In this document: positions 1 through 48,547 of the stretch, in pieces
How positions within the stretch are numbered: the first letter of the stretch is position 1
How the letters are laid out: each line of letters starts with the position of its first letter
From: a virus
Length of the DNA stretch: 48,547 nucleotides
Direction: 5' to 3' (one strand)
IMG/VR virus record: IMGVR_UViG_3300027851_001147
Location: 1-48,547 of that record
Notes under the pieces: generated by a model
Database searches by the model: none
Seen by the model: only the letters and a program-made list of their open reading frames with translations
What the model was told of the DNA's origin: nothing
Program-made: the position numbers and the translations under genes

Positions 1-111
1 GGCTACGCCGACACACGCCCGATGGCCGCCCCGTGGAACCCGGTCGACCGCGCCGTCAACCGCCGCGTCGAACTCACGATGGAAACCCCCAAGGCGCAGT
101 CCCCCACGTGA
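1..111 (+). CDS. OmpA-family protein, C-terminal end (partial)
   Basis: The window opens inside a reading frame that ends at TGA 109..111. The 36 visible residues contain DRAVNRRVELTM, which matches the end of the peptidoglycan-binding OmpA/MotB C-terminal domain, where a paired-arginine NRRVE motif is typical. The start and any signal peptide or membrane segment lie outside the window, so outer-membrane protein, Pal-like lipoprotein and MotB-like stator cannot be told apart. It is probably a host gene flanking the prophage. A perfect inverted repeat CCACGTG-AA-CACGTGG (104..119) overlaps its stop codon. Confidence 0.7.
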   Translation, partial: GYADTRPMAAPWNPVDRAVNRRVELTMETPKAQSPT

Positions 112-119
112 ACACGTGG
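104..119. repeat. CACGTG palindrome at the OmpA stop codon
   Basis: CCACGTG and CACGTGG form a 7-bp perfect inverted repeat around a 2-nt centre. A further CACGTGG occurs at 156..162, running into the tRNA 5' end. The role is unknown; it may be a short transcription-end structure or a protein site. Confidence 0.5.
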
Positions 120-160
120 ATCAGCGGGGCGCACGGCACTTTGATAACATCCGCACACGT

Positions 161-236
<76 letters not shown>

Positions 237-242
237 AAATTC

Positions 243-276
243 AACGCCCAACTGTTCTCGGTTGGGCGTTTTCGTT
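243..276 (+). terminator. Rho-independent terminator after tRNA-Ala
   Basis: A 10-bp perfect stem, AACGCCCAAC (243..252) with GTTGGGCGTT (261..270), encloses an 8-nt loop and runs into a T-rich stretch (TTTTCGTTT). It lies 6 nt after the tRNA CCA end. Confidence 0.85.
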
Positions 277-530
277 TGTGGATTCCCCAAGCCACGCAGG
301 GTTCGGAGTCGTTCTGCGTGTGGCTGCAGCCAGCCACCTGACCACCACCGCGCGCCCAGTTCGCCCCTGTTCCGCCCTATCTTCTCTCGAAACTTGCGCC
401 AACTTCTTCGCAGTGGCACACGCAGACAGCGTTGTTCATCAACCACTTGTGCGCGTGCCGAGGCGAATGGTTGGCTCGCGGGTTTGCACGAGCAAAGCAC
501 AACGGCAAACCCGCGAGGCCAGCTTCCACG
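277..530. other. Intergenic region between tRNA terminator and DUF2188 gene
   Basis: No convincing gene is seen on either strand; open frames here lack a good start or ribosome site. The only clear structure is the hairpin at 477..515. If the prophage used the tRNA end for integration, its left junction would fall in or just before this stretch. Confidence 0.5.
477..515 (-). terminator. Long-stem hairpin downstream of the DUF2188 gene
   Basis: CGCGGGTTTGC (477..487) and GCAAACCCGCG (505..515) are an 11-bp perfect inverted repeat with a 17-nt loop. It begins 16 nt beyond the stop of the minus-strand DUF2188 gene. No T tract follows, so it may be a transcript-stabilising or Rho-assisted structure rather than a classical terminator. 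Confidence 0.5.
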
Positions 531-761
531 TCAGCCCTTGGGCGGAAATGGATCATTACCGTAGCTGTTGCGCTCACGGATCTGGCCATCACGCCCTTGG
601 ATGAACATCTCGCTCTGCTGGTTGATGGCGATTCCGCGCGCACGGTCAATCGCCTGTTGCTGCGTGTCGTGGACGGAGGTGAGGCGGTCGTTGCCTTCAC
701 CACGCACCCCCCACTGTTCACCGCCGTTGACGGGTACGACCCATTGGTTCTTTCTGCTCAT
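531..761 (-). CDS. DUF2188 family protein
   Basis: A 76-aa protein with the pattern of the DUF2188 family: WVVPVNGGEQWGVRGEG near the N-terminus, then a helix with QQQAIDRARGIA, then a strand and the HGRDGQIRE-like turn (here QGRDGQIRERNSYG) before PFPPKG. The family is small, soluble and of unknown function, with a fold resembling small RNA/DNA-binding alpha-beta proteins. The ATG at 761 was chosen over upstream in-frame starts because GGAG sits about 10 nt before it and family similarity begins there. It is separate from the terminator-closed gene upstream and may be host or phage. Confidence 0.8.
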   Translation of the reverse strand: MSRKNQWVVPVNGGEQWGVRGEGNDRLTSVHDTQQQAIDRARGIAINQQSEMFIQGRDGQIRERNSYGNDPFPPKG

Positions 762-782
762 TTCATGTACTCCGAAAATTGA

Positions 783-814
783 AAAGGTCAGGCTCTTGAA
801 GTCGCGCGAGCCTG
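783..814 (-). terminator. Terminator of the 320-aa/411-aa operon
   Basis: On the minus strand CAGGCTC and GAGCCTG form a 7-bp stem with a 12-nt loop, followed by ACCTTTTC. It lies about 20 nt after the stop codon of the minus-strand gene that ends at 833. Confidence 0.6.
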
Positions 815-832
815 GCGCGTCGGGTGGTGAAA

Positions 833-1795
833 TCACGTCATGGCGACCTCCTTTCCCGCTGCCGCACACGGCATCTCATACAGCCCCGCGCGTTGCTGCG
901 TGATCACGAGCGCGCCGTAGGCCGCAAGTCGTGCTTTATGCAGGGGGTTGTCCTTGTCTTTCGCTTTGATCTTGAACAGGTCGATGGGCTTGTCGCTCTT
1001 CTGGCCGGCGCGCTGCATGATCCTTTCGCCGTCCATCTCGACGCCCTTGAACGACCACAACGCCTCGAACACCTTGGCCTGGCCTTGGGTGAACTGGATC
1101 GGCGCATCGCTGATGTTGGGCAGCATCGCCCACCTGAAGTCCGCCGAGAACGGCCCGTTCACCGGCGAGGCCGGATCGGCCACTGTTGGCACTGCAGACG
1201 GCACCGAAGGGATAAACGTGATCGCACCGCCATAGAACGTAAAGCGTTCTTCCAGCACCAGCCATTCCACGCCCGCGCTGAAGGGCGATCCGCGTGTCGC
1301 GCTTGACCTCGGGGTGATCAACCGGATATCGCCGCCTGCCACCCTCACCCGCACCAGCAGTGCAGGTTCGTACAGCACACGCGTCAGATCGCGGGCCAGC
1401 AGGGCAGGCGAGCGCCGGGCATCACCGAGCCGCCACACACCACCGCCGAGGTCATCGATGCCGTCGCGGCTTTCGATGCCGAGTGCGAGGCGCAGTTTCT
1501 GGCGCAGCCAGTCCTCATCCAAGGCCAACGCCGCACCATCGGCCGCCTCGACGCTCACCGGCCCACAGTCCGGGCAACGGCACATGCGTCCGCCGCGTCC
1601 GTCGCCCCAGACCTGCGCCCGATGCTGCTGGCAGTGCGGACAGAGCACGAAGGACTGATCCACAACCGTTGGCTTGACCGCCTTGCCGAGGGCGGACAAT
1701 GCCGATGCCTCGCGCGGCGACAGCGTGGCGCGCAGCACCGGCGTGCCGCCCGCGAACAGGCGGCAGATCAAGGCCCAAGCGTCATGCGCCGCCAT
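833..1795 (-). CDS. Unknown protein with N-terminal zinc ribbon
   Basis: A 320-aa protein that I do not recognise by function. Residues 52..77 hold a zinc-ribbon-like cysteine set, CPHC at 52..55 and CRCPDC at 72..77, preceded by a helical segment that could bind DNA. The rest is a mixed alpha/beta domain without a known catalytic motif; near the C-terminus is a lysine-rich stretch (DLFKIKAKDKDNPLH). The start ATG at 1795 lies 3 nt after the stop of the 411-aa gene, so the two are translationally coupled and probably act together. The operon faces the XRE-ImmA genes. A nucleic-acid-binding role is an inference from the ribbon only. Confidence 0.75.
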   Translation of the reverse strand: MAAHDAWALICRLFAGGTPVLRATLSPREASALSALGKAVKPTVVDQSFVLCPHCQQHRAQVWGDGRGGRMCRCPDCGPVSVEAADGAALALDEDWLRQKLRLALGIESRDGIDDLGGGVWRLGDARRSPALLARDLTRVLYEPALLVRVRVAGGDIRLITPRSSATRGSPFSAGVEWLVLEERFTFYGGAITFIPSVPSAVPTVADPASPVNGPFSADFRWAMLPNISDAPIQFTQGQAKVFEALWSFKGVEMDGERIMQRAGQKSDKPIDLFKIKAKDKDNPLHKARLAAYGALVITQQRAGLYEMPCAAAGKEVAMT

Positions 1796-1798
1796 CGG

Positions 1799-3034
1799 TC
1801 AGCCCTCGATCACCGGCGTCGAGCCGACAGCATCCGTTTCCGGCGGCATTTCGGTCGCGCTCAGGGTCTGGCCCTTCTGCAAGATGCCGACCGCGACCAG
1901 ATAGCCTTCCAGTTGCGCCTGCATCTTGGCGTCGAACTTGTTGAGGTTCAGCCGTCCTTTGCTGGTCACTTCGATGCTGACCACCTTGGGGCGTGTGCGT
2001 CCTGGCTCTGGCGGGTAGTACAGATTGACCTGCGCCGCCGTCACCGCCCAGTTGCCTTCCAGCGGGCCGGGCAGTTGTTCCTTCAGCAACTCATGCACCG
2101 AACGCTGCTGACTGGCCTGCATCGCGGTGCACTCGATTTTCAGATCACCGCCCGGGCTGAGGAGAGTGAGCGCCTTGAGCTGCACCAGCGAGAACCCATC
2201 CTCGAACACCTCCGGCACGTCGAAGCCGGTGCGCAGCATCGACAAATCCAGGGTCGGCGGTTTGATTTTCTGGGCATGGGCTTTGACGCCCAGCACATGC
2301 TCGGCGAAGGCATTGATCAGCATCTGCTGGTACTTCGCCCCACCACGCACCAGCGCACGCACGACGCCGGTGGTCTCGGAATATTCCAGCGCCAGCGGGA
2401 TGTTGGGATTGCCGATGCGGCGCGTCAGCGTCATGCCTTCGAACTCCAGCCGCAGCATGGCCGAATCCTTGACGTGAACGATCAGCAAGTGGATGCCGGG
2501 CGTGCGCGTCACCAGATAGGCCACGCTGCCGTCCCCGCATTGCAGCTCGCGCTTGTAAAAGGCCGAGATGCTGTGGCGCAATCCGGCCAGCGCGGTGTCG
2601 CTACCGATGGGCTTGCGCTTCAACCCCAGGTCGTAGTGCTGCGCTTGTGAACCGTGGTGTTCCCAATGGTCGAAATCACAGGCGCGCTCGAACAGCGCCG
2701 GGTGGTGAGCGTAGAGCCAGAACGAACGGTGCAGATCGCTGGAGCACAAGGCCAGACCGGACAAGGCGGCCGCATCGTCGACGGCCGCCTCGAACATCGC
2801 CTGTTTGCCTGCCGCATCACCCAACTGGACGCTGGCATTGAGGTTGGCTGCCATGCGGTCACGGGCATCGGCATCCGGCCAGACCTTGATCGCCTCCACC
2901 AGGAACTGGCTGGTCTCCGGCGTGTCGTCCCACGCAAACCCGTCCGGCACGGGCAGGCCATGTGAAGTCAGGAAGTCGCGCAGCGTGGTATCCACCGGCA
3001 GCTCGAGCATCACGTCGACAAAGGTTTTCTTCAT
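1799..3034 (-). CDS. Conserved unknown protein, 411 aa
   Basis: A long soluble protein without signal peptide or membrane helix and with no domain I can name. The ATG at 3034 was chosen because an AAAGGACG ribosome site lies just upstream; the same frame stays open much further upstream, but that part runs through the promoter region and antisense to the ImmA gene and is rejected. Acidic N-terminal segment, a His-rich patch (DFDHWEHHGSQAQHYD, around residue 140) and an alternating strand pattern in the C-terminal half are visible. It is the first gene of a two-gene operon with the zinc-ribbon protein, transcribed from a good sigma-70-like promoter at 3155..3183, divergently from the XRE regulator. 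Its expression is therefore likely controlled by that regulator. Confidence 0.8.
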   Translation of the reverse strand: MKKTFVDVMLELPVDTTLRDFLTSHGLPVPDGFAWDDTPETSQFLVEAIKVWPDADARDRMAANLNASVQLGDAAGKQAMFEAAVDDAAALSGLALCSSDLHRSFWLYAHHPALFERACDFDHWEHHGSQAQHYDLGLKRKPIGSDTALAGLRHSISAFYKRELQCGDGSVAYLVTRTPGIHLLIVHVKDSAMLRLEFEGMTLTRRIGNPNIPLALEYSETTGVVRALVRGGAKYQQMLINAFAEHVLGVKAHAQKIKPPTLDLSMLRTGFDVPEVFEDGFSLVQLKALTLLSPGGDLKIECTAMQASQQRSVHELLKEQLPGPLEGNWAVTAAQVNLYYPPEPGRTRPKVVSIEVTSKGRLNLNKFDAKMQAQLEGYLVAVGILQKGQTLSATEMPPETDAVGSTPVIEG

Positions 3035-3154
3035 CTTGTTCGTCCTTTCTGGATCGGCGTCGGAGGTCTGCGACCGGGGATCGGGCTGCACGTGCCAGCG
3101 ACAGGGTTTCTGAACATGCATCTCGTAAAAGTAAAGCCACAAGATACTGACGCG

Positions 3155-3183
3155 ATTCTGAACCGCCGATTTCCGCTTGTCAA
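3155..3183 (-). promoter_or_regulatory. Sigma-70-like promoter of the 411-aa operon
   Basis: On the minus strand a consensus -35 box TTGACA (3183..3178) is followed after exactly 17 nt by CAGAAT (3160..3155), a 4-of-6 match to the -10 box. It lies about 120 nt before the start codon at 3034, leaving a long leader. Confidence 0.55.
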
Positions 3184-3219
3184 TCAACATGGCACATCTG
3201 GCGCTCACTGGTATCTTGT

Positions 3220-3228
3220 TGCTATACT
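3220..3228 (+). promoter_or_regulatory. Extended -10 promoter for the XRE regulator gene
   Basis: TGCTATACT is an extended -10 element (TGn plus TATACT), about 40 nt before the ATG at 3269. No strong -35 is seen, as expected for extended -10 promoters. The divergent minus promoter lies about 40 bp away, so one operator could control both. Confidence 0.5.
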
Positions 3229-3268
3229 TTCGGACTTGTTGAGAACACCGCACTGACAGGAGCAATCG

Positions 3269-3604
3269 ATGGCTTCGGCATTCGGAGCACGCCTGCGGCG
3301 CTTGCGCGAGGCAAAGAATCTGACGCTGCAACAGGTCGCCGACTCGGTCGGCTGCACCAAGGCCTACATCTGGGAACTGGAGATGAAGGACGGGCAGCGC
3401 CCCAGCGCCGAGCGGATTCAGAAGATCGCCCAGGTGCTCGGCGTGACGATGGAGGACGTGATGGGCGTCCCCATGCAGCAAGCGCCGGAGGCCAGTCCCG
3501 AGGACGTGGCCTTTTTCCGCGAGTACGCCGGGATGACCGAGGAAGAGAAGAAGCACTATCAGGACGTCCTGAAGATCATGTTTTCGCGCAAAAGCGGGGA
3601 ATGA
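3269..3604 (+). CDS. XRE-family transcriptional regulator (putative phage repressor)
   Basis: A 111-aa protein. Residues about 5..65 form a Cro/CI-type helix-turn-helix (RLRRLREAKNLTLQQVADSVG, then a recognition helix around CTKAYIWELE). The C-terminal 30 residues are acidic and helical (PEDVAFFREYAGMTEEEKK), a likely dimer or peptidase-interaction segment; there is no LexA-type autocleavage domain. ACAGGAG precedes the ATG. The gene is followed after 3 nt by an ImmA-type metallopeptidase, the arrangement known from ImmR-ImmA of ICEBs1, in which the protease inactivates the repressor. It probably controls the divergent promoters and the lysogenic state. Confidence 0.88.
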   Translation: MASAFGARLRRLREAKNLTLQQVADSVGCTKAYIWELEMKDGQRPSAERIQKIAQVLGVTMEDVMGVPMQQAPEASPEDVAFFREYAGMTEEEKKHYQDVLKIMFSRKSGE

Positions 3605-3607
3605 CGA

Positions 3608-4540
3608 TTGAGCGCAGCGCAAACCCTCACTGGTTCCATCGCCGCCAGCCACGTCATCAAGTGGCTGCGGGCGTGGTACCGCGCCGAGGGTGCGCCTGAC
3701 GCCATCGATCTGGAAGTCGTCCGGCAAATGCTGCCGGGCACGCCTTACGGCACCGGCGTTCGGGAGATCAGGCCACCGGTGCCGTTCAACGAAGACGCCT
3801 TCGAGGGGATGCTGGCGCGCGACCCCAATGACCACGAGGTGTGGGGTATCGCCTACAACGGCAAATCACGACCAGAACGCCAGCGCTTCACCATCGCCCA
3901 CGAGCTGGGCCACTTCATCCTGCATCGCGCTCAGCGGCAGCGCTTCAACTGCGACAAGCAGAGCGTCCACTCCGGCATCGAAACGCTGCGCGACATCGAA
4001 CGGGAAGCCGACGACTTCGCCAGCAATTTGTTGATGCCCGGCGATCTGCTGCGTGACTGGATTGCCAACCAGCGCATCGACTTTCGCTTCCTCCGCGACA
4101 TCGCCCAGCGGTTTCAGGTCTCGCTGGAGGCGCTGTGCATCCGCTACATCAAGTTCACGACGGAACGCGCCATCCTCGTCTACTGGGACAACGGCTACAT
4201 GAAGTACGAGTGGCGCAGCAGCAGCGCCGTCAAGACGCGGGCAAAAATCCGGCGCAACGGCGAGCCGGTGGAGCCCATGCCAGGCACGCTGGCCGCCGAC
4301 GCCAGCATCGCGCAAGAGTGGGACGGCACGGAGATGTCCGCCGCCATCTGGTGCCCGGAAGAAGCGCCAAACATGAAACTGTGCGAGTTCAAGCACACCT
4401 TCGGCGCGCGTGATCGCGTCCTCACCTTGCTCCTGCTCGAAAGCGCCGAACCGCGCTCATGGGATCGGTCTTGGCAGGACGAGGAGAGCTTCGACAGCTT
4501 CGATCAGTTCGTGTCGAACGGCCAGTTGCCGGTTCGCTGA
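3608..4540 (+). CDS. ImmA/IrrE family metallopeptidase
   Basis: A 310-aa protein with a zinc-metallopeptidase signature HELGH at residues 98..102 (H98, E99, H102) and the downstream EREADDFASNLLMP segment (131..144), whose glutamate supplies the third metal ligand in this family. Start is TTG at 3608, 3 nt after the XRE stop. The C-terminal 130 residues are an extra domain not needed for peptidase activity. In known pairs (ImmR-ImmA, DdrO-IrrE) the peptidase cleaves the XRE repressor after DNA damage or cell-cell signals. By position this protein is expected to release the neighbouring regulator; the trigger cannot be read from sequence. Confidence 0.9.
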   Translation: MSAAQTLTGSIAASHVIKWLRAWYRAEGAPDAIDLEVVRQMLPGTPYGTGVREIRPPVPFNEDAFEGMLARDPNDHEVWGIAYNGKSRPERQRFTIAHELGHFILHRAQRQRFNCDKQSVHSGIETLRDIEREADDFASNLLMPGDLLRDWIANQRIDFRFLRDIAQRFQVSLEALCIRYIKFTTERAILVYWDNGYMKYEWRSSSAVKTRAKIRRNGEPVEPMPGTLAADASIAQEWDGTEMSAAIWCPEEAPNMKLCEFKHTFGARDRVLTLLLLESAEPRSWDRSWQDEESFDSFDQFVSNGQLPVR

Positions 4541-4549
4541 TTGGTGGCA

Positions 4550-5407
4550 ATGCAGATCATGACCCTGAACGCCATCGTCGCCGACATCAATGTGATCCTC
4601 TCGAAGCATGGCGTTTCCGAGGTCATGCAACTGCAAGACATCACCGTGACCGACAAGACCGTCAGCGACGTGGCGAAGCCCTGCCCGAGGTTGTCGGATG
4701 CTATTACTGGCCACCTGTGGCCAAGCGTCCCCTCGGCGACCGTCTATCACTACACGTCGCGCGAGGCGGCAGAAAACATTCTCTCGACCGGGATTTTTCG
4801 GTTGACGAATATCGAGAAGCGACTCAACGATGGGGAGATCGTCACCTTCTGCCAGACACATGGATTGCGTGGATACCTTGAGCCGGATGCGAGTGGCTCA
4901 CCGACGTATCACGCCCTGCTGCTGCCGCAGCTTTTCTATGCATCGTTCACTGAAGCCAGCCTGTCGCAAGAAGACGAGGAATACTTCTGGCGAAACTTCG
5001 CCGCGTCCGATGGCGTTCGGCTGACCATCGACATCACGGCCAAGAACCCCAACTTCCGGAAGATCGTCTACGAACCGAAGCCGGGGACGCCCATCCCGCT
5101 GCTGACTGATCTGGTTTCGACAATTCGGCAGCAACATGGGCGCGAGTTCGTGCTTCAAGGCATCTCCAGATTGTGTGCCTTCTATCTGTGCGGTCAGACC
5201 TACAGTCGAGAGAAGGAATATCGGGCCCTGTTCAAAGCGTGGCCGGACTTTGGTCCTCAACCGGTCGGTACGGGGCCGACTTCGTATGTCGAAGTCCCAC
5301 TGAATCAGATGACCGATTTCGGGTACGAATTCCGGATCACCGAAGTGCATGCGAGCACACGGCCGAACATGCCAGATCACTATTGCTTCAATCAGCGCAT
5401 CAGCTAG
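4550..5407 (+). CDS. DUF2971-like protein
   Basis: A 285-aa protein that begins just after the ImmA stop codon. The family-like signature is YHYTSREAAENIL (from residue 66), a strand-turn with RLTN, and RLNDGE (from residue 91), which matches the conserved H-Y-T ... N-D-x-E pattern of DUF2971 proteins. A further conserved-looking stretch (CGQTYSREKEYRALFKAW) is near residue 220. The family is soluble and of unproven biochemistry and is frequently found near mobile elements. TTG 4541 and GTG 4544 are alternative in-frame starts; ATG 4550 is preferred because GGTGG lies before it. Co-transcription with XRE-ImmA suggests it is the effector or accessory output of that switch, which is inference. 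Confidence 0.7.
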   Translation: MQIMTLNAIVADINVILSKHGVSEVMQLQDITVTDKTVSDVAKPCPRLSDAITGHLWPSVPSATVYHYTSREAAENILSTGIFRLTNIEKRLNDGEIVTFCQTHGLRGYLEPDASGSPTYHALLLPQLFYASFTEASLSQEDEEYFWRNFAASDGVRLTIDITAKNPNFRKIVYEPKPGTPIPLLTDLVSTIRQQHGREFVLQGISRLCAFYLCGQTYSREKEYRALFKAWPDFGPQPVGTGPTSYVEVPLNQMTDFGYEFRITEVHASTRPNMPDHYCFNQRIS

Positions 5408-5497
5408 CGCGAAGACCCGCGCACTCCCGCTAAATCACGTTACGCGAAGTGCCCTTGGTTTCTAGCATGAGCAGCGTTTTCCATCGGAACGCTTGCC

Positions 5498-5713
5498 ATG
5501 ACAGAAATCCAACCCATCTCCCTTTTCCCGCCGTCTGACCGGCCTCGACACGCGCAGCAGGAAATCGCCGACCTGCTGGCCGCTGCACTCCTACGCCTGC
5601 GCGCGCGTCCGTCGCGCGACACCATCGAAACCAGCGAGTGCGTTAGCCTTGGCTTCCTCGGCCAGCAGCGCGTGAATGCGAACCCCGATCACAACAACGG
5701 AGTTCGCCCATGA
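5498..5713 (+). CDS. Small unknown protein upstream of DUF2924
   Basis: A 71-aa protein with no recognised domain. The middle is helical and alanine- and arginine-rich (ADLLAAALLRLRARPSR), followed by a proline/asparagine-rich tail. ATG at 5498 follows GGAACGC. Its stop overlaps the start of the DUF2924 gene (ATGA-type overlap at 5710..5713), so it is the first gene of the recombinase cassette. Confidence 0.65.
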   Translation: MTEIQPISLFPPSDRPRHAQQEIADLLAAALLRLRARPSRDTIETSECVSLGFLGQQRVNANPDHNNGVRP

Positions 5714-6180
5714 CGGCACACGCACAACCCTCCACCGCCTCGGTCGCCGCACGTGTCGCGGCGCTTCCCCATTTGTCGATGGACGACCTCTGGGCCCTCT
5801 GGGACGACCATTTTGACGAGCGCCCCGGCCACCACCATCGCACCTGGCTGGAAAGCCGACTTGCTTACCGGATACAAGAACGCGCCTTCGGCGGCCTGAA
5901 GTCTTCGCTGCGCAAGAAGCTCGAAGAGGTCGGAGAAACCGGCATCCTGCCCAAGCAACTGCGCAGCGACAGCCAGCGCCTGCTGCCCGGCACCATCCTC
6001 ACGCGCATCTACGACGACGTCGAGCATCGCGTGCTGGTGCGCGGCTCGAATGATTTCGAATACCAAGGGCAACGCTTCAAGAGCCTATCCGCGATTGCGG
6101 GCCACATCACGGGCAGCCACTGGTCGGGCCCCGTGTTCTTCGGCCTCAAGTCGCCGGCATCGAAGAAAGTGATGGCATGA
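5710..6180 (+). CDS. DUF2924 family protein
   Basis: A 156-aa protein with the family pattern: an N-terminal helix pair (LPHLSMDDLWALWDDHF), RTWLESRLAYRIQE, then the C-terminal segment PGTILTRIYDDVEHRV with YQGQRFKSLSAIAGHITGSHWSGPVFFGL. The last part, Y-xG-x-F-SLS-x-A-x-I-T-x-WSGP-FFGL, resembles the RAMA-type domain found in restriction and recombination proteins and predicted to recognise modified or specific DNA. DUF2924 genes are regularly found directly before large serine recombinases; here its TGA overlaps the recombinase ATG. A role as recombinase partner is likely but unproven. Confidence 0.85.
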   Translation: MTAHAQPSTASVAARVAALPHLSMDDLWALWDDHFDERPGHHHRTWLESRLAYRIQERAFGGLKSSLRKKLEEVGETGILPKQLRSDSQRLLPGTILTRIYDDVEHRVLVRGSNDFEYQGQRFKSLSAIAGHITGSHWSGPVFFGLKSPASKKVMA

Positions 6181-7601
6181 GGTCGCCGCGCGCCAATCCG
6201 CTGCCCCCGGGCAGCCAGAGCATCACGCCGAAGAAGCGATGCGCCGTCTACACCCGCAAATCCACCGACGAAGGGCTGGATCAGGAATACAACAGTCTCG
6301 AAGCCCAGCGCGACGCAGGCCTTGCCTTCATCGCCAGCCAACGGCACGAAGGTTGGATCGCCGTCGGCGACGGCTACGACGACGGCGGTTATTCCGGCGG
6401 CAACATGGATCGTCCTGCCTTGCGCCGCCTGATGGTCGACATCGAGGCCAGGAAGATCGACACCGTGGTCGTCTACAAGATCGACCGCCTCACACGCAGC
6501 CTGCCGGATTTCGCCAAGCTGGTCGAGGTGTTCGACCGCAACGGCGTGTCCTTCGTTTCCGTCACCCAGCAGTTCAACACCACGACCTCGATGGGGCGGC
6601 TGACGCTCAACATCCTGCTGTCCTTCGCGCAATTCGAGCGCGAAGTCACCGGCGAGCGCATCCGCGACAAGATCGCCGCCAGCAAGGCCAAGGGCATGTG
6701 GATGGGTGGCGTGCCGCCCCTGGGTTATGACGTGGTCGAGCGCAAACTCGTCGTCAACGAGCGCGAAGCGACGCTGGTGCGCGACATCTTCCGGCGCTAC
6801 GGCGAACACGGCTCGGCGGCGCGGCTGGTGCGCGAACTGGTCATCGAAGGCCACACCACCAAGGCGTGGGTGACGCAGACCGGGCGCGAACGCTCGGGCC
6901 GCACCATCGACCAGCAGTACCTCTTCACGATGCTGCGCAACCGTATCTACCTCGGCGAAATTTCTCACAACGAGCAGTGGTATCCGGGTCAGCACGATGC
7001 CATCGTCGCCCCGGCGCTGTGGGACGCTGTATATGCCTTCATCGAACGACGCAAGCAAGCGCCGCGCGAGCACGCAGCCAAGCATCCGGCACTGCTGGCG
7101 GGTCTGCTGTTCGCGCCCGACGGGCAACGCATGCTGCACTCCTTCGTCAAGAAGAAGAACGGACGGCAGTACCGCTACTACGTCCCGTACCTGCACAAGC
7201 GGCGAAACGCGGGCGCGAGCCTGTCGCCCGGTACGCCGGACGTGGGTCATCTTCCCGCCGCCGAAATCGAGAACGCGGTGCTGGCGCAAATCCACGCGGC
7301 ACTCTCGGCTCCGCAGATGCTGATCGCGGTCTGGCGAGCCTGCCAGCAGCACCCCGCAGGTAGCACGCTCGACGAAGCGCAGGTGGTGGTGGCGATGCAG
7401 CGCATCGGCGACGTGTGGGCGCAGTTATTCCCCGCCGAACAGCAACGCATCACACGACTGCTGATCGAGCGGGTGCAGTTGCACGGGCATGGACTGGATA
7501 TCGTCTGGCGCGAGGACGGTTGGATCGGATTCCGTGCCGACATCAGCGCGCATCCGCTGGTCGAGGAAGCCCGTGAGCACCCTGAGGAGGCACTGGCATG
7601 A
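6177..7601 (+). CDS. Large serine recombinase (probable prophage integrase)
   Basis: A 474-aa site-specific recombinase. The resolvase-type N-terminal domain holds the nucleophile serine in YTRKSTDE (S29), the Y-N-SLEAQ segment, VVYKIDRLTRS and GRLTLNILLSFAQFERE with catalytic arginines and the E helix. The recombinase domain follows (VPPLGYDVVERKLVVNE to about residue 300). The zinc-ribbon position (LLAGLLFAPDGQRM) lacks the usual CxxC pairs, and the following coiled-coil region is short. The gene overlaps DUF2924 upstream and a small partner downstream by ATGA junctions. It is the only integrase candidate in the window. Confidence 0.93.
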   Translation: MRSPRANPLPPGSQSITPKKRCAVYTRKSTDEGLDQEYNSLEAQRDAGLAFIASQRHEGWIAVGDGYDDGGYSGGNMDRPALRRLMVDIEARKIDTVVVYKIDRLTRSLPDFAKLVEVFDRNGVSFVSVTQQFNTTTSMGRLTLNILLSFAQFEREVTGERIRDKIAASKAKGMWMGGVPPLGYDVVERKLVVNEREATLVRDIFRRYGEHGSAARLVRELVIEGHTTKAWVTQTGRERSGRTIDQQYLFTMLRNRIYLGEISHNEQWYPGQHDAIVAPALWDAVYAFIERRKQAPREHAAKHPALLAGLLFAPDGQRMLHSFVKKKNGRQYRYYVPYLHKRRNAGASLSPGTPDVGHLPAAEIENAVLAQIHAALSAPQMLIAVWRACQQHPAGSTLDEAQVVVAMQRIGDVWAQLFPAEQQRITRLLIERVQLHGHGLDIVWREDGWIGFRADISAHPLVEEAREHPEEALA

Positions 7602-8062
7602 CCACCTCGGTGAACCCGCGCAAACGCACAGTCCACATCGAGGTCGGAGTCGATGCCCGCAGCTATGTCAGCGATGGGCAGCGCGTCACGCTGGTGCCGC
7701 TGACCATCAAGCGCCGCCAGAACCGCAAGTTGCTGATTCCGCCCACGCCCTACGCCGCCGCCGCGACGGGCGGCTTCGATGTGCCGATGATCAAGACGCT
7801 TGGCAAGGCGTTCTACTGGAAGCGGCTGATCGACGACGGCACCTACCCGACAACCTCGGATCTGGCACGTGCGCTGAAACTGGAACCGGGCTGGGCGGCC
7901 GAGGTGCTGCGGATGACCATGCTGGCCCCGGACATCGTCGAGGCAATTTTCGAAGGTCGCCAGCCCCGGCAGCTGAACCTGCACACGCTGCGTGGCCGCG
8001 AAGACCTGCTGCCGCGCGACTGGGGCGAGCAGCGTCGGCTGCTCGGTTTCCCCGGCGCCTGA
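7598..8062 (+). CDS. Recombinase-associated helix-turn-helix-like protein
   Basis: A 154-aa protein starting in the recombinase stop codon (ATGA, 7598..7601). After a strand-rich N-terminus it has KRRQNRKLLIPP, then KTLGKAFYWKRLIDDGTYPTTS and a helix-turn-helix-like segment LARALKLEPGWAAEVLRM, ending in MLAPDIVEAIFEGRQPRQL. This LAPDIVEAILxGRQP ending is typical of small proteins that accompany DUF2924-recombinase pairs in proteobacterial mobile elements. It may be a DNA-binding accessory or directionality factor. It is the last gene of the cassette, and a strong terminator follows. Confidence 0.75.
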   Translation: MTTSVNPRKRTVHIEVGVDARSYVSDGQRVTLVPLTIKRRQNRKLLIPPTPYAAAATGGFDVPMIKTLGKAFYWKRLIDDGTYPTTSDLARALKLEPGWAAEVLRMTMLAPDIVEAIFEGRQPRQLNLHTLRGREDLLPRDWGEQRRLLGFPGA

Positions 8063-8090
8063 CCCTTTCATCCCCTACTTCCCCAATGAC

Positions 8091-8122
8091 GACGGCGAGC
8101 CATGTGCTCGCCGTCTGCTTTT
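8091..8122 (+). terminator. Rho-independent terminator of the recombinase cassette
   Basis: GACGGCGAGC (8091..8100) and GCTCGCCGTC (8106..8115) pair perfectly over 10 bp around a 5-nt loop, followed by TGCTTTT. It starts 29 nt after the stop codon at 8062. Confidence 0.88.
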
Positions 8123-8141
8123 GGGCGGGTTCTGGCGGATT

Positions 8142-8194
8142 GGCGAACCTGAAGTTCCCGCGTGGTTCGCCATTGCGTCCCTTAAAGGTTCGCC
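8142..8194. repeat. GGCGAACC / GGTTCGCC repeat cluster before the HTH gene
   Basis: GGCGAACC at 8142..8149 is followed by its reverse complement GGTTCGCC at 8164..8171 and again at 8187..8194. Similar bases (GAAGTT) follow the first and third copies. The cluster lies in the upstream region of an excisionase-like HTH gene, so it may be an operator or a recombination-directing site. Confidence 0.55.
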
Positions 8195-8246
8195 ACCCGA
8201 AGTTTGGAATCACACCTGTTCCCCAACAACGTCACAGGAGCATTCC

Positions 8247-8510
8247 ATGCAGACACCAACCAGCAGCATTCCCCGGTCGCCCCAGCAGGCGATCAACACC
8301 ATGTCACCCGGTGATCGCCGGGTGCTCAACGAAAACGAACTGGCCCAGCGGTGGGGCGTCAGCCCCAAGACTTTGCAGCGCTGGCGCAGCGAAGGTCGCG
8401 GCCCGCGCTACCTGAAGCTGTCCAAGCGCGTCGGCTACCCCGTGGACGCGGTCATCCAGTTCGAGCGCGAGGCGCTGCACGACTCGACGTCCGAGCGCGC
8501 GGCGGTCTGA
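8247..8510 (+). CDS. AlpA/excisionase-like helix-turn-helix protein
   Basis: An 87-aa protein with a winged-helix MerR/AlpA-type DNA-binding domain at residues about 25..75: VLNENELAQRWGVSPKTLQRWRSEGRGP, then YLKLSKRVGYPVDAVIQFE. A-LA-xWxVS-xTL-xWR-xGxGPxxxKL is the AlpA pattern. AGGAG lies 8 nt before ATG 8247. Such proteins act as excisionases or as activators of integrase and early genes. It is the first gene after the recombinase cassette terminator and appears to lead the replication operon, with GGTTCGCC repeats upstream as possible binding sites. Confidence 0.82.
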   Translation: MQTPTSSIPRSPQQAINTMSPGDRRVLNENELAQRWGVSPKTLQRWRSEGRGPRYLKLSKRVGYPVDAVIQFEREALHDSTSERAAV

Positions 8511-8521
8511 GGAGCGATGCC

Positions 8522-8998
8522 ATGAAGGACATCACCATTTTCCCCGCTGACATCGCAGAGATGTCCGTCGGCCAGTTGGCCGCGCTGCCCGCTATGCAGA
8601 AGGCCGAGATCGACAGGAACCTCGACGAGGCTCTCGACTGGCTCAAGAAGGCGCGCACCAAGTTCGACGCGGCACTCGACGCCGCCTACGGCGAGCAGGC
8701 CCGTACCGCGCTGCGTGAATCCGGCCGTGACTTCGGCACCGCCCACATCAGCGATGGCCCGTTACACCTGAAGTTCGAGCTGCCTAAGAAGGTCAGCTGG
8801 GATCAGAAGCAACTGACCGAAATCGCCGAACGCATCGTCGCCTCAGGCGAGAAGGTCGAGGGTTACCTCGACATCAAGTTGTCCGTCTCCGAATCCCGCT
8901 TCACGAACTGGCCGCCTGCCTTGCAACAGCAGTTCGCCGCCGCTCGCACTGTGGATTCCGGCAAGCCGTCTTTCACCCTTTCCATCGATTCGGAGTAA
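8522..8998 (+). CDS. Unknown early phage protein, 158 aa
   Basis: A soluble protein not recognised by function. Residues about 20..60 form a charged helix (PAMQKAEIDRNLDEALDWLKKA), followed by a strand-rich part (GPLHLKFELPKKVSWDQKQ) and a helical segment with KVEGYLDIKLSVSESRFTNWPPALQQQF near the C-terminus. Weak GGAG before ATG 8522 overlaps the previous stop region. Its stop runs into the next start (TAATG), showing tight coupling in the early operon. Similar proteins are common next to recombination genes of siphophages, but their role is not known to me. Confidence 0.75.
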   Translation: MKDITIFPADIAEMSVGQLAALPAMQKAEIDRNLDEALDWLKKARTKFDAALDAAYGEQARTALRESGRDFGTAHISDGPLHLKFELPKKVSWDQKQLTEIAERIVASGEKVEGYLDIKLSVSESRFTNWPPALQQQFAAARTVDSGKPSFTLSIDSE

Positions 8999-9003
8999 TG
9001 ACC

Positions 9004-9285
9004 ATGAGCACCAACCTCATCGCTTCGCTACGTCAACAGCTGCCGTCCATCTACGGTGAACACCTTCCCAACGAAATCCGGTATCGCCGCGCGGACGGCC
9101 AGGACGTCGTCGTCCCGCTCGATGCCGCCACGGTCGACGAACTGGCCTTCGCCATCCAGACGGCCAACGCGGAATCGCTGGCGCTCGGCCGCCGCCGTAC
9201 CGCGCTGGAAGAACTCCACACGGAGGTGCGCAAGCGCGCCGCGCGTGGGGCCGACCGCATCGCCGACGTGTCGTGGGAGGGCTGA
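9004..9285 (+). CDS. Small unknown early phage protein, 93 aa
   Basis: A soluble protein with no recognised domain: an N-terminal basic helix (NLIASLRQQLPSIYGEHLP), a central beta hairpin (IRYRRADGQDVVVPLDAATV) and a C-terminal helix (LGRRRTALEELHTEVRKRAARGA). ATG 9004 is preferred over ATG 8998 because GGAG (8992..8995) then sits 8 nt upstream. It lies between the 158-aa protein and the antirepressor in the same operon. Confidence 0.68.
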   Translation: MSTNLIASLRQQLPSIYGEHLPNEIRYRRADGQDVVVPLDAATVDELAFAIQTANAESLALGRRRTALEELHTEVRKRAARGADRIADVSWEG

Positions 9286-9287
9286 TC

Positions 9288-10046
9288 ATGAGCGCGATCA
9301 TTCCCTTCCAGTTCGAAGCGCACGCCGTGCGCGTCCAGGTCGATGATCAGGGGCAGCCGTGGTTCAACGCCACCGATGTCTGCGATGCCCTGGAAATGGG
9401 CAATCCGTCTCAGGCGATCAAGACGCACGTCGATGCCGAGGATCTCCAGAAACTGGAGACCCTTACGGCGGGTGGCCGTCAGCGCCAGAACCACGTCAAC
9501 GAATCGGGCCTCTACGCCCTGATCCTCGGCAGCACCAAGGACGCCGCCAAGCGTTTCAAGCGCTGGGTGACCAGCGAGGTGCTGCCCGCGATCCGCAAGA
9601 CCGGCGGCTACACCGTGCCCGGCGCACTGGCGACCTTGCCCGCGCCGACCCACGACCGGGTTTCCGCGATCCTGCTGATCGGTGAGGCCGTGGCGAAGGT
9701 GCCGGGCGTGAAACCGGGCATCGCGGCGGCGGCGACGCTGACCTGCATTCAGGAGAACACGGGCATCACCACCGAGGTGCTGCGCCGCGCGCTGCCATCG
9801 GCCAACGAACCGATCTGCGCCCTGAACGCCACGCAGCTCGGCAAACTGCTCAACCGCTCGGCGAAGGCCACGAACCAGATGCTGGCGGCCGGCGGCTTTC
9901 AGTTCCGCAACGAGCGCGACGAATGGGAGCTGACCGAGGCCGGTGAGGCGTGGGCCGAGGCTATGCCGTACTCGCGCAACGGCCACAGTGGCTACCAGAT
10001 TCTCTGGAATCCCGCCGTCGCCGAGCAGTTGAAGGAGGCCGCGTGA
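9288..10046 (+). CDS. Bro-N domain antirepressor
   Basis: A 252-aa protein. Residues about 5..105 form a Bro-N (prophage antirepressor) domain: PWFNATDVCDALEMGNPSQAI, then NHVNESGLYALILGSTKDAAKRFKRWV and EVLPAIRKTGGY. The C-terminal half (from about residue 165) looks like a second DNA-binding domain (LNATQLGKLLNRSAKATNQMLAAGGFQ), similar to phage antirepressor C-terminal domains. GGGAGG lies 7 nt upstream of ATG 9288. Members bind DNA or repressors and promote lytic growth. With ImmA upstream, the phage appears to have two routes to counter its repressor. The stop overlaps the ATPase start. Confidence 0.88.
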   Translation: MSAIIPFQFEAHAVRVQVDDQGQPWFNATDVCDALEMGNPSQAIKTHVDAEDLQKLETLTAGGRQRQNHVNESGLYALILGSTKDAAKRFKRWVTSEVLPAIRKTGGYTVPGALATLPAPTHDRVSAILLIGEAVAKVPGVKPGIAAAATLTCIQENTGITTEVLRRALPSANEPICALNATQLGKLLNRSAKATNQMLAAGGFQFRNERDEWELTEAGEAWAEAMPYSRNGHSGYQILWNPAVAEQLKEAA

Positions 10047-10891
10047 TGAGCCTCCCCATCATCTCCGCGAAGCAGCGCATGGCCGAGCGCAAGGGCGTCA
10101 AGCTGCTGATGCTGGGCAAGTCCGGCATCGGCAAGACCACCCGGCTCAAAGACCTCGATCCGAAGACCACGCTGTTCATCGACATCGAGGCCGGTGACTT
10201 GGCAGTGGCCGACTGGCCGGGCGACACCATCCGACCGGCGTCCTGGCCCGAGAGCCGCGACTTCTTCGTGTTCCTCGCGGGCCCGGACAAGTCGCTGCCG
10301 CCGGAGTCTGCCTTCTCGCAGGCGCACTACGACCACGTCATCGAGAAGTTCGGCGACGCGACGCAGCTCGACCGCTACCAGACGTTCTTCCTCGACTCTA
10401 TCACGCAGTTGTCGCGCCAATGCTTCGCGTGGTGCAAGACGCAGCCCGGTGCAACCAGCGACCGCTCCGGCAAGCCTGATCTGCGCGGTGCCTACGGCCT
10501 GCTGGGCCAGGAAATGGTGAGTGCCTTGACCCACCTGCAGCACGCACGCGGCAAGAACGTGGTGTTCGTGGCCATCCTCGACGAACGCCTCGATGACTAC
10601 AACCGCAAGGTGTTCGTGCCGCAGATTGAAGGCAGCAAGACCAGCCTGGAGCTGCCCGGCATCGTCGACGAGGTCGTGACGCTGGCCGAGATCAAGGCCG
10701 AGGACGGCAGCGCCTACCGCGCCTTCGTCACCCACACCGTCAATCCCTACGGCTTCCCGGCCAAAGACCGCAGCGGTCGTCTCGACCTGCTGGAGCCGCC
10801 GCATCTCGGCGCGCTGATCGCCAAGTGCGCGGGCGCATCCGCTACGCCCGCCAGCGCCGCCACCCCCACACACATCGAATCTCAGGAGTAA
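10046..10891 (+). CDS. Sak4-like RecA-fold ATPase (single-strand annealing/recombinase)
   Basis: A 281-aa ATPase with Walker A GKSGIGKTT (residues 24..32) and Walker B-like TFFLDSI (D117). The layout, a small core with an early P loop and an acidic TLFIDIEAGDL strand, fits the AAA_24/Sak4 group of phage RecA-like proteins that anneal or pair single strands with the help of an SSB. Start overlaps the antirepressor stop (TGATG). The next gene encodes a probable SSB and a PD-(D/E)XK nuclease follows two genes on, which together give a phage recombination module. Confidence 0.82.
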   Translation: MSLPIISAKQRMAERKGVKLLMLGKSGIGKTTRLKDLDPKTTLFIDIEAGDLAVADWPGDTIRPASWPESRDFFVFLAGPDKSLPPESAFSQAHYDHVIEKFGDATQLDRYQTFFLDSITQLSRQCFAWCKTQPGATSDRSGKPDLRGAYGLLGQEMVSALTHLQHARGKNVVFVAILDERLDDYNRKVFVPQIEGSKTSLELPGIVDEVVTLAEIKAEDGSAYRAFVTHTVNPYGFPAKDRSGRLDLLEPPHLGALIAKCAGASATPASAATPTHIESQE

Positions 10892-10896
10892 TCGCA

Positions 10897-11520
10897 ATGA
10901 CCGCATGGAATGACTTCAACGATGCCGACGCCCAGCAATCTGGCTTCGATCTGATCCCCAAGGGCACCACTGTCCCGGTGCGCATGACCATCAAGCCCGG
11001 TGGCTACGATGACCCGTCGCAGGGCTGGGGCGGCGGCTACGCCACCGAGTCCTTCGAGACCGGCTCCATCTATCTCGCGGCCGAATTCGTGGTCACCGCT
11101 GGCGACCACGCCAAACGCAAGATGTGGTCGAACATCGGGCTGCACTCCAAGAAGGGGCCGATCTGGGGCCAGATGGGGCGCAGCTTCATCCGTGCCGCGC
11201 TGAACAGCGCACGCAACGTCCACCCGCAGGACAACGGCCCTCAGGCCGCCGCCGCGCGCCGCATCCAGGGCTTCCACGAACTGGATGGCCTTGAGTTCCT
11301 GGCCCGTGTCGACATCGAGAAGGACGGCAAGGGCCAGGATCGCAACGTGGTCAAGGTGGCGGTCGAACCGGATCACCCCGACTACGCCAAGTTGATGGGC
11401 GTGCCGCCCAAGGCGTCGGGCGGCGGCACGTCCGGCGCTCCGGCGCAGGCAGCCCCCGCGTATCAGACACCGGCTCTGCAACGCGCACCCGTGACGGGCA
11501 AGCCGTCTTGGGCTCAGTGA
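10897..11520 (+). CDS. Probable phage single-stranded DNA-binding protein
   Basis: A 207-aa protein. The N-terminal 150 residues are strand-rich (FDLIPKGTTVPVRMTIKPGG, YLAAEFVVTAGDHAKRKMWSN, LDGLEFLARVDIEKDGKGQ) as in OB-fold proteins, with a basic helix between. The tail is glycine/proline/alanine-rich and disordered (GGGTSGAPAQAAPAYQTP), ending in a hydrophobic tip, an SSB-like layout. Proteins of this type (DUF669-like) lie next to Sak4 in many phages. Assignment rests on layout and neighbour; there is no catalytic motif. AGGAGTAATCGCA precedes ATG 10897. Confidence 0.68.
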   Translation: MTAWNDFNDADAQQSGFDLIPKGTTVPVRMTIKPGGYDDPSQGWGGGYATESFETGSIYLAAEFVVTAGDHAKRKMWSNIGLHSKKGPIWGQMGRSFIRAALNSARNVHPQDNGPQAAAARRIQGFHELDGLEFLARVDIEKDGKGQDRNVVKVAVEPDHPDYAKLMGVPPKASGGGTSGAPAQAAPAYQTPALQRAPVTGKPSWAQ

Positions 11521-11527
11521 GGGGGCG

Positions 11528-12028
11528 ATGAAATGCTGGGTCTGCAAACGACAGGCCCGGGGCTACGGCCACACCGACAACCGCCACGGTGTGGGCGATC
11601 CCCGGCGCTATCCCATCGACTGGGTGTTCTGTTCCCGTCGCTGCCAGGATGTATTTCACACGCTGTACGGCAACTGGCAGCGGGCCAAGGAAGGTCGCAT
11701 CGACAAGACGGAGGTCGCCATGATTGATCCGTCTGATGTCGAACTGGCCGCAATGCGCCAGTGCCTCAAGGCCTTCGGCGAAGCAGCGGGCGAGATCGGC
11801 TTCACCAAGCCGCTGGGCGATTACTCCGAAGCCGAGGCCCTGCGGGTAATCGACGCCATCGTCACTTGCTGGTCGGACGCAATGGTCGCGCACCACGAGT
11901 CCAGCAAGTTTCCGCCCGTGCGGGGCTTGCCGCCCACGCCCGATCCGCTGGCACCCGAAGCCGCCAATCCGTTCGCGGATCTGGAGGACGACCTGCCCTG
12001 GGAAGAACCGAAGGGGAAAAAGCCATGA
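11528..12028 (+). CDS. DUF6511 zinc-finger protein
   Basis: A 166-aa protein. The N-terminal 45 residues hold two cysteine pairs, CWVC (C3, C6) and CSRRC (C35, C39), separated by GYGHTDNRHGVGDPRRYPIDWVF, consistent with a treble-clef/FCS-like zinc finger. This matches the DUF6511 pattern seen in phages. The middle is helical, and the tail is acidic (FADLEDDLPWEEPKGKKP), an end resembling the SSB C-terminal peptide and possibly used for protein contacts. Its TGA overlaps the ATG of the nuclease gene, suggesting joint function in recombination or replication. Confidence 0.75.
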   Translation: MKCWVCKRQARGYGHTDNRHGVGDPRRYPIDWVFCSRRCQDVFHTLYGNWQRAKEGRIDKTEVAMIDPSDVELAAMRQCLKAFGEAAGEIGFTKPLGDYSEAEALRVIDAIVTCWSDAMVAHHESSKFPPVRGLPPTPDPLAPEAANPFADLEDDLPWEEPKGKKP

Positions 12029-12762
12029 TGGACTTCAATTCCTCATCGAGCATCGCGGGCCAGGTCACCGCCCTGGTCGACGCCGGTTTGCAGCAGGCCC
12101 GCGCCCGCCAGTCTGAGCGCCAGTACCTCGGGGCCTCGCGCCTCGGGGTGGCCTGCGAGCGTGCGCTGCAGTTCGAGTACGCCAAGGCTCCCATCGACCA
12201 CGGGCGCGACACCCCGGGGCGGATGTTGCGCATCTTCGAACGTGGCCACGTCATGGAAGACTGCATGGTTGCGTGGCTGCGCGACGCGGGTTTCGACCTG
12301 CGCACCCGCAAGTCAGACGGAGAGCAGTTCGGTTTCTCGGTGGCTGACGGTCGCCTGCAGGGTCACGTCGACGGCGTCATCGTCGCGGGCCCCGAGGGCT
12401 TCGCCTATCCCGCGCTCTGGGAGTGCAAATGCTTGGGCAACAAGTCCTGGAGCGATCTGGAAAAAAAGGGGCTGGTCATCTCCAAGCCCATCTACGCCGC
12501 GCAAGTGGCGATCTACCAAGCCTATCTCGAACTGCACGAGCACCCGGCGATCTTCACGGCCCTCAACGCCGACACGATGGAGATCTACACCGAGCTCGTG
12601 CCCTTTGACGCGGCGCTGGCCCAGCGCATGTCGGATCGGGCGGTGAAGGTCATCACGGCCACCGAGGCGGGCGAGCTCCTGCCGCGCGCCTTCAACGACC
12701 CGACCCACTTCGAGTGCCGGATGTGTGCGTGGCAAGACCGCTGCTGGAGGACACAAGCATGA
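12025..12762 (+). CDS. Cas4-like PD-(D/E)XK exonuclease
   Basis: A 245-aa nuclease. Motifs are in order: GHVDG with D116, then ECK (E133-x-K135), then Q160 in YAAQVAIYQAYLE, the RecB-family motif QxxxY. Four cysteines, C44 in the N-terminal helix and C231, C234 and C240 near the C-terminus (CRMCAWQDRC), are placed as the 4Fe-4S ligands of Cas4/AddB-type nucleases. It would resect double-stranded ends for the Sak4-SSB pair. Start ATG 12025 overlaps the DUF6511 stop, and its own stop overlaps the next ATG. No cas genes or CRISPR array are present, so this is a phage recombination enzyme. Confidence 0.86.
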   Translation: MMDFNSSSSIAGQVTALVDAGLQQARARQSERQYLGASRLGVACERALQFEYAKAPIDHGRDTPGRMLRIFERGHVMEDCMVAWLRDAGFDLRTRKSDGEQFGFSVADGRLQGHVDGVIVAGPEGFAYPALWECKCLGNKSWSDLEKKGLVISKPIYAAQVAIYQAYLELHEHPAIFTALNADTMEIYTELVPFDAALAQRMSDRAVKVITATEAGELLPRAFNDPTHFECRMCAWQDRCWRTQA

Positions 12763-12986
12763 ACACCACGACTTTGAATCATGTGCTCGGCGAGCAACTG
12801 ATCGACGTACGCCAGGCTGCACTGATGTTCAACCTGCCCTCGTACTGGCTCTCGCAAGCGAAGGAACGCAAGCAGCGTCGCATTCCCCATTACCGCGTCG
12901 GCAAGCTCGTGCGGTTCAAGCCTGCAGAGCTGGAAGCGTGGATTGTCGGGCAGCAAGCGTCTGGCGAGGAGTCTGCGGATGCTTGA
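12759..12986 (+). CDS. Small excisionase-like HTH protein
   Basis: A 75-aa protein with a helix-turn-helix of the AlpA/MerR type: LIDVRQAALMFNLPSYWLSQ, then RIPHYRVGKLVRFKPAELEAWI. The pattern RIPxxRVGKxVRFxxxELExW is typical of the family. Start overlaps the nuclease stop (ATGA), and its own end overlaps the primase start by 8 nt. It may help load the primase-helicase at an origin or regulate the operon; it is the second such protein in the phage. Confidence 0.8.
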   Translation: MNTTTLNHVLGEQLIDVRQAALMFNLPSYWLSQAKERKQRRIPHYRVGKLVRFKPAELEAWIVGQQASGEESADA

Positions 12987-15261
12987 TTTCAACGACACGC
13001 AAAAGCCCGCTCCTCGTGACGTCGATGCCGAACGCGATGCAATCCGCGAGGCATTGCTCTCGCGGCTGGAATCGGTACTGGCAACGCTGTTCCCTGCAGG
13101 CAAGAAGCGCGGTGGCAAATTCCTGATCGGCGACGTGCTCGGTAGTCCGGGTGACAGCCTGGAAGTCGTGCTCACTGGTGACAAGACCGGTCTGTGGACG
13201 GATCGCGCCACTGGCGACGGCGGCGACATTTTCTCCCTGATCGCGGCCCACCTCGGCATCGATGCGCACACCGACTTCCCACGCGTGCTCGATACCGCGA
13301 CCGAACTGGTCGGGCGTGCTCCGGCGACTCTGGCGCGCAGGAGCAAGAAGGATGCTCCCGTCGATGACCTCGGCCCGGCCACCGCGAAGTGGGACTACCT
13401 CGATGCGGCGGGACATCTCATCGCCGTCGTCTACCGCTACGACCCGCTCGGGCAAAGGAAGCAGTTCCGACCCTGGGATGCCAAGCGGCGCAGGATGGCA
13501 CCGCCCGATCCGCGCCCGCTCTACAACCAGCCGGGGATGAGCAGTGCCGCGCAGGTGGTGTTGGTCGAAGGCGAAAAATGCGCGCAGGCGCTGATCGACG
13601 CGGGCATCGTGGCCACCACGGCGATGCACGGCGCGAACGCCCCGGTCGACAAGACCGACTGGTCGCCGCTTTCGGCCAAGGCGGTGTTGATCTGGCCCGA
13701 CCGCGACAAACCGGGCTGGGACTACGCGGCACAGGCGGCGCAGGCCATCCTGTCGGCGGGTGCGAAGTCCTGCCACATCCTCTATCCGCCCGAGGAGGCT
13801 GCCGAGGGCTGGGACGTGGCGGACGCCATCGCCGAGGGCTTCGATGTCGCCACCTTTCTCACCCACGGCCCACGCTTGCAGATGCACGACGTGGCCGATG
13901 ACATTGATCCGGTGGTCAGCAGCGACGAATCCGTCTGGGGTACGGAGGATGCGCTGGCGCTGTCCTTCACCCGCCGCTACCACCGTGACTGGCGTTACGT
14001 GGCTGGCTGGGGCAAGTGGCTGGTGTGGGACGGCCAACGCTGGCGCACCGAGGACACGCTGGCCGCCACCGACCTGATCCGAAGCGTCTGCCGCCAGACC
14101 GCCGTCCGCGCCGATAACCCCAAGGTCGCGGCGAAGCTCGCCAGCGCCAGCACGGTCGGTGGTGTGGAGCGGCTGGCGCGCGCTGACCGCAGGCACGCGG
14201 CCACCACCGACGAGTGGGACGCCGATCCGTGGCTGCTCAACACGTCGGGCGGCGTGGTCGATCTCAAGACAGGCCGGATGCGCCCGCACGAGCGCGCCGA
14301 CCGGATGACCAAGATCACCACAGCCACACCCAGCGGCGACTGCCCGACGTGGAAGCAGTTCATCGACGAGGTCACGGGCGGCGAAAAGGAACTTCAGTCC
14401 TACCTGCAACGAATGGTCGGTTACGCGCTGACTGGCTCGACGCAGGAGCACGCGCTGTTTTTCCTGTACGGCACGGGCGCGAACGGCAAGTCGGTGTTCG
14501 TGAACACCTTGGCCACCATCCTCGGCGACTACGCGACCAATGCGCCGATGGACACCTTCATGGAGACGCGCACCGACCGGCACCCGACCGATATGGCGGG
14601 GCTGCGCGGAGCACGCTTCGTGGCGGCCATCGAAACCGAACAGGGCAAGCGCTGGGCCGAATCCAAGCTCAAGAACCTGACCGGTGGCGACAAGATCTCT
14701 GCGCGCTTCATGCGCCAGGACTTCTTCGAGTTCTTCCCGCAGTTCAAGTTGTTCGTGGCGGGCAACCACAGGCCCGCCATTCGCAACATCGACGAGGCGA
14801 TGAAACGCAGGCTGCACCTGATCCCTTTCACGATCACCGTGCCGCCAGAGCGCCGTGACAAGAACCTGCAGCAGAAGCTCCTGGCCGAACGTGACGGCAT
14901 CTTGGCGTGGGCCGTACAGGGTTGCCTCGACTGGCAACGCCACGGACGACTCTCCCCGCCGCAGCGGGTGGTGGACGCCACCGAGGAGTATTTCGAAGCC
15001 GAGGATGCGTTGGGCCGCTGGCTCGATGAGCGCTGCGTGCGCGAGGCCAACGCCAAGTCGCTTACGGCAGAACTGTTCAACGACTGGAAGCCGTGGGCCG
15101 AGGCAGCAGGCGAATTCACCGGTTCGCAGAAGCGCTTTGCCGATCTGCTGCTCAACCGGGGCTTGGACAAATGGCGCAACGGCATGGGCTTGCGCGGGTT
15201 TCAGGGCATTGGCCTCAAGTACCCGCCAGCACCCACCTACACCCCTTACGCCGATGACTGA
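12979..15261 (+). CDS. P4-type primase-helicase (TOPRIM plus SF3/D5)
   Basis: A 760-aa replication protein. The N-terminal half holds a TOPRIM-like primase part: LVEGEKCAQALIDAG near residue 196 and IWPDRDKPG with D241 and D243. The C-terminal half is a D5_N plus superfamily 3 helicase: Walker A GTGANGKS at 498..505, then EQGKRWAESKLKNLTGGD and a sensor segment FKLFVAGNHRP with basic KRRLHLIPF. No N-terminal zinc finger is evident. GAGGAG lies 7 nt before ATG 12979. It would initiate phage replication; the inverted-repeat element just after it is a candidate origin. Confidence 0.93.
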   Translation: MLDFNDTQKPAPRDVDAERDAIREALLSRLESVLATLFPAGKKRGGKFLIGDVLGSPGDSLEVVLTGDKTGLWTDRATGDGGDIFSLIAAHLGIDAHTDFPRVLDTATELVGRAPATLARRSKKDAPVDDLGPATAKWDYLDAAGHLIAVVYRYDPLGQRKQFRPWDAKRRRMAPPDPRPLYNQPGMSSAAQVVLVEGEKCAQALIDAGIVATTAMHGANAPVDKTDWSPLSAKAVLIWPDRDKPGWDYAAQAAQAILSAGAKSCHILYPPEEAAEGWDVADAIAEGFDVATFLTHGPRLQMHDVADDIDPVVSSDESVWGTEDALALSFTRRYHRDWRYVAGWGKWLVWDGQRWRTEDTLAATDLIRSVCRQTAVRADNPKVAAKLASASTVGGVERLARADRRHAATTDEWDADPWLLNTSGGVVDLKTGRMRPHERADRMTKITTATPSGDCPTWKQFIDEVTGGEKELQSYLQRMVGYALTGSTQEHALFFLYGTGANGKSVFVNTLATILGDYATNAPMDTFMETRTDRHPTDMAGLRGARFVAAIETEQGKRWAESKLKNLTGGDKISARFMRQDFFEFFPQFKLFVAGNHRPAIRNIDEAMKRRLHLIPFTITVPPERRDKNLQQKLLAERDGILAWAVQGCLDWQRHGRLSPPQRVVDATEEYFEAEDALGRWLDERCVREANAKSLTAELFNDWKPWAEAAGEFTGSQKRFADLLLNRGLDKWRNGMGLRGFQGIGLKYPPAPTYTPYADD

Positions 15262-15385
15262 CACAACCGCGTCTGACGGATCGGACGGACTACGTCGTAA
15301 CTCCTACACGTGCGCGTGCGCGCGCCTCATGGAAGGTTTCGATACGACCCGTCCGATCCGTCAGACCAGCCAAAACAAGGACTGA
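15254..15385 (+). CDS. Small ORF spanning the inverted-repeat element (uncertain)
   Basis: A 43-aa frame starts inside the primase stop region (ATGACTGA) and ends just before the RuvC-like gene. The peptide contains SDGSDG and a cysteine pair (CAC) and has no recognised domain. Its sequence is dictated by the DNA structure it covers, an 18-bp inverted repeat and an alternating purine-pyrimidine tract, so it may be only incidentally open. Coupling to the primase stop would let it be translated. Confidence 0.3.
   Translation: MTDTTASDGSDGLRRNSYTCACARLMEGFDTTRPIRQTSQNKD
15271..15366. repeat. 96-bp element: 18-bp perfect inverted repeats flanking a Z-DNA-prone tract
   Basis: GTCTGACGGATCGGACGG (15271..15288) is perfectly inverted as CCGTCCGATCCGTCAGAC (15349..15366). 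Each arm holds two GACGG units, so it also looks iteron-like. Between the arms lies a 21-nt run (15305..15325) of strictly alternating pyrimidine and purine. It fills the gap between primase-helicase and resolvase genes. Candidate roles are replication origin, cruciform regulatory site or structured RNA. Confidence 0.8.
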
Positions 15386-15389
15386 CACC

Positions 15390-15866
15390 ATGACCACCAC
15401 CATCCTCGCCCTCGATCTGGGCACCACCACCGGCTGGGCGCTGCGCGGCAGCGACGGCCACACCACCAGCGGTTCCGAGAGCTTCCGGCCACAGCGCTTC
15501 GAAGGTGGCGGAATGCGCTTCCTGCGCTTCAAACGCTGGCTCACCGAGATCAAGCAATCCTGCGACGGCATCGACTGCCTGCACTTCGAGGAGGTGCGAC
15601 GCCATGTCTCCACGGATGCTGCCCACGCCTACGGCGGGTTCCTTGCCACGCTCACCGCGTGGTGTGAGCACCACCAGATCCCGTACCAGGGCGTGCCGGT
15701 CGGCACGATCAAGAAGCACGCGACCGGCAAAGGCAATGCCAGCAAGGACGAGATGGTGGCTTCTGCCCGTGCCCGTGGTCACGCTCCGGCCGACGACAAC
15801 GAAGCCGACGCCCTGGCCCTGCTGCACTGGGCCATCGAGCAGCACGCACTGGAACGGGAGGTGTGA
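15390..15866 (+). CDS. RuvC-like Holliday junction resolvase
   Basis: A 158-aa protein of the RuvC/RNase H fold. It starts ILALDLGTTTGWAL with the first catalytic aspartate D9, has LHFEEVRRH with E67/E68, a lysine-rich segment (GTIKKHATGKGNASKDEM) and ends in DDNEADALALLHW with the DxxxD-like acidic pair (D136, D140). This is the classical RuvC order D-E-D-D. It would resolve recombination or replication junctions before packaging. Start follows a weak GGACTGACACC site shortly after the inverted-repeat element. Confidence 0.92.
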   Translation: MTTTILALDLGTTTGWALRGSDGHTTSGSESFRPQRFEGGGMRFLRFKRWLTEIKQSCDGIDCLHFEEVRRHVSTDAAHAYGGFLATLTAWCEHHQIPYQGVPVGTIKKHATGKGNASKDEMVASARARGHAPADDNEADALALLHWAIEQHALEREV

Positions 15867-15867
15867 G

Positions 15868-16077
15868 ATGAAGATTTCGACGCCCACCTATCGCTGCCCC
15901 TTGGGTCGCCTCCAGCCCGAGACCACAGATCTCGACGCGATGAAGCAACGCGGCTGGCGCGATCAGCACATCCTCGTGGTCAACGCTGCCGACGAACGCT
16001 TGGACTTCATCGAGCGCGAGTTCGTGCGGCGCATCGGCGAACGCCTCTACGGCCAGGGAGGGGCACGTCATGGCTGA
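15868..16077 (+). CDS. Unknown 69-aa protein
   Basis: A small soluble protein with no recognised domain. It begins MKISTPTYRCPLGRLQP and has a helical C-terminal half (DERLDFIEREFVRRIGERLYG). GGAGGTGTGAG before ATG 15868 is a good ribosome site and overlaps the stop of the resolvase gene. Its end overlaps the DUF6362 start by 8 nt, so it is cotranslated with both neighbours. Confidence 0.68.
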   Translation: MKISTPTYRCPLGRLQPETTDLDAMKQRGWRDQHILVVNAADERLDFIEREFVRRIGERLYGQGGARHG

Positions 16078-16465
16078 TCCCCGCACTTGGACAATCGACG
16101 ATGTGGCCGCACGCTTCGAGGAGGCGGCCAGCACCGGACGACGCCTGCCACCCGTGCGTGTACAGGGCTACTTCAACACCTGGCCCATCATCGTGCGCAA
16201 GGAGTGGGAAACGTTCGCTGCCGACGAGCACGTCTACCGACCTTTCCCACCCGCTCCCGACGCTATCGACCGGATGCTGGAGACGATGAAGTGGGTGCAG
16301 TGGCTGGAGCTTGAGCAGCGCCACCTTGTGTGGATGCGCGCCAAGCGCTACGGCTGGCGCGACATCACGATCCGTTTTGCATGCGACCGAACGACGGCGT
16401 GGCGGCGCTGGCACCGCGCATTGCAGACCGTCGCCGACCAACTCAATGGTGTCGTCACGGCGTAG
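16070..16465 (+). CDS. DUF6362 family protein (putative late regulator)
   Basis: A 131-aa protein. N-terminal WTIDDVAARFEEAASTGRRLPPVRVQGYFNTWP and VRKEWE match DUF6362. The C-terminal 50 residues contain a sigma-70-region-4-like helix-turn-helix (RYGWRDITIRFACDRTTAWRRWHRAL). Such proteins end the early gene cluster of many siphophages just before the packaging region, as here, and are suspected to act on late transcription or packaging. GGGAGGGGCACGTC lies before ATG 16070. The function is inferred from location. Confidence 0.8.
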   Translation: MADPRTWTIDDVAARFEEAASTGRRLPPVRVQGYFNTWPIIVRKEWETFAADEHVYRPFPPAPDAIDRMLETMKWVQWLELEQRHLVWMRAKRYGWRDITIRFACDRTTAWRRWHRALQTVADQLNGVVTA

Positions 16466-16692
16466 GGTTTTGGCGTGAATTGGCGCGCGTGGTTTGCAGT
16501 GTGAGCATGTCAGCGGCGATGCGCGGTTTTTGACCCTGCAACAAATCACCCCGGTCGAGCGTAGTATTCGAGCTATCTTCTGGACAGCGGTGCAGGCAGC
16601 GGAGACGGCCCAGGCAAAAGGGGTCCTTCCTGCCGAAAGTCCCATGCGGGGGGCGCGAGCGCGACGCTTTTTTAGCGTCAGGGCGCGGGCAA

Positions 16693-16747
16693 GGTTACCA
16701 GTCGGCCAGGTTACCGGCCCCGGTTACCACCCCCAGGCGCAGTTACC
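16693..16747. repeat. Four GTTACC repeats
   Basis: GGTTACC occurs at 16693..16699, 16709..16715 and 16722..16728, and a fourth GTTACC at 16742..16747. Offsets are 16, 13 and 19 nt. All are in the same orientation. They could be terminase-binding R-like sites, regulator sites or ParB-domain targets of the next gene. Confidence 0.65.
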
Positions 16748-16772
16748 ACCCCACCAGAATCTTCATTCACTC

Positions 16773-16810
16773 AACCCGCCCGGCGGCAACGCTCGGCGGG
16801 TTTTGCTTTT
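16773..16810 (+). terminator. Terminator-like hairpin before the ParB-methyltransferase gene
   Basis: AACCCGCC (16773..16780) pairs with GGCGGGTT (16795..16802), followed by TTGCTTTT. It lies only 12 nt before the TTG start at 16823, so it may end early transcription or regulate the next gene. Confidence 0.65.
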
Positions 16811-16822
16811 GGGACTTCCACT

Positions 16823-18244
16823 TTGAACACGCTCAACGTCGAGTACCGCAAGGTCGAGGCGCTGATTCCCTACGCCCGCAATCCGCGCACGCACGCCGAG
16901 GGTCAGATCGCCAAGATCGCGGCCAGCATCGTCGAGTATGGCTGGACGAACCCGATCCTCGTCGACGGCGACAACGGGATCATCGCCGGGCACGGACGTC
17001 TGGCCGCTGCCCGCAAGCTGGGGCTGGATCAGGTGCCGGTGATCGAACTGGCCCATCTGAACGTCGCGCAGAAGCGCGCGCTGGTGATCGCCGACAACCG
17101 GCTGGCACTGGATGCGGGCTGGGACGAGGAAATGCTGGCGCTGGAATTGGCCGACCTGTCCGAGGCGGGGTACGACCTTGCGCTGACGGGTTTCGAGGAT
17201 GCCGAGATCGAGGCGCTGCTCACGGGTGAGGTGACCGACACCGATGCTGACCCGGACCCGGACCCGGACGCCGACGAACCGGACGCAGCGGACGACGTAC
17301 CGGATGCCCCTGTCGTGGCGGTGTCCCGCCCTGGCGATGTCTGGGCCATCGGGTCGCACCGGCTGATCTGCGGCGACGCCACCGACCGGGCCGTGGTCGC
17401 GGCGCTGATGCAAGGCGACACCGCGCACCTGTGCTTCACCTCGCCGCCCTACGGCAACCAGCGCGACTACACCTCGGGCGGCATCACCGATTGGGATGGC
17501 CTGATGCGCGGCGTGTTCGCGCATCTGCCGATGGCGAGCGATGGGCAGGTGCTGGTCAACCTGGGTCTGATCCACCGCGACAACGAGGTGATCCCGTATT
17601 GGGATGCGTGGCTCGGCTGGATGCGCAGCCAGGGCTGGCGGCGCTTTGCGTGGTACGTCTGGGATCAGGGGCCGGGGATGCCCGGCGACTGGGCAGGACG
17701 CTTCGCGCCGAGCTTCGAGTTCGTTTTCCACTTCAACCGCGAAAGCCGCAAGCCGAACAAGATCGTGCCCTGCAAGCACGCCGGGCAGGAATCGCACCTG
17801 CGCGCCGATGGCTCGTCCACGGCGATGCGGGGCAAGGACGGCGAAGTCGGCGGCTGGACGCACGAGGGCCAGCCGACGCAGGACACGCGCATCCCCGACA
17901 GCGTGATCCGCGTGATGCGCCACAAGGGCAAGATCGGTCAGGACATCGACCACCCCGCCGTTTTCCCGGTGGCGCTGCCGGAGTTCGTGATCGAGGCCTA
18001 CAGCGACGCTGGCGACATCGTGTTCGAACCCTTCGGTGGCAGCGGCACCACGATGCTGGCGGCCGAGCGCACGGGCCGCGTCTGCCGCAGCGTGGAAATC
18101 GCGCCGGAGTACGTGGACGTCGCCATCAAACGCTTCCAGCAGAACCACCCCGGTGTGCCGGTCAGCTTGATCGCCACCGGTCAGTCCTTCGAGCAGGTCG
18201 CCGCCGAGCGCGCTACCACCTCTGACATCGAGGTGATGGTATGA
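16823..18244 (+). CDS. ParB-domain DNA methyltransferase fusion (first copy)
   Basis: A 473-aa fusion. Residues about 5..100 form a ParB-N/Srx-like nuclease domain (YARNPRTH, TNPILVDGDNGIIAGHGRLAAARKLG). A linker of repeated Asp-Pro (DPDPDPDADEPD) follows. The methyltransferase domain has motif IV TSPPYG at 206..211 and motif I FEPFGGSGTT at 401..410, a beta-class order. TSPPY is usual in N4-cytosine enzymes but also occurs in N6-adenine enzymes. Start is TTG 16823. Its stop overlaps the ATG of a second, related gene. It would protect phage DNA from restriction or mark packaged DNA. Confidence 0.9.
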   Translation: MNTLNVEYRKVEALIPYARNPRTHAEGQIAKIAASIVEYGWTNPILVDGDNGIIAGHGRLAAARKLGLDQVPVIELAHLNVAQKRALVIADNRLALDAGWDEEMLALELADLSEAGYDLALTGFEDAEIEALLTGEVTDTDADPDPDPDADEPDAADDVPDAPVVAVSRPGDVWAIGSHRLICGDATDRAVVAALMQGDTAHLCFTSPPYGNQRDYTSGGITDWDGLMRGVFAHLPMASDGQVLVNLGLIHRDNEVIPYWDAWLGWMRSQGWRRFAWYVWDQGPGMPGDWAGRFAPSFEFVFHFNRESRKPNKIVPCKHAGQESHLRADGSSTAMRGKDGEVGGWTHEGQPTQDTRIPDSVIRVMRHKGKIGQDIDHPAVFPVALPEFVIEAYSDAGDIVFEPFGGSGTTMLAAERTGRVCRSVEIAPEYVDVAIKRFQQNHPGVPVSLIATGQSFEQVAAERATTSDIEVMV

Positions 18245-19503
18245 ACTGGCTGGCCGACAAGATCGAGCAGTGGCCGACAGCCAAGCTGCTGCCCTACGCC
18301 CGCAACGCGCGCACCCACTCTGAGGACCAAGTGGCGCAGATAGCCGCCAGCATTGCGGAGTTCGGCTTCACCAATCCGATCCTGGCGGGTAGCGACGGCA
18401 TCATCGTCGCTGGCCACGGTCGTCTCGCCGCCGCCCAGAAACTCGGGCTGGAGATCGTGCCGGTGGTCGTGCTCGATCACCTGACGCCAACGCAGCGCCG
18501 CGCACTGGTCATCGCAGACAACCGCATTGCCGAGAACGCAGGCTGGGATGATGCGATGTTGCGGATCGAGTTGGAGGCGCTGCAGCTGGACGGTTTCGAC
18601 CTCGATATCACCGGCTTTGACGCCGACGCGCTGGCGGAACTGATCGCGGGCGACGAGCCGGACATCGAGGGGCAGACCGATCAGGATGTGGTGCCGGAGG
18701 TCGGCGAGACGCCGATTTCGCGCCCGGGCGATGTCTGGGTGCTGGGCCCACACCGGCTGCTGTGCGGCGATGCCACCGTGGCGGCAAGCTACGAGGCCTT
18801 GCTGCAAGGCGAGCCGGTCGACATGGTCTTCACAGACCCGCCGTACAACGTGAACTACGCCAACAGCGCCAAAGACAAGATGCGCGGCAAGGATCGCGCG
18901 ATCCTCAACGACAACTTGGGCGACGGCTTCTACGACTTCCTTCTGGCAGCGCTGACGCCGACCGTCGCGCATTGCCGGGGCGGGATCTACGTGGCGATGT
19001 CCTCCAGCGAACTCGATGTGCTGCAGGCCGCCTTCCGCGCTGCCGGTGGCAAATGGTCGACCTTCATCATCTGGGCCAAGAACACCTTCACGCTGGGTCG
19101 CGCCGATTACCAGCGCCAGTACGAGCCAATCCTCTACGGCTGGCCCGAGGGGGCGACACGCCACTGGTGTGGCGACCGCGACCAGGGCGACGTCTGGGCC
19201 ATCAAGAAGCCGCAGAAGAACGACCTGCACCCGACCATGAAACCGGTGGAGTTGGTCGAGCGCGCGATCCGCAATTCGAGCCGCCCCGGCAACGTGGTGC
19301 TCGATCCCTTCGGTGGCTCTGGCACGACGCTGATTGCAGCGGAGAAGTCAGGTCGCGTTGTGCGGCTGATCGAACTCGATCCGAAGTACGTGGACGTGAT
19401 CGTGCGCCGGTGGGAGGACTTCACCGGCAAGCAGGCCACCCGCGAGGCAGATGGCGCGGCGCTCGATCAGGCGGCGAGCGACTCGTCGATGATCTCGCAG
19501 TGA
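18241..19503 (+). CDS. ParB-domain DNA methyltransferase fusion (second copy)
   Basis: A 420-aa paralogue of the preceding protein. The ParB-N part is clearly related (LLPYARNARTHSEDQVAQIAA, DGIIVAGHGRLAAAQKLGL). Motif IV is DPPYN at 199..203, typical of N6-adenine methylation, and motif I is LDPFGGSGTT at 354..363, followed by LDPKYVDVIVRRWE. The linker is shorter and lacks the Asp-Pro run. ATG 18241 overlaps the upstream stop. The two copies have the same architecture but different catalytic motifs, so they probably modify different sequences or bases. Its 3' end overlaps the convergent minus-strand gene by 37 nt. Confidence 0.92.
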   Translation: MNWLADKIEQWPTAKLLPYARNARTHSEDQVAQIAASIAEFGFTNPILAGSDGIIVAGHGRLAAAQKLGLEIVPVVVLDHLTPTQRRALVIADNRIAENAGWDDAMLRIELEALQLDGFDLDITGFDADALAELIAGDEPDIEGQTDQDVVPEVGETPISRPGDVWVLGPHRLLCGDATVAASYEALLQGEPVDMVFTDPPYNVNYANSAKDKMRGKDRAILNDNLGDGFYDFLLAALTPTVAHCRGGIYVAMSSSELDVLQAAFRAAGGKWSTFIIWAKNTFTLGRADYQRQYEPILYGWPEGATRHWCGDRDQGDVWAIKKPQKNDLHPTMKPVELVERAIRNSSRPGNVVLDPFGGSGTTLIAAEKSGRVVRLIELDPKYVDVIVRRWEDFTGKQATREADGAALDQAASDSSMISQ

Positions 19504-19832
19504 ATCACGAAGCCCGTCAGGTAAGGCAGGCCGCGCGGGATGCCGTACTGCTTGCTGGTCTGGCGGCCAATCGTCCAGCCCATCCAGCGTTGGGTGGCGG
19601 CGTTGATCGCATCCGCCAGGGCTTTGCCCTCGTAAAGCCCGTTCTGGACGTCGTCGGCAAAGTGGCGTCCGTGGCGGCTGTCGAGGAAGATCCGTACCGA
19701 TTCGAGGGGCTGGCCGGTGGCGTCCGAGATGGCGCTCATTGCCAGGGGCCACGCGCCGCTGGCGTGCTCGTTCATCGTGCCCCAAAAGCCCCAGGCGTCG
19801 TTCTGGGCGGCGGGGATCTGGTTGCTGGTCAT
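19467..19832 (-). CDS. Unknown phage protein, 121 aa
   Basis: A soluble protein without recognised domain. Conserved-looking features are NDAWGFWGTMNEHASGAWPLA near the N-terminus, ESVRIFLDSRHGRHFADDV and a C-terminal GLPYLTGFVIHCEI. GAAGGAGACAGCACC before ATG 19832 is a good ribosome site. It overlaps the second ParB-methyltransferase gene tail to tail. Upstream lies a copy of the repeated element shared with the DUF3489 and DUF6900 genes, so the three minus-strand genes are probably regulated together although each seems to have its own leader. Confidence 0.78.
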   Translation of the reverse strand: MTSNQIPAAQNDAWGFWGTMNEHASGAWPLAMSAISDATGQPLESVRIFLDSRHGRHFADDVQNGLYEGKALADAINAATQRWMGWTIGRQTSKQYGIPRGLPYLTGFVIHCEIIDESLAA

Positions 19833-19873
19833 GGTGCTGTCTCCTTCGGGTTGATCGTTGCGACACCCGTAGT

Positions 19874-19901
19874 AACGCGCTGTTCGATTGAGAAGCCAAG
19901 C
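19874..19901 (-). repeat. Upstream repeated element, copy 1 (121-aa gene)
   Basis: On the minus strand: GCTTGGCT, 8 nt, GAACAGCGCGTT, ending 41 nt before the ATG at 19832. The GCTTGGC half is also part of a hairpin GCCAAGCG-C-CGCTTGGC (19895..19911) downstream of the DUF3489 gene. Confidence 0.7.
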
Positions 19902-19911
19902 GCCGCTTGGC
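19895..19911 (-). terminator. Hairpin downstream of the DUF3489 gene
   Basis: GCCAAG-CGCCG-CTTGGC with extra pairing potential, about 20 nt after the stop at 19932 on the minus strand, followed by TTCTC. It is a weak terminator candidate and overlaps the repeated element. Confidence 0.45.
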
Positions 19912-19931
19912 CTCTTTCTCGATCTTTCTGA

Positions 19932-20513
19932 TCAGGCGATGCGGTAGACCCGCTCGCCGCCCTGCGGCTTGTCCGAGACGATGGTCAGGCCGAGCTTTTT
20001 CTTGAAGGCCCCGGCGAAGGTGCCGCGCACCGTGTGCGCCTGCCAGCCGGTGGCCGTGCAGATCTGGCCGATGGTCGCGCCCTCGGGGCGTTGCAGCATC
20101 CGGATCACTTCGGCTTGCTTGCTGTTGTCGCGGGTGCGAGGCGCTTTGACGGGCGTTTTGAAAGATGCCTCGGCTTGGGCGACGGCGGATTCGAGTTCCG
20201 CGTCAGCGTCTGCGGTGTCGTCCTGCGCCGCTTCGGCGTTGGCAATGATTGCGTCGAGTTTGGCCTCGAACTTGGAGATGTGCTCGGCGTTGACGTGGGG
20301 GCGTTTCATGCCCAAGGCGTCGTAGCCCTCGGCGGCGACGCACCAGCCCTCGCCATCGGGCGTGATCAGTGCGCGGTTGAACAGGCCGTCGAGCACCTTT
20401 TTGCGCGCGCCGCCTTTGATGTTGTCGGGGAACCAGTCGATCTTGCCACCGCTGGTGTTGATGGCCTTGGCGAGGATGGCGTGCTGGGCCGGGGTGAGTT
20501 GGGTGGTGGTCAT
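19932..20513 (-). CDS. DUF3489 family protein
   Basis: A 193-aa protein. N-terminal half: LTPAQHAILAKAINTSGGKIDWFPDNIKGGARKKVLDGLF and GWCVAAEGYDALG, a winged-helix-like segment. The middle is an alanine- and acid-rich coil. The C-terminal part is the DUF3489 signature: SKQAEVIRMLQRPEGATIGQICTATGWQAHTVRG, then FKKKLGLTIVSDKPQGGERVYRI, again winged-helix-like. AAGGAG precedes ATG 20513. DUF3489 genes often occur beside DUF2924 and serine recombinases in mobile elements; here they are 13 kb apart. A DNA-binding regulatory role is likely from the fold. Confidence 0.88.
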   Translation of the reverse strand: MTTTQLTPAQHAILAKAINTSGGKIDWFPDNIKGGARKKVLDGLFNRALITPDGEGWCVAAEGYDALGMKRPHVNAEHISKFEAKLDAIIANAEAAQDDTADADAELESAVAQAEASFKTPVKAPRTRDNSKQAEVIRMLQRPEGATIGQICTATGWQAHTVRGTFAGAFKKKLGLTIVSDKPQGGERVYRIA

Positions 20514-20550
20514 TTGCTGCTCCTTCTGGGTGGTGGATGACGATGTGATG

Positions 20551-20578
20551 AACGCGCTGTTCGGGAGTGAAGCCAAGC
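20551..20578 (-). repeat. Upstream repeated element, copy 2 (DUF3489 gene)
   Basis: Minus strand GCTTGGCT, 8 nt, GAACAGCGCGTT, then CATCA, ending 37 nt before the ATG at 20513. A hairpin CCAAGCG-CTTTC-CGCTTGG (20573..20591) overlaps its outer half and lies just after the DUF6900 gene. Confidence 0.72.
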
Positions 20579-20607
20579 GCTTTCCGCTTGGTTTCGTGGG
20601 TTTCCGA

Positions 20608-20814
20608 TCAGTCCTTGGCGATCTCCGCTTCCGTGGCTTTCGGGCTCGACGCGCCGAGTTCGACGCCCGCCCTGAAGGCCGCCTCCAGCGCGTCCTTGAG
20701 GCACCACACCGCCGTGTCGTGGAAGTCCAGGCTGTCGGCGTGGCGGGTTTGCAGGGTTTCGATGCCCAGATGCTTCTGGGTGATCAGGGTGAGGATGGTG
20801 TCGATCTGGCTCAT
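20608..20814 (-). CDS. DUF6900 family protein
   Basis: A 68-aa protein with the family pattern LGIETLQTRHADSLDFHDTAVWCLKDALEAAFRAG, i.e. a short helix, the conserved D-S-LDFH motif and a long helix. The rest is charged. GAAAGGAACACGCC precedes ATG 20814. It is small, soluble and of unknown function, and is found in phages and integrative elements. It is the first of three minus-strand genes lying between plus-strand modification and packaging genes. Confidence 0.82.
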   Translation of the reverse strand: MSQIDTILTLITQKHLGIETLQTRHADSLDFHDTAVWCLKDALEAAFRAGVELGASSPKATEAEIAKD

Positions 20815-20853
20815 GGCGTGTTCCTTTCGGGGGGTGGTTGGCGTGACGTGATG

Positions 20854-20881
20854 AACGCGCTGTTCCCGATGGAAGCCAAGC
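20854..20881 (-). repeat. Upstream repeated element, copy 3 (DUF6900 gene)
   Basis: Minus strand GCTTGGCT, 8 nt, GAACAGCGCGTT, then CATCA, ending 39 nt before the ATG at 20814. No hairpin overlaps this copy, so the shared bases are not just terminator stems. Confidence 0.72.
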
Positions 20882-20924
20882 TCAATCCGCAGGAATGACG
20901 AACAGATGATTGAAGAAGGTGACG

Positions 20925-21491
20925 ATGGGACTCTCGATTCGCGCCTACGCGCGCCACCGTGGCGTGTCGCACGTGGCCGTGAAGAAGGCCATCGACACCG
21001 GGCGGATCACCGCACTGCCTGACGGCACGATTGATCCGGATGCGGCGGACGCCCAGTGGGCACAAAACACATTGCAACCGCGCCGCGCCGCTGCGCCGGA
21101 GAAGGTCAGCACCACGAAGCCGCGACCCGCGCCCGCGACCGCCGAAGCAATACCGCAGCGCGATGTCGCCGACACCAGCACAGCGCCGATGTCGGCGGGC
21201 GGTACCTCGCTCTTGCAGGCGCGCACGGTCAACGAGGTGCTCAAGGCCAAGCTCAACAACCTGGAGCTGGCACACCGTAAAAAGGAACTGGTGGATCGGG
21301 CGCAGGCCGTGGCACACGTCTTCAAGCTCGCGCGCATCGAGCGCGACGCGTGGTTGAACTGGCCTGCGCGCATCTCCGGGCAGATGGCCTCCGCGCTCGG
21401 CATCGACGCGCACCAGATGCACGTGGCCCTGGAGGCTGCCGTGCGCGAGCACCTGATCGAACTGGGCGAACTGCGCCCGCGCGTGGATTGA
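20925..21491 (+). CDS. Terminase small subunit, Nu1-like
   Basis: A 188-aa protein. The N-terminal 45 residues are a DNA-binding winged helix (LSIRAYARHRGVSHVAVKKAIDTGRI, then DGTIDPDAADAQW), as in lambda gpNu1. A flexible proline/alanine linker follows, then a coiled-coil-forming helix (VNEVLKAKLNNLELAHRKKELVDRAQA) and a C-terminal helical part that would contact the large subunit. AAGG lies 5 nt before ATG 20925; TTG 20910 is an alternative. Its stop overlaps the large subunit start. It would recognise the packaging site. Confidence 0.9.
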   Translation: MGLSIRAYARHRGVSHVAVKKAIDTGRITALPDGTIDPDAADAQWAQNTLQPRRAAAPEKVSTTKPRPAPATAEAIPQRDVADTSTAPMSAGGTSLLQARTVNEVLKAKLNNLELAHRKKELVDRAQAVAHVFKLARIERDAWLNWPARISGQMASALGIDAHQMHVALEAAVREHLIELGELRPRVD

Positions 21492-23449
21492 TGATGATGG
21501 ACTACGAAGGCTCGCAGGAGATCGAACGGGCTTGGCGCGACGGGATCACTCCCGACCCGCTGCTCACGGTGTCGGAATGGTCGGATCGCCATCGGATGCT
21601 CTCCAGCAAGGCATCCGCCGAGCCCGGGCGCTGGCGCACCAGCCGCACGCCGTACCTGAAGGCGATCATGGATTGCCTGTCGCCGACCTCGCCGGTCGAG
21701 CGCGTGGCGTTCATGAAGGCGGCGCAGCTCGGAGCGACCGAAATGGGATCGAACTGGATCGGCTACGTGATCCACCACGCACCGGGCCCGATGATGGCGG
21801 TCTGGCCGACGGTAGAGATGGCCAAGCGCAACTCGAAGCAGCGGATCGACCCGCTGATCGAGGAGTCGGCGGCACTGGCGGAATTGATCGCGCCCGCACG
21901 CAGCCGCGATTCGGGCAACACGATTCTGGCCAAGGAGTTCCGGGGCGGCGTGCTGGTGATGACCGGCGCGAACAGCGCGGTGGGCCTGCGCTCGATGCCG
22001 GTGCGCTACCTGTTCCTCGACGAGGTCGATGGCTATCCGCTGGACGTCGAGGGCGAAGGCGATGCGATCTCACTGGCCGAGGCCCGCACGCGCACCTTTG
22101 CCCGGCGCAAGATCTTCATCGTCTCGACGCCGACGATCTCGGGTGCCTCGGCCATCGAGCGCGAGTACGAGGCTAGCGACCAGCGCCGCTACTTCGTGCC
22201 GTGCCCGCACTGCAACCACCCGCAGTGGCTGCGTTTCGAGCAGTTGCGCTGGGACAAGGGGCAACCGGAAACCGCAGCCTACATCTGCGAATCCTGCGAC
22301 ACCGCGATTGCCGAGCATCACAAGACGTGGATGCTGGAGCACGGCGAATGGCGCGCGATGGCCGAGGGCAAGACGGCGGGCTTCCACCTGTCGTCGCTGT
22401 ACAGCCCGGTGGGCTGGCGCTCGTGGCGTGACATCGCCGCCGCGTGGGAAGCCGCCGTCAACAAGGAGTCGGGATCGGCCGCTGCGATCAAGACCTTCAA
22501 GAACACCGAGCTGGGCGAGACCTGGGTCGAGAAAGGCGAAGCGCCCGACTGGCAACGGCTGGTCGAGCGCCGCGAGGACTATCGGCTGGGCACCGTGCCA
22601 CTGGGCGGCCTGCTGCTGGTAGGCGCGGCCGATGTCCAGAAGGATCGCATCGAAGCCTCGATCTGGGCCTTTGGGCGCGGCAAGGAGTCCTGGCTCATCG
22701 AGCACCGCGTTCTGATGGGCGATACCGCACGGGACGCGGTGTGGAAGGCGCTGGCCGCGATGTTGGCCGAGAACTGGACGCACGCTTGCGGAGCACAGAT
22801 GCCACTGGCTCGTTTCGCGCTGGACACCGGCTTTGCCACGCAGGAGGCCTACGCCTTTGTGCGCGCCTGCCACGATCCGCGCGTGATGGCGGTCAAGGGC
22901 GTGCCACGCGGTGCTGCCCTGATCGGCACGCCGACGGCCATCGATGTCTCGCAGGGCGGCAAGAAGCTGCGCCGGGGCATCAAGGTGTTTACGGTGGCGG
23001 TCGGTATCGCCAAGTTGGAGTTCTACAACAACCTGCGCAAGAGCGCGGATGTGGGCGAGGACGGTCTGACCCCGGTGTTTCCGGCCGGGTTCGTCCACCT
23101 TCCCAAGATCGACGCCGAGTTCATCCAGCAGCTCTGCGCCGAGCAACTGATCACCCGCCGCGACCGCAACGGCTTCCCGGTGCGCGAGTGGCAAAAGATG
23201 CGCGAGCGCAACGAAGCGCTCGACTGCTATGTCTACGCCCGCGCGGCTGCGTCCAGTGCGGGATTGGATCGCTTCGAGGAACGCCACTGGCGGGAGTTGG
23301 AGCGGCAACTGGGGGTTGCGCCCCCACCGGATGAGCCACCGCCCATCCACGACATCGAATTGAACGAGGCCACCCCCAGCGGTGGCCTCGCTGCTTCTGG
23401 CACCCGCAATACCGGTCGACGCGTCATCCGAAGCCGTTGGCTTCGTTGA
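21491..23449 (+). CDS. Terminase large subunit, GpA-like
   Basis: A 652-aa packaging ATPase-nuclease of the lambda GpA family. The deviant Walker A KAAQLGATE lies at 76..84 and Walker B YLFLDEVDG with D177/E178. A zinc-knuckle-like pair CPHC (238..241) and CESC (266..269) separates ATPase and nuclease parts. The nuclease half contains AADVQKDRIEASIWAFG and FALDTGFATQEAY with candidate metal-binding aspartates and ends with the conserved EALDCYVYARAA. ATG 21491 overlaps the small subunit stop (TGATG). It would cut and translocate DNA into the prohead. Confidence 0.96.
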   Translation: MMMDYEGSQEIERAWRDGITPDPLLTVSEWSDRHRMLSSKASAEPGRWRTSRTPYLKAIMDCLSPTSPVERVAFMKAAQLGATEMGSNWIGYVIHHAPGPMMAVWPTVEMAKRNSKQRIDPLIEESAALAELIAPARSRDSGNTILAKEFRGGVLVMTGANSAVGLRSMPVRYLFLDEVDGYPLDVEGEGDAISLAEARTRTFARRKIFIVSTPTISGASAIEREYEASDQRRYFVPCPHCNHPQWLRFEQLRWDKGQPETAAYICESCDTAIAEHHKTWMLEHGEWRAMAEGKTAGFHLSSLYSPVGWRSWRDIAAAWEAAVNKESGSAAAIKTFKNTELGETWVEKGEAPDWQRLVERREDYRLGTVPLGGLLLVGAADVQKDRIEASIWAFGRGKESWLIEHRVLMGDTARDAVWKALAAMLAENWTHACGAQMPLARFALDTGFATQEAYAFVRACHDPRVMAVKGVPRGAALIGTPTAIDVSQGGKKLRRGIKVFTVAVGIAKLEFYNNLRKSADVGEDGLTPVFPAGFVHLPKIDAEFIQQLCAEQLITRRDRNGFPVREWQKMRERNEALDCYVYARAAASSAGLDRFEERHWRELERQLGVAPPPDEPPPIHDIELNEATPSGGLAASGTRNTGRRVIRSRWLR

Positions 23450-23477
23450 CGGCGGCCGCTCAAACTAAGGAGAACAC

Positions 23478-23969
23478 ATGAGTCTTGCCACCCGCATCGA
23501 GAGCCTGGTCATCCGGGTCGCCCAGGAGTTCAACGACGTCCGGGCCACTGCAGGCAATCTCGCCAGCCTTTCCACCACCGACAAGTCGAGTCTGGTCGCG
23601 GCGATCAACGAGCTGAAAGCGGCGGTGCTGTCCGCCACCGCCATCGACGACAGCCAGATCGCCACCTCCACCACCTACTCGTCGAACAAGATCGTGTCGC
23701 TGCTCGACGCGCTCAAGGCCGACATCCTCGGTGGAGCGGACGCTGCCTACGACACCCTGGTGGAGATCCAGCAGTTGCTGCAGAACGGCACTACGGGCCT
23801 GGACGCGCTCTTGGCTGCCGTCAACCTGCGTGTGCGGTTCGACGCGGCGCAGACCCTGACGGTTGCCGAGCAACTGCAGGCGTGCACCAACATCGGTGCC
23901 GTGGCTGCCGCCGATGTCGGGAACACCGACACCGACTTCGTCGTGATCTTCGATGGGGCGCTGGCCTGA
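23478..23969 (+). CDS. Fibre-like structural protein (helical N-terminal part)
   Basis: A 163-aa protein that begins MSLATRIESLVIRVAQEFNDV and continues with LASLSTTDKSSLVAAINELKAAV, a pattern common at the base of phage tail-fibre and neck-fibre proteins, where such helices form trimeric coiled coils. Further along are NKIVSLLDALKADIL and LVEIQQLLQNGTTGLDALL. It has no enzymatic motif. AAGGAGAACAC lies before ATG 23478. It lies between terminase and gpW, an unusual place for a fibre, and its stop overlaps the next start. Confidence 0.62.
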   Translation: MSLATRIESLVIRVAQEFNDVRATAGNLASLSTTDKSSLVAAINELKAAVLSATAIDDSQIATSTTYSSNKIVSLLDALKADILGGADAAYDTLVEIQQLLQNGTTGLDALLAAVNLRVRFDAAQTLTVAEQLQACTNIGAVAAADVGNTDTDFVVIFDGALA

Positions 23970-24361
23970 TGAGCCTCGCGTCCGGCATCGCCGCCCTGGC
24001 GGCGCGTATCGGCTTCGAGGTCAAGACCAAGATCGACGCCACGCACCCTGGACTTGCTCGAGTGTGGGTGAGCTTTGGCTACGTTGGCGGCCAGGTCGTG
24101 ATCGGCAGTGCGCATAACGTGGCCAGCGTCGTGCGCACGGCAGCGGGCCGGTACCGCGTGCATTTTGCGGTGGCGATGTCTGATGCGAACTACTGCTGGA
24201 CGGCGCTCGCGCGCAGCAGCAGCAACAGCGGCCAGCAGCGTCTGGCCGTCGTGCGCGCCAGTTCCGACCTGAAAACGGCTCAGTACGTCGACATCTCCTG
24301 CGCGACGACAGCAACGTCGTTCGACGACTCCTCTGAAATCAATCTCGTGGTGTACCGCTGA
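23969..24361 (+). CDS. Fibre tip-like beta-sandwich protein
   Basis: A 130-aa protein. After a short helix it has ARVWVSFGYVGGQVVIGSAHN, then VVRTAAGRYRVHFAVAMSDANYCW and FDDSSEINLVVYR. This order (A-x-W-V-x-F, G-x-Y-x-V-x-F, M-x-D-A-N-Y, and a final E-x-N-hydrophobic-R) is the C-terminal tip found on many phage tail fibres. It is encoded separately from its helical partner (TGATG overlap at 23967..23971), so the pair could form a two-part fibre or a virion decoration. Function is inferred from pattern. Confidence 0.7.
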   Translation: MSLASGIAALAARIGFEVKTKIDATHPGLARVWVSFGYVGGQVVIGSAHNVASVVRTAAGRYRVHFAVAMSDANYCWTALARSSSNSGQQRLAVVRASSDLKTAQYVDISCATTATSFDDSSEINLVVYR

Positions 24362-24582
24362 TGGCCTACACAGAAACCCAGCTCCAGGCCCTGGAATCCG
24401 CGCTCGCCAAGGGCGAACGGCGCGTGACCTTTGCCGACAAGACGGTCGAGTACCGCTCGGTCGACGAACTGATGGCCGCGATCCGCGAAGTCAGGCGCGG
24501 ACTGCTGCAGCAGGCGGCTGAAACCGGGCTGCTGCCGGGCGCGCCGCGCCAGATCCGCGTCACGACCTCCAAGGGGTTCTGA
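24361..24582 (+). CDS. Head-to-tail joining protein gpW-like
   Basis: A 73-aa protein matching the gpW layout: N-terminal helix YTETQLQALESALAKGE, beta hairpin RRVTFADKTVEYRS, second helix VDELMAAIREVRRGLLQQ, then a basic tail (RQIRVTTSKGF). Lambda gpW is 68 aa and seals the head after packaging. Start overlaps the fibre-like gene stop and its own stop abuts the portal start. Confidence 0.92.
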   Translation: MAYTETQLQALESALAKGERRVTFADKTVEYRSVDELMAAIREVRRGLLQQAAETGLLPGAPRQIRVTTSKGF

Positions 24583-26093
24583 TGGCTTGGTATTCCAAAC
24601 TCCGAAGCCTCTTCGGCCAGCCTACTGTTCACGAGGCGGCAGGTCGCGGCCGTCGCTCGCTGGCGTGGATGCCCGGTAACCCCGGTGCGGTCGCTGCGAT
24701 GCTGGCGACCAGTGCCGAATTGCGTGGCAAGAGCCGTGACCTCGTCCGCCGCAATGCCTGGGCGCAGGCCGGCATCGAAGCCTTCGTGGCCAACGCGGTC
24801 GGCACCGGCATCAAGCCCCAGAGCCTGTCGCCCGACGAGGCGTTCAAGGCCGAGGTGCAGGCGCTGTGGCGCGACTGGACGGCGGAAGCCGACGCCGCCG
24901 GTCAGACCGACTTCTATGGTCTGCAGGCGCTGGCCTGCCGCGCAATGCTCGAAGGCGGCGAATGCCTAGTCCGCCTGCGGCCGCGACGCCCGGAGGACGG
25001 GCTGGTCGTGCCGCTGCAGCTTCAGTTGCTGGAGCCCGAGCACCTGCCGATCAATCTGAACACCGATCTGCCTTCGGGCAACGTCGTGCGCTCCGGCATC
25101 GAGTTCGACAGCCTGGGGCGGCGCGTGGCCTACCACCTGTACCGCTCGCATCCCGAGGACGGGCGGCTCGCGCCGATGTCGGGCCAGGGCGGGATGGACA
25201 CGGTGCGCATCCCGGCTGCGGAAATCATCCATCTGTTCCGCGTGCTGCGCCCGGGCCAGATTCGCGGCGAGCCGTGGTTGTCACGGGCCCTGGTCAAGCT
25301 CAACGAGCTCGACCAGTACGACGACGCCGAGCTGGTGCGCAAGAAGACCGCCGCGATGTTCGCGGGCTTCGTGACCCGTCAGAACCCCGAGGACAACCTG
25401 ATGGGCGAAGGGGTGGCCGACAGCGACGGCATCGCACTCGCCGGTCTGGAACCGGGCACGCTGCAGATTCTGGAGCCCGGCGAGGACATCAAGTTCTCCG
25501 ATCCCGCCGACGTGGGCGGTTCGTACTCCGAGTTCCTGCGCACGCAGTTCCGCGCGGTCGCCGCCGCCATTGGCATCACCTACGAGCAACTGACCGGCGA
25601 TCTGACGGGCGTGAACTACTCGTCCATCCGTGCCGGGATGTTGGAGTTCCGGCGTCGCTGCGAGATGGTGCAGCACGGTGTGCTGGTGCATCAGATGTGT
25701 CGCCCGGTCTGGGCGGCCTGGATGAAGCAGGCCGTGCTCGCCGGTGCGCTCGAAGCGCCCGGTTTCGCGCGTGGCGGGCCTGCCCGTCGCCGTCAGTACC
25801 TCGCAGTGAAGTGGATTCCTCAGGGCTGGCAGTGGGTCGATCCCGAGAAGGAATTCAAGGCGATGTTGCTGGCCATCCGCGCGGGCCTGATGAGCCGTTC
25901 GGAAGCCATCTCGGCCAACGGCTACGACGCCGAAGACGTCGACCGCGAGATCGCCGCCGACAACCAGCGCGCCGACGACCTCGGCCTGATCTTTGATTCC
26001 GACCCTCGCTACACGTCGAAGGACGGCGGCAGCGCGGAACCCAACCGCAACGCCATCGCGCCCGACGCCACCAGCGGCCCATCGCTTCCCTGA
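24582..26093 (+). CDS. Portal protein, lambda gpB family
   Basis: A 503-aa protein of the lambda-type portal family (residues about 20..470). Recognisable segments are RGKSRDLVRRNAWAQAGIEA, VGTGIKPQ, LACRAMLEGGECLVRL, IHLFRVLRPGQIRGEPWLS and ITYEQLTGDLTGVNYSSIRAG, the last being the most conserved part of this family. ATG overlaps the gpW stop (TGATG). It forms the dodecameric DNA entry ring. The C-terminus is serine/proline-rich and likely disordered. Confidence 0.96.
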   Translation: MAWYSKLRSLFGQPTVHEAAGRGRRSLAWMPGNPGAVAAMLATSAELRGKSRDLVRRNAWAQAGIEAFVANAVGTGIKPQSLSPDEAFKAEVQALWRDWTAEADAAGQTDFYGLQALACRAMLEGGECLVRLRPRRPEDGLVVPLQLQLLEPEHLPINLNTDLPSGNVVRSGIEFDSLGRRVAYHLYRSHPEDGRLAPMSGQGGMDTVRIPAAEIIHLFRVLRPGQIRGEPWLSRALVKLNELDQYDDAELVRKKTAAMFAGFVTRQNPEDNLMGEGVADSDGIALAGLEPGTLQILEPGEDIKFSDPADVGGSYSEFLRTQFRAVAAAIGITYEQLTGDLTGVNYSSIRAGMLEFRRRCEMVQHGVLVHQMCRPVWAAWMKQAVLAGALEAPGFARGGPARRRQYLAVKWIPQGWQWVDPEKEFKAMLLAIRAGLMSRSEAISANGYDAEDVDREIAADNQRADDLGLIFDSDPRYTSKDGGSAEPNRNAIAPDATSGPSLP

Positions 26094-26123
26094 CCGACCG
26101 CCCGCATTTCTCGAAGGATTCCC

Positions 26124-27374
26124 ATGACCGTGCTGCCACATCTGGCGGCGCGCCTCTTTGGCGTGCCGCTGGCGATCCATCGCCCGAAACTCGACGTCAT
26201 CCTGTCCGTGCTCGGTGCGCGTATTGGCCTGACCGACATGGTCGTGCCCGCGGACTACGCGCCGACCACACGCCCACTGTCGCCTGCGACCGGCAAGGTC
26301 GCCGTCATCCCGATCCACGGCACGCTGGTGCGCCGCACCTCCGGCCTCGAAGCCGTGTCGGGCCTCGCCAGCTACACCAGCATCGCCGCGCAACTGGACG
26401 CGGCGTTGGCCAGCCCTGAGGTCGCCGCGATCCTGCTCGATGTAGATTCGCCCGGCGGTGAATCCGGCGGCGTATTCGATCTGGCCGACCGCATCCGTGC
26501 GGCCAGCCGGATCAAGCCGGTCTGGGCTGTGGCCAACGACATGGCGTTCTCGGCGGCCTACGCGCTGGCGTCCGCCGCGAGCCGCGTGTTCGTCGCGCGC
26601 ACCGGCGGCGTCGGCTCGATTGGCGTCATCGCCATGCATATCGATCAGTCGGTGAAGGACGCGAAGGATGGCATTCGCTATACCGCCGTGTTCGCGGGCG
26701 AGCGCAAGAACGACCTCAACCCGCACGAACCGATCTCCGACGAGGCTCACGCCGTCCTGAAGGCCGAGGTGGATCGCGTCTACGACCTCTTCGTCGAGAC
26801 GGTCGCTCGCCATCGCGGCCTCGACGCCGACGCCGTGCGCACCACCGAAGCGGGCCTGTTCTTCGGCCCGGATGCCGTCGCCGCAGGTCTCGCGGACGCC
26901 GTCGGTGGCTTCGACGACGCGCTCGACCAGCTCACCCAATCGCTTTCCCCACTCCCGACTCAGGTGGCTTCGGCCAGCCAAGCGGGCCATTTTCGCAACC
27001 ACCAGATGGAGTCATCCATGAATGATCGAACCGACCCCGCTGCTCTTGATCGGCCTCTTGCTGATCCTGCTGGCAATCCTCCTCAACCCTCCGCCACCGC
27101 CTCCACCGCCACGGCAATGACCGTGGCCGACGCCATCGAAATCGCCCAAACCTGCACGTTGGCCGGACGCCCCGACCTGATCGCGGGCTTCCTCGAAGCG
27201 CAGGCCTCGCCCGCCAAGGTGCGCAGCCAGCTCCTGGCCGCGCAGGCCGACGCCAGTCCCGAAATCACCAGTCTCATCACGCCCGATGCCGTGCGCCCTG
27301 CGGCCAGCAATCCGCTGATCGATGCAGCAAAGCAGATCGCGGCGCAATCCACCGCCTTCAAAAAGGAGATCTGA
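26124..27374 (+). CDS. S49-family capsid maturation protease with fused scaffold
   Basis: A 416-aa protein. Residues about 55..270 are a ClpP-like serine peptidase of family S49: KVAVIPIHGTLVRR, LLDVDSPGGESGG, NDMAFSAAYALAS with nucleophile S143, GGVGSIGVIA and AGERKNDLNP with K195, giving the Ser-Lys pair with the same 52-residue spacing as bacterial SppA. From about residue 298 the protein becomes a proline/alanine-rich helical scaffold domain. GAAGGATTCCC precedes ATG 26124. As in lambda C/Nu3, an internal in-frame start (27018) may make the scaffold alone. Confidence 0.93.
   Translation: MTVLPHLAARLFGVPLAIHRPKLDVILSVLGARIGLTDMVVPADYAPTTRPLSPATGKVAVIPIHGTLVRRTSGLEAVSGLASYTSIAAQLDAALASPEVAAILLDVDSPGGESGGVFDLADRIRAASRIKPVWAVANDMAFSAAYALASAASRVFVARTGGVGSIGVIAMHIDQSVKDAKDGIRYTAVFAGERKNDLNPHEPISDEAHAVLKAEVDRVYDLFVETVARHRGLDADAVRTTEAGLFFGPDAVAAGLADAVGGFDDALDQLTQSLSPLPTQVASASQAGHFRNHQMESSMNDRTDPAALDRPLADPAGNPPQPSATASTATAMTVADAIEIAQTCTLAGRPDLIAGFLEAQASPAKVRSQLLAAQADASPEITSLITPDAVRPAASNPLIDAAKQIAAQSTAFKKEI
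27018..27374 (+). CDS. Nested scaffold protein (Nu3-like), in-frame internal start
   Basis: ATG 27018, in frame with the protease, is preceded by GGAG with a 6-nt spacer, an ideal ribosome site inside a gene. The product of 118 aa (MNDRTDPAALDRPLADPAG...) is alanine-, proline- and glutamine-rich with helical C-terminal half, as expected for a capsid scaffold. Lambda makes Nu3 in exactly this way. Expression is inferred. Confidence 0.65.
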   Translation: MNDRTDPAALDRPLADPAGNPPQPSATASTATAMTVADAIEIAQTCTLAGRPDLIAGFLEAQASPAKVRSQLLAAQADASPEITSLITPDAVRPAASNPLIDAAKQIAAQSTAFKKEI

Positions 27375-27375
27375 A

Positions 27376-27753
27376 ATGTCCGTTCTCGCCGAACCCCTGA
27401 ACCTGGGCGACCTGCTCAAGTACGAAGCACCCAACCTCTACTCGCGCGACCGCGTCACGGTCGCATCGGGTCAAAACCTGCTGCTGGGCACGGTGCTCGG
27501 CATCGTCACCGCCAGTGGCAAATACAAGCAGATCGATCCGTCCGCCGAGGACGGTACGCAGGTCGCCGCAGGCGTGCTGCTGCAAGCCTGCGATGCCACC
27601 TTGATCGACCGCGATGACGGCCTCGTCGTCGCGCGCCACGCCGTCGTCGCCCATCACGCGCTCGCGTGGCCCGATGCCATCACCACCGCCGAACAACTCA
27701 CCGCCATTGCGCAGCTCAAGGCGCTGGGCGTGCTCGTCCGTCAAGGAGCCTGA
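27376..27753 (+). CDS. Head decoration protein, gpD-like
   Basis: A 125-aa protein of the lambda D type: LNLGDLLKYEAPNLYSRDRVTVASGQNLLLGTVLG, then QIDPSAEDGTQVAAGVLLQACDAT and VARHAVVAHHALAW. The A-G-V-L-L segment and the VxxxAVV strand are typical. It would trimerise on the expanded capsid to stabilise it. AAAAGGAGATCTGAA precedes ATG 27376, 2 nt after the scaffold stop. Confidence 0.9.
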   Translation: MSVLAEPLNLGDLLKYEAPNLYSRDRVTVASGQNLLLGTVLGIVTASGKYKQIDPSAEDGTQVAAGVLLQACDATLIDRDDGLVVARHAVVAHHALAWPDAITTAEQLTAIAQLKALGVLVRQGA

Positions 27754-27755
27754 TC

Positions 27756-28760
27756 ATGAACAACCCCTTCAGCAATCCCGCCTTCTCGATGGCCGCGCTG
27801 ACCGCCGCCATCAACATCCTGCCCAACCGCTACGGCCGTCTGGAAGAACTGAACCTGATGCCGCCCAAGCCGGTGCGCCAGCGCCAGATCGTCGTCGAGG
27901 AAATGAACGGCGTGCTCAACCTGCTGCCCACGCTGCCGCCGGGCTCGCCCGGCACGGTCGGCGTGCGCGGCAAGCGCAAGCTGCGTTCCTTCGTCGTGCC
28001 GCACATCCCGCACGACGACGTGGTACTGCCCGAGGAAGTGCAAGGCATCCGCGCCTTCGGTTCGGAAACCGAAGCCGAGACGGTCGCAGGCGTCGTCGCG
28101 CGCCATCTGGAGACGATGCGCAACAAGCACGCGATCACCTTGGAGCACCTGCGCGTCGGCGCGCTCAAGGGCGTGATCCTGGATGCCGATGGCTCGGTGC
28201 TCTACGACCTGTTCGATGCCTTCGAGATCGCCCAGCAGACCGTGGCCTTCGAGTTGGGCACGGCGGGAACCAACGTCAAAGCCAAATGCACCACGGTGCT
28301 GGCGACCATCGAGGAGAACCTCAAGGGCGAGTTCATGAACGGAGTCCATTGCCTATGCTCGCCGGAGTTCTTCGCTGCGCTCACCGGTCACGCCAAGGTC
28401 GAGAAGGCCTTCGAGAACTGGCAGAACGGGGCCATCCTCATCAACGACGTGCGTCGCGGCTTCACCTACGGGGGCATCACCTTCGAGGAGTACCGGGGCC
28501 AGGCCACCGATGCCAGCGGCACCGCGCGCCGCTTCATCGCCGCCGGTGAGGCCCACGCCTTCCCGCTGGGCACCATCGACACCTTCGGCACCTACTTCGC
28601 ACCGGCGGACTTCAACGAGACCGTCAACACGGTGGGCCAGCCGCTGTACGCCAAGCAGGAGCCGCGCAAATTCGACCGTGGCACCGATGTGCACACGCAG
28701 TCCAACCCGCTGCCGATGTGCCATCGCCCCGGCGTGTTGGTCAAGCTGACGGTGGCGTGA
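27756..28760 (+). CDS. Major capsid protein, gpE family
   Basis: A 334-aa HK97-fold capsid protein of the lambda E family: FSMAALTAAINILPNRYGRLEELNLMP at the N-terminus, VEEMNGVLNLLPTLPPGSPG, TLEHLRVGALKGVILDADGS, FNGVH-like CSPEFFAALTGH and FTYGGITFEEYRG. Lambda E is 341 aa, so the length fits. CAAGGAGCCTGATC lies before ATG 27756. The last part (FDRGTDVHTQSNPLPMCHRPGVLVKL) is the usual family ending. Confidence 0.96.
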   Translation: MNNPFSNPAFSMAALTAAINILPNRYGRLEELNLMPPKPVRQRQIVVEEMNGVLNLLPTLPPGSPGTVGVRGKRKLRSFVVPHIPHDDVVLPEEVQGIRAFGSETEAETVAGVVARHLETMRNKHAITLEHLRVGALKGVILDADGSVLYDLFDAFEIAQQTVAFELGTAGTNVKAKCTTVLATIEENLKGEFMNGVHCLCSPEFFAALTGHAKVEKAFENWQNGAILINDVRRGFTYGGITFEEYRGQATDASGTARRFIAAGEAHAFPLGTIDTFGTYFAPADFNETVNTVGQPLYAKQEPRKFDRGTDVHTQSNPLPMCHRPGVLVKLTVA

Positions 28761-29062
28761 TGGGTATCGTGGAACAGATCTACGCCTCAGCGGGTAACGC
28801 CGGGCTGCTCAGGGAGTGCCGCTGGCAACCGTCGGATGGCAGTCCCGCCCAGCAGCATCCAGTGGGCTTCGCCGCGCCGGACGAAACCGTGTTCGATGGG
28901 CTGGCCTCGACCACCGACCACCAGATGTCGTATCCGGCGTCGGTGTTTATGGGTCTGGCCCCGCGCGACACGGTGGAGATCGGCAGCGTGATCTATCAGG
29001 TGCGCGACATCCGGGCCGTGGGCGATGGCTCGGAGATGCGCGCCAAGCTCACAAGGCTCTGA
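28760..29062 (+). CDS. Head-tail attachment protein, gpFII-like
   Basis: A 100-aa protein that begins in the capsid gene stop codon (TGATG). The strand pattern with VFDGLASTTDHQMSYPASVFMGLAPRDTVEIGSVIYQVRDIRAVGDGSEMRAKL resembles the lambda FII family, in which a short beta-barrel connects head and tail. Position directly after the capsid gene supports the call. It would be the docking surface for the tail. Confidence 0.82.
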   Translation: MGIVEQIYASAGNAGLLRECRWQPSDGSPAQQHPVGFAAPDETVFDGLASTTDHQMSYPASVFMGLAPRDTVEIGSVIYQVRDIRAVGDGSEMRAKLTRL

Positions 29063-29065
29063 CCC

Positions 29066-29512
29066 GTGTCCAGCAACTCGATCCGCGAACAGATTCTGCT
29101 CGCGGTGATGGCGGCCGTCCGCACGTCGGTGGAATCGCTCGGGGCCACGCTGCACCGCTCGCCCACGGTGGCCATCGGCCGGGAGCAATGCCCGGCGCTG
29201 GTGGTGTTCCCCGAGTCCGAATCCATCACCGAGCGCGCCAACGACCGTGTCACGCGTGAACTGATCGTGCGCCTCGTCGCGCTGGCCCGCGCGGTGCCGC
29301 CCGCGATTCCTGAATCCGAAGCCGACCGGCTGCTCACTGCCGCTCACGCGGCGCTGCTGGCCGACCGGAATCTGGGTGGCTTGTGCCTGGGCATCCGCGA
29401 GCAGGAATGCGAATGGGACATCGAGGACGCCGACGCGGTGGCCGCCGCTATTCCCGCGCGCTATGTGATCACCTACCGGACGCTCGACACCGATCTTTCA
29501 ACCAAGGGATGA
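29066..29512 (+). CDS. Tail completion/terminator-like protein
   Basis: A 148-aa protein starting with GTG 29066. N-terminal helix (REQILLAVMAAVRTSVESLG), a strand with CPALVVFPESES, then ELIVRLVALARAV, a helix (ADRLLTAAHAALLAD) and a final YVITYRTLDTDLS strand. This helix-strand order and the Y-x-I-x-YRT end resemble gpU/gpZ-type tail terminator and completion proteins. It lies between connector and tail tube, as such proteins do. Distinguishing terminator from completion protein is not possible by eye. Confidence 0.72.
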   Translation: MSSNSIREQILLAVMAAVRTSVESLGATLHRSPTVAIGREQCPALVVFPESESITERANDRVTRELIVRLVALARAVPPAIPESEADRLLTAAHAALLADRNLGGLCLGIREQECEWDIEDADAVAAAIPARYVITYRTLDTDLSTKG

Positions 29513-29517
29513 CACCC

Positions 29518-29736
29518 ATGACCTCACTCGTTTTGATCCGCCCACACACCCACGCGGGCAAGTCGCTCCAGCCGGGCGAACGGCTTGACGTGGAAAGCGG
29601 CACCGCCGACTGGCTCATCGCCAACGGCATCGCCCGCCACGACCGCCAGCCCGCACCCGTGCCGCAGCCGGAAGGCGACAGCGCTCCCATCGAAGCCAAA
29701 CCCACTCCCACCCAACGCAAGGAATCCAAATCATGA
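29518..29736 (+). CDS. DUF7210-like small tail protein
   Basis: A 72-aa protein. SLVLIRPHTHAGKSLQPGERLDVESGTADWLIANGIA is the typical small beta-barrel pattern of this family (x-P-x-xHAG, GxxxDV, AxWLxxxGxA). The tail is proline/lysine-rich and disordered. AAGGG lies 9 nt before ATG 29518; ATG 29509 is an alternative. Its stop overlaps the tail tube start. Confidence 0.75.
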   Translation: MTSLVLIRPHTHAGKSLQPGERLDVESGTADWLIANGIARHDRQPAPVPQPEGDSAPIEAKPTPTQRKESKS

Positions 29737-30485
29737 GCACCTACGCCAGTTTTCAGGGCCGCGTCTTCCTCGGCAAGCGCGATATCGACGGCCTTCCCAT
29801 CGAAGTGCGCTCGCCCGGCAACGTCGCCGAGCTGAAGCTCTCGCTCAAGACCGATGTGCTGGAGCACTACGAGAGCCAGACCGGCCAGCGCTCGCTCGAC
29901 CACCGGATGGTCAAGCAGAAGTCGGCCACCGTGAACCTCACCATCGAGGAGTTCACCAAGGAAAACCTCGCCCTGGCGCTGTACGGCAACCACGTCACGG
30001 GCAGCACCGGTTCCGTGACCGCCGAAACCATCGGCGGTGCCGCGCCCGTGGTGGGCGACCGCCACTTCTTCGCCCACCCCAAGGTGTCGGCCCTGGTGGT
30101 GACCGACTCGGCGGGCACACCCGCAACGCTGACCGCAGGCACGCACTACACGGCAGACACGGACTTTGGTGCCCTCCAGTTTCTGGATACCACCGGCTTC
30201 ACCGCGCCGTTCAAGGCGGCCTACAGCTACGGCGTCGCCACCGAGATCGGCATCTTCACGCAGGCGCTGCCCGAGCGGTTCCTGCGCCTGGAAGGCGTCA
30301 ATACCGCGCAGGGCAACGCCAAGGTGCTGGTCGAGCTGTACCGCGTCGCCTTCGACCCGCTGAAGGAGATCTCCTTCATCTCGGACGAGTACAACAAGTT
30401 CGAGCTGGAAGGATCGCTGCTGGCCGACACCACCAAACCCTATGACGCGGTGCTCGGCCAATTCGGCCGCATCGTGCAACTGTGA
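29733..30485 (+). CDS. Major tail tube protein
   Basis: A 250-aa protein, strand-rich throughout. Features are FQGRVFLGKRDIDGLPIEVRSPGNV, LSLKTDVLEHYESQTGQRS, VNLTIEEFTKENLALALYG and, near the C-terminus, VLVELYRVAFDPLKEISFIS and FELEGSLLAD, which fit siphophage tail tube proteins of the gpV type. It comes directly before the tail chaperone pair, the invariant siphophage order. ATGA overlap with the upstream gene. Confidence 0.88.
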   Translation: MSTYASFQGRVFLGKRDIDGLPIEVRSPGNVAELKLSLKTDVLEHYESQTGQRSLDHRMVKQKSATVNLTIEEFTKENLALALYGNHVTGSTGSVTAETIGGAAPVVGDRHFFAHPKVSALVVTDSAGTPATLTAGTHYTADTDFGALQFLDTTGFTAPFKAAYSYGVATEIGIFTQALPERFLRLEGVNTAQGNAKVLVELYRVAFDPLKEISFISDEYNKFELEGSLLADTTKPYDAVLGQFGRIVQL

Positions 30486-30496
30486 TGGGGACTGCC

Positions 30497-30895
30497 ATGA
30501 GCGATCTGGAAACCCTCATCCCGCAGGCGGTGGAACTGGTCATCGACGGCGAGCCGCTGTCGATCAAGCCCCTCAAGGTCGGCCAGATGCCCGCCTTCCT
30601 GCGTGCCATCACGCCGGTGATGCAGCAGATCGGCGGCGATGGCATCGACTGGCTGGCGCTGTTCGGCGAGCGCGGCGACGACTTGCTGACGGCGGTGTCG
30701 ATTGCCGTCGGCAAACCGCGCGCGTGGGTCGATGAGCTGGCCGCCGACGAAGCCATTCTGCTGGCGGCCAAAGTGATCGAGGTCAACGCCGATTTTTTTA
30801 CCCGGACGGTGATGCCCCGGCTCGACGGCCTGATCTCGCGAACGGGCGCGACGGCAGCAATGGCCACGGGTGGTTCGACACCGTCCAGCACCTGA
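30497..30895 (+). CDS. Tail assembly chaperone, short form (gpG-like)
   Basis: A 132-aa protein made by normal decoding. It contains LIPQAVELVIDGEPLSIKPLKVGQMPAFLRAI and ADEAILLAAKVIEVNADFF, a helical chaperone pattern seen before tape measure genes. ATG 30497 is preferred (GGGGA upstream); ATG 30485 in frame is possible. The run of seven T at 30793..30799 allows part of the ribosomes to shift to the -1 frame and make the longer form. Confidence 0.85.
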   Translation: MSDLETLIPQAVELVIDGEPLSIKPLKVGQMPAFLRAITPVMQQIGGDGIDWLALFGERGDDLLTAVSIAVGKPRAWVDELAADEAILLAAKVIEVNADFFTRTVMPRLDGLISRTGATAAMATGGSTPSST

Positions 30896-31101
30896 TCGCC
30901 CACGGCCACCGGCTGCCGGACATCCTCGACTACACCCTGGCGCAGGTGCGCGGCTTCGCCGCCGCCACCGCGCGGGAGGACGCCGCCCGCGACGCACGGC
31001 TGCTCTCGCTGATCGCCATCGGCGCACGCGGCGACGCCCGTCACCTCGACCAGACCCTCGACAGGCTCCAAAACCATGCGCATCTCGGTTCGCCTCGATA
31101 G
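30497..31101 (+). CDS. Tail assembly chaperone, -1 frameshift fusion (gpGT-like)
   Basis: After a -1 slip on T-TTT-TTT (30793..30799) translation continues from TAC 30799 without a stop to TAG 31099..31101. The extension of about 100 aa contains GWFDTVQHLIAHGHRLPDIL, DYTLAQVRGFAAATARED and ARLLSLIAIGARGD, a helical domain with no good start of its own. This is the arrangement of lambda G/GT and most siphophages, where a small share of fusion protein is needed to wind the tape measure. The extension overlaps the next gene by 26 nt. The fusion protein is about 200 aa. Confidence 0.85.
30793..30799 (+). promoter_or_regulatory. Programmed -1 frameshift slippery site (T TTT TTT)
   Basis: Seven T in the frame GAT-TTT-TTT-ACC. 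The heptamer allows both tRNAs to re-pair after a one-base backward slip. It is the only long T run in the GC-rich late region, and the -1 frame is open for about 300 nt after it. Confidence 0.85.
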
Positions 31102-31720
31102 CAAGGCCGCGCAGGCGCAGTTGCGCCGCTGGGGCGGTGAGTTCCGCGAGAAGGTGCAAAAGGCGGTCGCGCGCGGCATCGCCAGTGAGGCCGCCGAACT
31201 CAAAGAGGACGTGCGCAGCCACGTCGCGGGGCAGATGACGGTGGTCAAGAAGTCCTTCGTCAAGGGCTTCACCGCCAAGGTGCTCGACAAAGACAAAAAC
31301 CGGCTGCCCGCGCTCTACGTCGGCTCGCGCATCCCGTGGTCGGGCATCCACGAGCGTGGCGGCGTCATCGGCGGCCGGATGCTGATCCCGCTGCACGGAC
31401 GTGTCGGCCGCAAACGCTTCAAGGCGCAGATCGCCAAGCTGATGCGCGGCGGCAACGCCTACTTCATCAAGAACGCCAAGGGGAACATCGTGCTGATGGC
31501 CGAGAACATCAAGGAACACGACCGGCCACTGTCGGGCTTCAAGCGCCGCTACCGCAAGGCCGAGGGCGTCAAGCGCCTCAAGCGCGGCGCGGACGTGCCC
31601 ATCGCCGTGCTGGTGCCCAAGGTCGTGCTCAAGAAACGCCTGAACGTCGAACGCATCGTCGCTGGTCGCATCCCGCGCCTCTCCGCGCGCATTGAGAAGC
31701 AGTTGCGGCTGGTGGACTGA
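31076..31720 (+). CDS. DUF6441-like minor tail protein
   Basis: A 214-aa basic protein. It begins RISVRLDSKAAQAQLRRWG, has VKKSFVKGFTAKVLDKDKNRLPALYVGSRIPWSGIHERGG and IVLMAENIKEHDRPLSGFKRRYRK. The core order (helix, strand, IHExGG) resembles HK97-gp10/gpZ-like tail completion proteins, and the whole fits the DUF6441 pattern. ATG 31076 lies inside the end of the frameshifted chaperone frame. It comes directly before the tape measure gene. Exact role is uncertain. Confidence 0.72.
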   Translation: MRISVRLDSKAAQAQLRRWGGEFREKVQKAVARGIASEAAELKEDVRSHVAGQMTVVKKSFVKGFTAKVLDKDKNRLPALYVGSRIPWSGIHERGGVIGGRMLIPLHGRVGRKRFKAQIAKLMRGGNAYFIKNAKGNIVLMAENIKEHDRPLSGFKRRYRKAEGVKRLKRGADVPIAVLVPKVVLKKRLNVERIVAGRIPRLSARIEKQLRLVD

Positions 31721-31722
31721 AG

Positions 31723-34700
31723 ATGGCGAACCGCATTTCCATCCTCGTTGCGCTCGAAGGGGCCGACGAGGGGCTCAAACGCGCCATCACTTCTGCCGAG
31801 CGCAGCCTCGGTGAGTTTGGCTCGAACGCCAAGACCGCTGGCGACAAGGCCGCCGCTGGGATGGCCGAGGTCAAGGCCGGAATGAACGCCTTTGGCGATC
31901 AGGTCGCCAAGGCCAAGACGCAACTGCTGGCCTTCCTGACCATCAACTGGGCCAGCGGCAAGGTGCAGGAGATCGTCCAGATCGCCGACGCCTGGAACAT
32001 GATGTCTGCGCGCCTCAAGCTCGCCACTGCAGGCCAGCGCGAATACACGGTCGCGCAGAAGGAACTGTTCGCCATCGCGCAGCGCATCGGCGTGCCGATC
32101 CAGGAGACGGCCACCCTCTACGGCAAGCTCCAGCAGGCGGTGCGGATGCTGGGCGGCGAGCAGAAGGACGCGCTCTCGCTCACCGAGAGCATCTCGCAGG
32201 CGCTGCGCATCTCCGGCGCATCGGCCACCGAGGCGCAGTCGTCCCTGATGCAGTTCGGTCAGGCGCTCGCCTCGGGCGTGCTGCGCGGAGAGGAATTCAA
32301 CTCCGTCGTCGAGAACAGCCCGCGTCTGGCCAAGGCGCTCGCCGATGGCCTGAACGTGCCCATCGGTCAGCTGCGCAAGCTGGCCGAGGAAGGGCGGCTC
32401 ACCGCCGACGTGGTGGTCAACGCGTTGATGAGCCAGAAGGACAAACTGGCCGCCGAGTACGCGCAGTTGCCGGTGACCGTCAGTCAGGCCTTCACGCGCC
32501 TGTCGAACGCCTTCGGGCAGTGGATCAGCAAACTCGACGAATCGACCGGCTTCACCAAGAAGCTCGCCGAGGCGCTGACGTGGCTGTCGGAGAACCTGGA
32601 CACGGTGATGAAGTGGCTGGGTCGGATCGCCGAGGTCGGCCTCGCGGTGCTGGTCTACCGCCTGATCCCGGCGCTGATCATCGCGTGGCAGACGGCAGGT
32701 GCGGCGGCGGTGACAGCGGCCAGCACCACGGCGGCGGCGTGGGCGACGGCGAACCTGTCGCTCTCCAATGCCATCGCCACGGTCGGCAAGCTGCGCGTGG
32801 CCTTCGGCGTGCTCGGTGCGGCCATCGTCGGCTGGGAGATCGGCACGTGGCTGTCCGAGAAATTTGAGATCGTCCGCAAGGCGGGCATCTTCATGGTCGA
32901 GGTGCTGATGAAGGGCATCGAGCACCTGCGCTTTCAGTGGGAGGTGTTCGCCGCCATCTTCACCTCCGACACCATCGCCGAAGCTACCAAGCGCCACGAG
33001 CAACGGCTCGCGGAGATGAATCGCATCTTCGCCGAGATGTACGCCGACGCCACCGAAGGCGCGAACGCGGCCAAGGGCGCGATGAACACCGCCGCGACCG
33101 CCGCCGAGGAAATCGCCAAGCGGCTCGAAGCCTTGCGCCAGGGCACGCAGGAAGCGGTCGGGCGCGGCATCGAGGCGGTGCACGCCGCGCTGGAAAAGCT
33201 CAAGTCCCGGCTGGGCGAGGTCGAACAGGCGGTGGGCAAGGCCCAAGGCGTGGTCAACGATGCCACCGCCAAGATGGCCGAGGCCTACAAGGGGCTGACC
33301 TCCATCGTCGAGGCCAGCCTCGCGCAGCAGGTGCAGGCGGTGAAGAACCGCTACGAGCAGGAGAAGGCGGAACTGGAGCGCACCCAGCAGTCCGAAACCG
33401 CCAAGATCACCAAATCCACGCAGCTGCTCACCGAGGCGCTGGCCCAGCAGGCAACCCTGCGCCGTCAGGCCACGACCGAGACGCTCGGCCTGATCGATCA
33501 GGAAACGCAGGCGCGCAAGGACGCCGCCGCGCGGCAAGGCCAGACCGAGGAAGAGCGCCGCGCCAACGTGCAGCGGGTCGAGAACGACATCCTCGCCACC
33601 AAGCGCCAGACCTTGACGCAGGCGCTCTCCGAGTACCGCCAGCACATCGACGCCCTCAACGCCGAAGCCAACCGGCATCTGGCGGAAGTGCAGCGCATCG
33701 AGGAAGCCAAGCGCCAGTTGTCGATGTCCACGGAGGAGCGCATCCGTGACATCCGCCGTCAGGGCATGACGGAGTACGAGGCGACTGAGGATCGCAAGCG
33801 CCAGATCGCCGAGATGCAGGAGCAGGCGCGTCGGGCGCTGGCCAACGGTGAATTGGAGCTTGCCCGCCAGCTCGCGCAGAAGGCGATGGACATGGCCGCG
33901 CAGGTGGCTACCAGCCAAACCAACGAGGCCAAGCGCGGCGAGGAAGCGCGCAAGCAGTCCGAGCAGGCGGTGTCGCAGGTCACGCAGCTCGAAGCGCAGT
34001 CGCGCGAGGCCTACCGCAGGCAGGAGTACCAGCAGGCCACCGATTTGATGCGGCAGGCCGATCAGTTGCGTGCGGAACTGGCGCAGAAGGCGAAGGATGC
34101 CGATGCGCAGGCTGTGCAGGGCAAACAGGGCGTGCGTGAGGCCATCGACCGCATTCGCCAGTCCGAGGAGATCCTCAACCAGACGCTGGATGCCGAAGCG
34201 AAGGCGCACCAAACAGCGGCACGCACGGCGATCACCGCACGCGATGAGATTCAGCGCACGCTGACCGAGACCACGCGCCAGATCGACGACATCACGGCCA
34301 AGCTCAAGGACGGTCTGAAGGTCACGCTCGATGCCGACACCACGCGCTTCGACAAGGCCATCGCCGATCTGGACAAGGCACTGGCCGAGAAGGAATACCT
34401 GCTGCAGATCCAGGCCGATCTGCAGGAAGCGGAGAAAAAGCTCAAGGAATACGAGCAGCTGCTCAAGGAAGGCAAGACGCTGCCGGTCGATGCCGATGTG
34501 TCCAAGGCCAAGGAGGCGCTGGACAAACTCAAGACCTACGCCGATCAGAACGCGCAGTTCGAGCTGAAGGTGGCGACCGAGAAGGCGCAGGCGGCCATCA
34601 CCAATGTCGAAGGGATGATCAAGGCGCTGGATCGCATCCAGACCGAGTCGCAGCATCAGGTGGCCAGCAACGTCGGCGCGGTTCGCGCGGAGATCGACAG

Positions 34701-35760
34701 CCTCAATGGGCGCAACACGTCCAGCACCCACACCATCTACGTGACCAAGGTGGAAACCAATGCCACGGGCGGACTGGTCGGTGGCGTGCGTCGCTTTGCC
34801 GACGGTGGCGCGGTGGCTCCGGCCTTTCCCCGGATGAGCGGTGGCTCGGTGCCCGGCTCCGGCCACCACGACACCGTGCCGCGCACCTTGGATGCCGGTG
34901 CCTTCGTGATCCGCAAGGCAGCCGTGCAGAAGTACGGCAGCGGCGCGCTCTCGCGGTTGGCCAGCGGGGTCGCCCACTTTGCAGGCGGCGGCCCGGTGGC
35001 GATGTTCGGCGGCGGCAAGACGCGAGCTGCCGATCCGAACGACAAGCCAAGCAGGCCCAAGAAGAACCGCGAAGCGTTCGAGGCGCTGAAGATGATCGAT
35101 CTCGGCCTGCAGGGGATGAACGAATACACCAGTTGGCTGCAGTGGAACTACGGCGCATCGGTCAGTCTGGATATGCGCAGCAAGACGATGGACAACTACG
35201 GCAAGCAGGCGCAGCAGGATCGCCGCACGCTGGAAGATTTCATGAGTCGCAAGACGCTCACCGGCAACGAGCGCCAGAACCTCGAACGCATCAAGCAGAC
35301 GTGGCGCTCTGCGATGGCGCAGCCGCTGCTCTGGGGCAAAGACCTGGAGCGCGAGCTGATCGACTACATGGAGCAGAACCAGGGCGAGTTCTACCGGCGC
35401 GGCGGCTTGGCGAAGTCCGACACCGTCCCGGCGATGCTCACCCCCGGTGAGTTCGTCGTGAACCGGCAGGCCGTCTCTCGCTACGGCGCGGGCTTCTTCG
35501 AGGCCATCAACAACCTGAACGCTCCGGCGCAGGCGCTGGCCGGACGCGCGCTGGCGGGCATTCAGGGCTTTGCCTCGGGCGGTCTGGTGCAGCCCGCCAG
35601 CCGCAGCCTGCCGCGCCCCTCGCTGTCCGACAGTGCGCCGACGCGCACCGTGCGCGTGGAGCTGTCCTCGGGGCAGCAGAAGGTCAACGCCACGGTCGAT
35701 GCGCGCGACGAAGCGCGACTGCTGCAACTGCTGGACGCCGCTCGCGCCCGCACTTCCTGA
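31723..35760 (+). CDS. Tail tape measure protein
   Basis: A 1345-aa protein, longest of the window, preceded by the chaperone pair. The N-terminal 250 residues hold the conserved tape measure segment (ETATLYGKLQQAVRMLGGEQKD, SLTESISQALRISGASATEAQ, VLRGEEFNSVVENSPRLAKALA). A hydrophobic membrane-like segment lies at about residues 300..385. From about residue 440 to 1000 it is a long charged coiled coil. The C-terminal part has two copies of a D-T-V-P-A-hydrophobic-L-x-x-G-x-FV-I/V-x-x-x-AV-x-x-Y-G motif (near residues 1045 and 1235). Its length should set a tail of roughly 200 nm by the usual 0.15 nm per residue rule. Confidence 0.95.
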   Translation: MANRISILVALEGADEGLKRAITSAERSLGEFGSNAKTAGDKAAAGMAEVKAGMNAFGDQVAKAKTQLLAFLTINWASGKVQEIVQIADAWNMMSARLKLATAGQREYTVAQKELFAIAQRIGVPIQETATLYGKLQQAVRMLGGEQKDALSLTESISQALRISGASATEAQSSLMQFGQALASGVLRGEEFNSVVENSPRLAKALADGLNVPIGQLRKLAEEGRLTADVVVNALMSQKDKLAAEYAQLPVTVSQAFTRLSNAFGQWISKLDESTGFTKKLAEALTWLSENLDTVMKWLGRIAEVGLAVLVYRLIPALIIAWQTAGAAAVTAASTTAAAWATANLSLSNAIATVGKLRVAFGVLGAAIVGWEIGTWLSEKFEIVRKAGIFMVEVLMKGIEHLRFQWEVFAAIFTSDTIAEATKRHEQRLAEMNRIFAEMYADATEGANAAKGAMNTAATAAEEIAKRLEALRQGTQEAVGRGIEAVHAALEKLKSRLGEVEQAVGKAQGVVNDATAKMAEAYKGLTSIVEASLAQQVQAVKNRYEQEKAELERTQQSETAKITKSTQLLTEALAQQATLRRQATTETLGLIDQETQARKDAAARQGQTEEERRANVQRVENDILATKRQTLTQALSEYRQHIDALNAEANRHLAEVQRIEEAKRQLSMSTEERIRDIRRQGMTEYEATEDRKRQIAEMQEQARRALANGELELARQLAQKAMDMAAQVATSQTNEAKRGEEARKQSEQAVSQVTQLEAQSREAYRRQEYQQATDLMRQADQLRAELAQKAKDADAQAVQGKQGVREAIDRIRQSEEILNQTLDAEAKAHQTAARTAITARDEIQRTLTETTRQIDDITAKLKDGLKVTLDADTTRFDKAIADLDKALAEKEYLLQIQADLQEAEKKLKEYEQLLKEGKTLPVDADVSKAKEALDKLKTYADQNAQFELKVATEKAQAAITNVEGMIKALDRIQTESQHQVASNVGAVRAEIDSLNGRNTSSTHTIYVTKVETNATGGLVGGVRRFADGGAVAPAFPRMSGGSVPGSGHHDTVPRTLDAGAFVIRKAAVQKYGSGALSRLASGVAHFAGGGPVAMFGGGKTRAADPNDKPSRPKKNREAFEALKMIDLGLQGMNEYTSWLQWNYGASVSLDMRSKTMDNYGKQAQQDRRTLEDFMSRKTLTGNERQNLERIKQTWRSAMAQPLLWGKDLERELIDYMEQNQGEFYRRGGLAKSDTVPAMLTPGEFVVNRQAVSRYGAGFFEAINNLNAPAQALAGRALAGIQGFASGGLVQPASRSLPRPSLSDSAPTRTVRVELSSGQQKVNATVDARDEARLLQLLDAARARTS

Positions 35761-35770
35761 AGGTTTTCCG

Positions 35771-36178
35771 ATGCAACTGACGAACCTCGCAACCGGGGTG
35801 GCTTTGCCATTGCCCGACGACTTGCTGTGGAGCGACGAGCACGCGTGGTCGCCCGCCGTGGCGGCCACGTCCTACCTCATCACGGGTGCTTTGTTGATCC
35901 AGTCCGCCACCCGGCAGGCCGGTCGCCCGATCACCCTGGTGGGCGCACCCGACATGGCCTGGGTGACGCGCGCCACGGTCGAGCAGTTGCGGGCGTGGGC
36001 CGCGATCCCGGTGGGTGGCAGCACGGGCCGCTTCGAACTGAGCTTCACCGATGGCCGCGTCTTCACGGTCGCCTTCCGCCACGCGGAGACAGCTATCGAG
36101 GCCGAACCCGTGCTGGGCATTCCGGCGCGATCCGGCTCCGACTTCTACCGCCTGACCCTTCGATTCCTGGAGATTTGA
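35771..36178 (+). CDS. Unknown minor tail protein, 135 aa
   Basis: A soluble protein following the tape measure gene. It begins MQLTNLATGVALPLPDDLLWSD, has AATSYLITGALLIQSATRQAGRPITLVG and ends with FYRLTLRFLEI. The pattern of short strands suggests a distal-tail-type (Dit-like) domain, but no family was recognised with certainty. ATG 35771 follows GGTTTTCCG. The next gene starts 2 nt after its stop. Confidence 0.7.
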   Translation: MQLTNLATGVALPLPDDLLWSDEHAWSPAVAATSYLITGALLIQSATRQAGRPITLVGAPDMAWVTRATVEQLRAWAAIPVGGSTGRFELSFTDGRVFTVAFRHAETAIEAEPVLGIPARSGSDFYRLTLRFLEI

Positions 36179-36179
36179 G

Positions 36180-39100
36180 ATGCCGATTCAATCCGGCGAC
36201 GTGAAACTGCTGAAGTCCGCCGTGATGGCGGATGTGCCCGAAGGCGGCGGCGCGCCCACGGGCCTCGTGATCCCCGACGGCGTCTCGAACGCGATCTTTC
36301 CGGACATCTCCGAGCTGGATCGCGCCGGAGGCCGCGTCAACCTGCGCAAGAGCTTCGTGCAGGTGGCCACCGACGACACCGACACCTACTTCGGGGCCAA
36401 CGTCATCGTGGCCGAGCCGCCGCAGGACGCGCGCGTCAGCGTCACGCTGTTCTCCACCAAGAAGACCTTCGACACCCGCGAGCAGGCGCAGACCCGCATC
36501 GAGGCCTACCTCAACAAGGGCCCCGAGTGGGCGGGCTATCTGTTCGAGAACCACATCGCGGGCCAGCGCGTGGTGCAGTTGTTCCAGCGCCCGAGCGACG
36601 CCGTGCCCAACGTCGGCCAGACCCTCGTCCTGATCGAGAACGAAGGCCTGCCCACGCAGAAGGAGCAATACATCCGCGCCACCGCCGTCTCGGTGGTCGA
36701 GCGCACCTTCACCTACAACACCGACCAGGACTACAAGGCGGCGGTCGTCACGGTGGCGATCAGCGACGCGCTGCGCTTCGATTTCACCGGATCGCCCGCG
36801 ACGCGCACCTTCACGCGCGCCAACAACGCCACCCGCACGCGCGACACAGTGGTGGCCGATGCGGGCACCTACGTCGGCGTGGTGCCGCTGACGCAAGCGG
36901 CCAATGTGGGCGACTTCACCCTCAAGGGCGCGTCCATCTACACGCAGCTCGTGCCCAGCGCCCAGACGGAGACGCCGATCTCGTTCGTGCCGCCATATGC
37001 CGCAGCGGGCTTGCCGGTGCCGGGTGCGGCACCCGTGAGCTACACGGCCAGTCACGCGTGGAACACCACCCTCAAGTTCAACCTGCCGGGCGGCTGCCTG
37101 CCCGGATCGCTGTCCATCGTCACCGACGGCGTGACGATCTTCGACGACGCGGGCCTGCTCAAGACCGCCAGCGGCACGCTGGGCACCATCGACTACGCCA
37201 ACGGCATCCTGAGCCTGAACTCCGGCTCGATGTCCAACAGCAAGTCCATCACCTACACGCCCGCCTCGTCTTTGCAGCGCGCGCCGCAAAGCTCGGAGAT
37301 CGCGGTCACGCCGGAATCGCGCAGCCAGTCCTACGTCGGCACCGTAAATCCGGTGCCGCAACCCGGCACGCTCTCCATCAGCTACATGGCGCAGGGCCGC
37401 TGGTACGTGTTGTCGGACGGTGGCAACGGCTCGCTCAAGGGGCTGGACGCCAGCTACGGCGCGGGCACCTTCAACAAGAACACCGGGGCCTTCGTGGTGA
37501 CGCTGGGCGCGCTGCCCGACGTGGGCTCGTCCCTGATCCTGACGTGGAATGTGCCGACGCAGGAAACGCAGCAGCCGACCGCCGCCCTGAAGGCGTCGCA
37601 GGCCTTGCAGCTCGCCCCGCCCGAAGGCAAGAGCGTGCAGCCGGGAACGCTCACCATCACCTGGCCGCACGAGAGCGGCACCGGCACGCGCACGGCGTCC
37701 GCCGCCACCTCCGGCACGCTCAGTGGAGCCGCCACCGGCAACCTGAACGTCGCGCAGAACCTCTTGAGCTTCGCACCCAACGTCCTGCCGCAGGTCGGCG
37801 CGCTGCTGACGGTGGACTACGTCGCGGGCCCCAAGCAGGAAGACAGCTTCGCGCACCCCTCGCGCGACGGTCAGGGCAAGGTGCCGGTGACCGCGACTCT
37901 GGGCTCCATCGAGCCGGGTTCGCTGGAGATCGAATGGAACACCCTGACCGACACCGCCGTGCTCGGGGTCTACACGCTGCAGCAGATTCAGGCGATGGGG
38001 TTGGGCCTGTGGAACGGCGTCGATCCCACGCAATACGCCCGCGACGATGGTGCGGGCAACGTGCTGCGCTCCGGCGTCGTCATCGGCAGCGTCGACTACG
38101 CCACCGGCGCGGTGCAGTTCCAGCCCGACGTCACCGTCAAGATTCCAAGCCCCGTCTATGGCGCGCAACGCCTCGGCTGGGCCTCTGGCGTGGGCCAGAT
38201 GTTCCGCCTCAACTACGGCGGTATCCGCTACGTGGACGCGCCGTCGCTGTACCCGAACGACGAGTCCGGCTACGTCAAGCTGCGCTACAACAGCGCGGGC
38301 TCGACCAGCAACCACAGCGAGACGTTCGCGTTCAGCCCGTCGTTTCGGCTGGTGCCGGGCGTGCACGCGCAGGTGGTGACCGGCACGGTGCTGCTGGCCA
38401 TCACAGGCAGCCAGCCCTGGGGCGACAACGGTCAGGGCACGCTGCGCGAATTCACGCCCAGTGGCTGGGTCACGCGCGGCAGCATCAACTACCTCTCGGG
38501 CGCGGTGACGCTCAGCTCCTGGTCGGCGGGCGCGGCCAACAGCATCACGCGCGCCAGTTGCGTGACCACTGTGGGCGAGAACATCTCCAGCGAGTACGTG
38601 TTCCGCACCGGTGCCGCGCCGCTGCGCCCGGGATCGCTGTCCATCCAGTTCGCCCGTGCCGTCGGTGGCACGCAGACCGTGACGGCAGGCATCGACGGCG
38701 CGATCAGCGCGTCCGGCGTCAGCGGCAATGTCGATTACGACACCGGCCTCGTGCGGGTGCGCTTTGGCACCGTGGTCACGGCGGCGGGCAACGAGACGGA
38801 GCCGTGGTTCGATGCCGAGAACGTCCGTCCGGACGGCAAGATCTTCCGCCCCGAGCCGGTGGCGGCCTCCAGCCTGCGCTACAGCGCCGTGGCCTACAGC
38901 TATCTGCCCTTGGACGCGGCCCTGCTGGGCATCGACCCGGTGCGCCTGCCCAGCGACGGGCGGGTGCCGATCTTCCGGCCCGGTGGCTTTGCGGTGGTTG
39001 GTCACACCGGGCGCATCACGACGTCGGTCAGCAACGGCCAGACCATCGACTGCGCGCGGGTGCGCCTGTCGCGGGTGCGCGTGGTCGGTCAAGACGGCGT

Positions 39101-39788
39101 GGTCATCCACACCGGCTACGTCACCGATCTGGAAGCGGGCACGGTCACCTTCACCAATGTGACCGGCTACAGCCAGCCGGTGACCATCGAGCACCGCATC
39201 GAGGACATGGCCGTGGTGCGCGATGTGCAGATCAACGGTGAGATCAGCTTCACGCGGCCTCTCACGCACGCCTATCCGTTGGCCAGCCCCGGCGATCCCA
39301 CCTCCGGCAGCTTCGTGTCCAGCGCCTTGGTGGCCGGAGACCTGTTCGCCCGCGTGAACCTCGTGTTCGATCAGAGCACCTGGAACGGCGGCTGGTCGGA
39401 TGAGCTGGTGGGCAGCGCCGCCACCGCCACCTTCAACCACACGCAGTACCCGATCACGGTCAGCAATCGCGGGGCGCTCACCGAGCGCTGGGTGGTGCGG
39501 ATGACCAACAGCACCTCGTTCGAGGTCATCGGCGAGAACGTCGGCGTGATCGCCACCGGCAACACCAGCGCCGACTGCGCGCCCAACAACCCGGCGACCG
39601 GGGTCCCGTACTTCCGCCTGCCCGCGCTCGGTTGGGGCAACGGCTGGGCCACCGGCAACGTGCTGCGCTTCAACACCATCGGCAGCCAGTTCCCGGTGTG
39701 GGTGGTGCGCACCGTCCAGCAGGGGCCGGAGTCCGTGCCCGACGACCACTTCACGTTGCTGATTCGCGGCGACGTCGACACCCCTTGA
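36180..39788 (+). CDS. Large repetitive tail protein, 1202 aa
   Basis: A 1202-aa beta-rich protein. At least four copies of a G-x-(I/V)-(D/N)-Y-x-x-G-x-(L/V) motif occur near residues 334, 635, 766 and 848 (GTIDYANGILSL, GSVDYATGAVQF, GSINYLSGAVTL, GNVDYDTGLVRV), each preceded by a PGSL-(S/E)I strand (e.g. PGSLSIVTDG, PGSLEIEWNT, PGSLSIQFAR). These mark tandem beta-sandwich modules. The N-terminal 190 residues differ and may dock to the tail tip. There is no membrane segment or enzyme motif. It probably forms part of the tail tip or side fibres. Start ATG 36180 comes 2 nt after the previous stop. Confidence 0.75.
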   Translation: MPIQSGDVKLLKSAVMADVPEGGGAPTGLVIPDGVSNAIFPDISELDRAGGRVNLRKSFVQVATDDTDTYFGANVIVAEPPQDARVSVTLFSTKKTFDTREQAQTRIEAYLNKGPEWAGYLFENHIAGQRVVQLFQRPSDAVPNVGQTLVLIENEGLPTQKEQYIRATAVSVVERTFTYNTDQDYKAAVVTVAISDALRFDFTGSPATRTFTRANNATRTRDTVVADAGTYVGVVPLTQAANVGDFTLKGASIYTQLVPSAQTETPISFVPPYAAAGLPVPGAAPVSYTASHAWNTTLKFNLPGGCLPGSLSIVTDGVTIFDDAGLLKTASGTLGTIDYANGILSLNSGSMSNSKSITYTPASSLQRAPQSSEIAVTPESRSQSYVGTVNPVPQPGTLSISYMAQGRWYVLSDGGNGSLKGLDASYGAGTFNKNTGAFVVTLGALPDVGSSLILTWNVPTQETQQPTAALKASQALQLAPPEGKSVQPGTLTITWPHESGTGTRTASAATSGTLSGAATGNLNVAQNLLSFAPNVLPQVGALLTVDYVAGPKQEDSFAHPSRDGQGKVPVTATLGSIEPGSLEIEWNTLTDTAVLGVYTLQQIQAMGLGLWNGVDPTQYARDDGAGNVLRSGVVIGSVDYATGAVQFQPDVTVKIPSPVYGAQRLGWASGVGQMFRLNYGGIRYVDAPSLYPNDESGYVKLRYNSAGSTSNHSETFAFSPSFRLVPGVHAQVVTGTVLLAITGSQPWGDNGQGTLREFTPSGWVTRGSINYLSGAVTLSSWSAGAANSITRASCVTTVGENISSEYVFRTGAAPLRPGSLSIQFARAVGGTQTVTAGIDGAISASGVSGNVDYDTGLVRVRFGTVVTAAGNETEPWFDAENVRPDGKIFRPEPVAASSLRYSAVAYSYLPLDAALLGIDPVRLPSDGRVPIFRPGGFAVVGHTGRITTSVSNGQTIDCARVRLSRVRVVGQDGVVIHTGYVTDLEAGTVTFTNVTGYSQPVTIEHRIEDMAVVRDVQINGEISFTRPLTHAYPLASPGDPTSGSFVSSALVAGDLFARVNLVFDQSTWNGGWSDELVGSAATATFNHTQYPITVSNRGALTERWVVRMTNSTSFEVIGENVGVIATGNTSADCAPNNPATGVPYFRLPALGWGNGWATGNVLRFNTIGSQFPVWVVRTVQQGPESVPDDHFTLLIRGDVDTP

Positions 39789-39806
39789 CCATAAGGAATC
39801 AATGCA

Positions 39807-41072
39807 ATGGCTGACCTCACCGTCAAATACTTCAACAGCGGCATGACCGGCGCGCCGCAGATCAGCAACAACTGGGGCGATCTGGTGACGATGCTCGATG
39901 CCTGCCTCGTCAACGGCTTCGCCTTGAAGGCCATCGACACGCTGACCTTCGCCGATGGCATCGCTACGGCCACCATTTCCAGCGGGCACGCCTATCGGCC
40001 ATTTCAGGTGGTCGAGATCGCAGGAGCAGAGCAGCCCGAGTACAACGGATCGTTCCGCGTACTGACGACGACCACGACCGCCTTCACCTACGCGGTGACG
40101 GGAGCACCAGTGTCGCCCGCGACGACGACCACGAATCTGAGTGCCAAGGTGGCTCCGCTGGGCTGGGAGAAGCCGTTCGCGGGAACGAGTAAGGCCGCCT
40201 ACCGCAGCAAGAACCCGCAGTCGCCGCAGAACATCCTGCTGATCGACAACAGCCTCAAGACGCCCAACTACACGACGGGCTGGGCAAAGTGGGCCAACGT
40301 CGGCATCGTCGAAGACCTGTCGGACATCGACACCATCGTCGGCGCGCAGGCCCCCTATGACCCGAACAACCCGACGCAGAACTGGAAGCAGGTCACGGCC
40401 AGCCAGTGGGGTTGGTACAAATGGTTCCACGCTCGCGGGCCTCAGTACGAGAGCAACGGCGACAGCGGTGCGGGTGCTCGCAACTGGGTGCTGATCGGTG
40501 ACGACCGGCTGTTCTTCCTCTTTTGCACCAATGCAGCGGGCTACGGCTGGTATGGCCGCAACTGCTACTGCTTTGGCGACCTCATCAGCTTCAAGCCGGG
40601 CGACAACTACGCCACGGTGCTGGCCGCCGACGACAACTACTCGGGCATGAGCAACTACTGGAGCTATCCCGGGCAGTTCAGCGGCTACGGCCTGGTCTCG
40701 TCCCTGGATTTCACGGGCAAGGTGCTGCTGCGCAATCACACGCAGCTCGGCAACCCGGTGCGCTTCGGGCTGACCTCCCTGAACACGAATAACGGCCAGC
40801 AGATCTGCGGTCGTGGCCCGACGCCGTTCCCCAATGGGGCGGACTACAGCCTGTGGTTGCTGCCGACCTACGTGAGGCAGGAGGACGGACATATGCGTGG
40901 CCTGATGCCCGGGATGCTGTGGATGCCGCAAGACCGTCCCTACAGCGACCAGACCATCGTCGACAACGTGGTCGGACAGGCGGGCAAGCGCTTTCTGCTG
41001 GTCAGGACGCAGTACAGCTCGGAAACCGAAGGCGCGCAGATCGCGTTCGACATCACCGGGCCCTGGAGGTGA
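39807..41072 (+). CDS. Unknown tail-tip protein, 421 aa
   Basis: A soluble protein rich in Trp, Tyr and Gly. The N-terminal third contains SNNWGDLVTMLDACLVNGF and FADGIATATISSGHAYRPFQVVEIAG, a small barrel resembling fibre base domains. The rest is rich in aromatic residues (GYGWYGRNCYCFGDLISF, YWSYPGQFSGYG) as in carbohydrate-contacting or fibre-head proteins. Its role is probably in the host-contact apparatus, inferred from place and composition. AAGGAATCAATGCA precedes ATG 39807. Its stop overlaps a near-perfect Shine-Dalgarno for the next gene. Confidence 0.72.
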   Translation: MADLTVKYFNSGMTGAPQISNNWGDLVTMLDACLVNGFALKAIDTLTFADGIATATISSGHAYRPFQVVEIAGAEQPEYNGSFRVLTTTTTAFTYAVTGAPVSPATTTTNLSAKVAPLGWEKPFAGTSKAAYRSKNPQSPQNILLIDNSLKTPNYTTGWAKWANVGIVEDLSDIDTIVGAQAPYDPNNPTQNWKQVTASQWGWYKWFHARGPQYESNGDSGAGARNWVLIGDDRLFFLFCTNAAGYGWYGRNCYCFGDLISFKPGDNYATVLAADDNYSGMSNYWSYPGQFSGYGLVSSLDFTGKVLLRNHTQLGNPVRFGLTSLNTNNGQQICGRGPTPFPNGADYSLWLLPTYVRQEDGHMRGLMPGMLWMPQDRPYSDQTIVDNVVGQAGKRFLLVRTQYSSETEGAQIAFDITGPWR

Positions 41073-41075
41073 TCC

Positions 41076-42161
41076 GTGGCCTACCCACTGAGCGATACCT
41101 TCGCCACCGCCCCTTTGAGCGGCTACACCACGGTGCTGGGCAGCATGTCCGCCAGCCACAACAGCGCCCAGCAGGCCATCGACATCTCGGCCCCGAACGC
41201 CCAATCGCTCCTGCGCTTCAACGAGACGGCGCACGGTGACTTCTGGTTCGAGGCCGATGTCGAGCTCCTGACCGACCCAAGCGCCCGCAAGCACATCGGC
41301 CTGTGGATGACCACGGGCAACGGTGCCGAGGGCTACCGGTTCGCCCATCTCGAAGGTGGGTGGAGTGTTTCCCGCTGGAACAGCGGCTTCGGCGACGGGG
41401 CAGCGGTGACGGGCGGCTTCAACGATGGCGCGAAGCCCATTGCCGGTCTGGGCGACGTGGCCCCGACCTTCAACGTCGGCCAACGGATGATTCTGCGCTG
41501 CGAGGTGATCGTCGGGGCCTTCGATGCCAATGGGGTGCCGTGGGCGCGCCTGATCCAGTTCAAGGCCGGTGGCGTGCTGATGTTCCAGGTCGGAGACGCA
41601 GCCTACCGGGGCAAGCTGATTCCGGGCGTCTTTCTGTACGGGGCCACGGCCCGCGTCCACGCCATCGCTGGTGACACGCCTTCGGGCTTGCCTGCGTTTC
41701 CAGCGGCGGTGGGCGTGAACGCCGCCGACGATCTGCTGCCGATGACCGGTGGATCGACCTCGGTGCTGCCCGATCCCGCCGCCAACATCGGCGTCAACGC
41801 TGACTGCGACCTGATGCGTTTGAACAGTCCCAACTCGGAGTTGTGGAACCGAGGTGGTGGCTACGACTGGCACTTCCACCCGATTCCGAACGGCCGCAAG
41901 GACATCCACTTCAGCGGCCACGGCTTCATCGCCGGAACGGTCAAGGAGAAGGGACAGCCCGACCAGCCCCTGGTGCGGCGGGTGCAGCTCATCAGCGAGA
42001 ACACCCGCGTCCTGGTGGCCGAAACCTGGAGCGACCCCACGGGCGCGTACCGATTCGACCTGATCGATCTGTCCCAGCGCTACACCGTGGTCAGCTACGA
42101 CCACAAGCAGATGTACCGCGCCGTGATCGCGGACAACCTACGCCCGGAGTTGATGCCGTGA
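41076..42161 (+). CDS. Tail protein with C-terminal carboxypeptidase-regulatory-like domain
   Basis: A 361-aa protein starting with GTG 41076, preceded by GGAGGTGATCC, almost a full complement of the 16S end and overlapping the previous stop. The N-terminal 220 residues are a beta-sandwich (FWFEADVELLT, HIGLWMTTGNGAEGYRFAHLE) resembling lectin-like folds. The last 70 residues (GTVKEKGQPDQPLVRRVQLIS, TWSDPTGAYRFDLID, YTVVSYDHKQMYRAVIADNL) are a carboxypeptidase-regulatory-like/Ig-type domain. Probably a structural tail-tip or fibre protein. Confidence 0.72.
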   Translation: MAYPLSDTFATAPLSGYTTVLGSMSASHNSAQQAIDISAPNAQSLLRFNETAHGDFWFEADVELLTDPSARKHIGLWMTTGNGAEGYRFAHLEGGWSVSRWNSGFGDGAAVTGGFNDGAKPIAGLGDVAPTFNVGQRMILRCEVIVGAFDANGVPWARLIQFKAGGVLMFQVGDAAYRGKLIPGVFLYGATARVHAIAGDTPSGLPAFPAAVGVNAADDLLPMTGGSTSVLPDPAANIGVNADCDLMRLNSPNSELWNRGGGYDWHFHPIPNGRKDIHFSGHGFIAGTVKEKGQPDQPLVRRVQLISENTRVLVAETWSDPTGAYRFDLIDLSQRYTVVSYDHKQMYRAVIADNLRPELMP

Positions 42162-42553
42162 CCGTCGCCATCACTGTCGAACACAACGAGGCGCGGCTGG
42201 CGGGAACCTTGGCCTTCCTTGACGCGGGGGCGAGCCCAGCGCGACTGCGCATCTACGGTGGGACTCGGCCTGCCACGCCGTCCACGACGCCGACCAGTGC
42301 GATGCTGGTGGAGATCAGGCTGACCAAGCCTGCGGGCACGATTGCGGGTGGGCTGCTCACACTGACGCAGCAGGAGGATGGGCTGATCGCGGCGACTGGC
42401 ATCGCCACCTGGGCGCGGCTGGTCAACGGCAATGACGTGACTGCCCTGGATCTGGATTGCAGCGGCACGGACGGCAGTGGCGACGTGAAACTGGCTAGCA
42501 CCAACCTGTATCTCGGTGGAGATGCACGGATGGTGTCGGCCATCTTGGGGTAA
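42158..42553 (+). CDS. Small unknown tail protein, 131 aa
   Basis: A soluble strand-rich protein, MTVAITVEHNEARLAGTLAFLDAG, then ARLRIYGGTRPATPS, LVEIRLTKPAGTIAGGLLTL and LVNGNDVTALDLDCSGTDGSGDVKL. No family was recognised with certainty. GTG 42158 overlaps the upstream stop. It is followed after 3 nt by the tail-tip gene. The pattern suggests a beta-barrel subunit. Confidence 0.7.
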   Translation: MTVAITVEHNEARLAGTLAFLDAGASPARLRIYGGTRPATPSTTPTSAMLVEIRLTKPAGTIAGGLLTLTQQEDGLIAATGIATWARLVNGNDVTALDLDCSGTDGSGDVKLASTNLYLGGDARMVSAILG

Positions 42554-42556
42554 GCC

Positions 42557-44569
42557 GTGCCTGCCGCTCCCAACGAGGTGACCCTGGTCGCCACGTTGCC
42601 CGTGCCCGCCGCTACCGTGGTAGTCGGCCCCCCGCTGGTCGATCTGTTGTTCGATCAACCGGCGGCCGCCAACGCCAACTTGGTGTTCGGGGCGAACTAC
42701 ATCGCCCCGCGCGACGATATGACGGTGCGTGCCACGCTGCCGCTGCCGGTCGTCGTGATCAAATTCATCCCTCCGGCCCGAGCCGAATTGCTGGCAGAGC
42801 TGCCGGGCCTGACAGTCAGCACGCTCATCCTGCGCCCGAGCGTGCCGCTCAACGTCGGCGTGGCCAGCCTGCCCGGCGTGGTGTTCACCAGCGAGGTGCG
42901 CTATGCCTCGCGCACGCAGCGCCCGACGGTGGGCCAAACGGCGCACGAGTGGCAGCACGCCGTGCAGCACGAGGACGGCGCAGCGCAGCGCCAGCAGGAT
43001 GCGACGGCCACGCCCGCAGGCTGGGGCGCGGCGTGGCAGCGTGGGGCTGTGTCGGTTCACGGCATCGCGCACCGCCTGCCGCCAATCCTGGTGGCCGCGC
43101 CGCTGCTGCGGCGCACCGGCCAGCAGCAGGCGACGCGCTTGCACGGCGCAACCGGGTTCGCCCACGAGAACGCGACGTCCATCGCGCAGATTCGGACGGG
43201 CCTGTTCCAGAACGCCACCCGTTTGCGCGACGCCACGCGCTTCGCGCATCAGGACGGTGACCGCAGCAAGCGCGCCGGTCGGCTCGCCCTCTGGCAGAAC
43301 GCCCGACCGCTGACGCAGCGCCAGGGTTCGGACTTCCAGAGCGCAAGCCGCCGACCGGTGGGCTGGCGCGGGCGGTACCAGGAAGCGATGCGACCACCGC
43401 CCGGCATCAGCGTGTGGGTGATCCCCGAGCCGCCCGAACCGCCGCGCTGCTACACGCCGAGCGGCCACCTGCTGTTCGCTGCGCTGGCTCCGGCCAGTGC
43501 CCATCTGCTGTTCTTCTGCGAAAACCACATCGACCCGCCCGATGGCGAGCCGGTGGTCGTTCCCATCCGGAGGGTCTACTTCGTGATCAACAACGTGACA
43601 CTGCACCGGCTGCCCGATGGCTTGCCCGTGCCGGTGTTCAATCTCTCGCTGTCGCTCGACGCCGCGTCCTGGACGTGGGGCTTCGAGGCACTACTCCCCG
43701 CCGCTGCAGAAAGCCTCGTCGCGCCCGGCAGCAACGGCGGCCCGGTCGAACTGGTGGCCAGCGTCAACGGCACAGCCTTCCGCGTGCTGGCCGAGAGCAT
43801 CAGCCGCGAGCGCGTGTTTGGCGACGCCAGCATCCGCATCTCGGGCCGTGGGCGCAACGCTGTGCTGGCCGCCCCCTACGCGCCGGTTATGAATTTCCAG
43901 CAGCCGCAGGCGCGCACCGCTCGGCAGCTGATGGACGACGTGCTGACGCTCAATGGCATCCCGCTGGGCTGGAACATCGATTGGGGCCTGACGGACTGGA
44001 ATGTCTCGGCCGGGGTGTTCACCCAGCAGGGCACGTGGATGGAAGCCTTGGTTGCGATTGCCAGCGCCGCCGGGGGCTACCTGATCCCGCATCCGTCCGA
44101 CCAGAGCATCCGCGTGCGCCATCGCTATCCGGCCGCCCCGTGGGAATGGAGCACCGTCACGCCCGACTTCGTGCTGCCCGTCGATGCCGTGGCCCGCGAG
44201 TCGCTGCGCTGGGTGGAGAAGCCCGGCTACAACCGCGTGTTCGTGTCGGGGCAGGACGTCGGTGTGCTCGGTCAGGTCACGCGCGCAGGCACGGCGGGCG
44301 ATGTGCTGGCCCCGATGGTGGTCGATGCGCTGATCACCGAAGCCGCTGCGGCGCGCCAGCGTGGCATCGCCGTGCTGGCCGACACCGGGCAGCAGATCGA
44401 GGTGAGCCTGCGTCTACCAGTGCTGGCCGAGACGGGAATCATCGAACCGGGTGCCTTCGTCGAGTACCAGGACGGCAGCGTGACCCGCCTGGGCCTCGTG
44501 CGCTCGACGCAGATCGAGGCCGGGATGCCCGAGGTCTGGCAGACGCTGGGAGTGCAGAGCCATGCATAA
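42557..44569 (+). CDS. Tail-tip/baseplate hub-like protein, 670 aa
   Basis: A two-part protein starting with GTG 42557 (GGGGTAAGCC upstream). Residues 1..110 are strand-rich low-complexity repeats of V/L/A and P. Residues about 115..290 are a Gln/Arg/Ala/His-rich region with degenerate repeats of W/F-Q-x-A (LFQNATRL, LWQNARPL, DFQSASRR). From about residue 330 there is a folded domain (VYFVINNVTLHRLPDG, FNLSLSLDAASWTWGFEALLP, ARQLMDDVLTLNGIPL, YLIPHPSDQSIRVRHRYP) resembling the gp44/gpD-type hub of tails. It probably closes the tail tube. Start and end overlap or touch neighbours. Confidence 0.75.
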   Translation: MPAAPNEVTLVATLPVPAATVVVGPPLVDLLFDQPAAANANLVFGANYIAPRDDMTVRATLPLPVVVIKFIPPARAELLAELPGLTVSTLILRPSVPLNVGVASLPGVVFTSEVRYASRTQRPTVGQTAHEWQHAVQHEDGAAQRQQDATATPAGWGAAWQRGAVSVHGIAHRLPPILVAAPLLRRTGQQQATRLHGATGFAHENATSIAQIRTGLFQNATRLRDATRFAHQDGDRSKRAGRLALWQNARPLTQRQGSDFQSASRRPVGWRGRYQEAMRPPPGISVWVIPEPPEPPRCYTPSGHLLFAALAPASAHLLFFCENHIDPPDGEPVVVPIRRVYFVINNVTLHRLPDGLPVPVFNLSLSLDAASWTWGFEALLPAAAESLVAPGSNGGPVELVASVNGTAFRVLAESISRERVFGDASIRISGRGRNAVLAAPYAPVMNFQQPQARTARQLMDDVLTLNGIPLGWNIDWGLTDWNVSAGVFTQQGTWMEALVAIASAAGGYLIPHPSDQSIRVRHRYPAAPWEWSTVTPDFVLPVDAVARESLRWVEKPGYNRVFVSGQDVGVLGQVTRAGTAGDVLAPMVVDALITEAAAARQRGIAVLADTGQQIEVSLRLPVLAETGIIEPGAFVEYQDGSVTRLGLVRSTQIEAGMPEVWQTLGVQSHA

Positions 44570-44786
44570 CCTCTACGAACAGTTCCGCCAGCTCATCCCC
44601 GATCCGCCGTTGCAGGCGGGCACGGTGGTGGGCGTCGTCGGCCCAGGCAGCGTGACCGTCGCCTTGCCCGGTGGTGGCCTGATCCGCGCACGCGGCAGCG
44701 CCGCCATCGGCCAGAAGGTGTTTGTGCGCGATGACGTCATCGAAGGCGTCGCGCCCAGCCTGACGCTGGAAATCATCGAAATCTGA
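44562..44786 (+). CDS. Small beta-barrel tail protein, 74 aa
   Basis: A short protein overlapping the hub gene by 8 nt. HNLYEQFRQLIPDPPLQAGTVVGVVGPGSVTVALPGGGLIRARGSAAIGQKVFVRDDVIEGVAP is the pattern of a small OB-like barrel (VGxVxxV-x-G-x-VTV). It may plug or cap the tail tip. It is the last gene before a terminator. Confidence 0.7.
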   Translation: MHNLYEQFRQLIPDPPLQAGTVVGVVGPGSVTVALPGGGLIRARGSAAIGQKVFVRDDVIEGVAPSLTLEIIEI

Positions 44787-44810
44787 AACCCAACTTTCCG
44801 ATCAACCCTG

Positions 44811-44840
44811 AACCCGCCCACGAGGCGGGTTTCGCATTTC
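44811..44840 (+). terminator. Rho-independent terminator after the tail genes
   Basis: AACCCGCC (44811..44818) pairs with GGCGGGTT (44824..44831) around a 5-nt loop, followed by TCGCATTTC. It separates the tail operon from the lysis genes. Confidence 0.75.
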
Positions 44841-44852
44841 TGGAGACCTGCA

Positions 44853-45161
44853 ATGACTGAACCCGAACAACAAGCGCCCACCGCCCTCGTGGAGAACATG
44901 CTGCCTCTGCGCAAGGAGGACTTCGACGATCTGCTCGACCGTGCCGCCGAACGCGGAGCCGAGCGTTGCCTCGCCCATCTCGGCCTAGAAAACGGCAGCG
45001 CCGCGAAGGACATCCGCGAGTTGCGCGACCTACTGGAAGCGTGGCGCGATGCCCGCCGCACTGCGTGGCAGACCACCGTCAAGGTCTTGACCACCGGCAT
45101 CCTGGCCGCGCTGCTGGTCGGTGCCGCCATCAAGCTCAAGCTGATGGGGGGCGCGCAATGA
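44853..45161 (+). CDS. DUF6127-like membrane protein (holin candidate)
   Basis: A 102-aa protein with an acidic N-terminal helix (LRKEDFDDLLDRAAERGAERCLAHLG), a second helix (KDIRELRDLLEAWRDARRTAW) and one clear membrane segment at about residues 77..97 (VLTTGILAALLVGAAIKLKL). The layout matches DUF6127 proteins found next to endolysin genes. TGGAGACCTGCA precedes ATG 44853. It may be a pinholin or an antiholin to the next gene. Confidence 0.75.
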   Translation: MTEPEQQAPTALVENMLPLRKEDFDDLLDRAAERGAERCLAHLGLENGSAAKDIRELRDLLEAWRDARRTAWQTTVKVLTTGILAALLVGAAIKLKLMGGAQ

Positions 45162-45634
45162 TCGAAACCTTGCTCGGTGGCCTCCTTGGCGGGGCTTTCC
45201 GTCTCGCACCTGAAATCCTCAAGTGGCTCGACCGCAAAGGCGAGCGCGGCCACGAACTGGCGATGCAGGACAAGGCGCTGGAGTTTGAGAAGTTACGCGG
45301 CGCGCAGCGGATGGCCGAGATCGGCGCGAGCGCAGATGCGGCATGGAACGTCGGTGCCATCGAGACGCTGCGCGAGGCTGTCACTGCCCAGGGGCAGCGT
45401 TCCGGTGTGCGCTGGGCCGATGCGTTGTCAGTCAGTGTGAGGCCGGTGATCACCTACTGGTTCATGGCGCTGTACTGCGCTGCCAAGACGGCGGCGTTCG
45501 CGGCCGCCGTCACTGCTAGCGCTGGCTGGGGCACGGCCATCCTGCACGCCTGGACGGAAGCCGATCAGGCGCTGTGGGCTGGGGTGCTTAACTTCTGGTT
45601 CCTCGGGCGTGTGTTTGACCGGGTGCGTCCGTGA
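45158..45634 (+). CDS. Holin, GTA-type 3TM family-like
   Basis: A 158-aa protein with a short hydrophobic N-terminus (IETLLGGLLGGAFRLAPEIL), a charged helix (RKGERGHELAMQDKALEFEKLRGAQRM) and later hydrophobic segments (VITYWFMALYCAAKTAAFAAAV and WAGVLNFWFLGRVF). This fits the three-membrane-segment holin group of gene transfer agents and siphophages. ATG 45158 overlaps the previous stop, and its stop overlaps the endolysin start, so the three form a lysis cassette. Confidence 0.8.
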   Translation: MIETLLGGLLGGAFRLAPEILKWLDRKGERGHELAMQDKALEFEKLRGAQRMAEIGASADAAWNVGAIETLREAVTAQGQRSGVRWADALSVSVRPVITYWFMALYCAAKTAAFAAAVTASAGWGTAILHAWTEADQALWAGVLNFWFLGRVFDRVRP

Positions 45635-46101
45635 TCGCCGTACCGCAGGCGGCCATCGATCTGGCCAAGCGCTTCGAGGGCTTTAACCGCGTGCCCAAGG
45701 TCGATCCTGGCCGCGCACACCCGTACATCTGCCCAGCGGGCTATTGGACGATTGGCTACGGCCATCTCTGTAACCCCAAGCATCCGCCGATCACGGAGGC
45801 CCAAGCCGAGGTCTATCTGGCGCGCGACCTGATGACCGCGTTCAATGCTGCGCTGCGCTACTGCCCGGTGCTGGCCACGGAGCCCGAGGCGCGGGTTGCG
45901 GCCCTCGTGGACTTCACGTTCAACCTCGGGGCGGGGCGTCTGCAGACGTCGACGCTGCGGCGGCGGGTCAATCAGCGGGATTGGGCTGGTGCGGCCATAG
46001 AGTTGCGTCGCTGGGCCTATGGGGGTGGGCGCGTGCTGCCAGGACTGGTCTTACGCAGAGAGGCTGAGTGTGTCTTGCTGACTCTACCCAGCTTAAAGTG
46101 A
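45631..46101 (+). CDS. Endolysin, GH24 lysozyme
   Basis: A 156-aa muramidase. The catalytic region reads LAKRFEGF with E16, then YICPAGYWTIGYGH with C34 and T40, the E-(C/D)-T order of GH24 lysozymes with a slightly long loop between E and C. Later segments VAALVDFTFNLGAGRLQTSTLRR and WAYGGGRVLPGLVLRREAE are characteristic. There is no N-terminal membrane or signal-arrest segment, so it needs the holin to reach the peptidoglycan. Start is GTG 45631, overlapping the holin stop. Confidence 0.95.
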   Translation: MIAVPQAAIDLAKRFEGFNRVPKVDPGRAHPYICPAGYWTIGYGHLCNPKHPPITEAQAEVYLARDLMTAFNAALRYCPVLATEPEARVAALVDFTFNLGAGRLQTSTLRRRVNQRDWAGAAIELRRWAYGGGRVLPGLVLRREAECVLLTLPSLK

Positions 46102-46135
46102 TCTTCATCCAAAGTCGGTGGCCGCTTTTAGCCTC

Positions 46136-46159
46136 AAAAAGGGCAGGCAAGAAAGCCCG
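46136..46159 (-). terminator. Weak terminator-like hairpin after the HNH gene
   Basis: On the minus strand GGGC and GCCC pair across a 10-nt loop and are followed by TTTTT, starting just after the HNH gene stop at 46163. The stem is short, so the call is tentative. Confidence 0.4.
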
Positions 46160-46162
46160 TCT

Positions 46163-47143
46163 TCACGCCCGCCATCCGCGAATTCGTCGTGATGCTCTGA
46201 TATAGGCAGCCCTCGGGCGCAGAGCTTGTTTGGCCGGAAGTTGGAGCATTGGTGTCAGGGCGTTCCGAAATTTTGCAATGCCTCCATTCTGTTTCACGGC
46301 TGCAAGCTCGTTGCATCGGGACTCGCTAACCTCAATTCGATAAGCCTCGTTGAACGAAACTAGATTACTGTCGTAGGCATAGTGATGAAGCTTGCAGAGT
46401 GCAATGCCGTTGACAATTTCATCTGTGCTGTCAGGTGCTGAAACGGGAATTATGTGAGCAGCGTCGATGAGGGCTAGCTGCACTTGGCAAAACGCACACT
46501 TGTGACCATAGGCACCAAGCACCTTATCGCGAAAGTTTGCGGCTCTGTATTTTGTTGCAATGGTTCTGATAACTGTGCGGCGGTTCGAGTTGGCCACCTC
46601 GTCGATCTCTTCGTCGGTCAGGGTGTCAAGCTTGTTAAGTAGAGCGATGTCGCGGTGGGATGTGCCGGTCTTGTGCAGGCTTGCGCTTGAAAGGGCGTAA
46701 TCAGCAAGAAAAATAGGCCGGAAGGCAGCGACGATTTCGTTGTCCTTGACCTGCGTGGCGAATGCCTTGCTGTGGGCGTCTTGGAGCGTTCCCTCTTTGA
46801 TCTGAGCCGAGGGCGATGATGATGCCTGCCCGTCGTGGGCCGCGATGTCCCATGCCGCGAAGACCTGGGTGTCGTCGTGCCAGCCCAGCAGCACCGTTGC
46901 TTCCTTTGGATGGATGTGCGGAACCGCGCTTGTGACTTGGATGCGGAACTCGTCGGGTGCCCGATTGCCTCCGCCGTGGGTGCAGTTCCAGATGTAGACC
47001 CGCAGGTCGAACGAGGCGCGCTCAGGGTTGGCCGCCCTAACCAGGAACGGGTGTTTTCCTTCAATCACCAGTGGCATCCAGCCGCCATCTCGCAGGCCTT
47101 GGAGCACTCTGTCGAGCAGTTCGGGCTTGGTCAGTTGAGCCAT
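46163..47143 (-). CDS. HNH restriction-type endonuclease
   Basis: A 326-aa protein. The C-terminal third is an HNH nuclease: CAFCQ (C216, C219), DAAHIIPVS with H230, and GIALCKLHHYAYDSNLVSF (C250, H253, H254), with zinc-binding cysteines around a beta-beta-alpha-metal core. The N-terminal 200 residues (LRVYIWNCTHGGGNRAPDEFRIQV, ATVLLGWHDDTQVFAAWD) form a separate domain typical of COG3440-type predicted restriction endonucleases, probably for target recognition. AAAAGGAAAAGAA precedes ATG 47143. Base composition is visibly less GC-rich than the phage genes. It is divergent from a methyltransferase gene, suggesting a restriction-modification pair. Confidence 0.85.
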   Translation of the reverse strand: MAQLTKPELLDRVLQGLRDGGWMPLVIEGKHPFLVRAANPERASFDLRVYIWNCTHGGGNRAPDEFRIQVTSAVPHIHPKEATVLLGWHDDTQVFAAWDIAAHDGQASSSPSAQIKEGTLQDAHSKAFATQVKDNEIVAAFRPIFLADYALSSASLHKTGTSHRDIALLNKLDTLTDEEIDEVANSNRRTVIRTIATKYRAANFRDKVLGAYGHKCAFCQVQLALIDAAHIIPVSAPDSTDEIVNGIALCKLHHYAYDSNLVSFNEAYRIEVSESRCNELAAVKQNGGIAKFRNALTPMLQLPAKQALRPRAAYIRASRRIRGWRA

Positions 47144-47362
47144 TTCTTTTCCTTTTCAAGGTCTTGGAGAGGATGGTAAGCGCGACTCTTGCCTTGCCGC
47201 CGTCCCGGCTTCGCACACCCGGCATTGGCTTGGCGTCGCGCAGACGACGGGCAGTGGCGAAGATGGCACGCCCATTGAAGAGGAGGCCTCGGAAGGGTGG
47301 TTTTCGTATTACACTTGCCTGCTAGTTAAATGAATGCGAAAAACCAGAAAGAAGAGGCATCA
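47144..47362. promoter_or_regulatory. Divergent promoter region of the HNH/methyltransferase pair
   Basis: A noncoding region of 219 bases between divergent start codons. It must hold promoters for both genes. An AT-rich stretch (GTATTACACTTGCCTGCTAGTTAAATG, here 47308..47334 in part) just before the methyltransferase start is the best promoter candidate, but no clear -35/-10 pair can be assigned. Confidence 0.45.
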
Positions 47363-48547
47363 ATGGTCCGCCCGCACGTTGCAGAGCCCCGTGAAAACAT
47401 CGCCAGCCTGAGGCTGACCGCCAACGAACGCGAGGAGATGGAGTTCACCTCGCAAGCTCTTGGCTTCAAGTCGCTCAGCGACTACATCCGACACCTCCAC
47501 AAGGTCGCTGTCGCCCCAGAGAAGAAGCGTGTCGCAAAGCTCAACGGTAAGACCTACGGCCCCCTGATCGAGGTCCACAAAACCGACCTTGGCAAGATTT
47601 ACCAAGGCGATTCGCTCGAATACCTGCACCACAAGGTCAAGCCGGGCTCTGTGAACCTGATCATGACCTCGCCGCCTTTCGGGCTGGTCCGTAAGAAGTC
47701 CTACGGCAACGAGGACGCCGCCGAATACTGCGAATGGTTCCGGCCTTTCGCCGAGGGCTTCCATCGCGTCCTCAAAGACGACGGCAGCCTTGTCATCGAC
47801 ATAGGCGGCGCGTGGAAGTCAGGCTCGCCCACTCGGTCGCTCTACCACTTCAAGCTCCTGGTGATGCTCTGCGAGGAATACGGCTTCCACTTGGCCCAAG
47901 AGCACTACTGGTGGAACCCTGCCAAGTTGCCGTCGCCTGCCGAATGGGTCAACGTGCGCCGCGTCAGGGTCAAGGACGCGATCAATTGCGTGTGGTGGCT
48001 GTCAAAGACGCCATTCCCCAAGGCGAGCAACAAGCGGGTGCTCGCCCCCTATTCCGATTCGATGAAGGGCCTGCTCAAAAACGGCTACACCGCCAAGCTG
48101 CGCCCGTCCGGACACGACATCTCCGACAAGTTCTCCAAAGACAACGGCGGATCGGTGCCGCCGAACTTGCTGGCCATCGCCAACACGGAGAGCAATGGGG
48201 TCTATCAGGAGTATTGCCGGGCCAACGGCATCGACATCCATCCAGCGCGTTTCCCTGCCTTGCTGCCGGAATACTTCATCCGCTTCCTGACCGATCCGGG
48301 CGATTTGGTCGTCGATCCGTTCGGGGGCTCTTGCGTGACCGGCATGGTCGCGGAGGCGTTGGGCCGCAAGTGGGCCTGCATCGAACTGTCGAGCGAATAC
48401 ATCCGAGGTGGCATCGGTCGCTTTCAAGGCGACGTGGCCGCGATTGGTCGCGGGCGTCCGGCCCTCTATTCGATCAACACGCCATGCTCTCAGCCCGTGG
48501 ACGAAGCCGCTGTGCCATTGATGGCCAACGGCGGGGCAACGCGGTAA
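47363..48547 (+). CDS. DNA methyltransferase with N-terminal RHH-like segment
   Basis: A 394-aa protein. Residues about 12..48 (IASLRLTANEREEMEFTSQALG, SLSDYIRHL) look like a ribbon-helix-helix or similar DNA-binding segment. The catalytic part has QGDSLEYL (from residue 81), motif IV TSPPFG at 102..107 and motif I-like VDPFGGSCVTG at about 317..327, a beta-class order; SPPF is usual in N4-cytosine enzymes. The typical GSGTT is here GSCVT. GAGG lies 5 nt before ATG 47363; ATG 47330 in frame is an alternative. Divergent from the HNH gene, it is probably the protective methylase of the pair and may repress the shared promoter. The TAA coincides with the window end. Confidence 0.88.
   Translation: MVRPHVAEPRENIASLRLTANEREEMEFTSQALGFKSLSDYIRHLHKVAVAPEKKRVAKLNGKTYGPLIEVHKTDLGKIYQGDSLEYLHHKVKPGSVNLIMTSPPFGLVRKKSYGNEDAAEYCEWFRPFAEGFHRVLKDDGSLVIDIGGAWKSGSPTRSLYHFKLLVMLCEEYGFHLAQEHYWWNPAKLPSPAEWVNVRRVRVKDAINCVWWLSKTPFPKASNKRVLAPYSDSMKGLLKNGYTAKLRPSGHDISDKFSKDNGGSVPPNLLAIANTESNGVYQEYCRANGIDIHPARFPALLPEYFIRFLTDPGDLVVDPFGGSCVTGMVAEALGRKWACIELSSEYIRGGIGRFQGDVAAIGRGRPALYSINTPCSQPVDEAAVPLMANGGATR

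Follow-up and report, generated by a model that had tools for sequence, protein, structure and literature searches.

A probable phage replication origin of inverted iteron pairs around an alternating purine-pyrimidine core, directly 3' of a D5-type primase-helicase gene

Overview

We analyzed a 48,547-nt stretch of viral DNA (positions 1 to 48,547 of IMG/VR record IMGVR_UViG_3300027851_001147), hereafter the window, and focused on a palindromic element between a primase-helicase gene and a RuvC-like resolvase gene. Its layout recurs 3' of other D5-type primases, including at the annotated origin of Streptococcus phage Sfi21, and we conclude that the element is very probably a phage replication origin recognized by the primase-helicase encoded just upstream. 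The original prediction of a phage origin with iteron-like units is thus well supported, by the conserved position 3' of the primase-helicase gene, co-variation of the iterons with the winged helix of that protein, exchange of the iterons together with its helicase half, and the presence of the layout in the Sfi21 origin.

Architecture of the element

The spacer holding the proposed origin (15262-15389, plus strand) measures 128 nt, with the primase stop codon ending at 15261 and the resolvase ATG at 15390; the element takes up 96 nt of it rather than filling the gap exactly, as had been stated. Its left arm (15271-15288) and right arm (15349-15366, the inverted copy, on the minus strand) are 18 nt each, 100% complementary and separated by 60 nt, and each contains the GACGG unit twice, all of which agrees with what had been predicted. 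This is the sole perfectly complementary inverted repeat of at least 14 nt within 200 nt across the 48.5-kb window. Each arm consists of two direct iterons, so that the palindrome amounts to two inverted pairs of iterons around a core. On the plus strand lie L1 (TGACGGA, 15274-15280) and, 9 bp from it, L2 (GGACGGA, 15283-15289); on the minus strand lie the outer R1 (TGACGGA, 15357-15363) and the inner R2 (GGACGGG, 15348-15354). The 21-nt strict purine-pyrimidine alternation, TACACGTGCGCGTGCGCGCGC, sits at 15305-15325 (plus strand) as claimed and forms the proposed structural core. DNA folding additionally pairs an inner arm, GTCGTA (15294-15299, plus strand), with TACGAC at 15343-15348, and inner complementarity in homologues is modestly higher than in shuffled sequences (mean 5.35 vs 4.0). 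The folded strand is much more stable than shuffles, with z scores of -6.5 as RNA and -5.8 as DNA.

A mobile or repeated element was rejected, as there is neither a second copy of the element or of an iteron block elsewhere in the 48.5-kb window nor a copy in plasmids searched by DNA similarity. A coding explanation fails as well. The 43-aa frame noted over the element does exist, with its ATG in the last primase codons and its TGA ending at 15385, but it is merely the tail of a longer open frame (14855-15385) and is free of coding constraint, because palindrome lengths in 154 homologues vary regardless of frame and spread evenly over the residues modulo 3 (58/51/45).

Several other features of the window deserve mention. 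A spaced inverted repeat, AAAGTAAAGCCACAAGATAC / GTATCTTGTTGCTATACTTT, lies in a lower-GC region at 3128-3230, its arms 90% complementary and 63 nt apart. The record opens with a tRNA-Ala gene (161-236, anticodon cgc), which may mark a prophage attachment site or host flank. Just downstream of the replication block, two adjacent genes (16823-19503) match a pair in AcaML1 annotated as DNA modification methylases.

Conservation among homologous spacers

Protein searches returned about 240 loci, 208 of which have the primase and resolvase genes adjacent, giving 154 distinct spacers of 115-148 nt. Many of these relatives are beta- and gammaproteobacterial genome loci, presumably prophages. All 154 spacers start at the primase stop codon, and the inverted iteron layout is present between the primase-helicase and resolvase genes in essentially all of them; relatives that lack the element while keeping its neighbors intact, which would have spoken against the prediction, were not encountered within this primase family. 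Best ungapped inverted-repeat scores center on 15-17 compared to 5-7 in shuffles, and the longest alternating runs, centered near the dyad axis, on 21-23 nt compared to 6-8, indicating that the layout is not due to chance. Even the 13 weak spacers, with inverted-repeat scores of 7-10, show the arms by eye.

Each arm in these spacers is built from two direct TGACGSA-like units (TGACGCA, TGACGGA, TGACCGA and similar), spaced by 9 bp in 131 loci and by 10 bp in 23, while one side of the AcaML1 element has three direct units of the TGACGGGTC type. In every unit the GAC varies little or not at all, and base 9 (C or G) matches that of the other arm. Within an arm, a change at base 9 of unit 1 is accompanied by one at base 18 of unit 2 in 8.6-9.8 of 10 phylogenetically independent pairs; between the arms, base 9 co-changes in 10 of 10. 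Such identity between direct repeats is predicted by shared recognition by a protein and not by pairing alone. Spacer positions 11 and 13 match between the arms beyond what iteron identity would lead one to expect, and pairing or mutational correction of palindromes may therefore act on the arms in addition. In the window (15376-15389), and frequently in homologues, the ribosome-binding region of the resolvase gene (AAGGACTGACACC-ATG) is overlapped by an additional TGAC unit, which takes the form GGAGTGACCAATG in the TGACC class and is possibly a fifth iteron.

Proposed recognition by the primase-helicase

The gene upstream of the element (12943-15261, plus strand) encodes a D5-type (SF3) primase-helicase, with Pfam matches to D5_N (E 3e-40) and DUF5906 and a match to PHROG 6088, DNA primase (E 1e-240). 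Its longest frame gives 772 aa from a TTG start, and a downstream ATG start is possible. The C-terminal domain, residues 640-772 (14860-15258, plus strand), is the proposed iteron reader and is predicted to be a winged helix: an AlphaFold2 model with 50 homologues reaches a pLDDT of about 85-92 over residues 690-759. A PDB sequence search with this domain gave no significant match; by structure, the best PDB match of the model is the RFX DNA-binding domain in complex with DNA (E 1e-3, a moderate fold match), followed by the African swine fever virus PrimPol, which is also a primase-helicase.

We tested all columns of three proteins, namely the primase, the resolvase and a small helix-turn-helix (HTH) protein whose gene precedes that of the primase, for association with iteron base 9. 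At primase residue 730, 77 of the 81 phages with C at this base have R, and all 37 with G have K, which gives a normalized mutual information (NMI) of 0.82; the NMI is 0.75 for residue 750 and 0.52 for residue 737. The best column of the resolvase (15390-15866, plus strand; PHROG 159, RuvC-like resolvase, E 2e-34) and of the 74-aa HTH protein reaches 0.19, and both are rejected as readers for want of a co-varying residue. On a primase tree limited to residues 13-690, which leaves out the C-terminus, base 9 switched at least 20 times, and residue 730 followed the switch in an average of 9.6 of 10 supported independent pairs, with 0 opposite (p 0.002). Residue 750 did so in 9.1 and residue 737 in 7.4 of 10, whereas the best of the 236 variable primase columns outside residues 700-772 reached 4.3. 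In the predicted fold, K730 and L737 fall in the recognition helix (residues 729-738, 15127-15156, plus strand; K730 at 15130-15132), and the co-varying residues 747-750 in the wing loop (residues 746-750, 15178-15192, plus strand). From this co-variation we infer that the C-terminal winged helix of the primase recognizes the iterons.

A natural exchange of the helicase half bears on the same question. About 25 loci carry a resolvase that is roughly 78-84% identical next to a different primase. In the seven such loci checked, only the first ~311 primase residues align (~54% identical) and the remainder is unrelated, being an AAA_25 helicase in the one primase scanned. In the four swap loci mapped, the motif GCCAACT occurs about 6-10 times, in both orientations, within a spacer of ~310 nt and is nearly absent from the rest of the locus. 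By this comparison, the iterons go with the helicase half and not with the resolvase. The AAA_25 primase-resolvase spacers of L187 (4684-4994), L194, L198, L065 and about 20 further loci look like a second origin-like class, in which some 6-10 GCCAACT/AGTTGGC iterons are followed by two adjacent hairpins, CTCCTACTACGTAGGAG and one of GGGACC/GGTCCC, whose structure seems to be kept in L205 and L220 despite sequence change.

Recurrence in other phages and plasmids

We scanned the regions 3' of D5-type primases for two direct units inverted around a core of 30-130 nt (score at least 19 of 21), using random windows from the same loci as controls. The layout was found in 41 of 52 phi105-like loci (0/279 control windows), 56 of 77 MacnCheese-like loci (5/388) and 10 of 19 Sfi21-like loci (0/91). 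In Sfi21 itself, the pair TTAGTTACTTAGTTA / TAACTAAGTAACTAA flanks a 73-nt core with a GC content of 0.14 and lies inside the record feature ‘origin of replication, 302 bp non-coding region, phage inhibitory sequence’ (NC_000872, 34487-34784). Bacillus, Mycobacterium, Enterococcus and Streptococcus phages (L240, L241, L243, L244 and the surrounding viral families) have doubled inverted iterons of very different sequence 3' of their D5-type primases, while the layout was not detected in Arthrobacter phage Yang. Their presence in these phages runs against the published claim that the layout is unique to satellites of the PICI type.

Similar doubled iterons in inverted arrangement also lie 3' of the primase gene in some, but not all, plasmids that encode a P4-family primase. 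Among eight plasmids with related primases that were tried, the layout is clear in two (L424 and L425), weaker in two (L422 and L426) and was not detected in two (L419 and L421). For example, Methylobacterium plasmid pCB376_1 has inverted doubled iterons, TTGGGACGCTTGGGAC..GTCCCAGTGTCCCAA, 3' of its primase gene.

Alternative explanations

Dual origin/operator sites are common in iteron replicons, and the primase could use these sites instead, or also, to regulate transcription. A pure operator, bound by the primase or another protein to regulate downstream genes while replication starts elsewhere, would likewise account for a DNA-binding site revealed by co-variation and for an intergenic position inside an operon. 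We consider it improbable, however: no sigma-70-like promoter was found at the element, there is just one such site in the phage, and the equivalent position is the annotated origin in Sfi21 and a tested origin in PICIs (PMC6092414).

The element could alternatively extrude as a cruciform or hairpin and serve as the substrate of the RuvC-like resolvase encoded next to it, as also proposed originally. The adjacency of that gene, the strength of the palindrome, which is able to extrude, and the match between the arms at positions beyond the iteron core all fit such a role. Yet none of the resolvase residues co-varies with the element, and a different helicase half comes with a different element even where the resolvase remains similar. 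The layout is also found beside primases with other neighbors, for instance in Sfi21, in phi105 and in MacnCheese, which has a RusA-like resolvase. A resolvase substrate is therefore a very improbable explanation.

Least probable of the three is a structured RNA in the primase-resolvase transcript, such as a translational regulator of the resolvase, the third role suggested at the outset: its very stable hairpin, nearby downstream resolvase start codon and excess of G.T over A.C mismatches within the 18-nt arms (94 to 48) are set against near-equal mismatches over the whole hairpin (388 to 408) and hence no consistent strand bias or G-U preference, minus-strand folds as stable as plus-strand ones, no Rfam match at E up to 1, and the failure of RNA pairing to explain direct-repeat identity and co-variation with the primase winged helix.

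A model for initiation

If the element is an origin, the C-terminal winged helix would bind the four short iterons as two inverted pairs, and their inverted arrangement, following the precedent of SF3 helicases and SaPI Rep, would load two helicase rings facing each other. The two rings would then open the core of about 60 bp between the pairs, where the primase would make the first primers before the host replisome takes over. The core itself would most likely have a structural role, as an easily deformed or B-Z-switching segment replacing the AT-rich core of related origins. GC skew across the element changes weakly and is weak as evidence for an origin.

The alternating core

The cores of this phage group have an average GC content of 0.58, compared to 0.14 for the Sfi21 family and 0.21 for the phi105 family; the AT-rich cores of these two families often contain ATATATATA runs. 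An alternating run of at least 12 nt is found in 148 of the 154 spacers, and the six spacers lacking one indicate that it is not absolutely required. Between close spacer pairs, changes inside the run comprise 69 transitions and 4 transversions (68 and 1 under a first pairing, 34 and 1 when whole spacers are paired), whereas the core outside the run shows 84 transitions vs 77-82 transversions. Decay of CpG sites as the cause of this transition-only pattern was rejected, since CpG sites outside the run show both types of change (14 transitions and 10 transversions, compared to 32 and 1 inside).

The letters of the run drift among CG, TG, CA and TA while alternation is retained, suggesting that a structural property is under selection. 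The obvious one to consider is the potential to form Z-DNA; the flexibility of pyrimidine-purine steps is another. A tentative and rather doubtful extension is that the core acts as a functional Z-DNA (or Z/cruciform) switch, which negative supercoiling and initiator binding would flip out of B-form, opening the origin in place of AT-rich melting. If true, selection in this origin family would be preserving the capacity for left-handed DNA itself.

Relation to known origins

The element had been described as a combination not matching any known feature type. This overstates the case: PICI/SaPI satellites, plasmid pRN1 and phage Sfi21 are all known to have origins located directly 3' of D5/SF3-type replication genes. 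What is added to this known kind of origin is the present family, the link between an iteron base and a primase residue, and the alternating core, and our search of the open-access literature found no paper on any of these three.

SV40 large T antigen is an SF3 helicase that loads as a double hexamer on the four short motifs of site II, which form two inverted pairs. These motifs are contiguous and the binding domain of T antigen is N-terminal, whereas the motifs here are split by 60 bp. The layout of the origin of satellite phage P4 also differs from the element described here. The P4 alpha protein is a primase-helicase whose C-terminal winged helix, according to the account cited in PMC4234260, binds origin repeats; its origin-binding domain is absent among the structural matches listed for our model, where RFX ranks best.

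A close parallel is found in the Rep-ori modules of PICI/SaPI satellites (PMC6092414, PMC7581432), which lie directly 3' of a D5-type Rep/primase gene, as the element does in its position at the primase stop, and in which two sets of iterons likewise flank a core. The C-terminal domains of SaPI Rep and SCCmec Cch2 recognize iterons downstream of their own genes (PMC7581432), comparable to the role that co-variation at residues 730, 737 and 750 suggests here. The PICI core is described as AT-rich, in contrast to the GC-rich, strictly alternating run seen here, and the host element is a phage rather than a satellite. The Sfi21 origin is similarly non-coding and directly 3' of a Pox_D5/DUF5906 primase gene, with doubled iterons inverted around a core, and differs in iteron sequence, in its AT-rich core and in an 8-bp period. 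Plasmid pRN1 depends for its replication on a 100-nt stem-loop located 3' of the gene for its SF3 replication protein, and the authors of that work noted a similar one in Bordetella phage BIP-1 (PMC4234260). The pRN1 stem of 21 nt and loop of 58 nt resemble the 18 and 60 nt here, and its replication protein also ends in a winged helix, matched here by a D5_N-domain protein with a modeled winged helix. Unlike the element, in which each arm holds two direct iterons, the pRN1 stem-loop is described as being without iterons; the plasmid is archaeal, and its replication protein contains a prim/pol domain.

Implications

Two inverted pairs of doubled iterons just 3' of a D5-type primase gene would provide a testable rule for finding the origins of many temperate phages from sequence alone. 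One iteron base is linked to one initiator residue, so specificity can be tested by single swaps. The occurrence of the same organization downstream of phage primase genes is directly relevant to the ancestry of satellite replicons, and the strictly alternating core is a natural case for testing a role of Z-DNA at a replication origin.
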